Source of the DNA: Chitinophaga pinensis
GTDB taxonomy: Bacteria; Bacteroidota; Bacteroidia; 2-12-FULL-35-15
Assembly (NCBI GenBank): GCA_945885475.1
Contig: CAMCYR010000014.1
Location: 1 to 60,410 of the forward strand
Reading direction: 5' to 3'
Length of the DNA: 60,410 nucleotides
This document shows positions 1-60,410 of the stretch, one piece after another; the first letter of the stretch is position 1; every line of letters starts with the position of its first letter. The notes beneath the pieces are model-generated. The model did not search any database, was not told where the DNA came from, and saw only the letters and a program-made list of their open reading frames with translations. A program made the position numbers and the translations under genes.

Positions 1-932
<932 letters not shown>

Positions 933-954
933 TTATTTTTTGTGATTCGTATTA

Positions 955-986
955 GGCGCTCCGTAGAAATATGGGGCGTTTTTTTG
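955..986 (+). terminator. Rho-independent terminator after dnaK
   Basis: A six-base-pair stem (957-962 CGCTCC with 973-978 GGGGCG, one G-T wobble) is followed by seven T residues. It lies 24 bases after the dnaK stop and before the convergent TspO gene. Confidence 0.75.
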
Positions 987-991
987 TCTAA

Positions 992-1471
992 TTAATTCAA
1001 ATACCAGATACTTCCATTCAGCAATGTGGCAAAAGAAACCCAAAGTAAATAAGGAATCAATAGGTAGCCAGCCGTTTTGTTGATGGCAGCAAAGTGACGG
1101 ATGGTACTGTTTATTGCAATCAATAAAATAACAATATCAATAAATGCGATGGCTGGGTTTTGCATCGTGAAAAACAAAAAAGACCAAATCAAATTGAGTA
1201 TCAATTGCAAACCAAATAATTTCATTGCTTTTTTTACTTCTTTTTTTTCAGTTCCTGCATTCCAGATCAGCGCGAATGCTATTCCCATTAGAATATAAAG
1301 AAGTGTCCATGCTGGTCCGAATATCCAGTTTGGTGGATTAAATAAAGGTTTTGTTATTGTTGTATACCATCCCGTTATTGAACTTGTTGTTGCTATCCCG
1401 GAAAGTCCACCTAAAGTTAGGCAGATAAAAATTGAAATTGGAATTTTTATGGATAGAGGAAGAGTTTTCAT
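992..1471 (-). CDS. TspO/MBR family membrane protein
   Basis: A 159-residue protein with five predicted hydrophobic segments, the size and topology of the TspO/MBR (tryptophan-rich sensory protein / translocator protein) family. The signature is the stretch around residues 35-65, with WYTTITKPLFNPPNW, then FGPAWTLLYILMGIAFALIW, which matches the family core of PxWxFGPvWtlLYilmGia. Family members bind porphyrins and other hydrophobic ligands and act in tetrapyrrole or stress signalling; the bacterial role is not settled. It sits alone, convergent with dnaK, which shares the terminator region. Family assignment is strong; a specific ligand cannot be inferred. Confidence 0.9.
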   Translation of the reverse strand: MKTLPLSIKIPISIFICLTLGGLSGIATTSSITGWYTTITKPLFNPPNWIFGPAWTLLYILMGIAFALIWNAGTEKKEVKKAMKLFGLQLILNLIWSFLFFTMQNPAIAFIDIVILLIAINSTIRHFAAINKTAGYLLIPYLLWVSFATLLNGSIWYLN

Positions 1472-1567
1472 TGCTCAAATTTATTTTTAGAAACAATCTT
1501 TACTTTATAAAGTTCAAATAATGCTGTTATATTCTCCTGTGCGTACTTCATTTTGCTCGAGCTATTT

Positions 1568-2662
1568 TTATTTTACAAAATAAGTGTAAGGTAATGGAAA
1601 CAATGGGTCGAAGCCGCTAGCGTTCACAATATATTGAATAATAAAAAAATTTATTAAGGTTAAAACCAATACAAAACGGGTAAATTTTTGAGGCTCCCAA
1701 TATGTTTTAAGCTTTTCTGCTGAAAGGAGGATTGCAGGAAATCCTAAGCAAAGCATTCTGGTAATGTCAAATGCAATTAGTAGCTGTAAAATATCAAAAA
1801 CAATTATGGAAGCAATTATCATAAAAAAACTATATTCTTTATTTTTCCATGTTTTATAAAGAACATAAACGGGGAAAAACCAAAAAAGTTTAAAAGCAAA
1901 AAAGAGGCCTGCTGGCAATAGTTGTAACATTTTACTTACTGCAAAATCAATATTTTTTTCTGAAAAATAATAATTTAAATCATATTCAACGGATGTATGC
2001 GCTGAAACCCAAAGCCTATAAAATAACAAGGGAAGTATGGCTATGAAATAAACAAAAAAATAGGTTGTTAATTTGGCTCCTGATTTAGTATTGGTGTAAT
2101 AAGCATATAGTATTAGAGCAGGCAGCATAAATAAACTGCTTTCGTGCGTAAGAAGTGCTAGTGAGAAAAATAATGCACTTAGATATATTTTTCTAACGAA
2201 TGAGAAGCTTAGGAAAATAAAAAAGTAGAAGACGGCATCTGTATAACCAGCAGCTACCAGTTGAATGAATATCGTGCAAGAAAATGCGATTAGTCCAGCA
2301 AATAGAATCGAGTCAATTGGGCTGAATTCTTTTTTTCTGTATACCCAATAGACAGATGAGATAAATAAGAAAGCAAAAATTAAAGGAATAATAAAAAATA
2401 AATCGCCACGAAGAAAGGAAATATATCCAATAAATGTTGGTAATATTCGATAACGTAAAGGATTAGGTGTGCTAAAATCGAATGGATTATTAGATAACAA
2501 TGAATATTGTAATCCATGATAGGCCGCCTCAAAGCGAGGTGTGGTGTAAATCATGTCAAATGCCAATAAAATCAAGCCAATTAGTAGGCTAGTGGCTATT
2601 AAACCTTTTGTTTTTTCTTGCTTTTCACAAAACAAGTTGATGTGCCGAATAATTTTATTCAT
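1568..2662 (-). CDS. Polytopic membrane protein, possibly GT-C or EpsG-like
   Basis: A 364-residue protein made almost entirely of hydrophobic segments, about nine to ten predicted transmembrane helices, beginning after a short cytoplasmic N-terminus (residues 1-18). I do not recognise a named family with certainty. The run LALLTHESSLFMLPALIL (around residue 165-185) is the kind of segment seen in integral-membrane glycosyltransferases of the GT-C fold and in EpsG/Wzy-like polysaccharide proteins, which would suggest a role in surface glycan assembly. The downstream gene (lipoprotein hydrolase) follows after 25 bases going the other way along the same strand, so the two may be adjacent members of one transcript. 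Function is a guess. Confidence 0.75.
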   Translation of the reverse strand: MNKIIRHINLFCEKQEKTKGLIATSLLIGLILLAFDMIYTTPRFEAAYHGLQYSLLSNNPFDFSTPNPLRYRILPTFIGYISFLRGDLFFIIPLIFAFLFISSVYWVYRKKEFSPIDSILFAGLIAFSCTIFIQLVAAGYTDAVFYFFIFLSFSFVRKIYLSALFFSLALLTHESSLFMLPALILYAYYTNTKSGAKLTTYFFVYFIAILPLLFYRLWVSAHTSVEYDLNYYFSEKNIDFAVSKMLQLLPAGLFFAFKLFWFFPVYVLYKTWKNKEYSFFMIIASIIVFDILQLLIAFDITRMLCLGFPAILLSAEKLKTYWEPQKFTRFVLVLTLINFFIIQYIVNASGFDPLFPLPYTYFVK

Positions 2663-2687
2663 TGTAAGTCAGTAAATTTAATTGGAT

Positions 2688-3512
2688 TTATTTTATCAAC
2701 TCGATAAATTTCTTTACAAAATCACCTCTATACAATTCGCTACATTGAATGTGCGGTCCTTTTATTTCCCAGAATTCTTTCGGAGCTAAGGCCTTTTCGA
2801 AGAGCTCTTTACCCATATAAAATGGACAAGTTGCATCTTCTGTACTGTGTATAATGAGTTTAGGAATAGTTACTTTAGCTATTTCATCAATGGCATTGTA
2901 TTTACTTGGAACCAGCATTTTTGACAGCCATTTAGGTGCACCGCTTTTTCCTCCCACATAAATTGCCATGCGTTCGTGCCCTGTGAATGCACCTTCAACA
3001 ACCAAGCCGTCAATCATGTTTTGTTCGCGAGCTGCAACCACGCAAGACAAATGTCCGCCTAGTGATTGACCGAACAAAATAAGTTTGGTGTTTTTTACGT
3101 CTTCACGTTTCTTGACATAATGAAGAGCAGAGATTCCGTCTTCCAGCACTTTTTCCTGGGATACTTTTCCTTCAGATTTGCCGAACCCTTGATAATCGAA
3201 AACCATCACTTGAAATCCTGCCTTAATTAATGAATCAGAAAATTGATATTGGTAAGAAATGTTTCCGGCATTGCCATGAAAGTGTAAAATGGTTCCTATG
3301 ATTTTTTTATTTTTTGGTTTGAAAAACCATCCATTCAGATTTTTCCTATTGGTAGAAGGGAAGTTTATTTCTTCAATAAAATAACGGGATGTGTCCGGCT
3401 GATATTTTAGATCCTTATATGGAGCATAAAAAAAGGCAGATGTACTGCAAGATGAGGATGCAATGATTAAAATAAAAAGGATGCAAAAAGAATGTAAATA
3501 GTATTTTTTCAT
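2688..3512 (-). CDS. Alpha/beta hydrolase lipoprotein
   Basis: A 274-residue serine hydrolase of the alpha/beta fold. The N-terminus is a lipoprotein signal (hydrophobic run then IIASSSCST, lipobox Cys near residue 22), so the enzyme is expected to be anchored in the envelope. The oxyanion strand FHGNAGN (about residue 78) and the nucleophile elbow GQSLGG (about residue 148) are both clear. The later FEKALAPKEFWEIKGPHIQC supplies the likely catalytic His, and HSTEDATCPF the likely Asp. This arrangement matches the ABHD12/BEM46-like branch of lipases and peptidases. It precedes the polytopic membrane protein on the same strand with a 25-base gap. The natural substrate is unknown. Confidence 0.9.
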   Translation of the reverse strand: MKKYYLHSFCILFILIIASSSCSTSAFFYAPYKDLKYQPDTSRYFIEEINFPSTNRKNLNGWFFKPKNKKIIGTILHFHGNAGNISYQYQFSDSLIKAGFQVMVFDYQGFGKSEGKVSQEKVLEDGISALHYVKKREDVKNTKLILFGQSLGGHLSCVVAAREQNMIDGLVVEGAFTGHERMAIYVGGKSGAPKWLSKMLVPSKYNAIDEIAKVTIPKLIIHSTEDATCPFYMGKELFEKALAPKEFWEIKGPHIQCSELYRGDFVKKFIELIK

Positions 3513-3728
3513 TCGTCACTAGTCATTAAATATTTTTTCTTTTTGTATGTATTTTTTCGATTTAATTAGTGTTGAATCCCAATAAAATTTATTCTTTCGG
3601 AAGTCTTTTTGAATTTTATTTTTGCTTTTTGTTCAGTTTTTTTATCTTTTCTCTTTTTTGAAAATAAATTTGTCATATGAAAATAAAAAAAACGTCAAAT
3701 ATCACGTTTCCAATATTAGCAATAAATA

Positions 3729-3759
3729 TTTGATTTAGTAGTTTAGTATCGTATATTTG
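3729..3759 (+). promoter_or_regulatory. Bacteroidota-type promoter for the cold-shock gene
   Basis: TTTG at 3729-3732 and TATATTTG at 3752-3759 are separated by 19 bases, an exact fit to the Bacteroidota primary sigma consensus (-33 TTTG, -7 TAnnTTTG). Transcription would begin near 3766, giving a 5' leader of about 25 bases before the cold-shock ATG. Confidence 0.75.
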
Positions 3760-3790
3760 TTTTTAGTATTAATTATTAATTTTAAATTGA

Positions 3791-3982
3791 ATGAAAACAG
3801 GTACAGTAAAATTTTTCAACGTTTCTAAAGGTTTTGGTTTTATCACCGTTGATAGTACGAATCAGGAATTATTTGTTCACGTTACAGGTTTGGTTGATCA
3901 GATCCGTGATGGAGATAAAGTTACTTTTGAAGAAGCTGAGGGTAAAAAAGGTTTAAATGCAGTAGATGTTAGAAAAGCATAA
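3791..3982 (+). CDS. Cold-shock domain protein (CspA family)
   Basis: A 63-residue single cold-shock domain, a nucleic-acid chaperone that binds single-stranded RNA and DNA. The two RNA-binding motifs are present: RNP1 as KGFGFI (residues 13-18) and RNP2 as LFVHV (residues 27-31); the N-terminal TGTVKFFN is diagnostic. The final segment KKGLNAVDVRKA matches the usual form in Bacteroidota. The gene is monocistronic, with its own promoter 30 bases upstream and a strong stem-loop terminator after it. The leader looks short, so the long structured leader seen in some cold-inducible csp mRNAs is not evident. Confidence 0.96.
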   Translation: MKTGTVKFFNVSKGFGFITVDSTNQELFVHVTGLVDQIRDGDKVTFEEAEGKKGLNAVDVRKA

Positions 3983-4000
3983 TTGTAAAAAACATTTTTT

Positions 4001-4037
4001 AAAAAAAGCCATCCGATGAATTCGAATGGCTTTTTTG
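4001..4037 (+). terminator. Bidirectional terminator after the cold-shock gene
   Basis: A ten-base stem with one mismatch (arms AGCCATCCGA and TCGAATGGCT) is flanked by an A run on the left and a T run on the right. It can terminate both the cold-shock gene and the convergent minus-strand gene that ends at 4096. Confidence 0.85.
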
Positions 4038-4095
4038 TTTTTTTTTATTTTGATTGTTTGTTTTTAGAACAATACTTCAACGTTTTTTGTCCATA

Positions 4096-4824
4096 CTAAT
4101 CTTTGACTTCTTCTCCGTTCACCCATTTTTGTTGTTCAGCTTTACCACTTTCATCATACTCTTTCCAAATTCCATCTTTTTGATAATCTATGTTAGCAGC
4201 GCTATATTTCACAGGGCCTTCTGCTTTTATTTTTCCGCTTGCGTAATACTCTTTTTTAAAATAGATCTTTTTCTTTGGCTCAGTCATCTCGAAAATTTCC
4301 TGAGGTTTGCCATCTTCTGAATAGGATTTACGCATAATCAAGTACTCCATATTTTTTGAATTTTCTTCCGTATATTCAATCTGTCCGTTTTGATAATAAT
4401 CTGTCCAAATTTGCGGACTGCCATCATAATAGGTAATGTCAGATTTAAGTTTCCCATCCGAATAGAATAGTTGAAGATTGCTGCGTTTAAAGTCAACCAA
4501 TTTGAATGAGCGTTCTACATTACCGTTGGAATAAAAATTCTTGTAGATTTTCAAATGTCCGTCTTCGTAAAATCCTTTATGTATTACTGTTCCTATTTCG
4601 TAGATATCTTCCAGCCAGCCTTGACAAGCATATCCTTTTTTGTCATTTCTAACGGAATCTCCACCGGTATAGAAATTTAATTTTTCGTACATCGTTATGC
4701 CATATTCAGGATCAACCACCTTGGCTTCGTTGTATTTTACAGGTACTGGAATTTGGCCGAAAAACTGGGCAAAGGAGATTTGTGTGATTGAAATCAAAAG
4801 AAAAAGTAAAAATATTTTTTTCAT
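4096..4824 (-). CDS. Secreted MORN-variant repeat protein (YwqK-like)
   Basis: A 242-residue exported protein with a signal peptide (about residues 1-19, ending in SFAQ) followed by a series of short repeats built around [YF]x[NSD]Gxx: FYEDGHLKIY, FYSNGNVERSF, FYSDGKLKSDI, YYQNGQIEYTE, YSEDGKPQEIF, YYASGKIKAEG and YDESGKAEQQKW. These are the MORN-variant repeats found in proteins annotated as YwqK-family antitoxins; in Bacteroidota most such secreted proteins are not shown to be antitoxins and probably act as surface or periplasmic binding scaffolds. No toxin gene lies beside it. Family recognition is good, function open. Confidence 0.85.
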   Translation of the reverse strand: MKKIFLLFLLISITQISFAQFFGQIPVPVKYNEAKVVDPEYGITMYEKLNFYTGGDSVRNDKKGYACQGWLEDIYEIGTVIHKGFYEDGHLKIYKNFYSNGNVERSFKLVDFKRSNLQLFYSDGKLKSDITYYDGSPQIWTDYYQNGQIEYTEENSKNMEYLIMRKSYSEDGKPQEIFEMTEPKKKIYFKKEYYASGKIKAEGPVKYSAANIDYQKDGIWKEYDESGKAEQQKWVNGEEVKD

Positions 4825-4944
4825 CTATTTGATTTAATTATGTACGCTACTATTCTGTGAATGTAAAAAAAGATGAATCAAAATTGAAAATCTCCATTCA
4901 AAATAAAATGAACAGAGATTTTACGAAATGGAAATTTTTTTTAA

Positions 4945-5886
4945 TTAATGAATTCCTTTATCAGCAAGGTATCTTTCCGCATCTAAGGCTCCCATACAAC
5001 CGCTTCCTGCGGCAGTAACGGCTTGACGATAAATATGATCCTGCGCATCGCCTGTAGCAAATACTCCGGAAACATTTGTTTTACTTGAACCTGGGATTGT
5101 TTGAATGTAGCCTGTTTCATCTAATTTCAAATAATCTTTAAATATATCCGTATTTGGTTTATGTCCGATAGCGACAAAAAATCCTGTTACCTCAAGTCTT
5201 CTCTCCTCTCCTTTGTTATTCACAATCAAGGCACCATCAACTGTTTTTTCTCCAAGAATTTCTTTTGTTTCTGAATTGAAAAGAACTTCAATATTAGGAG
5301 TATTCAGAACACGGTGCTGCATTGCTTTTGATGCACGCATTTCTTCTTTCCGAACAATCATGTATACTTTTCTGCACAGCTTTGCAAGATAGGTAGCTTC
5401 TTCTGCAGCAGTATCTCCTGCACCAACGATAGCTACATCCTGACCTTTGAAAAAGAATCCATCGCATACCGCACATGCTGAAACGCCAAATCCATTCAAC
5501 CGCTCTTCTGATGGTAATCCTAACCACTTCGCGGAAGCGCCAGTTGCAATAATAACGCTATCGGCAGTGATAGTAGTTTTTTCATCAATTATAACTTTGT
5601 GAACAGGGCCCGAAAAATCAACCGATGTAGCTAATCCCCAGCGGATATCCGTTCCGAAACGTTCCGCTTGTGCTTTAAAATCTTCCATCATCTCCGGTCC
5701 TTGTGTTCCTTTCGGATATCCCGGATAATTTTCAACTTCTGTTGTAATCGTTAATTGTCCGCCTGGTTGCAATCCTTGGTACATTACCGGTTTCATATCA
5801 GCTCTTGCTGCATATATTGCTGCTGTATAACCTGCAGGTCCACTCCCGATTATCAGACATTTTACGTGTTCAACTTGTTCTGTCAT
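4945..5886 (-). CDS. trxB: Thioredoxin-disulfide reductase
   Basis: A 313-residue cytoplasmic flavoenzyme that uses NADPH to reduce thioredoxin. The FAD-binding GSGPAGYTAAIYAARA is at residues 13-28, the redox-active pair is CAVC (about residues 137-140), the NADPH-binding motif is GAGDTAAEEA, and the C-terminal FAD contact is GVFATGDAQD. GGQLTITTEVENYPG also matches the family. Length is normal (about 310-320). It appears to be a single-gene unit, separated by about 120 bases from genes on both sides. Assignment is secure. Confidence 0.97.
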   Translation of the reverse strand: MTEQVEHVKCLIIGSGPAGYTAAIYAARADMKPVMYQGLQPGGQLTITTEVENYPGYPKGTQGPEMMEDFKAQAERFGTDIRWGLATSVDFSGPVHKVIIDEKTTITADSVIIATGASAKWLGLPSEERLNGFGVSACAVCDGFFFKGQDVAIVGAGDTAAEEATYLAKLCRKVYMIVRKEEMRASKAMQHRVLNTPNIEVLFNSETKEILGEKTVDGALIVNNKGEERRLEVTGFFVAIGHKPNTDIFKDYLKLDETGYIQTIPGSSKTNVSGVFATGDAQDHIYRQAVTAAGSGCMGALDAERYLADKGIH

Positions 5887-6003
5887 AATTTTATTCTTGT
5901 ATTAATAATATGCGCTAGCGAAATTACCAATTGTTTTAATGTTGTTTTATATATTTTATTCACAAATGGAATAAAAGAGCTTGATCTATAGGGATTGATG
6001 GTT

Positions 6004-6900
6004 TTAGGGTGTTGGCATGATCGTATCGTAGCTGGTGCCCATACCGCTCCATACGCCTAAAGCTCCATTATCAAAATTCCCCAAAATAGTGGTTGGGGAA
6101 GCAAAGGGGTTCCCATTGCTGGATAGTGCAGATTCGAAGGTGGAGTAAAAATCCTTGCTCGCCCTGTCGAGCGTGCAGAATTTAATATAGATGGTATCCG
6201 ATTTTTTATAATAATTTCTTTCAGACTCGATATCATTTTCAAAGGAGCTGGCGCTGTCTGTTGGATCGTATGCTTTTGTGTAGGCGAATTCAAACTGTTT
6301 GCCATCAATAAGTTTATCGTCGAAAGTCGCACCAAAGGGTGCCAGAAAGCGTCTATCCTTCGTTGCTCTTTTTGAATACCATCTGTAGTTGTTTCCTAAA
6401 CCAGAAGGATCAGATAGGCGTGCATTTGCGAAACCTAAAGAATCTTCAGGTGGCTGTGGTTTCCACCATACCGAATCTAATGCAATTGGATAGGGGATTG
6501 ATGTGGTGGCAGAATACACATTGCCATCTGAAGTGACAACCCGCAATGAATAATTTTGTCCGGAAACTCCGATTATTGGATTTGGACGTCCAAGTGGATG
6601 TCTATATACCAATCCGATGGATGAGAAGCTGTCGATAGCCAATGTTAGTGTGTCGGTGATTATACCATTTGAAACATAAACTTTCGCATCTAATACATAC
6701 AGATCGGTAATGGTACTTCCCGATACGGAGGAAAATAATGGGATTGTTCGGGTGATAATAACTGTTGCCCCTTTACCATTTTCAATTACTCCTTCAATTA
6801 CAATTTTTTTGTCGGAGTTGGGTAGCTTCACGTCTATTGACTCTGTACATGCCGAAAATAAAGCTGTAGCAATTGCGGTAAATAAAATATATTTTTTCAT
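6004..6900 (-). CDS. DUF4249 outer-membrane-associated lipoprotein
   Basis: A 298-residue lipoprotein with signal sequence and lipobox LFSAC (Cys near residue 18). The N-terminal part (VIEGVIENGKGATVIITRTIPLFSS) and the later SVSGSTITDLYVLDAKVYVS, then YSLRVVTSDGNVYSATTSIP, follow the layout of DUF4249 proteins of Bacteroidota, which start with a beta-rich domain. Members of this family are usually encoded directly after a TonB-dependent receptor, as here: the receptor stops 21 bases upstream on the same strand. A role as accessory lipoprotein to that receptor is the natural inference, but no substrate is indicated. Confidence 0.88.
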   Translation of the reverse strand: MKKYILFTAIATALFSACTESIDVKLPNSDKKIVIEGVIENGKGATVIITRTIPLFSSVSGSTITDLYVLDAKVYVSNGIITDTLTLAIDSFSSIGLVYRHPLGRPNPIIGVSGQNYSLRVVTSDGNVYSATTSIPYPIALDSVWWKPQPPEDSLGFANARLSDPSGLGNNYRWYSKRATKDRRFLAPFGATFDDKLIDGKQFEFAYTKAYDPTDSASSFENDIESERNYYKKSDTIYIKFCTLDRASKDFYSTFESALSSNGNPFASPTTILGNFDNGALGVWSGMGTSYDTIMPTP

Positions 6901-6921
6901 TTTTTAATGAATTTAAAAGTA

Positions 6922-9402
6922 TTAAAATTTAAAATTCCATGTTACTGAAGGTAGGATCGGAAACAAGTAAACCTGTTTTGCCTTGATCGTTAAATTACCT
7001 TGTGTAGCGCTTCCTTCGTTTGCAAAATAAATGATGTAAGGGTTGTGTCTGTTATATATATTGAATATACTGAAGGTCCAGCTTGATTCGTAATTTTTAA
7101 ATAATCTTGTTGGTATTTTTATTTCCTCTGTTGTTACTTTATCCTCTAATCCGAATTTTTTCAGGATACGTTTTTTTCTGCGTTCAATCTTTTTCGTTCT
7201 ATCTGGGGTATATGTTCCAGAAAAATCTAATCGATGATATGCTGGCATTCTGAATGCATTTCTATCACTATAATCATACGTGATGTTTCCATCTACAATG
7301 TAGTAGGAGGTAGGGATTGTGATTGCATTTCCTGTTCCATAAACAAAAATAGCAGCGAATGTCCATTTCTTACTAAGGTCGTAACTTAAAACAAGAGAGG
7401 CATCATGTCTTCTATCATACTTCGCATAAAATTCTTTACCGCGGTTCAGATCAGGAAAAGTGCGTTTGGTGTAGGAAAGTGTATAGCCAATCCAGCCGTT
7501 AAACTTCCCGACTCTCTTTTTAACAAATAATTCTATACCATAGGCTTCACCTTTTCCGAAAACAAATTGATTATCCGCATTGTCACCAATAGCAGCACCA
7601 GGCAGAGACCCATCAGAATACTCGATTTGATTTTTGAAATCTTTATAGTACACTTCTACAGATGTTTCGTAATTGTTATCCTTGAAATTTCTGAAATACC
7701 CCAACGAGTACTGGGAACCTTTTTGAGGCTTAACTAATTCAGAAGAAGGAACCCATGTATCGATCGGTAAGGTCACCGCTGATAACGATGCAAGGTGAAT
7801 GTATTGAAGGTTATAGGTGTAAGAAGCTTTTATAGAAGATTTTGTATTTAATGAATATCTGGCATTAAATCGCGGTTCAAATCCGCCATAATCGGCCACT
7901 TTTTTATTCGGGCCCGTAGAGATGGTTGAGGATGTTTGCCCGGTGATTGGATCTTTAACGTATCTGTCGAAAGGACCAACCTGCATAAAATATGAATATC
8001 TTAATCCGAGGTGGATCTTGAATTTATCAGTCACATCAAAATCATCAGAAAGGTATGCAGCGATATCATGCGCAAGTAATTTTTTTACGCCTCCAAGATT
8101 AAATTCTGTTTCTCCTTGTTTGGCGGTAGCACTGATTGGTTTGAAGGTGTGAAAAATATAATTAACACCAAATTTAACTTCGTGACGGATGGTAGGGAAA
8201 TAACTAAAGTCGACCTTCCCGTTCCAATCGCTTATTCCTGAAAATAATTTCACTTCGAATCCGCTTTGTTCTGCGGTAAAAGTAAATTTGTAATCACTGT
8301 AGATTGCTGATACATTCATAAACAATTTGTTGCTGAACAAATGGTTCCAGCGGACAACAGCCGTTGAATTTCCCCAGGAAACACCCAGTTTGAATTCAGC
8401 ATCTTTGTCCTGGAAGTTCATGATATCGCGGCCTAAATATCCACTTGCAAAAATTCTATCTTTATCTGATAATCGATAATTTACTTTTGCATTCAAGTCA
8501 TAAAAATAAACCCCCGAATTTTTCAGCGGAGACTCTGGTTTTGCAAAAGGGCGCGCAAGCACGTCGATGTATGTTCTTCGTCCGGAAACGATAAATGAGC
8601 CGGTATCTTTTTTTAGCGGACCCTCAATGGTAAATCGGGAGGAAATTAATCCGATTCCACCGGATGCGTGGTAGGTTTTATTGTTTCCCTCTTTCATTGA
8701 AATGTCTAACACTGAAGCAAGTCTTCCTCCGTATTGAGCCGGCATTCCACCTTTTACCAGATTTATGCTTTTTACGGCATCGCCATTGAACACAGAGAAA
8801 AATCCTAATAAGTGGGAGGCATTATAAACGACTGCTTCATCAAGTAAAATTAAATTCTGATCAGGTCCGCCACCGCGAACATAAAACCCTGAATTACCAT
8901 CCCCGCTAGATTTTACTCCGGGCAGTAATTGAATTGTTTTTAAAATGTCGACTTCACCCAAAAATGCAGGCAATTTTTTTATTTCTTCCATATCGAGTTT
9001 GATAGATCCGACCGAAGTACTGGATACATTTTTATCGATTTTATCCGAACTGATCTCCACTTCCTTTACATTTATTGCCGCAGGTTGCAACTCAATATTT
9101 AAGCGAATGTCCTTGTCGAGAACAATCTGTTTAACAAAATTCTGATATCCTATATAAGAACTTATAAGCGTATAGGTTCCTTTTTCAACGGTGATTGAGA
9201 AGAAACCATATTGATTCGTATTTCCACCTTTCAGTAATTCTTTGATATATACATTCGCACCGATACTGTATTCGCCATTAGATGCGTCCTTAACATAACC
9301 GCTGATTGTGTAATTTTTTGTGTCTTGCGCATTGCTGTTTAAAGAAAGAATTAAAGAAAAAAGCATGAACAGTAATGATTTGATCGGTGAATGAGTTCTC
9401 AT
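6922..9402 (-). CDS. TonB-dependent receptor with carboxypeptidase-like domain
   Basis: An outer-membrane beta-barrel receptor of 826 residues, starting most plausibly at the ATG at 9402 (MRTHSPIK) rather than the ATG three codons earlier. After a signal peptide ending in SNAQ comes a carboxypeptidase-like regulatory domain (about residues 30-115, with YTISGYVKDASNGEYSIGANV) as in SusC-like receptors, then the plug (VRGGGPDQNLILLDEAVVYN, with GGRLASVLDI). The remainder is barrel strands ending in the aromatic TWNFKF. It lies in a two-gene unit with the DUF4249 lipoprotein. It is probably an import receptor; no SusD partner is present, so the ligand cannot be guessed from context. Confidence 0.95.
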   Translation of the reverse strand: MRTHSPIKSLLFMLFSLILSLNSNAQDTKNYTISGYVKDASNGEYSIGANVYIKELLKGGNTNQYGFFSITVEKGTYTLISSYIGYQNFVKQIVLDKDIRLNIELQPAAINVKEVEISSDKIDKNVSSTSVGSIKLDMEEIKKLPAFLGEVDILKTIQLLPGVKSSGDGNSGFYVRGGGPDQNLILLDEAVVYNASHLLGFFSVFNGDAVKSINLVKGGMPAQYGGRLASVLDISMKEGNNKTYHASGGIGLISSRFTIEGPLKKDTGSFIVSGRRTYIDVLARPFAKPESPLKNSGVYFYDLNAKVNYRLSDKDRIFASGYLGRDIMNFQDKDAEFKLGVSWGNSTAVVRWNHLFSNKLFMNVSAIYSDYKFTFTAEQSGFEVKLFSGISDWNGKVDFSYFPTIRHEVKFGVNYIFHTFKPISATAKQGETEFNLGGVKKLLAHDIAAYLSDDFDVTDKFKIHLGLRYSYFMQVGPFDRYVKDPITGQTSSTISTGPNKKVADYGGFEPRFNARYSLNTKSSIKASYTYNLQYIHLASLSAVTLPIDTWVPSSELVKPQKGSQYSLGYFRNFKDNNYETSVEVYYKDFKNQIEYSDGSLPGAAIGDNADNQFVFGKGEAYGIELFVKKRVGKFNGWIGYTLSYTKRTFPDLNRGKEFYAKYDRRHDASLVLSYDLSKKWTFAAIFVYGTGNAITIPTSYYIVDGNITYDYSDRNAFRMPAYHRLDFSGTYTPDRTKKIERRKKRILKKFGLEDKVTTEEIKIPTRLFKNYESSWTFSIFNIYNRHNPYIIYFANEGSATQGNLTIKAKQVYLFPILPSVTWNFKF

Positions 9403-9597
9403 AAAAAGCAAATATGTTTAAAAGGTTGATGCCCCAATGTTAGTATTAGCAAGCAAAGTATAAAATTAAACAATAAAGTAGAATGTATGTTCTAACATTG
9501 TTAATTTTGATCGGCAAAACTATGGAAACATTTTTTGATTTCAAAGTTTCCGTAGCACAATTTTGAATAAATAATAATTTGTTGATATTGCGTTAAA

Positions 9598-10941
9598 ATG
9601 ATACCCAAACAGCTTCCAGTCGGTAAACAGTTAGCCTATTCTTTCGGGATGATGGGCTGGAGCGTAATGGTCAATTTGATCAGTGTCATTCTGATCTACT
9701 TATATCTTCCGCCATCAGGTAGTGGTTTGCCTAATTTAATTACACAAGTATCTGTTTTTGGTATCTTTAATGTGATTGCGATCATTACTTCAGGGGGGCG
9801 GATCATTGATGCTGTTTATGATCCTTTTATTGCTCAATTCAGCGATAGCAGTGCAAATCCAAAAGGAAGAAGAATTCCATTGATGAGAGCAGCAATTCTT
9901 CCTTCTCTTATATTTTGTTTTTTTGTTTTTTATCCTCTGACGACACAAGAAAGCACGGCCAATATCGTATGGTTGGTTATTGTTTTGATCTGTTTCTATA
10001 TCTCTTCAACAACATATATTATTCCTTATAATGCTTTGTTGCCAGAGTTAGCGCCAACATCAGATTCTAAAGTTAAGTTAGCAACCTGGCAATCCATCGG
10101 ATATGTTTTCGGTATTGCTATCGCATCCAATGCATTTAATCTGACCGATCTTTTGCAACGTTCTTTCGGCTTTGAAACCCGATTAGCAGCGCTTCAGTGT
10201 ACGGTTTTATTGATGTGTATCTTAGCGGCTATTTTTATGGCAATTCCTGCTTTTGCAATTGATGAAAAAAAATATTGTATTGGAAAGCCTAGTAAAGTTC
10301 CATTAAGAGCAGCACTGAAGCAAACCTTGTCTAATAAGAATTTCTTGTTTTTTATTGTTGCAGATTTCTCTTACTTTATTGCTGTTACAATCATTACTTC
10401 CGGATTGTTATATTTTGTGAGTGTTTTATTGAGATTACCCGAAACATTAGGAAATAAATTGATGATCACGATGGTTCTTGTCTCCTTTCTTTTCTATCCT
10501 GTAGTAAATTATCTCTCTAAAAAAGTTGGTAAGAAAATACTTGTAATTGTTTCATTCCTGTTGCTTTCTGTTGTGTTTTTAGCGATTTATTTTTTAGGTA
10601 AAGGGGAGATGGACGCCTATCTTCAAATTTATTTACTGATTGTATTGGCTTCTATTCCATTGGCTTCATTGAATATTTTACCAAATGCAATTCTAGCGGA
10701 GATCATCGAAAAAGATACATTGGATACAGCAAGTAATAAAGAAGGGATCTATTTTGCTGTTAGATATTTTTTTGTAAAAATTGCACAGACATTTGGAATG
10801 GCTTTGTTTGCGATGTTTTTGCTGTATGGTAAAGATGTAGGAAACGATCTCGGAATCAGATTGTCCGGTATTCTTGGTTTTATACTTTGCCTTACTGCTG
10901 CTCTTATTTTTACGCGTTTTAAAGAAAAGGGTCCTTCTTAA
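9598..10941 (+). CDS. GPH/MFS-type transporter
   Basis: A 447-residue protein with about twelve transmembrane segments. The opening PVGKQLAYSFGMMGWSVM and the loop GRIIDAVYDPFIAQFSDSSANPKGRRIPLM match the glycoside-pentoside-hexuronide:cation symporter (GPH) branch of the major facilitator superfamily, including its conserved Asp-Pro and GRR loop. GPH proteins usually co-transport sugars with Na+ or H+, but members with other cargo exist. It converges on the lipid-modification operon with only one base between the two stop codons. GPH-like transporters are found near CFA/DUF1365/flavoprotein gene sets in other bacteria as I recall them, so a lipid-related or lipid-export role should be kept open. 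Confidence 0.88.
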   Translation: MIPKQLPVGKQLAYSFGMMGWSVMVNLISVILIYLYLPPSGSGLPNLITQVSVFGIFNVIAIITSGGRIIDAVYDPFIAQFSDSSANPKGRRIPLMRAAILPSLIFCFFVFYPLTTQESTANIVWLVIVLICFYISSTTYIIPYNALLPELAPTSDSKVKLATWQSIGYVFGIAIASNAFNLTDLLQRSFGFETRLAALQCTVLLMCILAAIFMAIPAFAIDEKKYCIGKPSKVPLRAALKQTLSNKNFLFFIVADFSYFIAVTIITSGLLYFVSVLLRLPETLGNKLMITMVLVSFLFYPVVNYLSKKVGKKILVIVSFLLLSVVFLAIYFLGKGEMDAYLQIYLLIVLASIPLASLNILPNAILAEIIEKDTLDTASNKEGIYFAVRYFFVKIAQTFGMALFAMFLLYGKDVGNDLGIRLSGILGFILCLTAALIFTRFKEKGPS

Positions 10942-10942
10942 A

Positions 10943-12178
10943 TTATCTATTTGTATTATTTGGACGTGAATAGATCATCTGCATCACATTAATGTTGCGC
11001 ATCTCGAACGCTGCTTCACAATATGAAAAGTAGTAATTCCATTTCCGAATAAAATGATCGTCAAACTTTAGTTTTTTTACTTCTGTCAAATTCTTGTTGA
11101 ATTGATCGCGCCAGATGGATAATGTTTTAGCATAATGCAATCCGATGTCTTTTAGATCAACCAACGTTAAATTCCCTGTATTGTTGATTGCTTTGTTGAT
11201 TGCCGCAACAGAAGGAAGGAGGGATCCCGGGAAAATATGCTTCTGGATCCAGTCCACTTCGCTTGATATATTTTCGTAACGTGAATCCGGACAAGTAATT
11301 ACCTGCATCGCAAGGATGCCGTCCTTCTTTAAAAGATCAGTACATTTTTTAAAGTACACATCTAAAAATTTGTGTCCGACCGCTTCCAGCATTTCAATCG
11401 AAACAATTTTATCGAACTGCCCTTCAAGTAAACGATAGTCTTTTAGTACAACCTTAATTTTATGGGAAAGTTTTTCTTTTTCAATCCGTTCGATAGCTAA
11501 TTTGTACTGTTCTTCTGAAATTGTTGCTGTTGTTACTTTACAGCCGTATTTCTTGGCGATATGAATTGCATTTCCTCCCCAGCCAGTTCCGATTTCGAGC
11601 ACATGATCTGTCGCTTGTAAATTCAATTGTTTGCACAATCTGTCATATTTTTCTTCTTGCGCTTCTTGCAATGAAATCCCTTCTTCTTTAAAATAAGCAG
11701 AAGAATAGGTCATTGACGGATCAAGGAAAAGTGCGAAAAAATCATTATTCAAATCGTAGTGTTCTGAAATGTTCTTACGTGAACCGCTTAAACTATTTGC
11801 TCTTTTGAAATGGACAACTTTGTTAAATACCTTTAGGATGTTCAATGCCAGACTTTGCGTATTATTTCCGGAAACAGTTGGCGCGTTTTCAATGTTTAGA
11901 ATTACCCATTTTATAACATCTGTAATGTTATTTGTATCCCAATCACCATCAACAAATGATTCGCCAAATCCGATATCGCCATATAATAAGCAACGTCTGA
12001 AAAAAGTAGTATTACTGATTGAAATATTTGCAACAATTTCATTCCCTCCACCGATTTGAATCGATTCACCGGATGGCATCGTAATGTTTAGGGTTCCTGC
12101 ATTCATTTTTGAAAGCATTTCCAATATCACTCTTTCGTAAAAATTTCTTTTTATGCTATTTACAATTGCTGTAGACAT
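10943..12178 (-). CDS. cfa: Cyclopropane-fatty-acyl-phospholipid synthase
   Basis: A 411-residue SAM-dependent enzyme that methylates the double bond of phospholipid acyl chains, making cyclopropane or methyl-branched products. It has the extended N-terminal domain of true CFA synthases (residues 1-130), then the SAM-binding VLEIGTGWGG (about residue 195), YSSAYF before it, and VSIEMLEAVG after it, the family's conserved Glu region. Length is a little above the E. coli enzyme. It is the last gene of the minus-strand operon, 18 bases after DUF1365. A second CFA-like gene in the same operon is shorter and distinct, suggesting different steps. Confidence 0.94.
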   Translation of the reverse strand: MSTAIVNSIKRNFYERVILEMLSKMNAGTLNITMPSGESIQIGGGNEIVANISISNTTFFRRCLLYGDIGFGESFVDGDWDTNNITDVIKWVILNIENAPTVSGNNTQSLALNILKVFNKVVHFKRANSLSGSRKNISEHYDLNNDFFALFLDPSMTYSSAYFKEEGISLQEAQEEKYDRLCKQLNLQATDHVLEIGTGWGGNAIHIAKKYGCKVTTATISEEQYKLAIERIEKEKLSHKIKVVLKDYRLLEGQFDKIVSIEMLEAVGHKFLDVYFKKCTDLLKKDGILAMQVITCPDSRYENISSEVDWIQKHIFPGSLLPSVAAINKAINNTGNLTLVDLKDIGLHYAKTLSIWRDQFNKNLTEVKKLKFDDHFIRKWNYYFSYCEAAFEMRNINVMQMIYSRPNNTNR

Positions 12179-12196
12179 ACCTGTGAACTTTTTTTA

Positions 12197-13000
12197 TTAA
12201 TATTTTCTTCTGAATACCTCTTTTTGTAACTCTTGGTCTTCACTTTTTTTATGGTAAGGAATTTTCTTTAGCCAAAGCAGTATGGCGTTCCAGTGAATTA
12301 ATGTTATGATTTTTAATGTTATGAACGGAAAACGTATACTGTACCAAGCTAAATTTAAATTGGATAATACTTTTTTTGTTCCGCTGAGTGTGCTAATGAA
12401 AAAGCGAACCTCCTTTTTATAATCATCAATTCGTATGTTTAATTTTTCATCAGGCACAGTCAGGTTAAAATCAAAATTGGTGTCGTGGTCAATAAATGGG
12501 GATACGTAAAAGTATTTAGTTGTGTTCAGGTGGAATTTATTTTCAGATAAATTGTTCCTGCTGAGCAAAAAAGGTTTTATCTCACCAAAGGTATTTCCAA
12601 TCTCAGCAACAACACAAAGTGGTAAATTCTTTTCATCAAAACAATAGTAAAATGATACCGGATTAAAATTGTATCCTAACACATTTAAATTTGTAAGTAG
12701 CATTATTTTTCCACTACCTATTTCAATATTATTTTGTGCCAAATACATGGAGATTTGCTCCTTGATATTTTTTTTTGTGTCAGGCATTTCGAGAGGAAGC
12801 TGTATATGCTCGTTATTCCTAAGGCTAAAAAAATTAAATTTATTTATACTGAACATCCATAAATGTTTTCTCAGCATATCCACTTCATCCAGATCGATAT
12901 AAAACATAAACACCTTGTAGTTGAACCTGTGTTTCTTTGGTTCAAACCGGTGATGCATCACGTTTGCTTTATAGAGACAGGAATTCATAATAGCTTGCAA
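12197..13000 (-). CDS. DUF1365 family protein
   Basis: A 267-residue protein of the DUF1365 family. The start YKANVMHHRFEPKKHRFNYKVFMFYIDLDE and the central LTNLNVLGYNFNPVSFYYCF are diagnostic: the RF..HrF.Y.vf...lDL opening and the NPVSfyyc motif. The biochemical function is not established; the family occurs almost always with an amine-oxidase-like flavoprotein and a CFA synthase, exactly as here. The ATG overlaps the 3' end of the upstream flavoprotein gene by 16 bases, so the two are almost certainly translationally coupled. Its placement argues for a step in acyl-chain modification. Confidence 0.93.
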   Translation of the reverse strand: MQAIMNSCLYKANVMHHRFEPKKHRFNYKVFMFYIDLDEVDMLRKHLWMFSINKFNFFSLRNNEHIQLPLEMPDTKKNIKEQISMYLAQNNIEIGSGKIMLLTNLNVLGYNFNPVSFYYCFDEKNLPLCVVAEIGNTFGEIKPFLLSRNNLSENKFHLNTTKYFYVSPFIDHDTNFDFNLTVPDEKLNIRIDDYKKEVRFFISTLSGTKKVLSNLNLAWYSIRFPFITLKIITLIHWNAILLWLKKIPYHKKSEDQELQKEVFRRKY

Positions 13001-14229
13001 AGGTTAACTGCAGAGGCATAAGCATCTTCGTGAAAACCATATTTAAAATAGCTTCCGCAGAAGTAAAGCGGTCCTGTTGCATTTAATTTATGGAGTTCGT
13101 CTTGTGCTTTCATCGCAGGAACATCAAATAATGGATGCTCGTATTCAATTTCTTTGATGATCTTATCTTTATCAATAGAGTCGGGGATTGCATTGATTGA
13201 AACAAAATAGTTTTTCTTTTCAGATACCCCTTGTAGTTTATTCATCCAATATATTGTGCTGGGCACTTGTATTCCATTCTTTTTTTCAATCCGATAATTC
13301 CAGCTGCTCCATACTTTCTTCGTTTTAGGCATAATAGATTCATCAGTATGAACAGTAGCGATATTTTTTTGATATTGAAAAACGGATAATAATCTTTTTT
13401 CATCAGCTGTTGGCTGCTCCAAAATTTTCAATGATTGATTGGCATGACAGGCAAATATTACTTTGTCGAAGGAGTGTTTATTTCCATCTTTTGTAATAAC
13501 AATTGCCTTGTTCTCTTCTTTCAGAACGTTTACAACGCCATTGTTGATTTGAATTTTATCTTTAAAAGGTTCGATCAGTAATTTGCGATACGATTGGCTG
13601 CCATTTTCCAGTGTATACCATTGATGCTGTGTGTCGAGTCCTAAGAATCCATGATTTTTAAAAAAGCGAACGAGTGTTACAATGGGGAAGTTCAGCATTT
13701 CTTCCATTGGTGTCGACCAAACAGCAGAACTCATCGGAATAAGATATTTCCATAGCATATCGTCCCCATAGTTGAATGCTTTGATGTATTCTTTTAAAGA
13801 ATAGTTTTCAAATTCAGGATCGTTCAGGATTTTTATGCTCTCCTTATTGAATCGTGTGATTTGAAAAAGCATTCTGATGTAGCGAATGTTGAAAATGTTT
13901 TTACGCTGTGCAAATAATCCATCTATTCCCGAACCGCAATACTCTAAACTTGTTTCGGTATGCTGAACACTAAAAGACATGTCCGTTTTTTTTATAGGTG
14001 CTTTTATCTCTTCAAATAATTTGCAAAGATTAGGATAGGTTTGGAAGTTAAATACCATGAATCCTGTGTCCATAAATACCGGTTTGCCTTCTTCATCCAC
14101 AGTTATTGTATTGGTATGTCCGCCAATATAATCAGCTTCTTCAAAAATAGTAAGGTCATACTTTTTTTGCAGCAAATGTGCACAACCCATTCCCGCAATT
14201 CCAGTTCCTATGATTGCTAATTTTTCCAT
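12985..14229 (-). CDS. Flavin amine-oxidase-like FAD/NAD(P) oxidoreductase
   Basis: A 414-residue flavoprotein. It opens with the FAD-binding Rossmann motif AIIGTGIAGMGCAHLL (residues 5-20) followed by the Glu of the beta2 strand (FEEADYIGGHTNTI), and ends with the FAD-closing YFCGSYFKYGFHEDAYASAV. The VDTGFMVFNFQTYP-like segment (here MDTGFMVFNFQTYP) is typical of the version that accompanies DUF1365 and CFA synthase. Related enzymes in Rhodobacter-type clusters take part in oxidation of methylated fatty acids; for this gene the reaction is inference. It is 19 bases downstream of the CFA-like methyltransferase and overlaps DUF1365. Confidence 0.93.
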   Translation of the reverse strand: MEKLAIIGTGIAGMGCAHLLQKKYDLTIFEEADYIGGHTNTITVDEEGKPVFMDTGFMVFNFQTYPNLCKLFEEIKAPIKKTDMSFSVQHTETSLEYCGSGIDGLFAQRKNIFNIRYIRMLFQITRFNKESIKILNDPEFENYSLKEYIKAFNYGDDMLWKYLIPMSSAVWSTPMEEMLNFPIVTLVRFFKNHGFLGLDTQHQWYTLENGSQSYRKLLIEPFKDKIQINNGVVNVLKEENKAIVITKDGNKHSFDKVIFACHANQSLKILEQPTADEKRLLSVFQYQKNIATVHTDESIMPKTKKVWSSWNYRIEKKNGIQVPSTIYWMNKLQGVSEKKNYFVSINAIPDSIDKDKIIKEIEYEHPLFDVPAMKAQDELHKLNATGPLYFCGSYFKYGFHEDAYASAVNLCKLL

Positions 14230-14248
14230 TTTATTGTTGAACTAAAAA

Positions 14249-15283
14249 TCAGGATTGTTTTTTTGTAAATAAATAATGACTCACGATCCATTCTTCACCA
14301 TTATTATATCCCCACAATTCGGCACAAGCCATGAAGAACAGCCTCCAATAAACCCACCATTTCACAGCTTGATCTTTTCCGTATGTGCTTTCAAACAATG
14401 GCATAATTTGCGATTTATTCTTATCCATATTTTGCAGCCAAGATTCCGATGTTTTGCTGTAATGTAATCCACTCACATGCCAATGTTTTTCAATACTTAA
14501 ATGCTCGTTAAAATACAAGAGTAAATCGTCGCATGGCATAATTCCTCCCGTAAAAAAATACTTACTCATCCAATCCGTTTCATCGAGTACTTCAAATTTA
14601 TAGGCAAAATCTTTGTGTGTGAAAATATGAACAAATAATTTCCCGTTTATTTTTAAGCAATCCGCTATTTTATGCATCAATTTTTGATAGTTGCGCATGT
14701 GTTCAAACATTTCAACGGATACAACTCTGTCGAATTTCTTTTCTATAGTAAAGTCGTTGATATTTACCGTAATTATAGTAAGATTTTTTATCCCACGTAA
14801 TTGCGCTTGTTCGTCAATATAGATTTTTTGAGTCTTTGAGTTTGATACGGCTGTGATGCTACTTTGTGGATATTTCTTCGCCATGTAAAGAGATAGAGAA
14901 CCCCATCCGCATCCGAGTTCCAAAATATCTTGACCGTCTGTCAATTCCGCTCGCGAGCAGGTGATTTCAAGCATGTCATTCTCAGACGTATCGATATCGA
15001 GTACTCCTTCATTCCAATAACCACTGCTGTATTTTAAATTACTTCCTAAACAAAATTTGTAAAATGCAGTAGGAACTTCATAATGTTGCTCGTTTGCCTC
15101 AGCAGTATTTATAGCAATGGGTGATTCTTTCAACTCCGCTATCAGGTTCATTAGATGAGCCTGTTGAAGTTCATCGGTTTCTTTCTTCTCCTGGTGCAAA
15201 CGTTCTTTTAACAATTTCCTGATACCCAAACGCAGAGCGAAATCAGGTACCTTGTTTTTTTCTAATAAGGAGTCGTACCACAT
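14249..15283 (-). CDS. CFA-like / coclaurine N-methyltransferase-like SAM methyltransferase
   Basis: A 344-residue SAM methyltransferase of the CFA superfamily, shorter at the N-terminus than the other copy in this operon. Its first 60 residues (MWYDSLLEKNKVPDFALRLG, then IRKLLKERL) are a helical segment like that in coclaurine N-methyltransferase-like proteins. The catalytic core is clear: YEVPTAFYKFCLG, LKYSSGYW, and SAM-binding ILELGCGWGSLSLYMA (about residue 120), then VSVEMFEHMRNY. Likely to methylate an unsaturated acyl chain or another lipid-linked substrate; the family also includes N-methyltransferases, so the acceptor is open. Part of the six-gene minus-strand operon, between DUF1295 and the flavoprotein. 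Confidence 0.9.
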   Translation of the reverse strand: MWYDSLLEKNKVPDFALRLGIRKLLKERLHQEKKETDELQQAHLMNLIAELKESPIAINTAEANEQHYEVPTAFYKFCLGSNLKYSSGYWNEGVLDIDTSENDMLEITCSRAELTDGQDILELGCGWGSLSLYMAKKYPQSSITAVSNSKTQKIYIDEQAQLRGIKNLTIITVNINDFTIEKKFDRVVSVEMFEHMRNYQKLMHKIADCLKINGKLFVHIFTHKDFAYKFEVLDETDWMSKYFFTGGIMPCDDLLLYFNEHLSIEKHWHVSGLHYSKTSESWLQNMDKNKSQIMPLFESTYGKDQAVKWWVYWRLFFMACAELWGYNNGEEWIVSHYLFTKKQS

Positions 15284-15328
15284 AGTTATATTTATGAGTT
15301 TCCGATGTTTAACAAATCGGGATTTACT

Positions 15329-16120
15329 TTATTTATTTTTTTTGAACCAGGGAATAAACACGTTGGTTGTACGCTGATATTCTTTGTAAAGTTCGCCTTT
15401 AGAACGAATAGATTGTTCCTCAGTCATGGGTATTCCGGTTACTTTGAAAATTAATAATCCAATTACAAGCGGACAAACAATAGCGATCCATCCATATGGA
15501 CTCGGGATTGCCAAAATAAATACGGAAATCCAAAGCATCAATTGAAAAAAATAGTTGGGATGACGGGAGTAATTCCAGAAGCCCGCTTCGCAAACTTTTC
15601 CTTTGTTAGAAGGATCTTTTTTGAATTGTTGCAATTGAAAGTCTGAAAGTCCCTCTCCGATTATCGCGAGGAGCCATAATCCCGCTCCGGTATATTCTAT
15701 GAATGAAAGATTAGGTTGCGGATTTATAGCGATTATGAAAAAAGGAATAGCAAGAAATACGTTCGATAATGCTTGCATTTGAAAAAACACAAAAAATTTT
15801 AAATTGGTATTTGGAGCCCATTCTGCACGTAATTGTTTGTATCGTCCTTCTTCCTGATCCAAGTGCGAACCTACCCGAATAAGCAAATATATTCCTAGTC
15901 GCAAACTCCATAATGCGGTTAAAATGCAAACCATATTTTTTCTTGCGTCCATACCATCAGCAAGAAACCCAATGACGATGGCAATAAATAAAAAATTAAA
16001 GGCCCATAGAATATCAACAATGCCTGCATTTTTGATACGATAAGCAACGATCCATGTAAGTGACATGACAGTTGAAACAACAGCAAAAGAAATGAGCGGT
16101 AATTGTATTACCTGGTTCAT
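15329..16120 (-). CDS. DUF1295 membrane protein (steroid 5-alpha-reductase fold)
   Basis: A 263-residue protein with about seven hydrophobic segments. The C-terminal half carries the family hallmark GEGLSDFQLQQFKKDPSN followed by GFWNYSRHPNYFFQLMLW, the conserved NADPH-site region shared with steroid 5-alpha reductases and isoprenylcysteine methyltransferases. DUF1295 proteins are predicted membrane-bound reductases of carbon-carbon double bonds, fitting a role next to a desaturase. Its start overlaps the desaturase stop by four bases (ATGA), showing translational coupling. The exact substrate is unknown. Confidence 0.92.
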   Translation of the reverse strand: MNQVIQLPLISFAVVSTVMSLTWIVAYRIKNAGIVDILWAFNFLFIAIVIGFLADGMDARKNMVCILTALWSLRLGIYLLIRVGSHLDQEEGRYKQLRAEWAPNTNLKFFVFFQMQALSNVFLAIPFFIIAINPQPNLSFIEYTGAGLWLLAIIGEGLSDFQLQQFKKDPSNKGKVCEAGFWNYSRHPNYFFQLMLWISVFILAIPSPYGWIAIVCPLVIGLLIFKVTGIPMTEEQSIRSKGELYKEYQRTTNVFIPWFKKNK

Positions 16121-16845
16121 TGTTTACGAATTTTAATAACTCCAATTGCGTTCAGCGCCAAAATAACAGGAAAGGTAGGGTCAAATTCAAACCATTTTCT
16201 TGAAAAATTCAAGTTATTCGGACTTTTATGATGATTGTTTTGAAATAATTCACCTAACATCAAAAAATCAATAGGAAGAGAGTTTTTACTTTTGTCGTTA
16301 TTCTCATAATTAGAATAGCCGTATTTGTGCCCGCACCAATTCACAATAGCGCCATGAACAGGTCCCATAAGGAAGTGAATCGGCAGAAGTAAATACTGCC
16401 ACAAAGAAGTAGCAAAATAAAAATAAAACAAGAAATAAAGCACTCCAAAGCCAATTCTTACAGGCCACATATCACTTATTTTATCTATTGATGGCCAAAC
16501 AGGGAAATCACCACGAAACGCTTTTTCAGGTACCACTTTTTCAGATACAAAATCGAAATATATTTTTTTTGTGTGAAGCATCATACCGAAAACATCTTTG
16601 AAAAAATGCGGTGAATGAGGGTCTTTCTCTGTGTCACTATACGTATGATGCATGCGATGTAATATGGCATATCCTCTTGGATTTAAGAAGGAAGATCCTT
16701 GCGTGAGAAACGTTAAAAAATAAAAGAATTTCTCCCAAAACGGATTCATCGTAAACATTTTGTGAGAAGAGTAACGGTGCAAGAAAAAGGTTTGACAAAA
16801 CAATGAAAGAAACCAGTGTGCAATAAAAAACAGTAAGATGTACAT
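16117..16845 (-). CDS. Fatty-acid desaturase (acyl-CoA desaturase family)
   Basis: A 242-residue integral-membrane di-iron enzyme that introduces a double bond in an acyl chain. Three histidine boxes are visible: HRYSSH (residues 24-29), HRMHH (residues 65-69, after LHRMHHTYSDTEKDPHSP), and NNHHKSPNN near residue 205. This is shorter than typical stearoyl-CoA desaturases but normal for the compact bacterial form. It is the first gene of the six-gene operon, immediately after a good Bacteroidota promoter. It would supply the unsaturated chains that the CFA-type enzymes downstream modify. Confidence 0.93.
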   Translation of the reverse strand: MYILLFFIAHWFLSLFCQTFFLHRYSSHKMFTMNPFWEKFFYFLTFLTQGSSFLNPRGYAILHRMHHTYSDTEKDPHSPHFFKDVFGMMLHTKKIYFDFVSEKVVPEKAFRGDFPVWPSIDKISDMWPVRIGFGVLYFLFYFYFATSLWQYLLLPIHFLMGPVHGAIVNWCGHKYGYSNYENNDKSKNSLPIDFLMLGELFQNNHHKSPNNLNFSRKWFEFDPTFPVILALNAIGVIKIRKQ

Positions 16846-16898
16846 AGTCGGTTTTTTTTAATAAAATTTATGTAAAAGTATTCAAATTAAAAATATAA

Positions 16899-16929
16899 CA
16901 AATTTAATGGTGAAAATGTTTTAGAGCAA
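16899..16929 (-). promoter_or_regulatory. Promoter of the lipid-modification operon
   Basis: On the minus strand, TTG (16929-16927) is followed after 20 bases by TAAATTTG (16906-16899), matching the Bacteroidota -33/-7 pair. Transcription would start near 16892, leaving about 47 bases before the desaturase ATG. Confidence 0.6.
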
Positions 16930-16970
16930 GTGTTATTATTATCTTTACACATAATCATACAAATTTAAAG

Positions 16971-17846
16971 ATGGATTTAAGTAAATTAAAAAAGCGCCCT
17001 TCCTATCCTTTCGAGACAATAGCTGTTGCTATTTCATTTTCTCCCAGTTGTCAGTCCCTGTTAGCCGAGGCGAAACGTTTGTCGGATGTCTTGGGAGCCT
17101 CCTTGCTTTTGTTGCATATTGGAGATCAAACCCCTGAAAAAGAGCAGAAATTGGATTCAATTATGGACACTGTTGGGGTGGACCCTAAGCGTTCACGTGT
17201 GATTTGGATGGAAGGCGATCCCGTTGATACGATTTTGAAATTATGCAAGCTGAATATCGTCGATCTGCTTGTGCTGGGTGCCCTTGAAAAAGAAAATATA
17301 CTTAAGTTTTATCTTGGTTCCATTGCAAGAAATATCAGCAGAAAAGCAAAATGTTCGGTGCTGTTGCTCACAAATCCATCAGATGAGCCGATGAAACTGA
17401 AAAAAATAGTTGTAAATGGTGTTGAAAATCCGAAGACAATACACACCATAAATACCTCTTTATATCTAGCCAAGCACTTAAAAGTGAAAGACCTTACCAT
17501 TGTAAAAGAAGTTGACATATCTGGTATTGCTATGGCTATTGCTGATAATACAACGGCACCCCAGACAAAAGAAATTAAAAAGAATATTACAGACGAGTCT
17601 GAAGAAACCCTCCAGATGATCATTGATAAATGTGATATCGGGGAAATTAACGTGACAGATAAAATAATTAAAGGGAAGCCTGGTTATGCCATTAGTAAAT
17701 TTGCTAAAGATAAGCGGGCAGATCTTTTGGTGATTAATTCCCCAGACACACATTTGAATGTATTTGATAGGATTTTTACACATGATATAGAATATATATT
17801 AGCTGATTTACCATGTAATGTTTTAATTATACACTCTCGCGTTTAA
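16971..17846 (+). CDS. Tandem universal stress protein (UspA, two domains)
   Basis: A 291-residue cytoplasmic protein made of two Usp domains (about residues 12-135 and 145-291). The first half has the alternation YPFETIAVAISFSPSCQSLL..LLLLHIG and the nucleotide-site segment LVLGALEKENILKFYLGS; the second half ends in ADLLVINSPDTHLN..CNVLIIH, with a degraded nucleotide loop. So perhaps only the first domain binds ATP. Usp proteins respond to starvation and stress. The stop is five bases from the start of the antiporter gene, so the two are co-transcribed, which suggests regulation of ion transport. Confidence 0.92.
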   Translation: MDLSKLKKRPSYPFETIAVAISFSPSCQSLLAEAKRLSDVLGASLLLLHIGDQTPEKEQKLDSIMDTVGVDPKRSRVIWMEGDPVDTILKLCKLNIVDLLVLGALEKENILKFYLGSIARNISRKAKCSVLLLTNPSDEPMKLKKIVVNGVENPKTIHTINTSLYLAKHLKVKDLTIVKEVDISGIAMAIADNTTAPQTKEIKKNITDESEETLQMIIDKCDIGEINVTDKIIKGKPGYAISKFAKDKRADLLVINSPDTHLNVFDRIFTHDIEYILADLPCNVLIIHSRV

Positions 17847-17851
17847 ATTAT

Positions 17852-19087
17852 ATGATTAAGCTTGCTCATAATGAATTAATCGTTTTTCTTCTATCGATCA
17901 GTGCGATGCTGATTATTTCTCGGATTTTTGCTGAGCTGGGGAAGAAATTGAAGCTTCCTGTTGTTATGGGCGAATTGATTGTGGGTATTATTTTGGGACC
18001 GACCATTTTAGGCATGCTTTACCCGGATATTTTTAATTACTTATTTCCACGAACAGGTAATATTCCGATTGCTCTGGATGGTATTTTTAGTTTATCTGTT
18101 ATTATGCTTCTTTTTGTTGCTGGAATGGAAGTTCAATTGTCTTTAGTCCTTAAGCAAGGAAAAGTAGCAGTGTATACGAGTTTGTTTAGCATGGTTATTC
18201 CTTTTTTTACAGGCTTCGCTGTTGCCTGGTTTTTTCCTGAAATATTTTCAATCAGTAATGAACATGGTCCGAAATTATTATTTGCATTGTTTTTTGGTAC
18301 CGCGCTATCAATTTCTGCTTTACCTGTAATCGCGAGGATTCTGATGGATATGAATTTGTTTAAAACAAATATAGGGATGGTTATTATCGCATCTGCTATG
18401 TTCAATGATTTGCTTGGCTGGCTTATTTTCTCCTTTGTACTAAGTTTAACACATACAAATGATGGCGAACATCTTAGCTTGTGGTATACCATAATTTATA
18501 TTATCGGTTTTGGATTATTCATGCTAACGATCGGTAAAAAAATAATCGATAAAACATTGCCTTGGATGCAAACCAAATTATCCTGGCCTGGAGGCGTGCT
18601 TTCAATTTCTTTGGGTATTTGTTTGTTGTCGGCTGCATTCACCGAAGCGATTAATATTCATGCCATTTTAGGTGCTTTTATTGCCGGTATTGCTTTTGGT
18701 GATAGTGTTCATCTTCGTGAACAAGCCCGTGAAATCATTCATCAGTTTGTTACTAACTTTTTTGCTCCATTATTTTTTGTTTCTATTGGTTTGAAAATAA
18801 ATTTCATTGAAAATTTTGATCCTGTGATCGTGTCAATTGTTTTAGTGCTTGCTTTTGTAGGTAAAGTATTGGGTGCAACTATTGGTGCGCGCTTGGGAGG
18901 GATGAGTAAGAATCATTCTCTTGCTGTTGGATTTGGTATGAATGCCCGTGGAGCGATGGAAATAATCCTTGGAACACTTGCCTTAAATGCCGGATTGATT
19001 TCCAAACCGATCTTTGTTGCTCTTGTAATTATGGCTTTAGTTACCAGTCTGACGAGCGGGCCATTGATGAAAAAATTTATAGATTAG
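17852..19087 (+). CDS. Cation:proton antiporter (Kef/NapA-type, CPA2)
   Basis: A 411-residue inner-membrane antiporter with about twelve to thirteen transmembrane segments. Family marks are KLPVVMGELIVGIILGPTILG (the second helix, residues 33-53, quoted only in part: PVVMGELIVGIILGPTILG), the MLLFVAGMEVQL helix and the conserved LFNDLLGW-like segment (here MFNDLLGW). It lacks the cytoplasmic RCK or Usp domains that many CPA2 proteins carry after the membrane part; the Usp-domain protein encoded just upstream may supply that function in trans. The next gene, miaE, follows after six bases. Ion specificity (Na+ or K+) cannot be read. Confidence 0.93.
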   Translation: MIKLAHNELIVFLLSISAMLIISRIFAELGKKLKLPVVMGELIVGIILGPTILGMLYPDIFNYLFPRTGNIPIALDGIFSLSVIMLLFVAGMEVQLSLVLKQGKVAVYTSLFSMVIPFFTGFAVAWFFPEIFSISNEHGPKLLFALFFGTALSISALPVIARILMDMNLFKTNIGMVIIASAMFNDLLGWLIFSFVLSLTHTNDGEHLSLWYTIIYIIGFGLFMLTIGKKIIDKTLPWMQTKLSWPGGVLSISLGICLLSAAFTEAINIHAILGAFIAGIAFGDSVHLREQAREIIHQFVTNFFAPLFFVSIGLKINFIENFDPVIVSIVLVLAFVGKVLGATIGARLGGMSKNHSLAVGFGMNARGAMEIILGTLALNAGLISKPIFVALVIMALVTSLTSGPLMKKFID

Positions 19088-19093
19088 AAATAA

Positions 19094-19675
19094 ATGTTAG
19101 GATTAAAATTACCAACGGACCCTCGCTGGGTAAATATTGTTGAATCGAATATTGATGAGATTCTTACTGACCACGCATGGTGTGAGCAAAAAGCGGCAAC
19201 CAATGCATTGTCTCTTATTATAAATAATCCGAATTATCCTGAATTAGTTTCCGCTCTCCTGGAAATTGTAAAAGAAGAGGTGGAGCATTTTGAAATGGTA
19301 CACAATCTCATTCTTGCAAGAGGGAAAGTACTGGGTATCGAACGCAAAGATACCTATGTAAATGAATTATATAAATTCATGCAAAAAGGTGGAAGTAGAA
19401 AATCTTCATTGGTAGACCGCTTACTCTTTTCAGCAATGATCGAAGCAAGGAGTTGCGAACGATTTAGAGTGCTTTCAGAAAATATTAAAGATGTTGAGTT
19501 AGCGAAATTTTATCGTGATCTCATGATCAGCGAAGCCGGACACTATACAACCTTTATTGGTTTTGCAAGAAAATATGCGGATGATATAGATATCGATAAA
19601 CGTTGGAAAGATTGGCTGGAATACGAAGCGTCAATCATTACAAAATACGGAAAAGATACTACCGTTCACGGATAG
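19094..19675 (+). CDS. miaE: tRNA-(ms2io6A)-hydroxylase MiaE
   Basis: A 193-residue non-heme di-iron monooxygenase that hydroxylates the isopentenyl group of 2-methylthio-N6-isopentenyladenosine at position 37 of tRNA. Iron ligands fit the ferritin-like pattern: Glu in the ...DHAWCEQKAATNAL helix, EEVEHF (residues 54-59), EARSCERF (residues 116-123), and SEAGHY (residues 154-159). It needs the MiaA and MiaB products made elsewhere. It is third in the Usp-antiporter operon, an unusual partnership, and converges on the thioesterase with five bases between the stops. The assignment is strong. Confidence 0.94.
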   Translation: MLGLKLPTDPRWVNIVESNIDEILTDHAWCEQKAATNALSLIINNPNYPELVSALLEIVKEEVEHFEMVHNLILARGKVLGIERKDTYVNELYKFMQKGGSRKSSLVDRLLFSAMIEARSCERFRVLSENIKDVELAKFYRDLMISEAGHYTTFIGFARKYADDIDIDKRWKDWLEYEASIITKYGKDTTVHG

Positions 19676-19680
19676 TAATG

Positions 19681-20100
19681 TTATTGTACCATCTTTGCTT
19701 TCCAGGATTCCGGTATCAATATGGTTTGATTTGTTTTGTAATTAAAGCAAACTATAATAGCTAATCCTCTCGCTAGTTCAATTTCAACTCCGTTTTCTGA
19801 TTTAACGATGGAGCAGCTCATGTCAAAACTTTTTGTGCCCATTTTTGAAACCCATGTGTAAACAAAAACTTTGTCTTCCAATAAAATCGGCTGTTTGTAC
19901 TCCATTTCAATTTTTGCCAAAATAACGCCTTCATTTACCCAATCAATTTTAATGTTGTCAGCAGCAAATGCATCAAAATAATCTACACGTGCCAATTCAA
20001 AGTAGGTTACATGGTTTGCATTATTTACATGTCCGAGTTTGTCGATGTCTTTAAATCGGATTTGAATCGGTGTTTTGTGTTTGAAAGGCTGTTCGGACAT
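19681..20100 (-). CDS. Acyl-CoA thioesterase (hotdog fold, 4HBT family)
   Basis: A 139-residue single hotdog domain. The pattern IRFKDIDKLGHVNNANHVTYFELARVDYF (residues 15-43; key piece DIDKLGHVNNANHVTYFE) is the hallmark of 4-hydroxybenzoyl-CoA-type thioesterases (YbgC/FcbC), with the conserved Asp before the GHVNNA loop as catalytic residue. Hydrolyses an acyl-CoA in the cytoplasm. Stands alone on its strand, facing miaE. Exact acyl specificity is unknown. Confidence 0.92.
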   Translation of the reverse strand: MSEQPFKHKTPIQIRFKDIDKLGHVNNANHVTYFELARVDYFDAFAADNIKIDWVNEGVILAKIEMEYKQPILLEDKVFVYTWVSKMGTKSFDMSCSIVKSENGVEIELARGLAIIVCFNYKTNQTILIPESWKAKMVQ

Positions 20101-20288
20101 AATTTATATTTGTAATCAGTTTTTTGTATAAAATTTACGTTGACCAAGGATCAAGATTTCGTTTCCTCGTTCTCCAGGTAATTCGGTCACGTATATTATT
20201 TTTGGTTTAACCGTTGTTCGATTTCCTCTTCTAGTATTACGCTATTAAATCCTTACAACAGAGCATAAATTTTGCACTTTTCATGATT

Positions 20289-22172
20289 TTATTGTTCATC
20301 GAGTTGTTCGTAAATAGAATTATTGCTTTTGAATTCGGGAACAAGTTCCTTCATTTTTTTTACGATTGATTGGTTGTTTTGTTTGCTGAAGAGCTCTATC
20401 AATTGAGCAATCGATGCGGCTATACTTTCAAAGTCATATTCCTTCACCTTGGCGATCATGATCTGATTGTGATGTGTCGGAATTGTGTTTTCATGATCAG
20501 CAAGTAATTCCTCGTACAGTTTTTCTCCAGGTCGCAATCCTGTATACGTTATACTGATATCTTTATCAAGTATCAAACCCGATAGTTTGATCATTTTTTT
20601 TGCAAGGTCAACGATCTTAACCGATTCACCCATGTCGAAAATAAAAATTTCACCGCCATTTCCCATTGCACCTGCTTCGAGAACCAATTGACAGGCCTCA
20701 GGAATGGTCATGAAAAAGCGTGTGATATCGGGATGAGTGATGGTGATCGGACCGCCATTTTCAATTTGTTGGCGAAAGCGGGGAATGACTGATCCGTTTG
20801 ATCCGAGAACATTTCCAAAACGTGTTGTAATAAATTTTGTGTCTGATTTTTTACCCAGCGACTGCGTGTAAATCTCTGCTATACGCTTACTCGCTCCCAT
20901 AACATTTGTTGGGTTTACAGCTTTGTCGGTAGAAACCATAACAAACTTTTCAACCTTGTATTGATCAGAAAGATCTGCCAAGTTTTTGGTGCCTGAAACG
21001 TTTGTAAAGATCGACTCGGAAGGATTATTTTCCATCATCGGAACGTGTTTATAAGCGGCAGCATGAAAAACAATTTGAGGATGAAATGTGCTGAATACAT
21101 TTTCCATTCGTTCTTTATTGCGAATATCACCCATCACAATTTCATACGATTGTTTTTTATATTTATCGAAGAGTTCCATCTCCATTTCATATAAAGGAGA
21201 TTCCGCCTGATCAAGTAGGATTATTTTTTTGGGATTAAAACGTGCTACTTGCCGAACGATTTCACTTCCAATACTTCCGGCTGCTCCCGTGACTAAAATA
21301 ATTTTATCTGCTAATTGTTGCTGAAGGTTTTCTTTGTCAAGTTGGATCGTTTCGCGCCCCAATAACTCTTCGATCTGTATTTTTTTTATTTGTCTGAAAC
21401 TTAATTCTCCGTTTATCCAATTACTGACTGGTGGAACGTTCAATACTTTGGTGTTATGCTGCAAACAAATGTCTACAATCTGTTTCTTTTTCGCGGGAGA
21501 AATATCTTGAATTGAAATAATCAGATTGGAAACATCATTTTCTTCTAACAAGTTGTCGAGGCGGGAAATGTTATAGATCGTTGTGCCTTCTAGCTTTTTA
21601 CCTTGTTTTTTTAGGTCATCATCAATAAATCCTAATACTTTGTATTTTGTTCCTGCATCCCGATCCAATGTACGTTTTGTGATTATGCCGGATTCACCGG
21701 CTCCGAAAATGATCACACTCCTTTTTTCTTTGTTTGGGTTTGTCAATTCAAGATAGAGGGCTTTGAACATAACCCTTAAACTGATCATGAGGAAAGCAGT
21801 AGCCATGTAATCTATGATGATGATAGAAAAGGGAATCGGGAATGTATGATTGACAAAGAAGTAGAAAATGGTATTCACAAGAATAAATAAAATGCTACCT
21901 ATCGAAATCACACCGAAAATCCGCTGAGCATCTTTCGAACTGGTGTATTTTACAATGCCCTGGTATGTTTTAGAAAGAAAGAAACTTATTGCGCGTATTC
22001 CGAGAACAATTCCGAATACAATTGGAAATGCTTCAATTTCTACTTTCGGAATAGAAAAGTTAAATCGGACAAGATAGGCCAATAGCAGCGAAAATAAACA
22101 AATAGCCATATCGATGAAAAAAATGATCCATCGGGGCATACTGCGTTGAAATAAAAAATCGAGCATTTTCAT
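20289..22172 (-). CDS. Membrane-anchored nucleotide-sugar 4,6-dehydratase (FlaA1/CapD type)
   Basis: A 627-residue enzyme of surface-polysaccharide or glycoprotein synthesis. The N-terminal third has four transmembrane helices, then a CoA-binding-like Rossmann domain (VIIFGAGESGIITKRTL), then a short-chain dehydrogenase domain with NAD motif TGAAGSIGSEIV (about residue 287). The active site is the FlaA1/PglF form, in which Tyr is replaced by Met: NVMGASKRIAE (Met-x3-Lys). ARFNPKKIILLDQAESPLYE and GLRPGEKLYEELL complete the family signature. It makes a 4-keto-6-deoxy sugar from UDP-GlcNAc or a similar nucleotide sugar. It is divergent from the methyltransferase and glycosyltransferase genes, forming a small glycan locus. 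Confidence 0.94.
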   Translation of the reverse strand: MKMLDFLFQRSMPRWIIFFIDMAICLFSLLLAYLVRFNFSIPKVEIEAFPIVFGIVLGIRAISFFLSKTYQGIVKYTSSKDAQRIFGVISIGSILFILVNTIFYFFVNHTFPIPFSIIIIDYMATAFLMISLRVMFKALYLELTNPNKEKRSVIIFGAGESGIITKRTLDRDAGTKYKVLGFIDDDLKKQGKKLEGTTIYNISRLDNLLEENDVSNLIISIQDISPAKKKQIVDICLQHNTKVLNVPPVSNWINGELSFRQIKKIQIEELLGRETIQLDKENLQQQLADKIILVTGAAGSIGSEIVRQVARFNPKKIILLDQAESPLYEMEMELFDKYKKQSYEIVMGDIRNKERMENVFSTFHPQIVFHAAAYKHVPMMENNPSESIFTNVSGTKNLADLSDQYKVEKFVMVSTDKAVNPTNVMGASKRIAEIYTQSLGKKSDTKFITTRFGNVLGSNGSVIPRFRQQIENGGPITITHPDITRFFMTIPEACQLVLEAGAMGNGGEIFIFDMGESVKIVDLAKKMIKLSGLILDKDISITYTGLRPGEKLYEELLADHENTIPTHHNQIMIAKVKEYDFESIAASIAQLIELFSKQNNQSIVKKMKELVPEFKSNNSIYEQLDEQ

Positions 22173-22317
22173 AAGAAATTGAACTTTTCAAAGATAATTA
22201 ATATCCTTGAATTATAATCTATCAAAAAATGGACAGATCGCTCTATTTTGTGAGTATAATTGCTATTTTTACAATGAATATCAAAAATTGAGTCAAATTC
22301 CTGGAAGATTAGTCAAT

Positions 22318-23220
22318 ATGCTTGATTACAATCAGAAAATCGTCAATACTATTTCATTAGAGTCATCAGAAATTGCATCCTTTGTAACAGAGAATGATGC
22401 ATTTGTTGATTCAAAAACGGTTGCGTCTTTTGGCGAAGAATGGGAAAAATTTGACTCTTTTGATGATGAGGAAATTACAAAAATAGGGAATGAATATTTT
22501 GATATTGTAGATCCCCGGATCTTAAATAAAGAAACGGTTGTGCTCGATTTAGGCTGCGGTTCTGGAAGATGGTCGCGCTACATGTCTGATAAAGTGAAAT
22601 TTATTGAAGCCGTGGACCCAAGTAAAGCTGTTGTGACTGCGGTGAAATTAAACCAGGATCTCAAAAATATCCGTGTTACCAGAGCCGGTGTCGATAATAT
22701 TCCTTTTGCAGATAATAGTTTTGATCTGATTGTTTGTCTTGGTGTTTTACATCACCTTCCTAAAACGGCAGAAGCTCTGAAAAAGGCGACCGAAAAACTA
22801 AAACCGAATGGGTATTTTTTACTCTACTTATATTACAAGTTGGATAACCGTAGTTTTTTCTATAAATTATTTTTTTGGCTTTCGAATAGTGTCAGAACAA
22901 TTGTATCCAAACTTCCTTCTTCTTTAAAACACATTGTTTGTGAGTTTCTTGCTGTTGTTGTTTATTTGCCATTGATTTTCCTTGCTCGCCTTGTTAAAAA
23001 AATTTTTCCGAAAAAACGATACTATAAACTTTTGCCACTCTCTTATTATTTAAATAAAAGTTTTACGATAATCAGGAATGATGCACTGGATCGTTTTGGA
23101 ACACCGCTTGAACAGCGTTTTTCAAAAAATGAAATTGAAGTGATGATGAAAAATGCAGGATTTTCAGAAATTAAATTTTCTGAAAATGAACCATATTGGC
23201 ATGTACTTGGAAGGAAATAA
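22318..23220 (+). CDS. Class I SAM-dependent methyltransferase
   Basis: I take the start at the ATG at 22318 (MLDYNQKIVN), giving 300 residues; a TTG further upstream is possible but would put the start very close to the divergent capD-like gene's promoter. The Rossmann motif VLDLGCGSGRWSRYM (about residue 76 of the shorter form), EAVDPSKA and DLIVCLGVLHHLP are typical of methyltransferases in polysaccharide and lipid A loci. A hydrophobic stretch near residue 210-235 (VVVYLPLIFLARLV) may associate with membrane. The next gene, a glycosyltransferase, starts two bases after this stop, indicating a shared transcript. Substrate unknown. Confidence 0.88.
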   Translation: MLDYNQKIVNTISLESSEIASFVTENDAFVDSKTVASFGEEWEKFDSFDDEEITKIGNEYFDIVDPRILNKETVVLDLGCGSGRWSRYMSDKVKFIEAVDPSKAVVTAVKLNQDLKNIRVTRAGVDNIPFADNSFDLIVCLGVLHHLPKTAEALKKATEKLKPNGYFLLYLYYKLDNRSFFYKLFFWLSNSVRTIVSKLPSSLKHIVCEFLAVVVYLPLIFLARLVKKIFPKKRYYKLLPLSYYLNKSFTIIRNDALDRFGTPLEQRFSKNEIEVMMKNAGFSEIKFSENEPYWHVLGRK

Positions 23221-23222
23221 AA

Positions 23223-24314
23223 ATGACAAATAAAAAAATTCTATTCATCGCATCGCACCGTAAAGATCGTTCTCCCGGTCAGCGCTATCGCTTTGAGCAG
23301 TATTTTGATTTTCTTCAACAGAACGGATACGATTGTGAACTGGCTTTCTTTTTAACTGAGGCTGACGACAACGTATTTTATAGTCCCGGAAATATCCTGA
23401 AGAAATTTTTTATCACGATCAGAAGTGCGAAAAAACGAATGCGGGATGTCAGACGTGCCAGTCAGTTTGATATTGTTTTTATCCAAAGGGAAGCTTTTAT
23501 GACGGGATCTACTTTTTTTGAAAAAGGATTCAGACGCTCTTCTGCAAAAATAGTTTTTGATTTTGATGATTCAATTTGGCTTTTAGATACCTCTAATGCA
23601 AATCGAATGTGGCAGTGGATGAAAAGTACAAGAAAAACAAGTAAGCTTATCGCTCTGTCCGATCAGGTATTTGCCGGAAATCGTTATTTAGCCGATTATG
23701 CAAGTCGTTTTAATAAAAACGTAAAAATTATTCCTACAACAATTGATACAAAAATATTTCATCGAAAGTATGAATATGAAAATAAGTCAACTGTTTGTAT
23801 TGGTTGGAGCGGAAGCCACACTACGATCAAGCATTTTGAAGCAGCAATTCCAGTTTTAAAAAAGTTAAAAGACAAGTACGGAGAACGTATTTGTTTTAAA
23901 GTTATGGGTGATCCTCACTATGAAAATAAGGAACTGGGTATAGCCGGAATTCCTTGGAGCAGCGCTACCGAGGTTGCTGTTATCTCTTCTTTTGACATCG
24001 GTATTATGCCCTTGCCTGATGACCAATGGGTGAAAGGGAAATGCGGATTAAAAGGTTTGTCTTACATGGCATTGGAAGTTCCAACAGTTATGTCTGCAAT
24101 CGGGGTGAACCCAGAAATAATAAATGATGGTGTAAATGGATTTCTGGCTACTACAGAAGAAGAGTGGGTAAACAAAATTTCACAATTGATCGAGTCGTTT
24201 GATTTGAGAAAAAAAATGGGTATAAGTGGACGCGAAACCATTGTAAGTCGCTACTCTGTTGAAGCACAAAAAAATAACTATTTGAATACTTTTAATGAAT
24301 TGTTGAAACGATAA
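23223..24314 (+). CDS. Glycosyltransferase (GT-B fold, GT4-like)
   Basis: About 363 residues when started at the ATG at 23223 (MTNKKILFIAS), two bases after the methyltransferase stop. The N-terminal half includes SHRKDRSPGQRYRFEQYFDFL, and the C-terminal nucleotide-sugar half has IGWSGSHTTIKHFEAAIPVL, DIGIMPLPDDQWVKGKCGLK and the acidic pocket sequence ALEVPTVMSAIGVNPEII. That arrangement is the GT-B fold of family-4-type enzymes. Likely transfers a sugar onto a surface glycan, in the same short operon as the methyltransferase. Donor and acceptor unknown. Confidence 0.9.
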   Translation: MTNKKILFIASHRKDRSPGQRYRFEQYFDFLQQNGYDCELAFFLTEADDNVFYSPGNILKKFFITIRSAKKRMRDVRRASQFDIVFIQREAFMTGSTFFEKGFRRSSAKIVFDFDDSIWLLDTSNANRMWQWMKSTRKTSKLIALSDQVFAGNRYLADYASRFNKNVKIIPTTIDTKIFHRKYEYENKSTVCIGWSGSHTTIKHFEAAIPVLKKLKDKYGERICFKVMGDPHYENKELGIAGIPWSSATEVAVISSFDIGIMPLPDDQWVKGKCGLKGLSYMALEVPTVMSAIGVNPEIINDGVNGFLATTEEEWVNKISQLIESFDLRKKMGISGRETIVSRYSVEAQKNNYLNTFNELLKR

Positions 24315-24327
24315 AATCTTACATTTG
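24300..24327 (+). promoter_or_regulatory. Bacteroidota-type promoter for gcvT
   Basis: TTG (24300-24302), 17 bases, then TACATTTG (24320-24327). This matches the TTG and TAnnTTTG consensus. Note that the -33 box lies inside the 3' end of the glycosyltransferase gene. Transcription would begin near 24334, about 50 bases before the gcvT ATG. Confidence 0.6.
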
Positions 24328-24385
24328 TATCGTTCTCTTAATAATAAATAAGAACATTCAGTTTCAATAAATACCAAATTACAAC

Positions 24386-25489
24386 ATGGAGACAACTTCA
24401 GAAGAATTAAAAAGCGTTGCTTTAGAAAATAAACATATTTCATTGGGTGCTAAAATGGTTCCCTTTGCCGGATATTTAATGCCCGTTTCCTATAGTGGTT
24501 TAAACGATGAGCATGTAACAGTTAGAAATGCAGTTGGTGTTTTTGATGTGAGTCATATGGGTGAGTTTATTCTGAAAGGCGAACATGCATTGGATCTGAT
24601 TCAGCGCGTTACTTCAAACGACGCAGCTGTCCTTGCTGATGAAAAGATTCAATATTCTTGTTTGCCGAATGATAAAGGTGGAATCGTTGATGATCTTTTG
24701 GTATACCGTATGAATGAAAAGGAATTCATGTTGGTTGTTAATGCTTCTAATATTGAAAAAGATTGGGATTGGATTAGTAAGCTCAATACAAAAGGTGTTG
24801 AAATGAAAAACATTTCTGGAGGTGTTTCATTATTAGCGGTTCAAGGGCCAAAAGCAATTTTGGCATTGCAAAAACTTACGGATATTAATCTTTCTGATAT
24901 TCCGTATTATTCTTTCAAAAGAGGACTATTTAATGGTGAAGAAAATGTGGTGATATCCAATACTGGGTATACGGGTGCAGGTGGTTTTGAGATCTATTTT
25001 CCAAATGCATCTGCAGATAAAATGTGGGATGCTATTTTTGCTGCCGGTGCTGAATTTGGTATCAAGCCCATTGGATTGGGTGCCCGCGATACCTTACGTT
25101 TAGAAATGGGTTTCTGTTTATATGGAAATGATATTAATGATACAACTTCTCCAATTGAAGCTGGTTTAGGGTGGATCACGAAGTTCACAAAAGAATTTAC
25201 CAATAAAGCAGCATTGTTAGAACAAAAAGAAAAAGGTGTATTCCAAAAATTAGTTGGATTCGAAATGATCGACCGTGGTATTCCTCGTCACGATTACCAA
25301 ATTGCTGATGCAAGTGGAACCATTATAGGTAAAGTAACTTCCGGTACGCAATCGCCTTCTTTAAATAAGGCAATCGGGATGGGTTATGTTCCAACTACTT
25401 TTTCTAAAGCTGATTCTGAAATATTTATTATGATCCGCGATAAAGCAATCAAAGCGAAGGTTGTAAAAATCCCTTTTTATAAAGCATAA
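24386..25489 (+). CDS. gcvT: Glycine cleavage system T protein (aminomethyltransferase)
   Basis: A 367-residue tetrahydrofolate-dependent enzyme that takes the aminomethyl group from the H protein, releasing ammonia and making methylene-THF. Visible marks are [16 protein letters not shown] (residues 24-39), [31 protein letters not shown], and the conserved folate-site Arg in [19 protein letters not shown], with Asp-101-type DDLLVYR. Length is normal. No other gcv genes are in the window; scattered gcv genes are common in this phylum. Very secure. Confidence 0.97.
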
Positions 25490-25546
25490 ACCAGATTCCT
25501 TCCCTCTTCATTTAAATGGACAGTGAAGCGAGTGCTAGTACTTTGT

Positions 25547-26266
25547 ATGGAAAAAAAAATAACAGTTGACGTTTGTGTATCACCTTATCTATATCCGGTC
25601 CACCACCGTGATGATGCTATCGTTGTTGTTATTGATATTCTTCGTGCAACAACAGCTATGTGTACAGCTTTTCATTATGGTGTTGAAAAAATGATTCCTG
25701 TTGCAACTCTTGAAGAAGCAGCCGAATACAAGAAAAAAGGATTTATGGTGGGGGCTGAAAGAAATGGCGTTGCGCTTGAAGGTTTTGATTTTGGAAACTC
25801 TCCATTCAGTTACATGAGCGAAAAAATTGTTGGTCAGACAATTGTCATTTCTACAACAAACGGAACACAGGCTATTGAAGCAGCTAAGGATGCTCATCAG
25901 GTTGTAATTGGTGCGTTTTCAAACATTACCGCTTTGTGTGAGTATTTAGTTTCTCAAAAACGGAGTGTACTTTTATTATGTTCAGGATGGAAAAACAGGT
26001 TCAACTGGGAAGATAGTATTTTTGCTGGTGCAGTTACCACTCGTCTATTTAATGCTGGTTTACACAATACCGGTGACGCTGCTAAAGCGATGTCATTTCT
26101 GTACGAGCAATCTCAGAAAAGTCAGATAAAATTCATCAGGAATTCTTCGCATGCCGAACGCCTTGCTGCGATGGGATTAAAAAAGGATATTAAATATTGT
26201 TTTCAGTTGGACCAGACAACTGTCATCCCTGTGCTAGAAGGTAAATATTTAGTAAAACTGTCTTAA
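25547..26266 (+). CDS. comB: 2-phosphosulfolactate phosphatase-like protein (ComB)
   Basis: A 239-residue protein, starting best at the ATG at 25547 (MEKKITVDVCVSPYLYP). ComB removes phosphate from 2-phosphosulfolactate in coenzyme M synthesis in archaea, but homologues are widespread in bacteria that do not make coenzyme M. Signature segments are VVIDILRATTAMCTAFHYG, GAERNGVALEGFDFGNSP, and STTNGTQAIEAA, with the WKNRFNWEDSIFAGAV segment of the active site. It lies 57 bases after gcvT and no other sulfolactate genes are visible. The family is secure; the substrate in this organism is not. Confidence 0.9.
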   Translation: MEKKITVDVCVSPYLYPVHHRDDAIVVVIDILRATTAMCTAFHYGVEKMIPVATLEEAAEYKKKGFMVGAERNGVALEGFDFGNSPFSYMSEKIVGQTIVISTTNGTQAIEAAKDAHQVVIGAFSNITALCEYLVSQKRSVLLLCSGWKNRFNWEDSIFAGAVTTRLFNAGLHNTGDAAKAMSFLYEQSQKSQIKFIRNSSHAERLAAMGLKKDIKYCFQLDQTTVIPVLEGKYLVKLS

Positions 26267-26340
26267 CCTCTGTATTTCATTTATTTCTTATCTTTACTCA
26301 AAGCTTGTACTTGTTTTATCGTGCACCTGTTTCTTATCCT

Positions 26341-27327
26341 ATGCGTAAAGTTATACTTACTGTTTTATTTATGATTGCTTTTCTGGTGCTGCCGAATTTG
26401 CAGCCCGCCTATTCCTGGGGCTTTTTTGCGCATAAAAAGATCAACCGGATGGCTGTTTTTACTTTACCCGCAGGGATGATCGGATTTTATAAACAGCACA
26501 TAGAATATATTTCAGAACATGCTGTTGACCCCGATAGAAGAAGATATGCGAACGAAGATGAAGCCCCCCGGCATTATATCGATATCGATCATTATGGGAA
26601 ATATCCTTTTGATTCTGTTCCTCAATGGTGGAAAAAAGCTATTGCAAAATATTCTGAAGATACACTGAAAGCATATGGTATTGTTCCTTGGCACATCGAG
26701 AAAATGGTCTATCGTTTAACGGAAGCATTCAAGGAAGAAAATATGGATCTGATTTTGCATTATTCTGCCGACTTGGGTCATTATATTGCAGATGCTCATG
26801 TTCCTTTACATACAACAGAAAATTATAACGGACAACTTACAAACCAAAAAGGAATTCACGGTTTTTGGGAATCGCGTATCCCTGAAATGAAATCAGAAGG
26901 ATATGATTATTGGATTGGTCGTGCAAAATATATTGGCAAGCCTCTTGAAAAAGCTTGGGACGTTGTAAAGGCAAGTCATGCAGCGGTAGATTCGGTTTTA
27001 AAATTTGAAGCGAATCTGAACGCTGAATATTCTCCTGATAAAAAATATAGTTTCGAAAATCGTGGAGCGAGTTTGATGAAAGTTTATTCTAAAGAATATA
27101 CAGAAGCATATGATAAATTATTAGATGGAATGGTTGAGCGGAGAATGCGTGAAGCAATCATTACCATCGGAAGTTTGTGGTATACGGCATGGGTGAATGC
27201 CGGAAAGCCCGATCTGCAGCGTTTTGGTGAGAAAGATGTTTCTGATTCTTTGAAACAAGCGAATAAAATTTCTGATGAGCTTTGGAAAACGGGTAAAACA
27301 AAAGAGGTAAAAGGTCACGATGATTAA
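26341..27327 (+). CDS. Secreted zinc-dependent phospholipase C / S1-P1 nuclease-like protein
   Basis: A 328-residue exported hydrolase; I use the ATG at 26341 (MRKVILTVLFM), which gives a clean signal peptide ending near AYSW. The mature protein would begin with Trp (WGFFAHKKINRMA), the N-terminal zinc ligand of the phospholipase C / P1 nuclease superfamily. Other ligands fit: RHYIDIDHYG, then HYSADLGHYIADAHVPLH (about residue 140) and GIHGFWESRIPE. Such enzymes hold three zinc ions and cleave phosphodiesters in lipids or nucleic acids. The distinction between the two cannot be made by eye. The stop overlaps that of the convergent WD40 gene by four bases. Confidence 0.88.
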   Translation: MRKVILTVLFMIAFLVLPNLQPAYSWGFFAHKKINRMAVFTLPAGMIGFYKQHIEYISEHAVDPDRRRYANEDEAPRHYIDIDHYGKYPFDSVPQWWKKAIAKYSEDTLKAYGIVPWHIEKMVYRLTEAFKEENMDLILHYSADLGHYIADAHVPLHTTENYNGQLTNQKGIHGFWESRIPEMKSEGYDYWIGRAKYIGKPLEKAWDVVKASHAAVDSVLKFEANLNAEYSPDKKYSFENRGASLMKVYSKEYTEAYDKLLDGMVERRMREAIITIGSLWYTAWVNAGKPDLQRFGEKDVSDSLKQANKISDELWKTGKTKEVKGHDD

Positions 27328-28235
27328 CATTCCTTATTGACTTCCCATACCATCACGGACCTGTCATCACCCGTTGATAAAAGATAGTTCTCCGTCCATA
27401 TTAATTTATTTACCGAGTTCACATGGCCTTCAAAATTTTCTTTATTGATGCGCACTTGTAATTCAAACGTTTCGGCATCCCAAATTTTTATTGTTTTATC
27501 TCTGCTAGCTGTTGCAAATAATTTTGCATCAGGAGAAAATACGATATCGTAGATCGCAAAGTTGTGAGCCGGAATACTTTTAATGCGTGTATATGTTTTT
27601 GCATCCCAAATGTTGAGATGTGCATCCCTTCCTCCTGTTAGGATCAGAGCTCCGTCAGGTGAGTAGCAAATACAATTAGCAGAAAGTGTGTGAGCTACAA
27701 ATATTTTCTTTTCTTCTAAAGTTGTTAAATCAAAAATGCGGATGTTGCAATCGCCACTTGCTAATGCTATTTCTTTGTTGTGGTAATTAAAAGCAATACT
27801 TCTCACTTTTTCTGCACAAATTTTTTTTATTTGAATCATCGAAAGTGTTTCCAAACTACAAATGGCAAAATTCCCATCGCCACCAGCAGAATAAAAACAA
27901 TTTGTTTCTGCTGAATATTTTAAATCGAAAATGGAAGACGTGTGATGCTGTAGTATTTTCAGTTCTTGTTTTTTTTCTAAATCTAAAACATGAATGCTTC
28001 CTGCTGATGTTCCAACCAATAAAATATTTTTTTGAGGAATATTACAAATAGCGTAAACTATGGATGGAAATTGGGCTGCAAACTTTTCGGCTTGCAATGT
28101 ATCGAGATTCCACAAGGCAATAAATTTGTCACTGCTCCCCGAATACAGCAGTGAAGATGATGCTCCTTGCTCAAGTGCATAGACGGCACCACTATGTCCG
28201 GTTAAAGTGCCTATTTTTTTGACCGCAAGTTTCAT
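27324..28235 (-). CDS. WD40-repeat beta-propeller protein
   Basis: About 303 residues if started at the ATG at 28235 (MKLAVKKIGTLTGH), which is where the propeller begins; the upstream ATG would add a non-conserved 13-residue tail. Seven blades can be counted by their D/W-D ends: SDKFIALWNLDT, AGSIHVLDLE, DGNFAICSLET, DCNIRIFDLTT, DAHLNIWDAKT, DKTIKIWDAET and DRSVMVWEVN. There is no signal peptide, so it is cytoplasmic, with a probable scaffold role. Such free-standing propellers are less frequent in bacteria than in eukaryotes but known in this phylum. It converges with the phospholipase-like gene. Confidence 0.92.
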   Translation of the reverse strand: MKLAVKKIGTLTGHSGAVYALEQGASSSLLYSGSSDKFIALWNLDTLQAEKFAAQFPSIVYAICNIPQKNILLVGTSAGSIHVLDLEKKQELKILQHHTSSIFDLKYSAETNCFYSAGGDGNFAICSLETLSMIQIKKICAEKVRSIAFNYHNKEIALASGDCNIRIFDLTTLEEKKIFVAHTLSANCICYSPDGALILTGGRDAHLNIWDAKTYTRIKSIPAHNFAIYDIVFSPDAKLFATASRDKTIKIWDAETFELQVRINKENFEGHVNSVNKLIWTENYLLSTGDDRSVMVWEVNKEC

Positions 28236-28269
28236 GTTGCTAAAATAAGCATTATCCTCCGAGGTTTTC

Positions 28270-28347
28270 ACCATAGATTACAGAGACTTGCACGGATTCT
28301 TTTTTTAATTTTTATTGTTTTCCGAGATAATCTGTGCCATCTGTGGT
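28270..28347. repeat. Imperfect inverted repeat of the ACAGATT type
   Basis: ACCATAGAT at 28270-28278 pairs with ATCTGTGGT at 28339-28347 (one mismatch), with further half-sites (GATTACAGAGA, GCACGGATT, AATCTGTGCC) between. It resembles the intergenic cacagatt-type dispersed repeats seen in Bacteroidota. It separates the WD40 gene from the htpG promoter. Confidence 0.5.
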
Positions 28348-28363
28348 GCTATTTTATTATGTT

Positions 28364-28415
28364 TGGACTAGAATTGTCATCTTGTCAGCATATCTGCGCT
28401 GGCACATCATTTGAC
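28364..28415 (+). promoter_or_regulatory. Composite stress promoter of htpG (sigma-54-like)
   Basis: GAC (28366-28368), 7 bases, GTCA (28376-28379), one base, CTTGTCA (28381-28387), 12 bases, TGGCACAT (28400-28407), two bases, TTTGAC (28410-28415). TGGCAC/TTTGAC has the -24/-12 geometry of sigma-54 promoters (TGGCAC-N5-TTGC), except that the GC of the -12 box is GA. Every one of these elements recurs with identical spacing upstream of lemA. There is no TTTG/TAnnTTTG promoter at this position. The ATG follows about 53 bases after TTTGAC. Confidence 0.65.
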
Positions 28416-28467
28416 TACTGTATCTTTTTTTAATCATTTTAAATAATAACCTTAAACACCTATACCT

Positions 28468-30330
28468 ATGAGTACTGGAAAAATAAATGTTCAAACCGAA
28501 AACATTTTCCCAATTATTAAGAAATTTCTTTACAGTGATCACGAGATCTTTTTGCGTGAATTGGTCTCAAATGCTGTTGATGCAACACAAAAATTAAAAA
28601 CATTGACGGCTATTGGTGAAGCGATAGGTGATCTTGGTGATATTAAAGTAGAGGTTATTCTTAATAAAGAGGATAAAACAATTACTATCCGGGACAAAGG
28701 AATAGGAATGACAGCCGAAGAAATTGAAAAATACATTACTCAAATTGCTTTTAGTGGTGCTGAAGAATTCGTAAATAAATACAAGGATAAAGCATCTGAA
28801 TCCAACGCTATCATCGGGCATTTTGGTTTAGGTTTTTATTCGGGATTTATGGTGGCAAAAAAAATTGAAATTATATCCTTATCTTTTAAAGAAGGATCAA
28901 AAGCGGTTCACTGGGAATGCGATGGAAGTCCTGAATACACCATTGAAGAAACATCAAAATCCGGTCGAGGAACCGATATTGTATTACACATTGCAGAAGA
29001 TTCCGAAGAATTTTTAGAAGAGCAGCGGATCGATCATTTGTTGACCAAATATTGCAAATTTCTTCCTGTCGAAATTAAATTCGGTACGCGCAAAGAAGGA
29101 GAAAAAGATACTGAAGTGGAGGTAGATAATGTAATTAATAATCCTTCTCCTGCCTGGACTAAAAAGCCTTCTGATCTTAAGGATGATGATTATAAAGCAT
29201 TTTACCGTGAATTATATCCTATGACTTTCGAAGAGCCACTTTTTCATATCCACCTGAATGTAGACTATCCTTTTAATCTGACCGGGATTCTTTATTTTCC
29301 AAGAATAAAAAAATCGTTCGAAGCTCAGAAAGATAAAATTCAATTATACTGTAATCAAGTTTTTGTGACCGATTCGGTAGAAAATATTGTTCCTGATTTC
29401 TTGTCCTTGTTACAAGGTGTAATTGACTCTCCGGATATTCCTTTAAACGTCAGTAGAAGTTATTTGCAAAGTGATGCAAGCGTTAAAAAGATCTCTGCTC
29501 ATATTACCAAAAAAGTAGCTGATAAGCTGGACGAAATATTCAAAAAAGACCGTGCTGATTTTGAATCGAAGTGGGAAGATATTAAGATCTTCGTCCAGTA
29601 CGGAATGCTTTCAGAAGAAAAGTTTTATGAAAAAGCGCAGAAATTTGCCTTGCTGAAAAGTACTGACGGAACCTACTCAACGTTGGACGAATATGCTGAA
29701 AAAGTAAAAGCGGCACAAACGGATAAAGACAATAAAGTAATCTATTTATATACGACAAACTCAGAAGAGCAGCACAGTTTTATTGAAACAGCTAAAGAAC
29801 GCGGCTATGATGTGATTCTTTTTGATAGCCCGATTGATGCTCATTATATCAATCAATTAGAGCAAAAACTTCAAAATACTTCTTTTGTTCGTGTTGATGC
29901 TGATGTTATTGATAAAATCATCAAAAAAGAAGAGGAGCAGCCTTCTAAACTGACTGAAACGGATCAAAATCTCTTGAAACCAATCGTTGAAGAAATGGTT
30001 CCCAAGGAGAAATTCACTGTTGTGTTTGAAAGCTTGAGCGAAAAGGATGCGCCTATGATCATAACCAAACCCGAGTTTATGAGAAGGATGAAAGACATGA
30101 GCGCAATGGGTGGCGGAGGAATGGCTTTTTATGGTTCAATGCCTGATATGCATAATTTAGTTGTAAATTGCAATCACCCTTTGATTTCAAAAATTCTGAA
30201 TGAGAAAGATGCTCAAAAGCAAAAGCAACTGACAAAACAAACTGCTGATTTGGCAATGCTCTCGCAAGGGCTCTTGAAAGGTGAAGAATTAACAAAGTTT
30301 ATAAGAAGAAGTATCGAATTGATAGATTAA
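28468..30330 (+). CDS. htpG: Molecular chaperone HtpG (Hsp90)
   Basis: A 620-residue ATP-dependent chaperone. The N-terminal GHKL ATPase has the catalytic Glu and nucleotide contacts in FLRELVSNAVDATQKLK (about residues 27-43), DKGIGMT and GHFGLGFYSGFMVA. The middle domain (YPFNLTGILYFP; NQVFVTDSVENIVPDFLSLL; DSPDIPLNVSRSYLQ) holds the conserved Arg of the catalytic loop (VSRSYLQ). The C-terminal dimerisation domain ends in TKFIRRSIELID. Slightly short for a bacterial HtpG but complete. Upstream is the stress-type promoter shared with lemA; no terminator is obvious downstream. Confidence 0.97.
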   Translation: MSTGKINVQTENIFPIIKKFLYSDHEIFLRELVSNAVDATQKLKTLTAIGEAIGDLGDIKVEVILNKEDKTITIRDKGIGMTAEEIEKYITQIAFSGAEEFVNKYKDKASESNAIIGHFGLGFYSGFMVAKKIEIISLSFKEGSKAVHWECDGSPEYTIEETSKSGRGTDIVLHIAEDSEEFLEEQRIDHLLTKYCKFLPVEIKFGTRKEGEKDTEVEVDNVINNPSPAWTKKPSDLKDDDYKAFYRELYPMTFEEPLFHIHLNVDYPFNLTGILYFPRIKKSFEAQKDKIQLYCNQVFVTDSVENIVPDFLSLLQGVIDSPDIPLNVSRSYLQSDASVKKISAHITKKVADKLDEIFKKDRADFESKWEDIKIFVQYGMLSEEKFYEKAQKFALLKSTDGTYSTLDEYAEKVKAAQTDKDNKVIYLYTTNSEEQHSFIETAKERGYDVILFDSPIDAHYINQLEQKLQNTSFVRVDADVIDKIIKKEEEQPSKLTETDQNLLKPIVEEMVPKEKFTVVFESLSEKDAPMIITKPEFMRRMKDMSAMGGGGMAFYGSMPDMHNLVVNCNHPLISKILNEKDAQKQKQLTKQTADLAMLSQGLLKGEELTKFIRRSIELID

Positions 30331-30404
30331 TAAGGTGTTATGAAGCGTGGATGTGTTAAATTCCTGCTTTTTAAGGGCTTTTGCTTCAGATCTTTCATCT
30401 CATA

Positions 30405-30456
30405 CTGACAAAAATAGTCAGCTTGTCACAATGGCTATTTTGGTACATGCTTTGAC
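30405..30456 (+). promoter_or_regulatory. Composite stress promoter of lemA (sigma-54-like)
   Basis: CTGAC (30405-30409), seven bases, GTCAG (30417-30421) form a perfect inverted repeat; CTTGTCA (30422-30428), 12 bases, TGGTACAT (30441-30448), two bases, TTTGAC (30451-30456). Spacing is identical to the htpG block. The lemA ATG lies 37 bases after TTTGAC. Confidence 0.65.
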
Positions 30457-30493
30457 AATTTAAACGCATATTAACTAAAACAAAAATAAAAAA

Positions 30494-31048
30494 ATGAAAA
30501 AAGGTTTAATAATAGGAGGAGGCTTACTTCTTTTTGTATTTATCATCTTTATGATGTATCGGAGCAATTTTAATACTGCAAATGGTTACCAGAAAGAGGT
30601 TGACAAAGCTTGGGGTAACGTTCAATCCAGTTATCAAAGACGCGCTGATTTAATTCCTCAGTTGGTCGCAACCGTAAAAGGTGCTGCAGAAAATGAAAGA
30701 GGTATTTTAACTGCTGTTACGCAAGCGCGTGCAGGAATTGTAAATGCGAAAACACCCGAAGATATGGAATTGATGGGTAAGAAAATAAATACAGCTATTA
30801 ACCTGGCTTTTGAGGCATACCCTCAAATCCGTTCAACAGAAAACTTCCAGGCATTACAAGCTCAATTAGAAGGGACCGAAAATCGGATCAATTATTCACG
30901 TGATGAATATAACGAGAAGGTGGCTGTATATAATTCCCACATCACAGGGTTTTTAAATGAAATGCTTTTGAATAAGACAAGATTTCCTGGAAAAGAATCT
31001 TTCAAGGCAGCTGAAGGTTCTGAAAAAGCTCCTGAAGTTAAATTTTAA
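30494..31048 (+). CDS. lemA: LemA family membrane-anchored protein
   Basis: A 184-residue protein with one N-terminal transmembrane helix (about residues 4-22) and then a long alpha-helical periplasmic or surface domain. WGNVQSSYQRRADLIPQLVATVKGAA (residues 39-64; core QSSYQRRADLIPQLV) and the INYSRDEYNEKVAVYNSHITGF segment are the LemA signature. The family's role is unclear; in many bacteria it is encoded beside TPM-domain proteins as here. Its promoter is the composite element shared with htpG, suggesting envelope-stress control of this cluster. Assignment is strong. Confidence 0.96.
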   Translation: MKKGLIIGGGLLLFVFIIFMMYRSNFNTANGYQKEVDKAWGNVQSSYQRRADLIPQLVATVKGAAENERGILTAVTQARAGIVNAKTPEDMELMGKKINTAINLAFEAYPQIRSTENFQALQAQLEGTENRINYSRDEYNEKVAVYNSHITGFLNEMLLNKTRFPGKESFKAAEGSEKAPEVKF

Positions 31049-31146
31049 GAAAGTTTTAATTTGCCGGTATCTGAAAGTTGGAGATGGATTGTTGAATCTC
31101 AATGGTCCATCTCCTATTTTATTCTGAACTTTTTTATTCTATTTTA

Positions 31147-31584
31147 ATGAGCGCAAAGAAATTTTTCACTCCTGATCAACAGAAATCCATTCAAAAATCC
31201 ATTGCCAATGCCGAATTGAACACCTCCGGTGAAATTCGTGTGCATATTGACGATAAATGTAAAGAAGCTGTTTTAGATAAAGCTGCAGACACTTTCCATA
31301 TGTTGAAAATGGATAAGACTGATCTACGTAACGGTGTTTTGTTTTATTTGGCCGTTTCTGACCATAAATTTGCTATTCTTGGTGATAAAGGAATTAACGA
31401 AAAAGTGCCCGAAGATTTTTGGGACAATATTAAGATCGTTATGCTTGAGCACTTCAAAAAACAACAATTTACCGAAGGACTTTGTAAAGGGATAGAAATG
31501 GCTGGAGAAAAATTGAAAGTAAACTTTCCCCTACAATCCAATGACACGAACGAACTCACGGATGAGCTTAGTTTTGGTAAATAA
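31147..31584 (+). CDS. TPM-domain protein, cytoplasmic or membrane-facing
   Basis: About 145 residues when started at the ATG at 31147 (MSAKKFFTPDQQKSI). TPM domains (YgcG/Psb32 fold) are implicated in phosphatase activity or envelope and photosystem maintenance. The segment SGEIRVHIDDKC, then FHMLKMDKTDLRNGVLFYLAVSDHKFAILGDKGINEKVPEDFW (key AILGDKGINEKV), is the family core. There is no signal peptide, unlike the next gene. It lies 98 bases after lemA and 16 bases before the secreted TPM protein, in one operon. Confidence 0.88.
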   Translation: MSAKKFFTPDQQKSIQKSIANAELNTSGEIRVHIDDKCKEAVLDKAADTFHMLKMDKTDLRNGVLFYLAVSDHKFAILGDKGINEKVPEDFWDNIKIVMLEHFKKQQFTEGLCKGIEMAGEKLKVNFPLQSNDTNELTDELSFGK

Positions 31585-31600
31585 ATTTAATTGATAACGG

Positions 31601-32383
31601 ATGTTAAAAAAATATTTTTCATTTTTATTCTTACTGCTTACCCTATCTGTTTTTTCTCAAGCGGATGCTGTACCTGAAAGACCAAGTCCTCAACGATTAG
31701 TAAATGTTTTTTCCTCAACCGCCTTTATTTCATCTGATGAACAGGCGCTTTTAGAACAAAAACTTCAAACATTTGCTAATCAGACCTCTAATCAAATCGT
31801 ACTTGTAATTGTGGATGACCTTGGCGGGATGGAGCCATGGCAATACGCAAATGAACTTGGTCAAAAATGGGGTGTTGGTCAAAGTGAAAACGATAATGGT
31901 ATTGTACTACTTATTAAGCCTTCCGGTGGCAAAGGACAGCGGAAGTATTTTATTGCGCCCGGTAGAGGTTTAGAGGGAGCTATCCCGGATTATACCTGCA
32001 GACAAATAGAAGAAACAGAACTCCTACCGAATCTGAAATCGCAAAACTATTATCAAGCATTGGATAAAACTACGGATGTATTAATGGCCTTGTCCAAAGG
32101 TGAATACAATTCGGATGCTTACGGAAAAAAAAATAAAGGCAAAGGACTAAGCAAGTTGAAATTGGGCTTGATGCTTATTGCATTCATTATTTTTATTATT
32201 ATCAGTATTAAACGTGGTGGAAGAGGTGGGAATGGCGGAGTGAGTATGGGTACCGGCTTTCTATTAGGATCAATGTTTAGCGGTGGCGGTCATGGCAGTT
32301 TTGGTGGCGGCGGCTCTTCAGGAGGATTTGGTGGTTTTGGTGGCGGTGGTTTTGGTGGTGGTGGTGCCGGTGGAAGTTGGTAA
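31601..32383 (+). CDS. Secreted/membrane TPM-domain protein with glycine-rich tail (YgcG-like)
   Basis: A 260-residue protein with signal peptide (residues 1-20, ending in SVFSQA), a TPM domain (about residues 30-165, with EQALLEQKLQTFANQTSNQI and IAPGRGLEGAIPDYTCRQIE), a transmembrane helix (about residues 190-208), and a glycine-rich tail that is mostly GGG, GFGG and GSFGGGGSSGG. That organisation is typical of YgcG-like proteins. Length and layout are normal. It closes the lemA-TPM-TPM set; the TerB/DnaJ gene follows 132 bases later with its own weak promoter. Confidence 0.92.
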   Translation: MLKKYFSFLFLLLTLSVFSQADAVPERPSPQRLVNVFSSTAFISSDEQALLEQKLQTFANQTSNQIVLVIVDDLGGMEPWQYANELGQKWGVGQSENDNGIVLLIKPSGGKGQRKYFIAPGRGLEGAIPDYTCRQIEETELLPNLKSQNYYQALDKTTDVLMALSKGEYNSDAYGKKNKGKGLSKLKLGLMLIAFIIFIIISIKRGGRGGNGGVSMGTGFLLGSMFSGGGHGSFGGGGSSGGFGGFGGGGFGGGGAGGSW

Positions 32384-32490
32384 TCTGCGAATTCTTCTAA
32401 TATAAATACTATTATATATACTGACTTCTGATTTTATCTTTTCATAATCTGAATTTTTATTCAATTTTCTCACTGCTATTTTTAAATAAT

Positions 32491-32498
32491 TAACTTTG
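32491..32498 (+). promoter_or_regulatory. Possible -7 box for the TerB/DnaJ gene
   Basis: TAACTTTG fits TAnnTTTG and lies 18 bases before the ATG. I do not see a convincing -33 TTTG at the right spacing, so confidence is low. Confidence 0.35.
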
Positions 32499-32515
32499 CT
32501 GCAGAAAAATATATT

Positions 32516-33265
32516 ATGGCAAATTTAAAGTTTGGTAAATGGTTAGGTGGCGGATTAGGATGGGCTTTGGGTGGACCCCTTGGCGGTATTTTAGGATTTG
32601 CTGTAGGTTCTGCTTTTGATGCAGCAAGTGTAACGGTTCAGACAGGGGGTCAAACAAATTTTTCTTCAAGGACTCCGTCTTCAAATGTAGGTGATTTTGC
32701 TGCCAGCTTATTGGTACTGTCTGCTGCCGTCATGAAAAGTGATGGAAAGGTTCTTAAAAGTGAACTGGATTATATCAAACGCTTTTTAAGTACTCAGTTT
32801 GGTGAGCAAAATGCGCAGCAGCAAATTTTACTTTTACAGCAAATTTTAAAACAAAATATTCCACTTCAGGATGTCTGCCTCCAGATCAAGCAATACATGC
32901 CTCATTCTGAAAGACTTCAAATTATACATTACTTATTTGGTATCTCAAAAGCGGATGGTCACGTTCATGAATCAGAACTGCAAACAATTCAAACAATAGC
33001 TAATTATTTGGGTGTGAGTGCCGCTGATTTTAATTCTCTGAAAGCAATGTATTTCAGAGATGTAAACAGTGATTTTCTTATTTTAGAAATTACCTCTGCT
33101 GCTTCAGATGACGAAGTGAAAAAAGCTTACCGTAGAATGGCGGTAAAGTTTCACCCTGATAAAGTAGCTGCCCTTGGTGAAGATGTTCAAAAGGCAGCAA
33201 ATGAAAAGTTTCAGAAAGTGCAGAGTGCCTACGAAAATATTAAAAAGCAAAGAGGCTTTTCTTAA
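32516..33265 (+). CDS. TerB-domain protein with C-terminal J-domain (DjlA-like co-chaperone)
   Basis: A 249-residue protein. Glycine-rich hydrophobic N-terminus (residues 7-33, GGGLGWALGGPLGGILGFAV), a TerB-like all-helical domain (about residues 60-165, SAAVMKSDGKVLKSELDYIK and ISKADGHVHESELQTI, with two acidic metal-type loops), and a J-domain at the end (about residues 185-249) with the HPD tripeptide in KFHPDKV. This order matches DjlA, a membrane-linked DnaJ-type co-chaperone that recruits DnaK. It lies downstream of htpG, lemA and TPM genes, consistent with a stress and envelope cluster. Confidence 0.92.
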   Translation: MANLKFGKWLGGGLGWALGGPLGGILGFAVGSAFDAASVTVQTGGQTNFSSRTPSSNVGDFAASLLVLSAAVMKSDGKVLKSELDYIKRFLSTQFGEQNAQQQILLLQQILKQNIPLQDVCLQIKQYMPHSERLQIIHYLFGISKADGHVHESELQTIQTIANYLGVSAADFNSLKAMYFRDVNSDFLILEITSAASDDEVKKAYRRMAVKFHPDKVAALGEDVQKAANEKFQKVQSAYENIKKQRGFS

Positions 33266-33268
33266 TTA

Positions 33269-33490
33269 CTACTTCAAATTTGTATCGATTGTTTCTATTA
33301 ATGCACATGGAACAATCTCTATATGACATTGATTATTATCCTGTTTGAAAAGATTGTAATTGTTGTTAGAGATAAATTGGTAAGCATCATTTACCATATT
33401 TTCAATCAGCATTCCGTATTTTCTTTTTCCGTTTTTCAAATAGATTACAGCCTCAATAATGCTGTCGTTTTTACTTCTTTCGATATTCAT
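33269..33490 (-). CDS. Small hypothetical protein
   Basis: A 73-residue open frame with good coding character: IIEAVIYLKNGKRKYGMLIENM and a hydrophilic remainder, no signal or membrane segment. The stop lies three bases from that of the convergent TerB/DnaJ gene and the start is downstream of a terminator that ends the 36533-33615 gene. I do not recognise a family. It could be a real small regulator-like protein or a spurious frame, though the spacing favours a gene. Confidence 0.55.
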   Translation of the reverse strand: MNIERSKNDSIIEAVIYLKNGKRKYGMLIENMVNDAYQFISNNNYNLFKQDNNQCHIEIVPCALIETIDTNLK

Positions 33491-33566
33491 ATTTCTTTTA
33501 ATTTTTTGTAAAAATACTCCCCCGGTATTATGACAATATTACTTTAGAGTTATGAAAAGTCTTCCC

Positions 33567-33600
33567 AAAAAAAAAGCTCTCCAGTTGGAGAGCTTTTTTT
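33567..33600 (-). terminator. Terminator for the first gliding-type T9SS gene
   Basis: An eight-base perfect stem (AGCTCTCC, loop AGTT, GGAGAGCT; 33575-33594) flanked by A and T runs on both sides. On the minus strand it follows the stop at 33615 and is very strong. It would also work on the plus strand, where the TerB/DnaJ gene ends far upstream. Confidence 0.9.
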
Positions 33601-33614
33601 GATTTGATCTATTA

Positions 33615-36533
33615 CTAATTTTTTTGAGAAAAAAGGTGAATAAACCCTTCCTGCTGAACCATTTTTCCATTCAAACCAGTAGCTTTCAAAACGTAGTAAT
33701 ACACTCCGTCTGTCGCAATTTTCCCGTTTTTTGTTTCGCCATTCCAGCCTCCTGTGAGGCCATTATAGCTGGCAATGTTTAATCCCCAACGATCATAAAT
33801 TTCGTAAGTGATCTCTTTGATGTTGTTGGAACTTACGATAAAGACATCATTATTACCATCGCCATTTGGGCTAAATACATTTGGAATAAAAATAGTTCCC
33901 TCACCAATTACAATGATACAATATTTTGCTGTATCGCTGCATCCTCCACTATTTGTAGAAACGAGGGTGATACAATAGTCTCCTTCATTATCATATACAT
34001 GTGATGGACTAGATAAACCCGATGTATTTGAACCGGATGTAGGATCGCCAAATTCCCAAGATGAATTTGTACTGCCTGGTGTTATATCTGTAAAATTCAC
34101 CACTGTGTTTGGTGCTACAGTTGTTGATGGAGAAAAAGTGAAATCAGCAACAGGAATTGGTGAAACGGTAATCATGTTTGAAATAGTAATGTTCCCTACA
34201 CAACCATTCGCATCAATACATTGGAGTGATACGGAATAGACACCTGCTTCTGTGTAACAATGTGTCGGTGCCGATACAAAAGACGTGTCGCCGTCACCAA
34301 ACAAATAAAGTGTGTTACTGCATATTGTACTTACAGATTCGGAGAAGTTAATACATACAGGTGCACAACCGCTGTTAATGTTTGATGTAAACGTAGGTGC
34401 TGGTGCAGCATTTACTGTGACAATTTCAGTATCAGTATCGCCACATGTTCCCGAAATACTATAGGTAATCGTAAAAGTACCACCTCCGGAAACGGATGGA
34501 TCAAATGTTCCTGTTGTACCGCTTGTAATACCTGTACCCGTCCATGTTCCACCTGCATTTGTTGCCGACATATTAAAAGGACTACCGTTCGAGCAAATTG
34601 CACTTGCTGGTAAAATAGTAGCATCAGCAACCGGCAGAACGGTCATGTTCACGGTGTCTGTTGTTCCACAGCTTCCTGGGATAGCGTATGTGATCAGGAA
34701 TGTTCCTGCTGTTGTCGGATTAAATGTTCCAGCTGTAGCACTTGTAATACCTGTTCCTGACCATACTCCTCCCGTATTTGCAGCGCTGAAATTAAATGCA
34801 GCTGATCCTTCGCAAACGGTTGGATGTGGTGTTATTGTGGAATTGATTGTGGAATAGACAGTTACTGTAACAGTATCAGTTGCTGCACATGTTCCTGAAA
34901 TATTATAAGTAATTACCTGAGAACCAACACCGGCAGTTGTTGGGTCAAATGTTCCTGAAGCACCACTTGTAATGCCTGTTCCCGACCATACTCCGCCAGC
35001 TGTTATAGCTGTTAAATTGAAGGCCGGATCCAAAATACAGACATTGGTTGGTTGATTAATGGTCGCATCAGAGCCAGATGTTACAGTAATCATCATGGTG
35101 TCAATAGCATTGCACAATCCCGCCGTTACATAGGTAATCATGTAGGTTCCTAATCCTGCAGTTCCGGGGTCAAATGTTCCTGTGGTTGTATTGGTGATTC
35201 CTGTTCCAGACCACGTGCCACCCAGTGTATCTACCGTGAGATTAAAAGGCGGTGAACTGATGCATATCGGAGGCACTGCTGTTATTTCAGGGTTGTTTCC
35301 CAAGCTCGGTGTTACCTCTACCACAAATGTAAAGCTGACAGGGCCTACACATGCAGAAATCGGCGTTCCAGAAACAGTATACGTAGTTGTGGTTGAAGGA
35401 TTAGCGATTACTGCCGGACCAGTTATCGGAGATAATCCCGTTGTAGGTAACCATGTCCAAGTATAATCATTCACCGTAACGCCATTCACAGAAATTGGAA
35501 CAGGACCTCCGCATGTTGGGATTGTATCCGTGAAGGGAGTACATACTTGCGGAGTACCAATTGTTGATCCGGGGTATGCTAAATATAATAAGTTGTTAAT
35601 TGCTTGTGTTGCAGAAGCGTCATCAAGGATGACAACAAATTTAAACACTTCAGTTGCACCAGGCGCTAAATTCTGAATTCTGTATGCGAGGGCGATTGCC
35701 TCATCAGCAAAATTACTTGCACCAACTGTTTGAACAAAACCAGCGCCTGAACCGTTCCAAATGTTTGAACCGTCTCTGTTTGAGAACCCTCCATACATTG
35801 CTCTCCAGTTTGTACCTACTGCTGCCAAACCTAAATATGACTGCGGCTGTGATGCAGGTGCAAGTGATGTGGCACTTACATGCGCAAGGTTACAACCTAC
35901 TCCAGGCTGACTAACAATCGTGTTTTGTGTTGTATAAGTAGAACTGATTGAAACGTTATTGTCCGGATCTAAATTTCTGTAATAGAAGAGTTCAGGAATT
36001 GTTGCACTTGTATTATTGGTGATTGCAACAGTTGTTGTATAAAACAAATCTGTTTCCTGAAGAAAATAATTTATTTTAAAGTGTAGATCAGTCCCACTGG
36101 TAAGGTCTCCCTCCCAGTCAGCAGAATAACAATCAAACGTTTGAGTCCAATCTGTTATTGCTCCAGGAATATTCCAAAGTGATAGGGCATTATTACTACC
36201 CGCGGCGCCACCTGTTGTCCCGATCTCTATTCCCCAGCCATTTTCAGGAGAGCCAGGCGTGAAAAAGTCCCCATCGAATGTTGCCCATAAATTGACTTGA
36301 GGATTTGCAACAAATCCAAATAGTGGATTTCCTGAGCGGTAATGCATTCCCGGAAGTGGAGGTGAAGCTGTTATACTACATCCTTCAAATCCCCCCTGAC
36401 CGTCTAATCCAATTTCTAAGCTAGTCGCCTTTATATAGGCATTTGCTCCTACTATTTGCGCTTTTATTAGGCTCACTTGGAATAATAAAATCACTAAGAA
36501 GAGTGATACGGTAAAATTGTTTTTTACTTTCAT
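33615..36533 (-). CDS. Gliding-type (type B) T9SS cell-surface protein with Ig-like and PKD domains
   Basis: A 972-residue secreted protein. A signal peptide (ending near LIKAQ) is followed by a unique N-terminal beta-rich region (about residues 30-390), four Ig-like repeats of about 75 residues (about 405-710; repeated pattern GGTWSGTGIT then GTFDP), then one or two PKD domains (FGDGDTSF, WEFGDPTSG). The C-terminus (about 885-972) has IPNVFSPNGDGNNDVF, YDRWG and DGVYYYVL, the gliding-motility-type C-terminal domain recognised by the type IX secretion system. A close paralogue of the repeat block lies in the next gene. Adhesin or matrix role is likely; substrate unknown. Confidence 0.94.
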   Translation of the reverse strand: MKVKNNFTVSLFLVILLFQVSLIKAQIVGANAYIKATSLEIGLDGQGGFEGCSITASPPLPGMHYRSGNPLFGFVANPQVNLWATFDGDFFTPGSPENGWGIEIGTTGGAAGSNNALSLWNIPGAITDWTQTFDCYSADWEGDLTSGTDLHFKINYFLQETDLFYTTTVAITNNTSATIPELFYYRNLDPDNNVSISSTYTTQNTIVSQPGVGCNLAHVSATSLAPASQPQSYLGLAAVGTNWRAMYGGFSNRDGSNIWNGSGAGFVQTVGASNFADEAIALAYRIQNLAPGATEVFKFVVILDDASATQAINNLLYLAYPGSTIGTPQVCTPFTDTIPTCGGPVPISVNGVTVNDYTWTWLPTTGLSPITGPAVIANPSTTTTYTVSGTPISACVGPVSFTFVVEVTPSLGNNPEITAVPPICISSPPFNLTVDTLGGTWSGTGITNTTTGTFDPGTAGLGTYMITYVTAGLCNAIDTMMITVTSGSDATINQPTNVCILDPAFNLTAITAGGVWSGTGITSGASGTFDPTTAGVGSQVITYNISGTCAATDTVTVTVYSTINSTITPHPTVCEGSAAFNFSAANTGGVWSGTGITSATAGTFNPTTAGTFLITYAIPGSCGTTDTVNMTVLPVADATILPASAICSNGSPFNMSATNAGGTWTGTGITSGTTGTFDPSVSGGGTFTITYSISGTCGDTDTEIVTVNAAPAPTFTSNINSGCAPVCINFSESVSTICSNTLYLFGDGDTSFVSAPTHCYTEAGVYSVSLQCIDANGCVGNITISNMITVSPIPVADFTFSPSTTVAPNTVVNFTDITPGSTNSSWEFGDPTSGSNTSGLSSPSHVYDNEGDYCITLVSTNSGGCSDTAKYCIIVIGEGTIFIPNVFSPNGDGNNDVFIVSSNNIKEITYEIYDRWGLNIASYNGLTGGWNGETKNGKIATDGVYYYVLKATGLNGKMVQQEGFIHLFSQKN

Positions 36534-36561
36534 ATTTATAATGATTATTGAAGTTGTTTTT

Positions 36562-39500
36562 TTATTTTGTATTCAGCAATTGTATAAATCCTTTTTTCTC
36601 GATCAATTTATTATTCAATGTTTTGGCATTCATAATAAAATAATAAACACCATCAGATGCGATTGTTCCACTTGTAGTGCGTCCATCCCATCCTGCTTTT
36701 GAATCATTTGTGGCTGTCCATTCAGCAATTTGTAATCCCCATCTATCGTAAACGGAACAGTTTAGTTCTTTTACAGAGCTTGTTGCGAAGTAGAATATAT
36801 CGTTTATGAGATCACCATTCGGAGTAAAAATAGTTGGAATAACAAGTGTAGCTTCATCAGCAATTGTGATACATGTACTAGTTGTGTCAGCACATCCAGC
36901 GGTGTTTGAAGAAATTAATACGATACAATAAATTCCTTCAGTTGAATAAACATGCGAATCACTCGTTAGTGTTGATGTATTACTTCCAGAGGCAGCATCG
37001 CCAAAATTCCAAACTGAAATGCCCCCGTTAGTTGAAATATCTGCAAAAGAAACGGTAGAATTTACAGGTAATGCACCCGATGGAGAAGCCGTGAAGCTTG
37101 CTATCGGGCTTGGTGAAACAGAAATCATATTGGTGATTGTTGTTGTATCACTACAATTGTTCAGATCTGTACATGTAATGGTAACGGAGTAGTTTCCTGC
37201 ATTTGTGTAACAGTTCGTTGCAGTTGAAGAAGTGGAAGTGTTGCCATCTCCGAATTCAAATAACATCGAACTGCAGGTGTTTGAAGCCGCTTCTGTGAAT
37301 GTTATGCAAACCGGCGCACAACCCGCTGTAACATCCGATGTAAAGGATGGAGTTGGTAATGCGTTTACTGTAATGTTTTGATTAGCAGTATCCCCGCATG
37401 CACCTGAGATCGTATATGTAATTGTATTTGTTCCCGCGTTTGCCAGCGAAGGATCGAATGTTCCGTTAATTGGATCTGTTATACCTGTCCCACTCCAGGT
37501 TCCACCCGCAGTTGCAGCGGTTAAATTGAACACTGTTGCATTGGCACATATCGGAGATACAGCGATTATACTCGCATTGGCTCCGGAAGTAACACTGATA
37601 GAAACGGTATCCGTTGCACCACAGCTTCCTGAAATTGAATAGGTAATTATATGTGTCCCGATTCCAGCGATACTAGGATCAAATGTACCTGAAGCTGCTG
37701 ATGTTATTCCCGGCCCTGTCCATGTCCCACCTGCTGTTGCTGCAACTAAATTAAATAGTGCTGCACCGCTACAGATAGTGGCTGGTTGAACGATTGTTGC
37801 ATCTGCAGATGAATTCACTGTTATAAGCACCGTATCTGTTGCACCGCAGGTTCCTGAAATTGAATAGGTGATAATATGTGCTCCTATGCCAGCAGTCGCC
37901 GGATCGAATGTGCCGGTACTTGTATTGGTTATACCTGTTCCTGACCATGTTCCTCCGATGGTACTAGCAGATAAATTTATCGGACTAGCACTTACACAAA
38001 AAGACGATAAAGGAGTGATGGTTGCATCTGCATTTGGAGTAACAGTTACCAATGCTGTATCTGTGTTTCCACAAGAACCTGAAATGGTGTATGTAATTAT
38101 AAATGTTCCGGTACCTGATGTTGACGGATCGAATGTTCCACTTGCTCCAGATGTTATTCCCGTTCCCGACCACGTTCCACCAGCCGTTACAGCACTAAGG
38201 TTGAAGGCAGGTGAACCTATACAAATAGGAGCAAGGCTGCTTATGGTTGCATCTGCTAACAATGTTCCAGTAATCGTAACGGTAGAAGTAGAAGCAACAC
38301 AAGGCGCATTAGCAATACTCCATTGAAAAACATTTGCTCCGATACCCAATCCTGTAATTCCGGAAGTCGCTGAAGAAGGTGTAGTAATTGTTCCCGCTCC
38401 GCTGATCAATGTCCATGTACCCGTTCCTGTCGTTGCCGCATTCCCTGCAAGCGTTGCAGTTGTTCCACACACAGTTTGAGCCGTTCCGGCATTCGCTGTT
38501 GATGGTGCTTCAAGTCCTGTAATCGTAACGGTAGAAGTAGAAGCAACACAAGGAGCATTATCAATACTCCATTGAAAAACATTTGCTCCAATACCCAATC
38601 CTGTAATTCCGGAAGTCGCTGAAGAAGGTGTAGTAATTGTTCCCGCTCCGCTGATCAATGTCCATGTACCGGTTCCTGTCGTTGCTGTATTCCCTGCTAA
38701 AGTAGCAGTTATTCCGCACACAGTTTGAGCTGTTCCAGCATTCGCCGTTGTTGGTGCTGCGACGCCAGTAATCGTAACGGTAGAAGTAGAAGCAGGACAA
38801 GGTGCACTGGTTATAGACCATTGAAAAACATTTGCTCCAATACCCAATCCTGTAATTCCAGAAGTCGCTGAAGAAGGTGTAGTAATTGTTCCTGCTCCGC
38901 TGATCAATGTCCATGTACCGGTTCCTGTCGTTGCTGTATTCCCTGCTAAAGTAGCAGTTGTTCCGCAGACCGTTTGAGCCGTTCCGGCATTCGCTGCTGA
39001 TGGAGCTGCAACTCCTGTAATCGTAACGGTAGAAGTAGAAGCAACACATGGCGCATTAGCAATACTCCATTGAAAAACATTTGCTCCGATACCCAATCCT
39101 GTAATTCCGGAAGTCGCTGAAGAAGGTGAAGTGATAATTCCCGCTCCGCTGATCAATGTCCATGCACCTGTTCCAGTCGTTGCTGTATTTCCTGCAAGCG
39201 TTGCAGTTGTTCCACAAACAGTTTGAGCTGCTCCAGCATTCGCCGTTGCTGGTGCGGCAACGCCAGTAATCGTAACGGTAGAAGTAGAGGCTGGACAAGG
39301 TGTACTGGTTATAGACCATTGGAAAACATTTGCTCCGATACCCAATCCTGTAATACCGGAAGTAGCTGAAGAAGGTGTAGTAATAGTTCCTGCTCCGCTG
39401 ATCAATGTCCATGTTCCCGTGCCTGTCGTTGCTGTATTTCCTGCGAGAGTAGCAGTTGTTCCACACACAGTTTGTGCTGTTCCGGCATTCGCCGTTGATG

Positions 39501-41586
39501 GACCGCCTGTACTAGTTATTGTTACCTGTGTAGATGATGTTCCACAGGGAGGATTTGTAATTGTCCATTGAAAAACATTCGCTCCAATTCCAAGTCCTGT
39601 AACAGTAGACGTTGGAGAAGTTGATGCAGTGATTGTGCCGGTTCCACTCACTAAGGTCCATGTTCCAGTTCCTGCTGTTGGAGTATTTCCGGCAAGAGTT
39701 GCAGATGTCGCACAAACGCTTTGATTTGGTCCAGCTAAGGAAGTTGTAGGAGAAGTATTGACTGTTACAACAACAGGTATTCTGTATGTTCCTGGACAAA
39801 ATCCAACATAATAAGTAGTTGAGGTAGCTAAGACAGGGGTTGTAAAAGTTGAACCAGTGCCAATGGATGTTCCACCAGTTGCTGCTGCATACCAGTTAAT
39901 TGTTGCGACAATTGCACCGTTAATAGTAGCAGTTAAGGTTGCGGTATTTCCGGAGCAGATCGTTGCATTTGCTGCAGAAATAGTGTCTACCCGTATAATT
40001 GCTTGATTCGTTAGACCTGCACCACCCATTGTTGCTCCATTTGGAGTAAACTCAGTCAACTGAGGTGATTGTGTAATTCCGTTTATTCCACCGAGTGCTT
40101 GTTGCGATCCAGCAGCAGGCCCGCTTGTTAAGCCGATATATCCACCGCCACCACCACCACCAGGTCCTTCAGTTTCTCCTAACCCAACAGTGCCTTGTAA
40201 TTGATTTCCGCCAATTCCTCCATTCGCTTTAATAAAAATTCCTGAAACAGCTCCAACAGAATTTATTAAAATTGTTCCGCCAGCACCTGCTCCACCGCCA
40301 GCATCTTTTCCTGCATTAAATCCCGCAATGTTAGTACTTCCGCCATTAGCTCCATTTGAAATGATTGAATCGTTTCCACTTCCTGTTATTGTGCCGTAGG
40401 ACGTAATATAAATAATTCCACCGCCGGCACCACCAGCGCCACCTTGGTTGTTGTCTTGCTCACCAGCGCCACCGCCACCACCTATATAAATTCTTCCAGT
40501 AGAATAATCCAATGGTCGTCCACCTAATCCACCTAAGTTATACCTGTAGGATCCACCCCAAGCATTTGTAACACCAATCGTTCCTGGTCCCAGCGTAGTT
40601 GCATTTTGGTTTGAACTAGAAAACGAATATCCACCTCTTCCGCCTCCAGAAGAGGTGCTTGTTGAAAAGGATGCCGATTCTAAATTCCATGCAGTAGTCC
40701 AGCCAGCAACTGTGTTATTAGGGTTTCCTTGTCCTGTCCATGCTGCAAGACTTGCATTTCCGCCACCGCCACCTCCGCAGTTCCAAACGTTTCCTCCACC
40801 ACCGCCATTTGCAGGCGCAGCTCTACAAAATTTCCCACCGTATGGTGTATAATCAGTATCATAACCCGCAACACTTTCTCCTTTGTTGGTTCCAACATCT
40901 AGGCTGACACAGGAATAGAGCCCTGTTGTTGTTCTTCCCGTTGTTGTGAAAAGTGCACCACCTCTGAATCCTGTTCCTGTTGTACTTATTTTTCCTCCGG
41001 CGGTAATCGATGTGTTTCCGTATACTTCAACAGCCAATACTCCACCAGTTGTTCCATTCCAAGCTTGACATGATAAAACTCCTGGTGATTGAATAAGTAG
41101 TGTGTTGTATCTCGGTATTCGAATTACTTGAACTTTACCAGCTGCGGTGTAACTGTTTGTTAGGCCGCAATCAACAACGATAGATGTTCCGCCCGCTGGA
41201 ACTGCATTAACTTGGCAGTATTCGAATTTTCCGCAATTGTTATAGTTTGTAACTGCACCCCAGGTTGCATTATTGGGATTACTAATCGTTGGTGTAAAGG
41301 CATCGGGTGCACCCAAAATAGTTGCTCCTTGCATTTGAATAATCATAATTAAATCTCCGGGTGCGAGTGTATTTCCTGCGCCAAAACGTGAATTTGCATT
41401 TAATCCACTGGCTGCTACAGTAATCGTTGTGGCTCCGGCAGCAGCATTTGCTGTTAATGTGGTGTATTCGTTAACAATTGTGTTAAGCGCATTAATAGTT
41501 TTATTTCCATCAATCCCTCTTTGGCCAAAGGATGACGATGTTGAAAAACAAAAAACGAAAAGTAAAAAAGAGTAGAATATTCTCAT
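36562..41586 (-). CDS. Giant gliding-type T9SS protein with glycine-rich region and 83-residue tandem repeats
   Basis: A 1674-residue secreted surface protein. After the signal peptide come a beta-rich N-terminal region and a glycine-rich stretch (about residues 210-530, many GGGGG runs). Six 83-residue repeats follow (about 610-1105; core TATLAGNTATTGTGTWTLIS, then GLGIGANVFQWSI), five of them nearly identical. Next are four Ig-like repeats of the family shared with the neighbouring gene (about 1105-1400; GGTWSGTGIT, GTFDP), a PKD domain pair (FEFGDGNTST; WNFGDAASG) and the gliding-type C-terminal domain (IPTIFTPNGDLINDIF, YDRWG, DGVYYFIM). It stops 28 bases before the paralogue begins, so the two probably share transcription. 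Likely an adhesin; homology elsewhere is unknown to me. Confidence 0.93.
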   Translation of the reverse strand: MRIFYSFLLFVFCFSTSSSFGQRGIDGNKTINALNTIVNEYTTLTANAAAGATTITVAASGLNANSRFGAGNTLAPGDLIMIIQMQGATILGAPDAFTPTISNPNNATWGAVTNYNNCGKFEYCQVNAVPAGGTSIVVDCGLTNSYTAAGKVQVIRIPRYNTLLIQSPGVLSCQAWNGTTGGVLAVEVYGNTSITAGGKISTTGTGFRGGALFTTTGRTTTGLYSCVSLDVGTNKGESVAGYDTDYTPYGGKFCRAAPANGGGGGNVWNCGGGGGGNASLAAWTGQGNPNNTVAGWTTAWNLESASFSTSTSSGGGRGGYSFSSSNQNATTLGPGTIGVTNAWGGSYRYNLGGLGGRPLDYSTGRIYIGGGGGAGEQDNNQGGAGGAGGGIIYITSYGTITGSGNDSIISNGANGGSTNIAGFNAGKDAGGGAGAGGTILINSVGAVSGIFIKANGGIGGNQLQGTVGLGETEGPGGGGGGGYIGLTSGPAAGSQQALGGINGITQSPQLTEFTPNGATMGGAGLTNQAIIRVDTISAANATICSGNTATLTATINGAIVATINWYAAATGGTSIGTGSTFTTPVLATSTTYYVGFCPGTYRIPVVVTVNTSPTTSLAGPNQSVCATSATLAGNTPTAGTGTWTLVSGTGTITASTSPTSTVTGLGIGANVFQWTITNPPCGTSSTQVTITSTGGPSTANAGTAQTVCGTTATLAGNTATTGTGTWTLISGAGTITTPSSATSGITGLGIGANVFQWSITSTPCPASTSTVTITGVAAPATANAGAAQTVCGTTATLAGNTATTGTGAWTLISGAGIITSPSSATSGITGLGIGANVFQWSIANAPCVASTSTVTITGVAAPSAANAGTAQTVCGTTATLAGNTATTGTGTWTLISGAGTITTPSSATSGITGLGIGANVFQWSITSAPCPASTSTVTITGVAAPTTANAGTAQTVCGITATLAGNTATTGTGTWTLISGAGTITTPSSATSGITGLGIGANVFQWSIDNAPCVASTSTVTITGLEAPSTANAGTAQTVCGTTATLAGNAATTGTGTWTLISGAGTITTPSSATSGITGLGIGANVFQWSIANAPCVASTSTVTITGTLLADATISSLAPICIGSPAFNLSAVTAGGTWSGTGITSGASGTFDPSTSGTGTFIITYTISGSCGNTDTALVTVTPNADATITPLSSFCVSASPINLSASTIGGTWSGTGITNTSTGTFDPATAGIGAHIITYSISGTCGATDTVLITVNSSADATIVQPATICSGAALFNLVAATAGGTWTGPGITSAASGTFDPSIAGIGTHIITYSISGSCGATDTVSISVTSGANASIIAVSPICANATVFNLTAATAGGTWSGTGITDPINGTFDPSLANAGTNTITYTISGACGDTANQNITVNALPTPSFTSDVTAGCAPVCITFTEAASNTCSSMLFEFGDGNTSTSSTATNCYTNAGNYSVTITCTDLNNCSDTTTITNMISVSPSPIASFTASPSGALPVNSTVSFADISTNGGISVWNFGDAASGSNTSTLTSDSHVYSTEGIYCIVLISSNTAGCADTTSTCITIADEATLVIPTIFTPNGDLINDIFYFATSSVKELNCSVYDRWGLQIAEWTATNDSKAGWDGRTTSGTIASDGVYYFIMNAKTLNNKLIEKKGFIQLLNTK
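38271..39740. repeat. Tandem 249-bp coding repeats in the giant T9SS gene
   Basis: The string TAATCGTAACGGTAGAAGTA begins at 38271, 38520, 38769, 39018 and 39267 (all exactly 249 bp apart), and a diverged sixth copy starts near 39516. Each unit encodes 83 residues, so the frame is kept. Copies differ mainly in short patches. They are a probable site for recombination and length change. Confidence 0.95.
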
Positions 41587-41648
41587 GCAATTCTTAAAAT
41601 ATATTTCAGGCTGGAAAGTTAAAAATTTTTAGCCAAAGTATGAGAAAT

Positions 41649-41698
41649 TATTGGGATTTCCAATATCAAAGTAGAAGAAATTAGTGGAATTCCCAATA
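41649..41698. repeat. Intergenic inverted repeat
   Basis: Arms 41649-41662 (TATTGGGATTTCCA) and 41685-41698 (TGGAATTCCCAATA) match at 13 of 14 positions with a 22-base loop. It lies between the GNAT gene's 3' end and the giant T9SS gene's start on the minus strand, so it could be a terminator-like hairpin or a binding site. The sequence CAAAGTA precedes GAGAAATT- and GAAGAAATT-type segments, so the arms also sit in an imperfect direct repeat. Confidence 0.55.
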
Positions 41699-41718
41699 GT
41701 TCTTTAATCTTCTTATTT

Positions 41719-42969
41719 TCAGATACTTATTTCTTTAAAAGGGCTGCGCGGAACCCATTCGGATGGTTTTAAATAATCTACAAAAGGCTTGATAATTCGG
41801 TTTGATAGTGGATTTCTATGTCTTATGTAGCAGGTGAGTTCAAGTGCTTCGGCCCCTAATGTGCTCTTAATCTCAGATGCCGTTCTTCCTAAAAAGAGTT
41901 TTTGAGCCTTATTTTGTAGGCTTTCTTTCACATAATCGTATAAAATATTCTGATAAATATCCAATTCCTTGTTATAAAAATAGTCCAAGCCAATAAAATG
42001 TGCCTCAATTCCATTTTCTAATATGAATGTTGTTCTGAATCCAATAAATTTTTCATCGAAATAATAGGCAACAAAATTAAATCGACTGCCCATTACCTTT
42101 TTCATTTCAGCAAAATAAGATGGTTTGAGCGAGGCCATTCTGAATTTTGCTTTTAGATGCACATTGTTGTAAAGGGAAAGAATTTGTTTTGAATTTGCAA
42201 TAATAGCATCCGCTGTAAAGTTTCTCCGTTCCATTCCACTACCTTTCTTGATAATTTTTTTGGCTCTATTGCGGTATTTTTTACTCATTGCATTCAGATA
42301 GTCCTCAAATGTATCCCATTTAATAGTGAGCACCATATTCGGTTCAACTAAAAAATCGTGGTACTTATATTCTATAAATTCATTGGTATACTTTATAGAT
42401 GAGTTATAAAAATCTTTTATTAAAATTACTGCAATTTTTCCAGTTAGTTTTTCTCCCTTATTGATACTATAAATTACATCGGCCAAAGCATCAATCGCCT
42501 CTTTTTTGTTCGTCTCAGGAATGCTTGTAAAGCCATGTTCACCGCTAACACAAGCATTTCCGCAGATCAGCAACCGCATATTTATTTTGTCGGCTCCCCA
42601 CTTTAAATGGTTGGTCAAATGTTTTTTCAGATAGTCTGAAATAATACAAGAAGCGTCCTTCTCGTCCGGCTCTTTTATACTTCCGAAGCTATCCGAAGAA
42701 AAGTCAATCACCTGAAAATAGGCGATAGCAACGGGCTTGTCATTATCGTAAATAATAGCATAACGAAAATGCATATTTTCCGGCCCTTCGTTTTCCAAGA
42801 CAGATAAGAAAGGTATTTTTAAAAATTCACTACCGTATTCAACAACACTGTTCCAGTGGTTTGTGTTGACCATAGAAATAGAATCAACGAGTGTAAATCC
42901 AAAATTGGAAGGGCTTTTGCGGAGCGCAGACTTCTTTTTATTTGGTATTTTTGAACATGGAATGCGCAT
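41719..42969 (-). CDS. GNAT-family N-acetyltransferase-like protein
   Basis: A 416-residue cytoplasmic protein. The central and C-terminal part has MSKKYRNRAKKIIKKG (about residue 231) followed by an acetyltransferase-like core: NSKQILSLYNNVHLKAKFRM, VAYYFDEKFIGFRTTFILEN, and HFIGLDYFYNKELDIYQNILYDYVKESLQNKAQKLFLGRTASEIK. These match the Acetyltransf_6-type GNAT proteins seen in cell-envelope glycan loci of Bacteroidota. The N-terminal half is not recognised. It follows the DUF885 gene by 14 bases on the same strand, so they may be co-transcribed. Confidence 0.75.
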   Translation of the reverse strand: MRIPCSKIPNKKKSALRKSPSNFGFTLVDSISMVNTNHWNSVVEYGSEFLKIPFLSVLENEGPENMHFRYAIIYDNDKPVAIAYFQVIDFSSDSFGSIKEPDEKDASCIISDYLKKHLTNHLKWGADKINMRLLICGNACVSGEHGFTSIPETNKKEAIDALADVIYSINKGEKLTGKIAVILIKDFYNSSIKYTNEFIEYKYHDFLVEPNMVLTIKWDTFEDYLNAMSKKYRNRAKKIIKKGSGMERRNFTADAIIANSKQILSLYNNVHLKAKFRMASLKPSYFAEMKKVMGSRFNFVAYYFDEKFIGFRTTFILENGIEAHFIGLDYFYNKELDIYQNILYDYVKESLQNKAQKLFLGRTASEIKSTLGAEALELTCYIRHRNPLSNRIIKPFVDYLKPSEWVPRSPFKEISI

Positions 42970-42983
42970 CTATATGTAAATAG

Positions 42984-44750
42984 TTATTTTGATTTTTTAT
43001 TCATCTCTGCAAGCATCAACTCTTTAATATACATAACGGGAGCGCTTCCGTAGCTTAAGAATTTTTCATGGAATTCTTTTAACTTAAACTGATCACCCAT
43101 TTGTTTTTTTAATTCTTCTCTGAAATCATAGATTTCCGTATATCCTGTGAAATAAGAGCATAGTTGCACCTGTGTTACAGATACTCTTCTCCATTTTCCC
43201 TCGGCCTCTGCTTTTTGTTGAAACGCTTCATTTGTAAGGAGATTTAATGCCTGCTCTTTGCTCATTTCTTTTGTATGGACACTGTAATCTAAAATTGTAT
43301 TGCAGGTTGTTCTTAAATTCCATTTGTAATACATCAGCCACATTTCATCACTATTTTCATAACCGTTTTCAAGCATCATCCTTTCAGTGTAAACCGCCCA
43401 GCCTTCTATCATGGCTCCGTTTCCGAAGATGGCCTTTATTAAACTAGGTGATTGATTGCTATAAACCAATTGCGTGTAATGTCCCGGAATTGCTTCGTGG
43501 ATATTTAAAATTTGTAAGATGTAATAGTTGTATTCACGCAAATAACTTTCAGCTCTGTCTTTGTCCCAACCTGCTAAACTGCCTACATTATAATAGGTAT
43601 TTCCATTTTTGTCGTAAGGACCGGGAGCAGAAATAGAAGCCCCTGCAACTCCCGCCATGTAATCAGGTTCTTTTCGAACGACAAGCGGTTTGGATGGATC
43701 AATATAAATAAGATCTTTTTGCTTTATGAAATCAATTAGTACGGGCATTTGTTTTTCAATAGCAGTTTGAAATTCTTCCGGTTTAACATGCTTTTCGGAG
43801 ATTTTATTAATGACTTGTTTTATCAGGGACAATTTATCGGCTGGTTTATCGGCCTTATTCAGATGTTTATCCCACAGTTTATTAGCAAGCTCAAACATTT
43901 TTTCATGCAACTCTTTTTTGCGTGACAATGCCTTTTCATATATTTCAGCAGCAGAATATCCACTTTGAATATCAAATTCAAACTTTTTTGCATACAATTC
44001 AGCACCTAAACGAAAACTTCGTGGTGTTTTATTATCCATTTTTTGTAACCATTCAGTAAAATCTTTTATTGCAGTAGCAGCTGTTTTTGCAGCGGATACA
44101 ATCGATTTTTTTTCGCCTTCGTCAAAATTGGATTTGTTTAAAGCATTCTGTAAATCAACTTCGAAAACAGAAATACCGCCTAAGTTTTGATCAATCGCCA
44201 ATTGTGTATGCTCAATTGTTGGGTTTTTAATGTTCTTTTTAGCGGCTTCATAAAAAGCAGGAATGTTACTCATTTTTAAATAAAAATTTCTCAAACGAAT
44301 ATCTAAAGAATCATAATTGCCATTTAAAATTTCAGCGAAAGCACCAGAAACATTGTATTCAGAAGGATTCCACTCATATGATTTTAGCTCATTGATAGAC
44401 CATGCTGTTGATTTTAACTGGTTTTCTATCATGTAATAGTCCGTTTTATTTTTATCAGATAAACCATTAATATCAAATAATTTAAGTGAATCTAAATTCG
44501 CTTTTACAAATGTTAATTCTTTTGTTCTTGCTTCTTCATTCGGTACAATTAATATGCTGTCGTATTTATGATATCCTTGACTGCTTGCCCAACCTGGGTA
44601 TGCTTTCCAAAGATTTTCTATAAACTGCTCTTTGTATTTATCAAATGGAGGATTCATGTCAGCAGCGGTTTTTGTTTCTGTCGTTTTAGAATCGCCACCG
44701 CAGGAATAGATTGATAGACAAATAATGGATGCAAATACTATCTTTTTCAT
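42984..44750 (-). CDS. DUF885 lipoprotein, zinc metallopeptidase-like
   Basis: A 588-residue protein with a lipoprotein signal (ICLSIYSCGG, Cys about residue 18). DUF885 members have a metallopeptidase-like HExxxGH site; here NIHEAIPGHYTQLVYSNQ (about residue 420) is present, with a downstream Glu in MIEGWAVYTERMML. The family is widespread among Bacteroidota and related to carboxypeptidase-like enzymes; peptides are the expected substrate. Length is usual. Exported and lipid-anchored, it probably degrades peptides in the periplasm or at the outer membrane. Confidence 0.92.
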   Translation of the reverse strand: MKKIVFASIICLSIYSCGGDSKTTETKTAADMNPPFDKYKEQFIENLWKAYPGWASSQGYHKYDSILIVPNEEARTKELTFVKANLDSLKLFDINGLSDKNKTDYYMIENQLKSTAWSINELKSYEWNPSEYNVSGAFAEILNGNYDSLDIRLRNFYLKMSNIPAFYEAAKKNIKNPTIEHTQLAIDQNLGGISVFEVDLQNALNKSNFDEGEKKSIVSAAKTAATAIKDFTEWLQKMDNKTPRSFRLGAELYAKKFEFDIQSGYSAAEIYEKALSRKKELHEKMFELANKLWDKHLNKADKPADKLSLIKQVINKISEKHVKPEEFQTAIEKQMPVLIDFIKQKDLIYIDPSKPLVVRKEPDYMAGVAGASISAPGPYDKNGNTYYNVGSLAGWDKDRAESYLREYNYYILQILNIHEAIPGHYTQLVYSNQSPSLIKAIFGNGAMIEGWAVYTERMMLENGYENSDEMWLMYYKWNLRTTCNTILDYSVHTKEMSKEQALNLLTNEAFQQKAEAEGKWRRVSVTQVQLCSYFTGYTEIYDFREELKKQMGDQFKLKEFHEKFLSYGSAPVMYIKELMLAEMNKKSK

Positions 44751-44865
44751 AAAATTGTTTTAGGATGATAAAGGTAGTTTTTTTTCTTCTTTTTGATGTT
44801 TATTAATAGAAAATAACTGTTGGCTATTTCTGTATTATTCATCAATCTTAAAGAGGTGTAAGCAT

Positions 44866-44900
44866 TTTGTAGAAATGCCTCGTTAATTTTCTTATTTTTG
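44866..44900 (+). promoter_or_regulatory. Promoter for the prolyl oligopeptidase gene
   Basis: TTTG at 44866-44869, 23 bases, TATTTTTG at 44893-44900. A match to the Bacteroidota consensus with spacing at the upper end; transcription would start close to the ATG at 44918. Confidence 0.45.
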
Positions 44901-44917
44901 GGTAAATAATATTAGTT

Positions 44918-47044
44918 ATGCTAAAAAAAATAATCCCTTTTCTTTTTATTGCAGCATGCCTCTTAGTTGCATTCGCATTTATGGTAAATGAACCTATTAA
45001 ATTGAATTATCCCCTGACGCGAAAAACGGATACGGTAGATACCTATTTTGGTACTAAAATTCCTGATCCATATAGATGGCTAGAAGATGATCGGTCAGAA
45101 GAAACAGGAGCATGGGTGAAAGCTCAAAACAAAGTAACCCTTGATTATTTGGCTACGATTCCTTTCCGTGAAAAATTGAAACAGCGTCTGACGAAGATTT
45201 GGAATTTCGCGAAAGTGTCTGCTCCTTTTAAAAAAGGGAAAAATTATTTTTTCTATAAAAATGATGGGATTCAAAATCAGAGCGTTTTGTATGTTCAAAC
45301 GGGATTGAAAGGAAGTCCGAAAATTTTGTTAGATCCGAATACATTAGCAGCTGATGGGACAGCTTCTTTAGGTGGTTTAGGTATTAGTAAAAGTGGAAAA
45401 TATTTAGCATATAGTATCAACCGTGCTGGTAGTGATTGGAGTGAAATTTATACTATGGAAATTGAAACTGGAAAAAAATTAGCGGATGAAATTAAGTGGG
45501 TGAAATTTTCGGATATTGCTTGGAAAGGCGATGGTTTCTATTACAGTGCTTATGATGCTCCGAAGGCTGGTGGAAGTGAATTGTCAAATAAAAACGAATT
45601 CCATAAAGTTTATTATCATAAAATAGGTGATGTTCAGAGTAAAGATGTTTTAATTTATGAGGATAAAAAAAATCCCTTACGGAATTTTTCAGCTGGCATA
45701 ACGGAGGATGAAAAAATTCTTTTACTTTATGGTTCTGAATCAACAAGTGGAATATCTCTTTCTGTAAAAGAGCTAGATAAGCCAAATTCAGATTTTATTC
45801 CTTTAGTAAATAATTTCGAAAACAATTATGGTATAATTCATAACGAAGGAACAAAATTGTTTGTCGTTACCGATAAAGGTGCACCAAAATATCAATTATT
45901 GGAAATAGATATCCATGGTAAGCCGACGTATGAAAATTGGAAAAAAATTATCCCAGAATCTTCTGATTTATTAGAGAGTGTTTCTGTTTCGAATGGAAAA
46001 TTTGTTGCGAAATATTTAAAAGATGTAACATCTCGATTATTTGTATTCGATATGAAAGGCAAGAAAGAGAAAGAAATCATATTGCCAGGCGTTTGTAAAA
46101 TTGATGGGTTTGATAGTGATATGCATGATAGTTTAGCTTTCTTTACGTATAAAACATTTACAGCACCCGATGTTGTTTATAAGTATAATATGTCGACTGA
46201 TAAAATGGTCATCTGGTTTAAGCCGGAAATTGATTTTAAGTCTGATAATTATGAAACAAAGCAGGTGTTTTATCCAAGTAAAGATGGGACAAAAATTCCG
46301 ATGTTTATTACGTATAAAAAAGGAATTAAATTAGACGGAACAAATCCTTGTTTCCTTTTTGGGTATGGTGGGTTTAATTCGTATTACTCGCCAGAATTTA
46401 GGATTGACAGAGCGGTTTTTTTAGAAAACGGCGGTATTTATGCGATTCCCGGATTACGTGGTGGCGGCGACTATGGTGAAGATTGGCATAAGGCGGGAAC
46501 AAAATGTCAGAAGCAAAATGTATTTGATGATTTTATAGCTGCTGCAGAATATTTGATAAAAGAAAAATATACAGCTTCTTCTAAACTTGCAATTCATGGT
46601 CGATCAAACGGTGGTTTATTGGTCGGAGCGGTTATGACGCAACGTCCTGATATTGCCAAAGTGGCAATACCTACAGTGGGTGTTCTAGATATGTTGCGTT
46701 TTCATAAATTCACTATTGGCTGGGCCTGGACAAGTGATTATGGTTCTAGTGAAAATAAAGAAGAGTTTGATTGTATCGTTAAATATTCTCCTCTCCATAA
46801 CATCAAAGAAGTGGAATATCCTGCAACATTAGTAACCACCGGAGATCACGACGATCGAGTTGTGCCAGCGCATTCATTTAAATTTATTGCTACTTTACAA
46901 GAAAAGCAGAAGGGTTTGAATCCTGTATTGGTAAGAATAGATACAAACGCCGGACATGGTGCAGGCAAACCTACGTCAAAACAAATTGAAGAATATGCTG
47001 ATATTTGGAGTTTCGTTTTTTATAATTTAGGTATGACGTATTAA
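44918..47044 (+). CDS. Prolyl oligopeptidase family serine peptidase (S9A)
   Basis: A 708-residue peptidase with signal peptide-like N-terminus (residues 1-22, LFIAACLLVAFAFM). The seven-bladed propeller domain occupies about residues 80-430. The catalytic part has GYGGFNSYYSPEF, the Ser site in HGRSNGGLLVGAVMTQRPD (about residue 565), Asp in TGDHDDRVVPAHSFKF and His in NAGHGAGKPT. It cleaves short proline-containing peptides, probably in the periplasm. It is monocistronic and divergent from DUF885, another peptidase-like protein. Secure assignment. Confidence 0.96.
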   Translation: MLKKIIPFLFIAACLLVAFAFMVNEPIKLNYPLTRKTDTVDTYFGTKIPDPYRWLEDDRSEETGAWVKAQNKVTLDYLATIPFREKLKQRLTKIWNFAKVSAPFKKGKNYFFYKNDGIQNQSVLYVQTGLKGSPKILLDPNTLAADGTASLGGLGISKSGKYLAYSINRAGSDWSEIYTMEIETGKKLADEIKWVKFSDIAWKGDGFYYSAYDAPKAGGSELSNKNEFHKVYYHKIGDVQSKDVLIYEDKKNPLRNFSAGITEDEKILLLYGSESTSGISLSVKELDKPNSDFIPLVNNFENNYGIIHNEGTKLFVVTDKGAPKYQLLEIDIHGKPTYENWKKIIPESSDLLESVSVSNGKFVAKYLKDVTSRLFVFDMKGKKEKEIILPGVCKIDGFDSDMHDSLAFFTYKTFTAPDVVYKYNMSTDKMVIWFKPEIDFKSDNYETKQVFYPSKDGTKIPMFITYKKGIKLDGTNPCFLFGYGGFNSYYSPEFRIDRAVFLENGGIYAIPGLRGGGDYGEDWHKAGTKCQKQNVFDDFIAAAEYLIKEKYTASSKLAIHGRSNGGLLVGAVMTQRPDIAKVAIPTVGVLDMLRFHKFTIGWAWTSDYGSSENKEEFDCIVKYSPLHNIKEVEYPATLVTTGDHDDRVVPAHSFKFIATLQEKQKGLNPVLVRIDTNAGHGAGKPTSKQIEEYADIWSFVFYNLGMTY

Positions 47045-47495
47045 AATTAAACTACCAGTTGTATTTGGTTCTCCTTTTTGTATTTTCATTTTTGTACCAA
47101 TCATTCTGTTGTTTTCGCGATTGCTGGTTTGTGATTTCAAAAGAGCATTTTATCAATTGCTAGTATACTCTTTTATGCTTGGAGAGGAATACTCATTCCA
47201 TCGTTTTTATTTTCTCAATTTTGTTTATTATTCTTTTGTTTTACGAGGTAAATCCAATAAACAAAATGCTAAATTTTTTTAGGGATTGCTGTTTTTATTA
47301 ATCTTGTTTTATAATTTAATTTTAGGAATTTTAATTTCCTTAGAGAAAATTTTAATTCTATTTTTTTCTTCCGCTAGCAAAAATAGACAAGTATCAAAAA
47401 TTACCACTGCCATTGGGATTTCCTGTCATTTTTGAAATGGACATAGGTAAGATGATACTGCTGTAATTTTAAAAATAAAATTAAAGAAATGGAAG
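47045..47495. other. AT-rich intergenic region without recognisable gene
   Basis: I find no open frame with coding character, tRNA or repeat of note. A short inverted repeat, TGTCATTT / AAATGGACA near 47433-47452, is present. The stretch separates the convergent prolyl oligopeptidase and the third gliding-type T9SS gene. Confidence 0.5.
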
Positions 47496-47537
47496 AAAAA
47501 AACCTCGAAAGAATTTTCTTTCGAGGTCAATTTTTTT
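47496..47537 (-). terminator. Strong terminator of the third gliding-type T9SS gene
   Basis: ACCTCGAAAGA (47502-47512) pairs perfectly with TCTTTCGAGGT (47517-47527); A-rich to the left gives a T run on the minus strand. It lies 26 bases after the stop at 47563. A T run on the right makes it bidirectional, so it can also stop the plus-strand transcript of the prolyl oligopeptidase. Confidence 0.93.
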
Positions 47538-47562
47538 CAGGACTAGACAATAATATATTCTT

Positions 47563-50500
47563 TTATCTTAGTAATGTAACATGTCCCGTTTTAATTTTTT
47601 GACTGGTATCAAAACATACTTCCTTGTATTTTATTATATAGAAATAAACACCATCACTCGCAGCTGTTCCATTTATTTTACCATCCCAACTATCTGAACT
47701 TGATTCAAATATTTTCTTTCCCCAACGGTTAAAAATCTCCATTGAATATTCACTATAATATTGGGCTGGGTTTATTCCGGGAACGGATGAAAATAATAAT
47801 TGAAAGCGATCATTTTCTCCATCTCCATTGGGCGTAAATACGTTTGGAATGAGTGTGCTGCCTGATAGAGTAGGTTCATCAACTACTACTGTCTGACTAA
47901 TAGTTCCTACACTTCCACATTCATAATCATACGCTGTAAGAAGTATTGTATAAGAACCGGGTACTGTATAATAATAATTAATTATTGTATCATTTGTAAA
48001 TAGTGTTCCATCTCCCATATTCCAAATTAAAGAATCGGCACCGGTTCCTGTGAAGTCAACATTTACAAATACTGTATCCGAGCATGGTTGCGGAGCTACT
48101 GGTGAAAAAGTGGCTGCAAAATTTTCTCTTTCTATTACTTGTACACTAAGGTATACTGTATCTGTTATGTTACATGTGCTTGAATCGATTGCAACATACA
48201 TTACAGTATAATTACCAAGGGTCGTGAACGTATGGGTCGGGTTCGCGACCGAAGAAGTGGGCGTTCCATCACCAAAATTCCAATAATGTTGGGGGGAGGA
48301 GGAGCCTGTAAAGTTTGCATCAAATGGTGGGTCGCACTGAATGATATTAGGAGCTGCATTTGCTGTAGCATCCAATATGGAACTGTTAAAATACACCGTG
48401 TCCGTAATTGTTTCAATATTGCCACAAACAAAATCCCAAGCTGTTAAAGATATAATATAGGTGCCATCAGCCAAATAGCTATAGTTGATAGTTGTGTCAT
48501 TAATAAAAGTTGTACCATCGCCCATATTCCAAAATAAAGAATCAGCACCTGTTCCGGTAAATTCTAAATTCACATTAAAAATACTATCAACACATGGATT
48601 ATATGGAGGGATATTTAAGGTAGTAGAAAATACTTCAGCAGCTAATATCTCAACGGTTAAATAAACCGTATCCGCTATATTACACGTAGAAGAATCAATA
48701 GCAACATACATGACATTGAATATTCCTAATCCGGTGTAGGTGTGTATCGGATTGTAAAGAGTTGAAATTGGTGATCCGTCGCCAAAATCCCAAATGTGTT
48801 GAACAGCTGGTAAAGAACCAACAAAATTTACATCGTATGGTGGGTCACAAGCAATTATATTGGGTGCTGCATTTGCATCCGCTTGTATGCCATTGTAATT
48901 AAATTCCATTTTAAACAAACCTAAATTACAATTTGAGCTGCTGTTTGTCGGAGACCAAACACCAGGTGTAGTTGGGAATGAACTAGTGCCTCCACATCCA
49001 GCACAAACAGCTTGATATATGGTTCCATTGTTATCAAATCTACTTGTTCCGCCGTCAACATGCTCCGCACCTGAGCCACCAAAGAAAGTACCATATAATA
49101 AAGAGGCTGCATTTCGTTCTAAAACCATGCAATAAAAATCACTCCCATCAGTCGTAACATCATATGCTCCTGCGGTAACAGGCAGACCAGTTGTTGTTCC
49201 ATTTCCATATCCTGCATTAATTGATCCACCCCATCCAGATATGTAGATGTTTTTGCAATAATCTACAAGAAAGGCTACAGGTGAAATATTAATTGTTGCT
49301 GTTGTTCCACTTCCGATTACAGTTGACCAAATTGTACTCGTTAAAGATGGATTTATTTTATGAATAAATTGAGATGACCCCGGATTGCTATAAACTGAAC
49401 CAACAACCGGATAAGCACCTGTTGATTGTCCCATTAAATAAACATCGCCATCACTATCAATTTGAATCGCATATGCTTGATCATAACCTGTCGTTCCTAA
49501 ATAACTTCCAGTTACAAGAGAAGCATTCGCAGGATTTAATGCAGCAACAAATCCATCTGCAGTACCGCCAATTTGCACAGGATGAATCGTTCCTGGTATA
49601 GTAGGGAAGTTATTACTTTTTGTTCCACCACACACATATACATTTCCATTAATAGGGTTAACTTTTAGCCCATAAGCCGCATCTGTATTTGCACCACCGA
49701 GATAAGTTGACCAAGTTAAACTACTACAGTTAGGGCTTAATTGAAAGGCAACACCATCTTGTGCTCCTTGCAAAGCAGTCGATACTGCTCCAGCTGTTGA
49801 AGGGAAATTGGAAGACTGTGTACAAGAAGCAACAATAATATTATCGTTGGCATCAACGATGACCTCGCCTCTTGCTTCATCACCATAATTGTAGTACAAA
49901 GTAGCTGAATTATTAAATCCTTCATTGGCGCTGCCACCAATAAAAGTGGAGCCTAATAAGCTAATTCCTGCAGTATCAAGTTTTGTGACAAAAATATCGA
50001 CTCCTGCCGAATAAGAAATGTAGCCATCCATTAAAGTGCTTAGGCCACCATTAAACGTGTTATCATAGCAGCCTGCTGAAACGGGAAAGTTGGAGGAGGA
50101 GGTCGTACCATAAATAATAATATTGTTTTGGCTATCTACAATTAAACTATGCGGTGATTCACTTCCTGTTCCGCCAAGATAAGTAGCAAATAATCGATTT
50201 ACACCATTGGGTGAATATTTAATTAAACCGATATCTGTAATTGATCCGCCACCACTGAACGTATTATCAAACGCTCCGACAGAAACTGGAAATCCAGCGC
50301 TAAAAACAACTCCACCGCCGTATGCGTTTCCTCTACTGTCGTTTGTAGCAGTATATCCCCAGTTATCAGCAGTGGAACCGGTATATGTAGAGAAAATTAC
50401 AGTTGGATCAATGATTAAATCGAACTGTGTGTCATACCCTTGCGGGAAATTTAAACTTATCGTTTTGTTATTCAATAAAATCTGACAATCAACTAATTTT

Positions 50501-51156
50501 TTTTCTCCTCTAATCCATTGGTATACTTCTGGCAGAGATTCCACAATTTCTCCTGCATTCGAATTTAAAATAATTTTATTGTTTTTTAGGAGGGGCTCAA
50601 TTCCATTATACGACCATTTTATTTGAGATGCATCTGCTCCTGCATGAACTACGAAATCATATTTAAAATATCCTTCCTTTGATGTTCCAATTTTTACATC
50701 CACACCATCATAAAGGCTAGCGTATTCAATCTCACCAAATAATTTTACGTTAGAAGCCCACTTGCTTGGATCATTTCCAATGTAATAGTTGTGGTAAAAA
50801 TCAAACTTTTCGTTTGACTTCATTTTTACATCCGTGTTGGTATTCACAAAATTTAGTGAATAAGCATGTTGCCTTATTCTGTCAGTCAATGATGGAGCGT
50901 ATTTCCCGTGAGTTGCTGCATGTAGTTTTTGAATATCTTCTTGATTGAAGAATTCGAAGGTGAAGCTATTATTTTTAAACCAAACATTTCCACCTCCAAT
51001 TTTAGCCATGTAATTAATTTCTGAATCCCATTGGCCTTTATTTTCAATAATATTGATTTTTTCATCCGAATTCTTTCCGTCCGACTTCTTTTTATCAGCG
51101 AATGATGGATAAGTGAATGCACATATGAAAGTTATTAAGAGGAGTAATTGTTTCAT
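47563..51156 (-). CDS. Gliding-type T9SS surface protein with propeller (SBBP-like) and PKD repeats
   Basis: A 1197-residue secreted protein. Signal peptide (about residues 1-20), then an N-terminal module (INIIENKGQWDSEINYMAK; about 35-250) typical of large Bacteroidota surface proteins, then a run of beta-propeller-type repeats (about 260-760, with FLGGTGSESPHSLIVD-like pieces, here YLGGTGSESPHSLIVDSQNN, and YLGGANTDAAYGLKVN). Next comes an internally duplicated pair of PKD blocks (about 770-1100; WDFGDGSPIST and WNFGDGTPTSS, each followed by NMGDGT). The gliding-type C-terminal domain (IPNVFTPNGDGENDRF, FNRWG, DGVYFYII) ends the protein. Probably an adhesin or matrix component. Confidence 0.93.
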   Translation of the reverse strand: MKQLLLLITFICAFTYPSFADKKKSDGKNSDEKINIIENKGQWDSEINYMAKIGGGNVWFKNNSFTFEFFNQEDIQKLHAATHGKYAPSLTDRIRQHAYSLNFVNTNTDVKMKSNEKFDFYHNYYIGNDPSKWASNVKLFGEIEYASLYDGVDVKIGTSKEGYFKYDFVVHAGADASQIKWSYNGIEPLLKNNKIILNSNAGEIVESLPEVYQWIRGEKKLVDCQILLNNKTISLNFPQGYDTQFDLIIDPTVIFSTYTGSTADNWGYTATNDSRGNAYGGGVVFSAGFPVSVGAFDNTFSGGGSITDIGLIKYSPNGVNRLFATYLGGTGSESPHSLIVDSQNNIIIYGTTSSSNFPVSAGCYDNTFNGGLSTLMDGYISYSAGVDIFVTKLDTAGISLLGSTFIGGSANEGFNNSATLYYNYGDEARGEVIVDANDNIIVASCTQSSNFPSTAGAVSTALQGAQDGVAFQLSPNCSSLTWSTYLGGANTDAAYGLKVNPINGNVYVCGGTKSNNFPTIPGTIHPVQIGGTADGFVAALNPANASLVTGSYLGTTGYDQAYAIQIDSDGDVYLMGQSTGAYPVVGSVYSNPGSSQFIHKINPSLTSTIWSTVIGSGTTATINISPVAFLVDYCKNIYISGWGGSINAGYGNGTTTGLPVTAGAYDVTTDGSDFYCMVLERNAASLLYGTFFGGSGAEHVDGGTSRFDNNGTIYQAVCAGCGGTSSFPTTPGVWSPTNSSSNCNLGLFKMEFNYNGIQADANAAPNIIACDPPYDVNFVGSLPAVQHIWDFGDGSPISTLYNPIHTYTGLGIFNVMYVAIDSSTCNIADTVYLTVEILAAEVFSTTLNIPPYNPCVDSIFNVNLEFTGTGADSLFWNMGDGTTFINDTTINYSYLADGTYIISLTAWDFVCGNIETITDTVYFNSSILDATANAAPNIIQCDPPFDANFTGSSSPQHYWNFGDGTPTSSVANPTHTFTTLGNYTVMYVAIDSSTCNITDTVYLSVQVIERENFAATFSPVAPQPCSDTVFVNVDFTGTGADSLIWNMGDGTLFTNDTIINYYYTVPGSYTILLTAYDYECGSVGTISQTVVVDEPTLSGSTLIPNVFTPNGDGENDRFQLLFSSVPGINPAQYYSEYSMEIFNRWGKKIFESSSDSWDGKINGTAASDGVYFYIIKYKEVCFDTSQKIKTGHVTLLR

Positions 51157-51393
51157 GTGATTGTTTTAGTTTACTATTGTTTCTGATGACTAAGATACTA
51201 TTTTTTAGAGATAATGCAAATTATACTAATTTTTATCAAATCTGAGGGTAATTATTTTTGGAGAAGCTATTCTTGCCAAGCTTCTTACTATAGCATGTAG
51301 TTGTCTCATTGAATTGCTTGCTGTGTAGCATTTTTTTTGTCGCAATTAATTTTTTTAGTTATTTTAGCTTACTAAAAATTTAAATAGTTACCA

Positions 51394-54300
51394 ATGAAAA
51401 AAATACTTTTTTTAACATTCTCACTATTATTCTTTAATAGTATTGATGCCGCAGCTAATCCTGGAGATACTGTTGTTGTTCAGACATTCGCTTTTGGTAC
51501 ACCTCAAAATGCATGGTTTGTATTTCCATCCGACACCACCAGATTTGAGAAGATTCTCATGAAATATACGCTGAAATGTAATCCTGCTCAAAGTCCGGCT
51601 TGCGGTGAATGGGATTATTTAACCTATACCTACCTCTACGACCATACCGGATTGTTGGATTCTTCATTGGTTCACCAGCCGATTTATAATGTGAACGGTG
51701 CGTCGCCCGATAGTATCATGTATATGAACACACCATCCTATTCGTATGATGCAAATTGGCAATACAATGCTGTACACATCGATACTAGTTCACTGAATAC
51801 TTTTTCAGTTGGGGCTGGTACAACGAATAATACGTTCCCTTTCGGAGCATCTGCTCCCGTTTCACGCACACAATATTTATGGAAAGCAAGTGAAATTTCA
51901 GCAGCCGGAATGACTGCCGGAAATATTACGGGCTTGCAATTTTATCTGCAATCACTTGGTGCTCAAATGCAGAATATGACAATCAAAATAAAAGCGGTTG
52001 CGCTGGATTCTCTTGACCAAGCGACTTTTAATAATTCCGGTTTTACAAACGTTTACTCTCAGAATACCCAGTTTGCATTGTTGGGATGGAATAGTTTACA
52101 GTTAACGACACCATTCAATTGGGACGGTATTTCTAATTTATTGATTGACATAACCTATCAGAATACGGCTACAGCATTAGATAATGTTGTTGCTGCAAGT
52201 ACGACATCTTTTAATTCCGGATTAACAAACTCTGGAACTGATCGTGTTGCTTCTTTTCATACTTACGGATATGTGGAGGTGCCAATGAATACGAATTTAG
52301 TCGCGATCGATTCATTCGTTACAGTCGCTTTTTGGTGTTTTGGATCTCCTGCAATGCCAATGAACAGCACCGCATTCGAAGCAGTTGATTCCTTAGGAAA
52401 TCGATTACTGAACAGTCATTTACCATGGAGCGACAGTAATGTATATTGGGATGCCGGTTTTGCAGGGACCTCCTACGACCGAATCAATAAAGCGGCTATC
52501 ACAGCTGAAATTAAAGGACAATGGAATTACTGGACATTCACTAAAAATGTAGCAACAGGTTCAATGAAAGTTTATTTGAACGGCCTGCTTTGGCATAGTG
52601 GAACAGCGAAAGTAAAACCGATGAACGGAATAAAAACATTTAAGATCGGTAGAGGGAATTGGGGCGGTTCTCAAACCTATGAAGGAAAGATCGATGAGTT
52701 CGCTGTTTTTAATGTTGAATTAGATGCTACAACTATTCAATTATCCATGAATAAGCAAATCGATGTATTGCACCCGAATTATGCAAATTTGGCTTTATAT
52801 TATCAGTGTGATGATGGAAATTATTCAACATTTGCTGATGCTGCTCCCGGAATACATCCGAATGCTTCTTTGGTCAGCGTTGATAATCCTTTAAAAGCAG
52901 CATCTGAGATCAGTACTAACTTTTCTCAAACCACCTTGCGTCCGAATATCACTTTTGAGCAAGGCGTATTTACAACCCTTATCGATTCTACTTTGATTGT
53001 TGATTCTACCATGAATGCACCCGTTCAGATTGTGATGTATGCCGATTCAACAAGTAATCCGGGTGTCGCGACAGATTCGTTAACTGTTTGGCCATCTTAT
53101 TATAATAATTACATTTTCAATGCAGCAGGTGTTGCTATCGATTCAAGTTTGGTTGCTCCTGATAGCACGCTGCATATGGTTTATTATGATTGGTATCGAA
53201 AGTTTCCGCAAATACTGCGTTACGAATTAGCAAGATACATTACTCCTTATGGAAATGGCTTGAGCTTGGGTTCAGGATGGACATGGACCTTTGACGTGAG
53301 TGATTACAGAACGTTATTGGCCGACAGTGTTCATCTGGCAGCTGGAAACTGGCAGGAATTATTGGATGTGAAATTCTTAATGATCGAAGGAACGCCGCCG
53401 CGCGATGTTGTGGGGATTCAGAATTTATGGAACGGTGGATTTAATTATGGTGTTCCCGGCGACCCGATCGATAATTATTTACCTGCATTGATCAGAAATA
53501 TTCCTGTAAATGCTTTCTCTACACGTTGGAAGTCACGAATTACAGGTCATGGAATGGATACGCCTGAAAATTGTGCTGAATTTTGCGCCAAAACGCATTA
53601 CTTCAAAGTGAATGGCGTGCAGCAGTTTTCTAAATTGGTTTGGAGAGATAATTGTGATGTAAATCCTTTATATCCGCAAGGTGGAACATGGGTTTACGAC
53701 CGCTCAAACTGGTGTCCCGGTGCAGAAGTCTGGACCTACGATTGGGAACTTACTCCTTTTACAACGCCTGGTGGAACAGTTAGTTTAGATCACGATGTGC
53801 AGGCGTATACGCACACTGGCGGCTGGGATTATTATCAGATTGAAGATCAATTAGTAAGTTACAGTGCTCCCAATTTTACCTTGGATGCCGCTATTGAAGA
53901 TATTCTTTCACCCAGCAAAGATCAGATGTGGATGCGTTACAATCCTGTTTGTACTTCGCCAATCATAAAAATAAAAAATACGGGATCAACTACTTTAACC
54001 TCTTTAACAATTACTTACGGAATGAATGGTGCAACACCTTCTGTATACAATTGGACTGGTAGTTTGAAATTTATGGAAATTGCAACGGTTACATTGGGCA
54101 CATTTAATTGGGCAACTGGAGCTACTGATTTTACAGTGACGCTGAGTAATCCGAATGGCGGAGCGGATCAATATGCCTATAATAATACCAAAGTAAATAA
54201 GTATACCTATCCTGTGGTAATGCCATCACAATTTGTAATCGAATTCCGAACGAATAACCGACCCTATGAAAATCTGTATACACTAAAAGATGATGCGGGA

Positions 54301-54831
54301 ACAATTATCGCTTCAAGGTATGGCACAACCTTAGCTGCAAATACTATTTATAAAGATACGGTCTCTTTGGTAGATGGATGTTATACGTTTGAGTTAACCG
54401 ACTCGGGTGAAGATGGTTTATCCTTCTGGGCAAATACTGCTCAGGGTACTGGTTATTTACGTTTCAAAAAGGTGACTCCTGCAACGGTTATAAAAACATT
54501 TGGTGCTGATTTTGGCGGACAAATTTATCAGCAATTTACTGTTGGATTAACGAGCGGTGTTGACGATTATATTCTGACTGAAAATACGACCTTGAACGTA
54601 TATCCAAATCCAACGGATGGTCATGTTTTTATTGATATCAATATGACCTCGAAGGAAAATGGTGCCGTTGTGATTTATGATGTTCTTGGAAAAAGTGTTT
54701 TTAATTATGAATTCAAAAATCTGACTGCTGAAAGTATTGAAGCAGATCTATCTCATTTGCAAAGTGGCGTGTACTTCGTTACTTTTAAATCTGGCAAAGA
54801 GGTGATAACAAAAAAGTTGATGATCAGATAA
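51394..54831 (+). CDS. PNGase F-type amidase fused to LamG domain and Por-type T9SS signal
   Basis: A 1145-residue exported protein. A PNGase F N-terminal domain region begins after the signal peptide (about residues 1-19) with ACGEWDYLTYTYLYDHTG (about 68-86), the Asp in GEWD being the expected catalytic Asp. A LamG-type domain (about 300-480, with DAGFAGTSYDRINKAAITAE and YEGKIDEFAVFN) is inserted. The C-terminal PNGase F domain has ITGHGMDTPENCAEFC (about 715) and NPLYPQGGTWVYDRSNWCPG (about 755-775). The Por-type (type A) C-terminal domain ends in LNVYPNPTDGHVFID and GVYFVTFKSGKEVITKKLMI. It should cleave N-glycans from glycoproteins outside the cell. Confidence 0.92.
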   Translation: MKKILFLTFSLLFFNSIDAAANPGDTVVVQTFAFGTPQNAWFVFPSDTTRFEKILMKYTLKCNPAQSPACGEWDYLTYTYLYDHTGLLDSSLVHQPIYNVNGASPDSIMYMNTPSYSYDANWQYNAVHIDTSSLNTFSVGAGTTNNTFPFGASAPVSRTQYLWKASEISAAGMTAGNITGLQFYLQSLGAQMQNMTIKIKAVALDSLDQATFNNSGFTNVYSQNTQFALLGWNSLQLTTPFNWDGISNLLIDITYQNTATALDNVVAASTTSFNSGLTNSGTDRVASFHTYGYVEVPMNTNLVAIDSFVTVAFWCFGSPAMPMNSTAFEAVDSLGNRLLNSHLPWSDSNVYWDAGFAGTSYDRINKAAITAEIKGQWNYWTFTKNVATGSMKVYLNGLLWHSGTAKVKPMNGIKTFKIGRGNWGGSQTYEGKIDEFAVFNVELDATTIQLSMNKQIDVLHPNYANLALYYQCDDGNYSTFADAAPGIHPNASLVSVDNPLKAASEISTNFSQTTLRPNITFEQGVFTTLIDSTLIVDSTMNAPVQIVMYADSTSNPGVATDSLTVWPSYYNNYIFNAAGVAIDSSLVAPDSTLHMVYYDWYRKFPQILRYELARYITPYGNGLSLGSGWTWTFDVSDYRTLLADSVHLAAGNWQELLDVKFLMIEGTPPRDVVGIQNLWNGGFNYGVPGDPIDNYLPALIRNIPVNAFSTRWKSRITGHGMDTPENCAEFCAKTHYFKVNGVQQFSKLVWRDNCDVNPLYPQGGTWVYDRSNWCPGAEVWTYDWELTPFTTPGGTVSLDHDVQAYTHTGGWDYYQIEDQLVSYSAPNFTLDAAIEDILSPSKDQMWMRYNPVCTSPIIKIKNTGSTTLTSLTITYGMNGATPSVYNWTGSLKFMEIATVTLGTFNWATGATDFTVTLSNPNGGADQYAYNNTKVNKYTYPVVMPSQFVIEFRTNNRPYENLYTLKDDAGTIIASRYGTTLAANTIYKDTVSLVDGCYTFELTDSGEDGLSFWANTAQGTGYLRFKKVTPATVIKTFGADFGGQIYQQFTVGLTSGVDDYILTENTTLNVYPNPTDGHVFIDINMTSKENGAVVIYDVLGKSVFNYEFKNLTAESIEADLSHLQSGVYFVTFKSGKEVITKKLMIR

Positions 54832-54849
54832 TTCATGATAGCTCATTCA

Positions 54850-54884
54850 AAAAATGCCCCTTTGAAAAAAGGGGCATTTTTTTG
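54850..54884 (+). terminator. Terminator after the PNGase F gene
   Basis: ATGCCCCTTT pairs with AAAGGGGCAT across a GAA loop, flanked by A and T runs. It is 18 bases after the stop codon and very strong. Confidence 0.93.
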
Positions 54885-55024
54885 CGCCATTCTACAGTAA
54901 ATACTACTTATTATTTTTGTAAAAAAGAATCAGAAAAAAATAGACACAGGTGCTCTGATATTTAGTTTTGCCTCTAATCTTTTGTTACCAATTCAGGATG
55001 ATTTTTTTTAGTGCTGCTGTTTTT

Positions 55025-55231
55025 TTAACGTTTCTTTTTCCTGAAAGCAAAAATACAGGCGACAATCGAGAAGGCTAAAAAAAATAAAGAAATGATCAAA
55101 TTGATTATGCCCGGTTTTATCCCCGGATGCTCAGTCCCCCATTCCGTGTAGTAAGTGATATCAATAATCGCAAAGCTTAATAAGAACGATGCGAAACTCA
55201 AAACCATTCCGATGATCGATAAGGCTTTCAT
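55025..55231 (-). CDS. Small membrane protein downstream of fumarylacetoacetase
   Basis: A 68-residue protein when started at the ATG at 55231 (MKALSIIGMVLSFASFLLSF); a longer frame exists but runs into the end of the upstream gene. Two hydrophobic helices separated by a short loop with ITYYTEWGTEHPGIKPG, and a basic tail (FAFRKKKR). It resembles DUF4190-type small membrane proteins. The start lies four bases from the fumarylacetoacetase stop, so it is translated from the same message. Function is unknown. Confidence 0.7.
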   Translation of the reverse strand: MKALSIIGMVLSFASFLLSFAIIDITYYTEWGTEHPGIKPGIINLIISLFFLAFSIVACIFAFRKKKR

Positions 55232-55235
55232 CGAA

Positions 55236-56507
55236 TTACAGAGCAGGTAGAATTTTTCCTTTCGCTTCTCCAAAACCGATACGAAGTCCCTCTTTTTCGC
55301 AGTATCCGCGAATGATCACACTGTCGTTATCGTTTATGAATTTACGTTCCGTAGCATCCGACATCTTTACAGGTTTCGTTCCTCTCCAGGAGATTTCTAA
55401 CATCGATCCGTATGAATCCGGAGTAGGACCGCTGATTGTTCCGGAAGCCATCATGTCGCCGACATTGATGTTGCAGCCGTTTATGGTGTGGTGTGCTAAT
55501 TGTTGTTCCATTGTCCAGTACATAAACTTGTAATTGGATTGCGATACAAGGTTCTCTTCACCTTTGTCGGGTTGAATGAAAACGTCCAGATGTATATCAA
55601 TGTTTTTATCACCGCTGTATTCCAGATAGGGTAAAACTTTTGGATCTTGGGTGTATCCGGGCACACGGAATGGCTCCAGCGCATCCATCGTAACCACCCA
55701 TGGTGATACCGTTGATGCAAAATTCTTCGATAGGAATGGTCCGAGTGGAATATATTCCCATGTTTGAATATCTCTTGCGCTCCAATCGTTGAACAATACC
55801 ATTCCGAAAATGTGTTCTTCGGCTCCGGAAGTGCTGACACTTTCTCCGAGTTTTGTTTCTTTTCCGATTATGAATGCCGTTTCCAATTCAAAGTCCAGTA
55901 GACGGCATGGACCAAAAACGGGCGGTTCATTTTCATTGGGCTTTGTTTGTCCTTTCGGGCGGTGAATTTCTGTTCCTGATATCACGATCGAAGAAGCTCT
56001 GCCATGATAACCTACAGGTAAATGTTTCCAGTTCGGCAACAAAGCATTGCTCGGATCGCGGAACATCGTTCCAACATTTGTTGCATGATCGATGCTGGAA
56101 TAAAAATCGGTATAATCACCAACTCTTACAGGCAGTTGCATTTGCACATTACTGATGGATTGAAATACTTTTGCTCGCGCTTCTTTATTGTCGCGAAGAT
56201 CAGGGGTGTGTTCATTTAATAAATGCGAAATTAATTCACGCACAGCAGCGGTTGTTGCTTTTCCTAAAGCAATAAAATCATTCAGATATTGGTTCGTAAA
56301 AATCGAATTGTCAATTTTTAGCTTGTCCAAAAAGCCCAGCTTGTTTAAAATAGCTAGGTCCAACACCTGGTCGCCAATAGCAATACCAACACGCGGACTC
56401 GAACTTTGTGTTTTGAAAATACCGAAAGGTAAATTTTGTATCGGGAAATCGCTGTTAGGCTGAACTTCTATCCAGGATTTCAATGAAGGGTCGTTTGCTT
56501 TTATCAT
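55236..56507 (-). CDS. fahA: Fumarylacetoacetase
   Basis: A 423-residue enzyme that hydrolyses fumarylacetoacetate to fumarate and acetoacetate, the last step of tyrosine and homogentisate catabolism. The N-terminal SH3-like segment (NLPFGIFKTQSSSPRVGVAIG-type, here FGIFKTQSSSPRVGIAIG) and the catalytic part with VGDYTDFYSSIDHATNVGTMFR, DFELETAFIIGKETKLGE, FNDWSARDIQTWEY and GDMMASGTISGP are the FAH signature. Length matches the family. No other homogentisate genes are in the window; the only partner is the small membrane protein after it. Very secure. Confidence 0.97.
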   Translation of the reverse strand: MIKANDPSLKSWIEVQPNSDFPIQNLPFGIFKTQSSSPRVGIAIGDQVLDLAILNKLGFLDKLKIDNSIFTNQYLNDFIALGKATTAAVRELISHLLNEHTPDLRDNKEARAKVFQSISNVQMQLPVRVGDYTDFYSSIDHATNVGTMFRDPSNALLPNWKHLPVGYHGRASSIVISGTEIHRPKGQTKPNENEPPVFGPCRLLDFELETAFIIGKETKLGESVSTSGAEEHIFGMVLFNDWSARDIQTWEYIPLGPFLSKNFASTVSPWVVTMDALEPFRVPGYTQDPKVLPYLEYSGDKNIDIHLDVFIQPDKGEENLVSQSNYKFMYWTMEQQLAHHTINGCNINVGDMMASGTISGPTPDSYGSMLEISWRGTKPVKMSDATERKFINDNDSVIIRGYCEKEGLRIGFGEAKGKILPAL

Positions 56508-56825
56508 AATTTTGAATTGAGAGCAGCAAAAGTAAGTATTTTTTATAGTACTTATGATTTGTTACTTAATTAAGTAAATCGGAATTTCATCGCAAATCCC
56601 TGATTCCTCCATTGAGGTAGATCCTGTTTCTTTTAATTACTTTTACCTTGTATCTTTTTAGGAAATAAAGTTTAAGAAGAGTATCTATGTTGCCGAAAGG
56701 GGCTCCTGGGATCAAAAATGTTAAATTTGTGCGCGTAGCATACAGTATGCCGATAAAATTTCAAATGAATCGGTATCTTTTTTAAATATTGACGTTATAA
56801 GGGTATTGAAATGCAAAAATAGTAT
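56508..56825. other. Intergenic region with a palindrome upstream of the ECF sigma gene
   Basis: Between the divergent fahA and sigma genes. TAAATTTG at 56722-56729 resembles a -7 box but has no -33 partner at the right distance. GCATAC-A-GTATGC at 56738-56750 is a perfect palindrome whose left half belongs to CGTAGCATAC (56734-56743), repeated before the next gene. No gene is visible. Confidence 0.55.
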
Positions 56826-57389
56826 ATGATCGAAACATCAAAATATCATGCAACGCAAAACGACTTAGTCGCAGAACAGGCTATGGTAGAGGCTTCCCAA
56901 AAGGAGCCTTCAAAGTTTGCTGGTTTGTATGATGCGTATTATGAACAGATCTTCAGATATATTTATCAGCGTGTAGACGATAAAGAACAAGCATTTGATG
57001 CGACACAGCAGGTTTTTATCAAAGCATTGGAAAGCATACATAAATATGAGTTTCGTGGTGTGCCTTTTGCTTCTTGGTTATACCGTATTGCATCCAGTGA
57101 AGTAAATAATGTTTACCGGGCACAAAAGCAGCGTACCGTAAATATCGATTCGCTCGGCGTATACGGAATGATCGAGGAGATGGAAGAAACAAAGATCGAT
57201 CACTACCATGATAAAATTGTGGACATTATCGGGAATGAACTTCCAGAAGATGAATTAAAGTTAATTGAAATGCGCTTTTTTGAAAAACGTTCTTTTAAGG
57301 AGATAGGTCTTTTATTAGAAATTACAGAGAACAATGCAAAAGTGAAGACCTACAGAATACTTGAGAAGCTGAAGAAAATAATAAAGTAA
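56826..57389 (+). CDS. ECF-type RNA polymerase sigma factor
   Basis: A 187-residue sigma-70 family protein of the extracytoplasmic-function type. Region 2 is GLYDAYYEQIFRYIYQRVDD and FDATQQVFIKALESI (about residues 36-80), with SWLYRIASSEVNNVYR after it; region 4 is LPEDELKLIEMRFFEKRSFKEIG, then LLEITENNAKVKTYRILEKL (about residues 140-187), the helix-turn-helix that reads the -35 element. Region 3 is absent as usual. The next gene encodes a membrane-anchored protein that might act as its anti-sigma partner or target. The CGTAGCATAC motif in both upstream regions may be linked to this sigma. Confidence 0.93.
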   Translation: MIETSKYHATQNDLVAEQAMVEASQKEPSKFAGLYDAYYEQIFRYIYQRVDDKEQAFDATQQVFIKALESIHKYEFRGVPFASWLYRIASSEVNNVYRAQKQRTVNIDSLGVYGMIEEMEETKIDHYHDKIVDIIGNELPEDELKLIEMRFFEKRSFKEIGLLLEITENNAKVKTYRILEKLKKIIK

Positions 57390-57557
57390 ATGGAATTATG
57401 AATTAAAACTAAAATAGCATAGAGAGCGTAATTCCCTTTTCTGCGATGGGGCAGACAATGAAGCAAGCTGTAAGTATGCTAGTACTTAAACTGAAATAGC
57501 AATGACGTTTTAAACGTAGCATACGAAAACTAAAAATTAGAAATAATAAAAAAACAA

Positions 57558-59270
57558 ATGAACCGAAAAGTGAATTTAAACCGACCAAAGATTAGCTCAG
57601 AAGAAATTCTTAAGCGTAAAAACTTTGATTCGGTTTTAAAACAGAGTGTCCTCAGTGGAGCAAAACCTTTTTTTAAGAAACCCTGGTTCCTTTCTGGAGT
57701 TGTAGCGCTGACCGTCGCACTTGTTGGAACCGTTTTGCTGACAACTAAAAATACAAAATCAGATCAGCCGCTTGTCAATTCATCCGCGCAAGTCGCAGAT
57801 AGTGTTGCTTTACAAGCTTTTTATAAATCTGAAGAAGCAAAACCTTGTATCAGTCCACCGATTGAAGGGTTGAACGTAAGGTATACCACTTATAAGGTGA
57901 TTGCAGAAAAGGGTGCAACGTTAAATTACAAAACAGGTTCTGTAATTACGATTCCTAAAAACGCATTTGTTGACGAAAAGGGTAAGGCCTTAAATGGAGA
58001 AGTAGAATTTTTATACCGTGAATTTCATGATGCTGCTGATTTTTTTGTGTCCGGTATTCCAATGACCTATGATAGTGCCGGAATTAAATATCAGTTTGAA
58101 TCTGCGGGAATGATTGAGGTTTTGGCGTATCAAAATGGAAAACAAGTAAACATCGCTCCCAAAAAAGAAATTTCCTTTGAAATGGTATCTGATCAAAATG
58201 GCGCTCAATACAATTTTTATAAGTTAGATACGCTTAAAAATAACTGGACTTGTCTCGGGAAAGATAAAGTGAAACCGTCTTCCGTAGCCACTAAAAATAA
58301 GCTGTCTGAAACAATTGAAATAACGAAGCTGGAAGAAACGCCAGAATATATAAACCTAGAAGTAAAAAAGGTAGAAGCAAAAAAAGAAAAGGAAGCGGAC
58401 TTGGTCTCGCTCCCTCAGCCTGCAAAAGAACCTTTGAAACCTGCTCCTTATAAAAAGGGAAAATATACCTTTAATATCGAGGTGGATGCGAATGAGTTTC
58501 CAGAATTAACGGTTTATAAAGGTTTGTTATTTGAGGTCGGTGACGAAAATAAAAATTTTAATAAATCGATGTACGACATAATATGGGATGAAGCCACAAT
58601 TAAAGAAGGTGCAATTGCAGGGCTGAATTACAACCTGACATTGCTGAAAGGATTGAAGAAATACGATTTGGTTGTTTATCCTGTTTTTGAGGGGAAAAAT
58701 TATGAAAAGGCCATGCTTAGTTATCAGGAAAAATTTAATAAATATAAATCGACTCTTGATAAACGGATTGTGGAAGAAAAACGTATTGAAGAAGTTTATC
58801 AGGCAAAAATAGTTGCTTTTAAGGCGAAACAAGAAGCTTTGCTGAAAGCGAATAGGGAACGAATGGACAAGTTGTATAAGGAAATGGAAACGGCAGAAAA
58901 AGTGATACGGATGTTTTCTGTAAGTAGTTTTGGTGTTTTTAATTGCGACCATCCCAGTGTATATCCAACAGGTGTTGTGTGTTCTGCAAGCCTTAAAAAT
59001 GATTTGAATAAAAAACTAATGTGCTACGATGTGTATTTGGTGGACAAAGAAAAAAACGGATTGTTTACCTTTACTAAAAACCCCGTTACACGATTGTCAT
59101 TCAATCCGAAATCTAAAAATATGCTTTGGACCGTTGAGAGTGGAGTGCTTTATTGGTTGAAGCCGGAGCAGTTTAGTTCCATTACAGGTGCTGCAAAAGA
59201 GTTGGTGTTGAACAAAGTAAATCAAAAGTTTGAAACGGTAGAGGAGATGAAAGCCTATTTTAATTTTTGA
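57558..59270 (+). CDS. Membrane-anchored protein with ZU5-like and coiled-coil regions, unknown function
   Basis: A 570-residue protein that I cannot assign to a named family. A basic cytoplasmic segment (residues 1-44, ISSEEILKRKNFDSVLKQ) precedes one transmembrane helix (about 47-66, WFLSGVVALTVALVGTVLLT), so most of the protein is outside the cytoplasm. Residues about 105-205 hold a ZU5-like beta domain: GATLNYKTGSVITIPKNAF, then GEVEFLYREFHDAADFFVSG. Residues about 420-450 form a charged coiled coil. Its place after an ECF sigma gene, with a basic N-terminus, leaves open an anti-sigma or sigma-dependent role. The same CGTAGCATAC motif lies 34 bases before the start. Confidence 0.8.
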   Translation: MNRKVNLNRPKISSEEILKRKNFDSVLKQSVLSGAKPFFKKPWFLSGVVALTVALVGTVLLTTKNTKSDQPLVNSSAQVADSVALQAFYKSEEAKPCISPPIEGLNVRYTTYKVIAEKGATLNYKTGSVITIPKNAFVDEKGKALNGEVEFLYREFHDAADFFVSGIPMTYDSAGIKYQFESAGMIEVLAYQNGKQVNIAPKKEISFEMVSDQNGAQYNFYKLDTLKNNWTCLGKDKVKPSSVATKNKLSETIEITKLEETPEYINLEVKKVEAKKEKEADLVSLPQPAKEPLKPAPYKKGKYTFNIEVDANEFPELTVYKGLLFEVGDENKNFNKSMYDIIWDEATIKEGAIAGLNYNLTLLKGLKKYDLVVYPVFEGKNYEKAMLSYQEKFNKYKSTLDKRIVEEKRIEEVYQAKIVAFKAKQEALLKANRERMDKLYKEMETAEKVIRMFSVSSFGVFNCDHPSVYPTGVVCSASLKNDLNKKLMCYDVYLVDKEKNGLFTFTKNPVTRLSFNPKSKNMLWTVESGVLYWLKPEQFSSITGAAKELVLNKVNQKFETVEEMKAYFNF

Positions 59271-59289
59271 TAATAGAATTGGGAAGCTT

Positions 59290-59607
59290 GTCATTTCGAG
59301 CAGTGCAACTGTCATTTCGAGCGTAGTCGAGAAACAACTGTCATTTCGAGCAGTGCTACTGTCAAGAGAAAGGTTTAAATGTCGAAATTCAATAGATAAT
59401 GTCACTTCGAGTAATTCCGACAAAAGGAGGAATGTATCGAGAAGCGTTCTCGATACGCTTTACTCCGTTCCGCTACTCGAACTGACAAATCGATTGTCAT
59501 TTCGATCGGAGTCGAGAACAAGATGAATATAAGTAAGAAAAGTGTTTGTCCTAAGTCATTTCGAGCGGAGTCGAGAAACAACTGTCCTTTCGAGCGGAGT
59601 CGAGAAA
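59290..59607. repeat. Cluster of dispersed GTCATTTCGAGC repeats
   Basis: Seven copies of a palindromic unit related to GTCATTTCGAGCGGAGTCGA. Copies begin near 59290, 59311, 59340, 59401, 59496, 59555 and 59584, some shortened (GTCATTTCGAGCAGTG). A further palindrome, GTATCGAGAA-GCG-TTCTCGATAC, spans 59434-59456. This unit is a known class of intergenic dispersed repeat in Bacteroidota genomes. The last copy ends nine bases before the ATG of the secreted protein at 59617, so it lies in that gene's leader. Irregular spacing separates it from a CRISPR array. Confidence 0.9.
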
Positions 59608-59616
59608 AAAAACATT

Positions 59617-60237
59617 ATGAATAATACAATCAAAAAATATTTTCTTTTTCTTTTTCTTTTTTCACCGTATTTTGTGTTTTCACAAACAGATACAACGCAG
59701 CTACGTGGCACAATAAAAATTGTAAAAGTTAAAGATGCTGAAGTATATGTAAAAGCGATTTGTAATTTTAATAGGTACAATGTTGTTGAAAGCAAAGACG
59801 CCATGATCAATGTTGAAAAATACCAGCCATTCCCTGTAGTAGAAGGGTATGCATCTCCTTTTAATTATAATACGTATTTCAACGCTTGCTTCAGTAAAAA
59901 AGTGATTGACATGAAAGGTAAAACCAAGGATACGGTCGTGATGGAACTGAAAATTCTGGAGAATGGTAAAGTATATATAAAGGACAAAAGTCCGACCATG
60001 ATGGTAAAAGGTGTTCCTGCAACTTACGACAATAAAACAGGAACCTACGAGTTGAATAATTTACATTTGAATTGTTTGAAATTCATAAAGCAAATTGATA
60101 AGTGGATTCCCGGGTACGTTATTCTTCCTAAAAAAGATAAGTTCAGAGGGGAAGTGGTTGTCAAACCAAACAAAAAAAATGTAGATGTAAGCGGAACAAT
60201 TACTCTATTGTTTTCTACTATACCTTTCGAAGATTAA
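59617..60237 (+). CDS. Secreted protein, possibly with a TonB C-terminal-like domain
   Basis: A 206-residue protein starting at the ATG at 59617 (MNNTIKKYFLFLFLFSPYF); the longer frame reads through the upstream repeats and is not credible. Signal peptide to about residue 22 (VFSQ), then a small domain. The middle and end (VVMELKILENGKVYIKD and CLKFIKQIDKWIPGYVILP) resemble the beta-alpha-beta arrangement of TonB-like C-terminal domains of Bacteroidota, where a WxPa motif follows an amphipathic helix. That is a weak pattern match only. It is next to the sigma/unknown pair and the IS-like end. Function not known. Confidence 0.7.
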   Translation: MNNTIKKYFLFLFLFSPYFVFSQTDTTQLRGTIKIVKVKDAEVYVKAICNFNRYNVVESKDAMINVEKYQPFPVVEGYASPFNYNTYFNACFSKKVIDMKGKTKDTVVMELKILENGKVYIKDKSPTMMVKGVPATYDNKTGTYELNNLHLNCLKFIKQIDKWIPGYVILPKKDKFRGEVVVKPNKKNVDVSGTITLLFSTIPFED

Positions 60238-60261
60238 ATTTATGGTTTTATTGATTTGCTT

Positions 60262-60410
60262 GAGGGTGTAAATAATTTTGTGTAAAGATAGATTGTATTA
60301 GATTAAATAAAATTTATTAATTTAATCTATACAAACATGAAAGAGAAAAAAGAACCCAATCCAATGCAGCAACTCGCAACTGAGTTGTTCAGCAAAGTCA
60401 AGAACACATC
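60262..60410 (+). mobile_element. Putative left end of an IS256-type insertion sequence
   Basis: GAGGGTGTAAATAATTTTGT, then GTAAA (60262-60286), resembles the terminal inverted repeats of IS256-family elements, which contain an AATTTTGTGTAAA-type core. A start codon follows at 60337. The element is truncated by the window edge, so the right end and target-site duplication cannot be examined. Confidence 0.5.
60337..60410 (+). CDS. 5' fragment of a putative transposase
   Basis: The open frame begins MKEKKEPNPMQQLATELFSK and runs to the window edge (24 complete codons). Its N-terminus is polar and lysine-rich, and the NPMQQLATELFS helix is plausible for the N-terminal segment of a mutator-type (IS256) transposase. 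With so few residues the assignment relies on the upstream inverted-repeat-like sequence. Confidence 0.45.
   Translation, partial: MKEKKEPNPMQQLATELFSKVKNT

Follow-up and report, generated by a model that had tools for sequence, protein, structure and literature searches.

A six-gene operon in Chitinophaga pinensis with a predicted complete pathway to dimethylated furan fatty acids

The window (the whole stretch of 60,410 nucleotides that was analysed) carries on its minus strand, from 10943 to 16845, six ORFs that are intact by domain calls and the ORF list. In order of transcription they encode a fatty acid desaturase (FA_desaturase, 242 aa), a DUF1295 protein, a CMAS-like methyltransferase (344 aa), an Amino_oxidase flavoprotein, a DUF1365 protein and a second CMAS protein of 411 aa (Table 1). 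A preliminary description had picked out this compact unit and its domains; the ORFs are intact where it placed them and their order is kept in relatives. It had also given two overlaps. The ATGA shared by the desaturase and DUF1295 genes at 16117-16120 stands, whilst the 16-base overlap between the flavoprotein and DUF1365 genes, which requires a TTG start at 13000 (ORF 12197-13000), is less likely than a second ATGA overlap at 12985-12988, where an ATG start gives an ORF of 263 aa (12197-12988). The remaining gaps are 45, 19 and 18 bases. The single promoter proposed earlier has a plausible candidate 5' of the desaturase: TTTG (16902-16899), N18 and TACTTTTA (16880-16873), a -33/-7 type element of what we take to be the Bacteroidota promoter type, lying in a region similar to the equivalent position in the nearest relatives. 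Against the nearest relative, dN/dS is 0.04-0.08 in all six genes, which are thus under purifying selection; given these values and the recurrence of the gene order in many families of the class, the operon is not a chance assembly.

Table 1. Features of the operon and its 3' neighbour, with predicted roles
Feature	Position	Strand	Basis
Convergent GPH-family (MFS_2) transporter, separated from the operon end by 1 base	9598..10941	+	domain; adjacent in several families
UfaM-type methyltransferase (first methyl; predicted), not a cyclopropane synthase	10943..12178	-	37-39% to Rhodopseudomonas UfaM, signature, tree
UfaO-type DUF1365 protein (O2-dependent furan ring formation; predicted)	12197..12988	-	PF07103 match; 32% identity; ATGA overlap
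UfaD-type flavoprotein, amine-oxidase fold (second double bond; predicted)	12985..14229	-	34% to Rhodopseudomonas UfaD, gene order
FufM-type SAM methyltransferase (second furan ring methyl; predicted)	14249..15283	-	43-45% to Rhodopseudomonas FufM; tree
DUF1295 membrane protein, steroid 5-alpha-reductase/ICMT-like; constant fufM partner	15329..16120	-	domain and linkage
Short membrane fatty acid desaturase, 242 aa; predicted monoene supplier	16117..16845	-	domain; three His boxes
Candidate Bacteroidota sigma-A promoter	16873..16902	-	sequence and resemblance among close relatives

The operon is flanked by the GPH transporter on one side and a universal stress protein on the other. A convergent GPH transporter is often found at the operon end in the loci of relatives, and it is possible that it is a functional partner encoded outside the operon transcript. 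The R. sphaeroides ufaD-ufaO operon likewise includes a gene for a GPH symporter, RSP_1089 (PMC7074977), which is dispensable for furan synthesis there (PMC7380195). Elsewhere in the window, the region 33615-41586 holds a pair of very large ORFs (972 and 1674 aa) whose GC content, ~0.41-0.46, exceeds the usual 0.36 of the window.

Four enzyme families of the operon are those of bacterial furan fatty acid synthesis. The reactions are known from R. sphaeroides and R. palustris (Lemke 2020, PMC7380195): UfaM acts on cis-vaccenoyl chains to give an 11-methyl-alkene, UfaD converts this to a methyl-diene, UfaO, a DUF1365 protein, makes the furan using O2, and a second methyl then comes from FufM. 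The first three enzymes are enough for the monomethyl furan, and addition of FufM gives the dimethyl form, as established in vivo and partly in vitro, and R. palustris CGA009 has three CFA-type proteins (PMC7380195). Our comparison used six Rhodopseudomonas genomes of the R. palustris group, reached via a light-harvesting peptide; CGA009 itself lies outside this set, so that orthology to the assayed proteins rests on position and similarity. Three CFA-type proteins are present in four of the six, two in a fifth (G103) and one in R. rhenobacensis.

The flavoprotein, DUF1365 and 411-aa genes match Rhodopseudomonas ufaD-ufaO-ufaM in identical order. The flavoprotein is 34% identical to UfaD over 410 aa, with its gene adjoining ufaO in both organisms, and the DUF1365 protein, which matches PF07103 with E=6e-72, is 32% identical to UfaO; a single-sequence AlphaFold model of the latter has a pLDDT of 39. 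We assign the two proteins as a predicted UfaD and a predicted UfaO. A CFA-family methyltransferase beside a flavoprotein also recalls bfaAB (PMC5660069), and the reductase-like character of DUF1295 could be fitted to a BfaA/BfaB route to 10-methyl branched (tuberculostearic) chains, in which methylenation would be followed by reduction by the flavoprotein or DUF1295. Such a route has no use for UfaO or FufM, and the flavoprotein is of the amine-oxidase/UfaD type and is paired with UfaO by gene order; judged on these points, it is very improbable.

The 411-aa protein had been described as a full-length CFA synthase, a label that its active-site signature and its place in the tree lead us to replace with UfaM-type methyltransferase. 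It carries the signature SIEMLEAVG and MQVIT. All UfaM-context proteins have SIEMxEAVG (or close) and a Gln at the position of E. coli H266, whereas SVGMFEHVG and LHTIG (or close) occupy the same sites in cyclopropane synthases; the hallmarks of the synthases are thus missing from the window protein, with Gln for H266 and EAVG for EHVG. The bicarbonate that takes the methyl proton during ring closure is bound in E. coli Cfa by H266, the His of LHTIG, and a Gln in place of this His would fit a methyl-branched product instead of a ring. The phylogeny of the CFA-type proteins that had been proposed as a check gives, with 62 rows, a single clade (support 99/96) containing the window protein, the other DUF1365-linked CFAs and Rhodopseudomonas UfaM; the RPA3082-like paralogue and the enzymes of E. 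coli, Lactobacillus, Aquifex and mycobacteria fall outside it. In a smaller set of 40 rows, a grouping of the window protein with the cyclopropane synthases is not rejected by the AU test (p 0.13). This result, the Pfam CMAS match and an alignment of 335 aa with E. coli Cfa at 38% identity would suit a cyclopropane operon, with the 411-aa protein as a true synthase and the other genes modifying or protecting the ring. We regard that reading as distinctly unlikely, since both diagnostic sites agree with Rhodopseudomonas UfaM and the cyclopropane signature is retained in the RPA3082-like paralogue, the larger tree sets the protein with UfaM, and ufaD and ufaO adjoin its gene.

For the 344-aa protein, earlier described as a short CFA-like methyltransferase, a lipid-acting role is favoured, but the description left unnamed the second ring methylation that would lead to a dimethyl furan. 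The protein is 43-45% identical (E 1e-87 to 1e-92) to one Rhodopseudomonas paralogue, against 25-27% for the remaining CFA-type paralogues. This closest paralogue is encoded 3' of a DUF1295 gene and not beside DUF1365, and its low identity to UfaM is the ground on which it is assigned as FufM. The bacterial FufM clade has support of 97/92 in the 62-row tree and 80/84 in the 40-row set. These comparisons identify the 344-aa protein as a predicted orthologue of FufM, the furan C-methylase for the dimethyl form.

The preliminary description had named a placement of this protein with N-methyltransferases acting on non-lipid substrates as grounds for giving up its reading, and a likeness of that kind does exist in part: the closest solved structures are plant benzylisoquinoline N-methyltransferases (41.5% to 6gkv). 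The operon might then make only a monomethyl furan, the 344-aa protein N-methylating a non-lipid amine like its plant relatives, of which coclaurine N-methyltransferase shows that same 41.5% identity; a grouping of Bacteroidota FufM with the plant N-methyltransferases is also left unrejected by the AU test (p 0.30, 40-row set). However, Rhodopseudomonas FufM is closer (45.5%), Rhodopseudomonas shares the DUF1295-FufM pairing, and a homologue of the 344-aa protein accompanies UfaO in every UfaO-positive Bacteroidia genome examined (33/33), so that we consider N-methylation unlikely. FufM is preferred because the DUF1295 linkage is shared across Rhodopseudomonas, other proteobacteria and most of the Bacteroidia examined.

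The extent of this linkage is considerable. The window DUF1295 is 35-40% identical to the DUF1295 that precedes Rhodopseudomonas FufM, and a DUF1295 gene precedes fufM in Rhodopseudomonas, Shinella, Rhizobium, Burkholderia, Cupriavidus, Acinetobacter and most of the Bacteroidia examined. The pairing is kept where the pair sits far from ufaD-ufaO-ufaM, the two being on different contigs in one genome (G147), and R. rhenobacensis, which is without FufM, is also without a strong DUF1295. An exception is a Legionella lytica plasmid (L081 11741-12514) on which DUF1295 adjoins ufaD-ufaO-ufaM; a search of this plasmid found no FufM. DUF1295 thus follows FufM and not the furan core, a tie that is undescribed in the literature as far as we have searched it, and the operon points to DUF1295 as an unassigned partner of FufM. 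We suggest only tentatively, and with some doubt, that DUF1295 is a missing enzyme of dimethyl-furan metabolism, maybe a membrane reductase acting on the dimethyl-furan acyl chain or on the ene-dione formed by its oxidation, and that the desaturase sets an undescribed ring position. If so, DUF1295 would recycle or detoxify spent antioxidant.

The desaturase has the His boxes HRYSSH, HRMHH and HNNHH, which are invariant in 17 homologues. The genome (G000) has four desaturase-family genes including this one, which cannot be the sole desaturase of the cell; the presence of three others makes it likely that the operon copy is dedicated rather than a general source of monoenes. In several loci (L221 13853-14182, L033 15147-15479), a DUF1475 membrane protein of ~110 aa is encoded between the desaturase and DUF1295.

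Gene order in related genomes had been put forward as a check, and the order desaturase-DUF1295-methyltransferase-flavoprotein-DUF1365-CFA does repeat within the genus as well as in several further families of the class. Of 99 relatives, 20 have DUF1365 and 22 have a close homologue of the 344-aa protein; UfaO and FufM are together in 20, FufM is alone in two (G086, a 72% complete genome, and G075) and UfaO is never alone, a co-occurrence for which Fisher's test, which ignores kinship, gives p 5e-19. In an even draw of the class, UfaO is present in 35 of 396 Bacteroidia genomes and 17 of 198 genera. Thirty-three of these 35 genomes (all but G198 and G241) were screened for FufM and every one has it, either in the DNA retrieved around the locus or at another genomic site; genomes with a split gene set retain it as well (9/9 tested). 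Some ten Bacteroidia loci (e.g. L029 10441-11583) have a membrane-anchored alpha/beta hydrolase of BD-FAE type between fufM and ufaD, and our guess is that it acts in lipid release. In G075 (L070 7110-10917), desaturase-DUF1295-FufM-UfaD is kept and the last two operon genes are gone: DUF1365 was not found genome-wide and there is no UfaM 3' of UfaD, a gene set unexplained by a strictly linear pathway.

The window operon shares with R. palustris and R. sphaeroides the four enzyme families, the flavoprotein-DUF1365-CFA order and the adjoining of DUF1295 and FufM. Its leading desaturase is not part of their arrangement, and whereas ufaM of R. sphaeroides and fufM of R. palustris sit elsewhere in the genome, here all the genes are in one operon. 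Another parallel is a cluster on an Acinetobacter plasmid (NZ_CP090068.1, L076), where the same six families (desaturase, FAD, DUF1365, CFA, DUF1295 and FufM) form one run, although in another order, with a longer and distant desaturase (30%), the run being preceded by a lipocalin and followed by a two-component system. This and other Acinetobacter plasmids also carry a photolyase and a lipocalin near the six-gene set, and the presence of the set on plasmids suggests that it is mobile between bacteria. In Halomonas, ufaM, ufaD and ufaO are consecutive, as in the core here, and Halomonas UfaM expressed in E. coli yields 11-methyl-octadec-12-enoate; FufM, DUF1295 and a desaturase, all present in the window operon, are not mentioned in the portions of that report available to us (PMC12089945). 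A set matching that of the operon occurs even in a eukaryote: in Chlamydomonas, the SAK1 regulon contains CFA1, the coclaurine-N-methyltransferase-like CFA2, DUF1365 and DUF1295, co-induced by singlet oxygen (PMC4067076), although the gene identifiers there are scattered.

As the preliminary description had said, furan fatty acid genes of proteobacteria are linked to oxidative stress (PMC7380195, PMC7074977). Those of R. sphaeroides are under RpoE/ChrR, and sigma/anti-sigma pairs lie beside the furan genes in Shinella and Rhizobium loci; in contrast, no sigma/anti-sigma (RpoE/ChrR-type) genes are found among the flanking neighbours of the window operon. Among the Bacteroidia loci fetched, an RskA-type anti-sigma gene beside the operon is seen only in a distant relative, G064 (L032 11604-12446), where its position 5' of the operon hints at ECF control.

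We propose, with a probability of about 0.8, that the operon encodes a complete pathway to dimethylated furan fatty acids. The substrate would be the acyl chains of membrane phospholipids. The short desaturase would introduce a cis double bond into a saturated acyl chain, and UfaM would move the methyl of SAM onto this double bond, giving, in an enzyme that departs from the usual bicarbonate site, a methyl-alkene and not a cyclopropane. UfaD would then desaturate the adjacent position to form a methyl-diene, UfaO would insert an oxygen from O2 and close the furan ring, and FufM would attach the second ring methyl, with DUF1295 working with this FufM branch. That the same chemistry operates in this organism, and that the desaturase feeds the pathway, is inferred from sequence; the moderate identities to orthologues of the characterised enzymes (32-45%) count against the proposal. 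Since the position of the ring would follow the double bond set by the desaturase, neither it nor the chain length can be read from the sequence. The preliminary description had included a furan among the possible products of an operon acting on unsaturated chains, and the presence of all four furan-pathway enzyme families agrees with this; its wider formula of a methylated, oxidised or furan product is too broad, as the predicted UfaD and UfaO would make the route furan-specific.

In fish and plants, furan fatty acids occur as antioxidant lipids; their known bacterial sources, as far as the literature was searched, are confined to some proteobacteria (PMC3528120, PMC7380195), and a limited search of titles and abstracts gave no report of them from Bacteroidota. 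The enzyme families are known. Within the same literature, three things are new: the occurrence in this phylum, the DUF1295-FufM tie and the gathering of all the genes, desaturase included, into a single operon. The SIEMxEAVG/Gln signature could serve to tell UfaM from mis-annotated cyclopropane synthases. If the proposed pathway is correct, the operon is an expression-ready six-gene cassette, and part of the Bacteroidota, some 9% of the sampled Bacteroidia genomes, would be candidate producers of dimethyl furans, lipids that would probably act as membrane quenchers of radicals and singlet oxygen.
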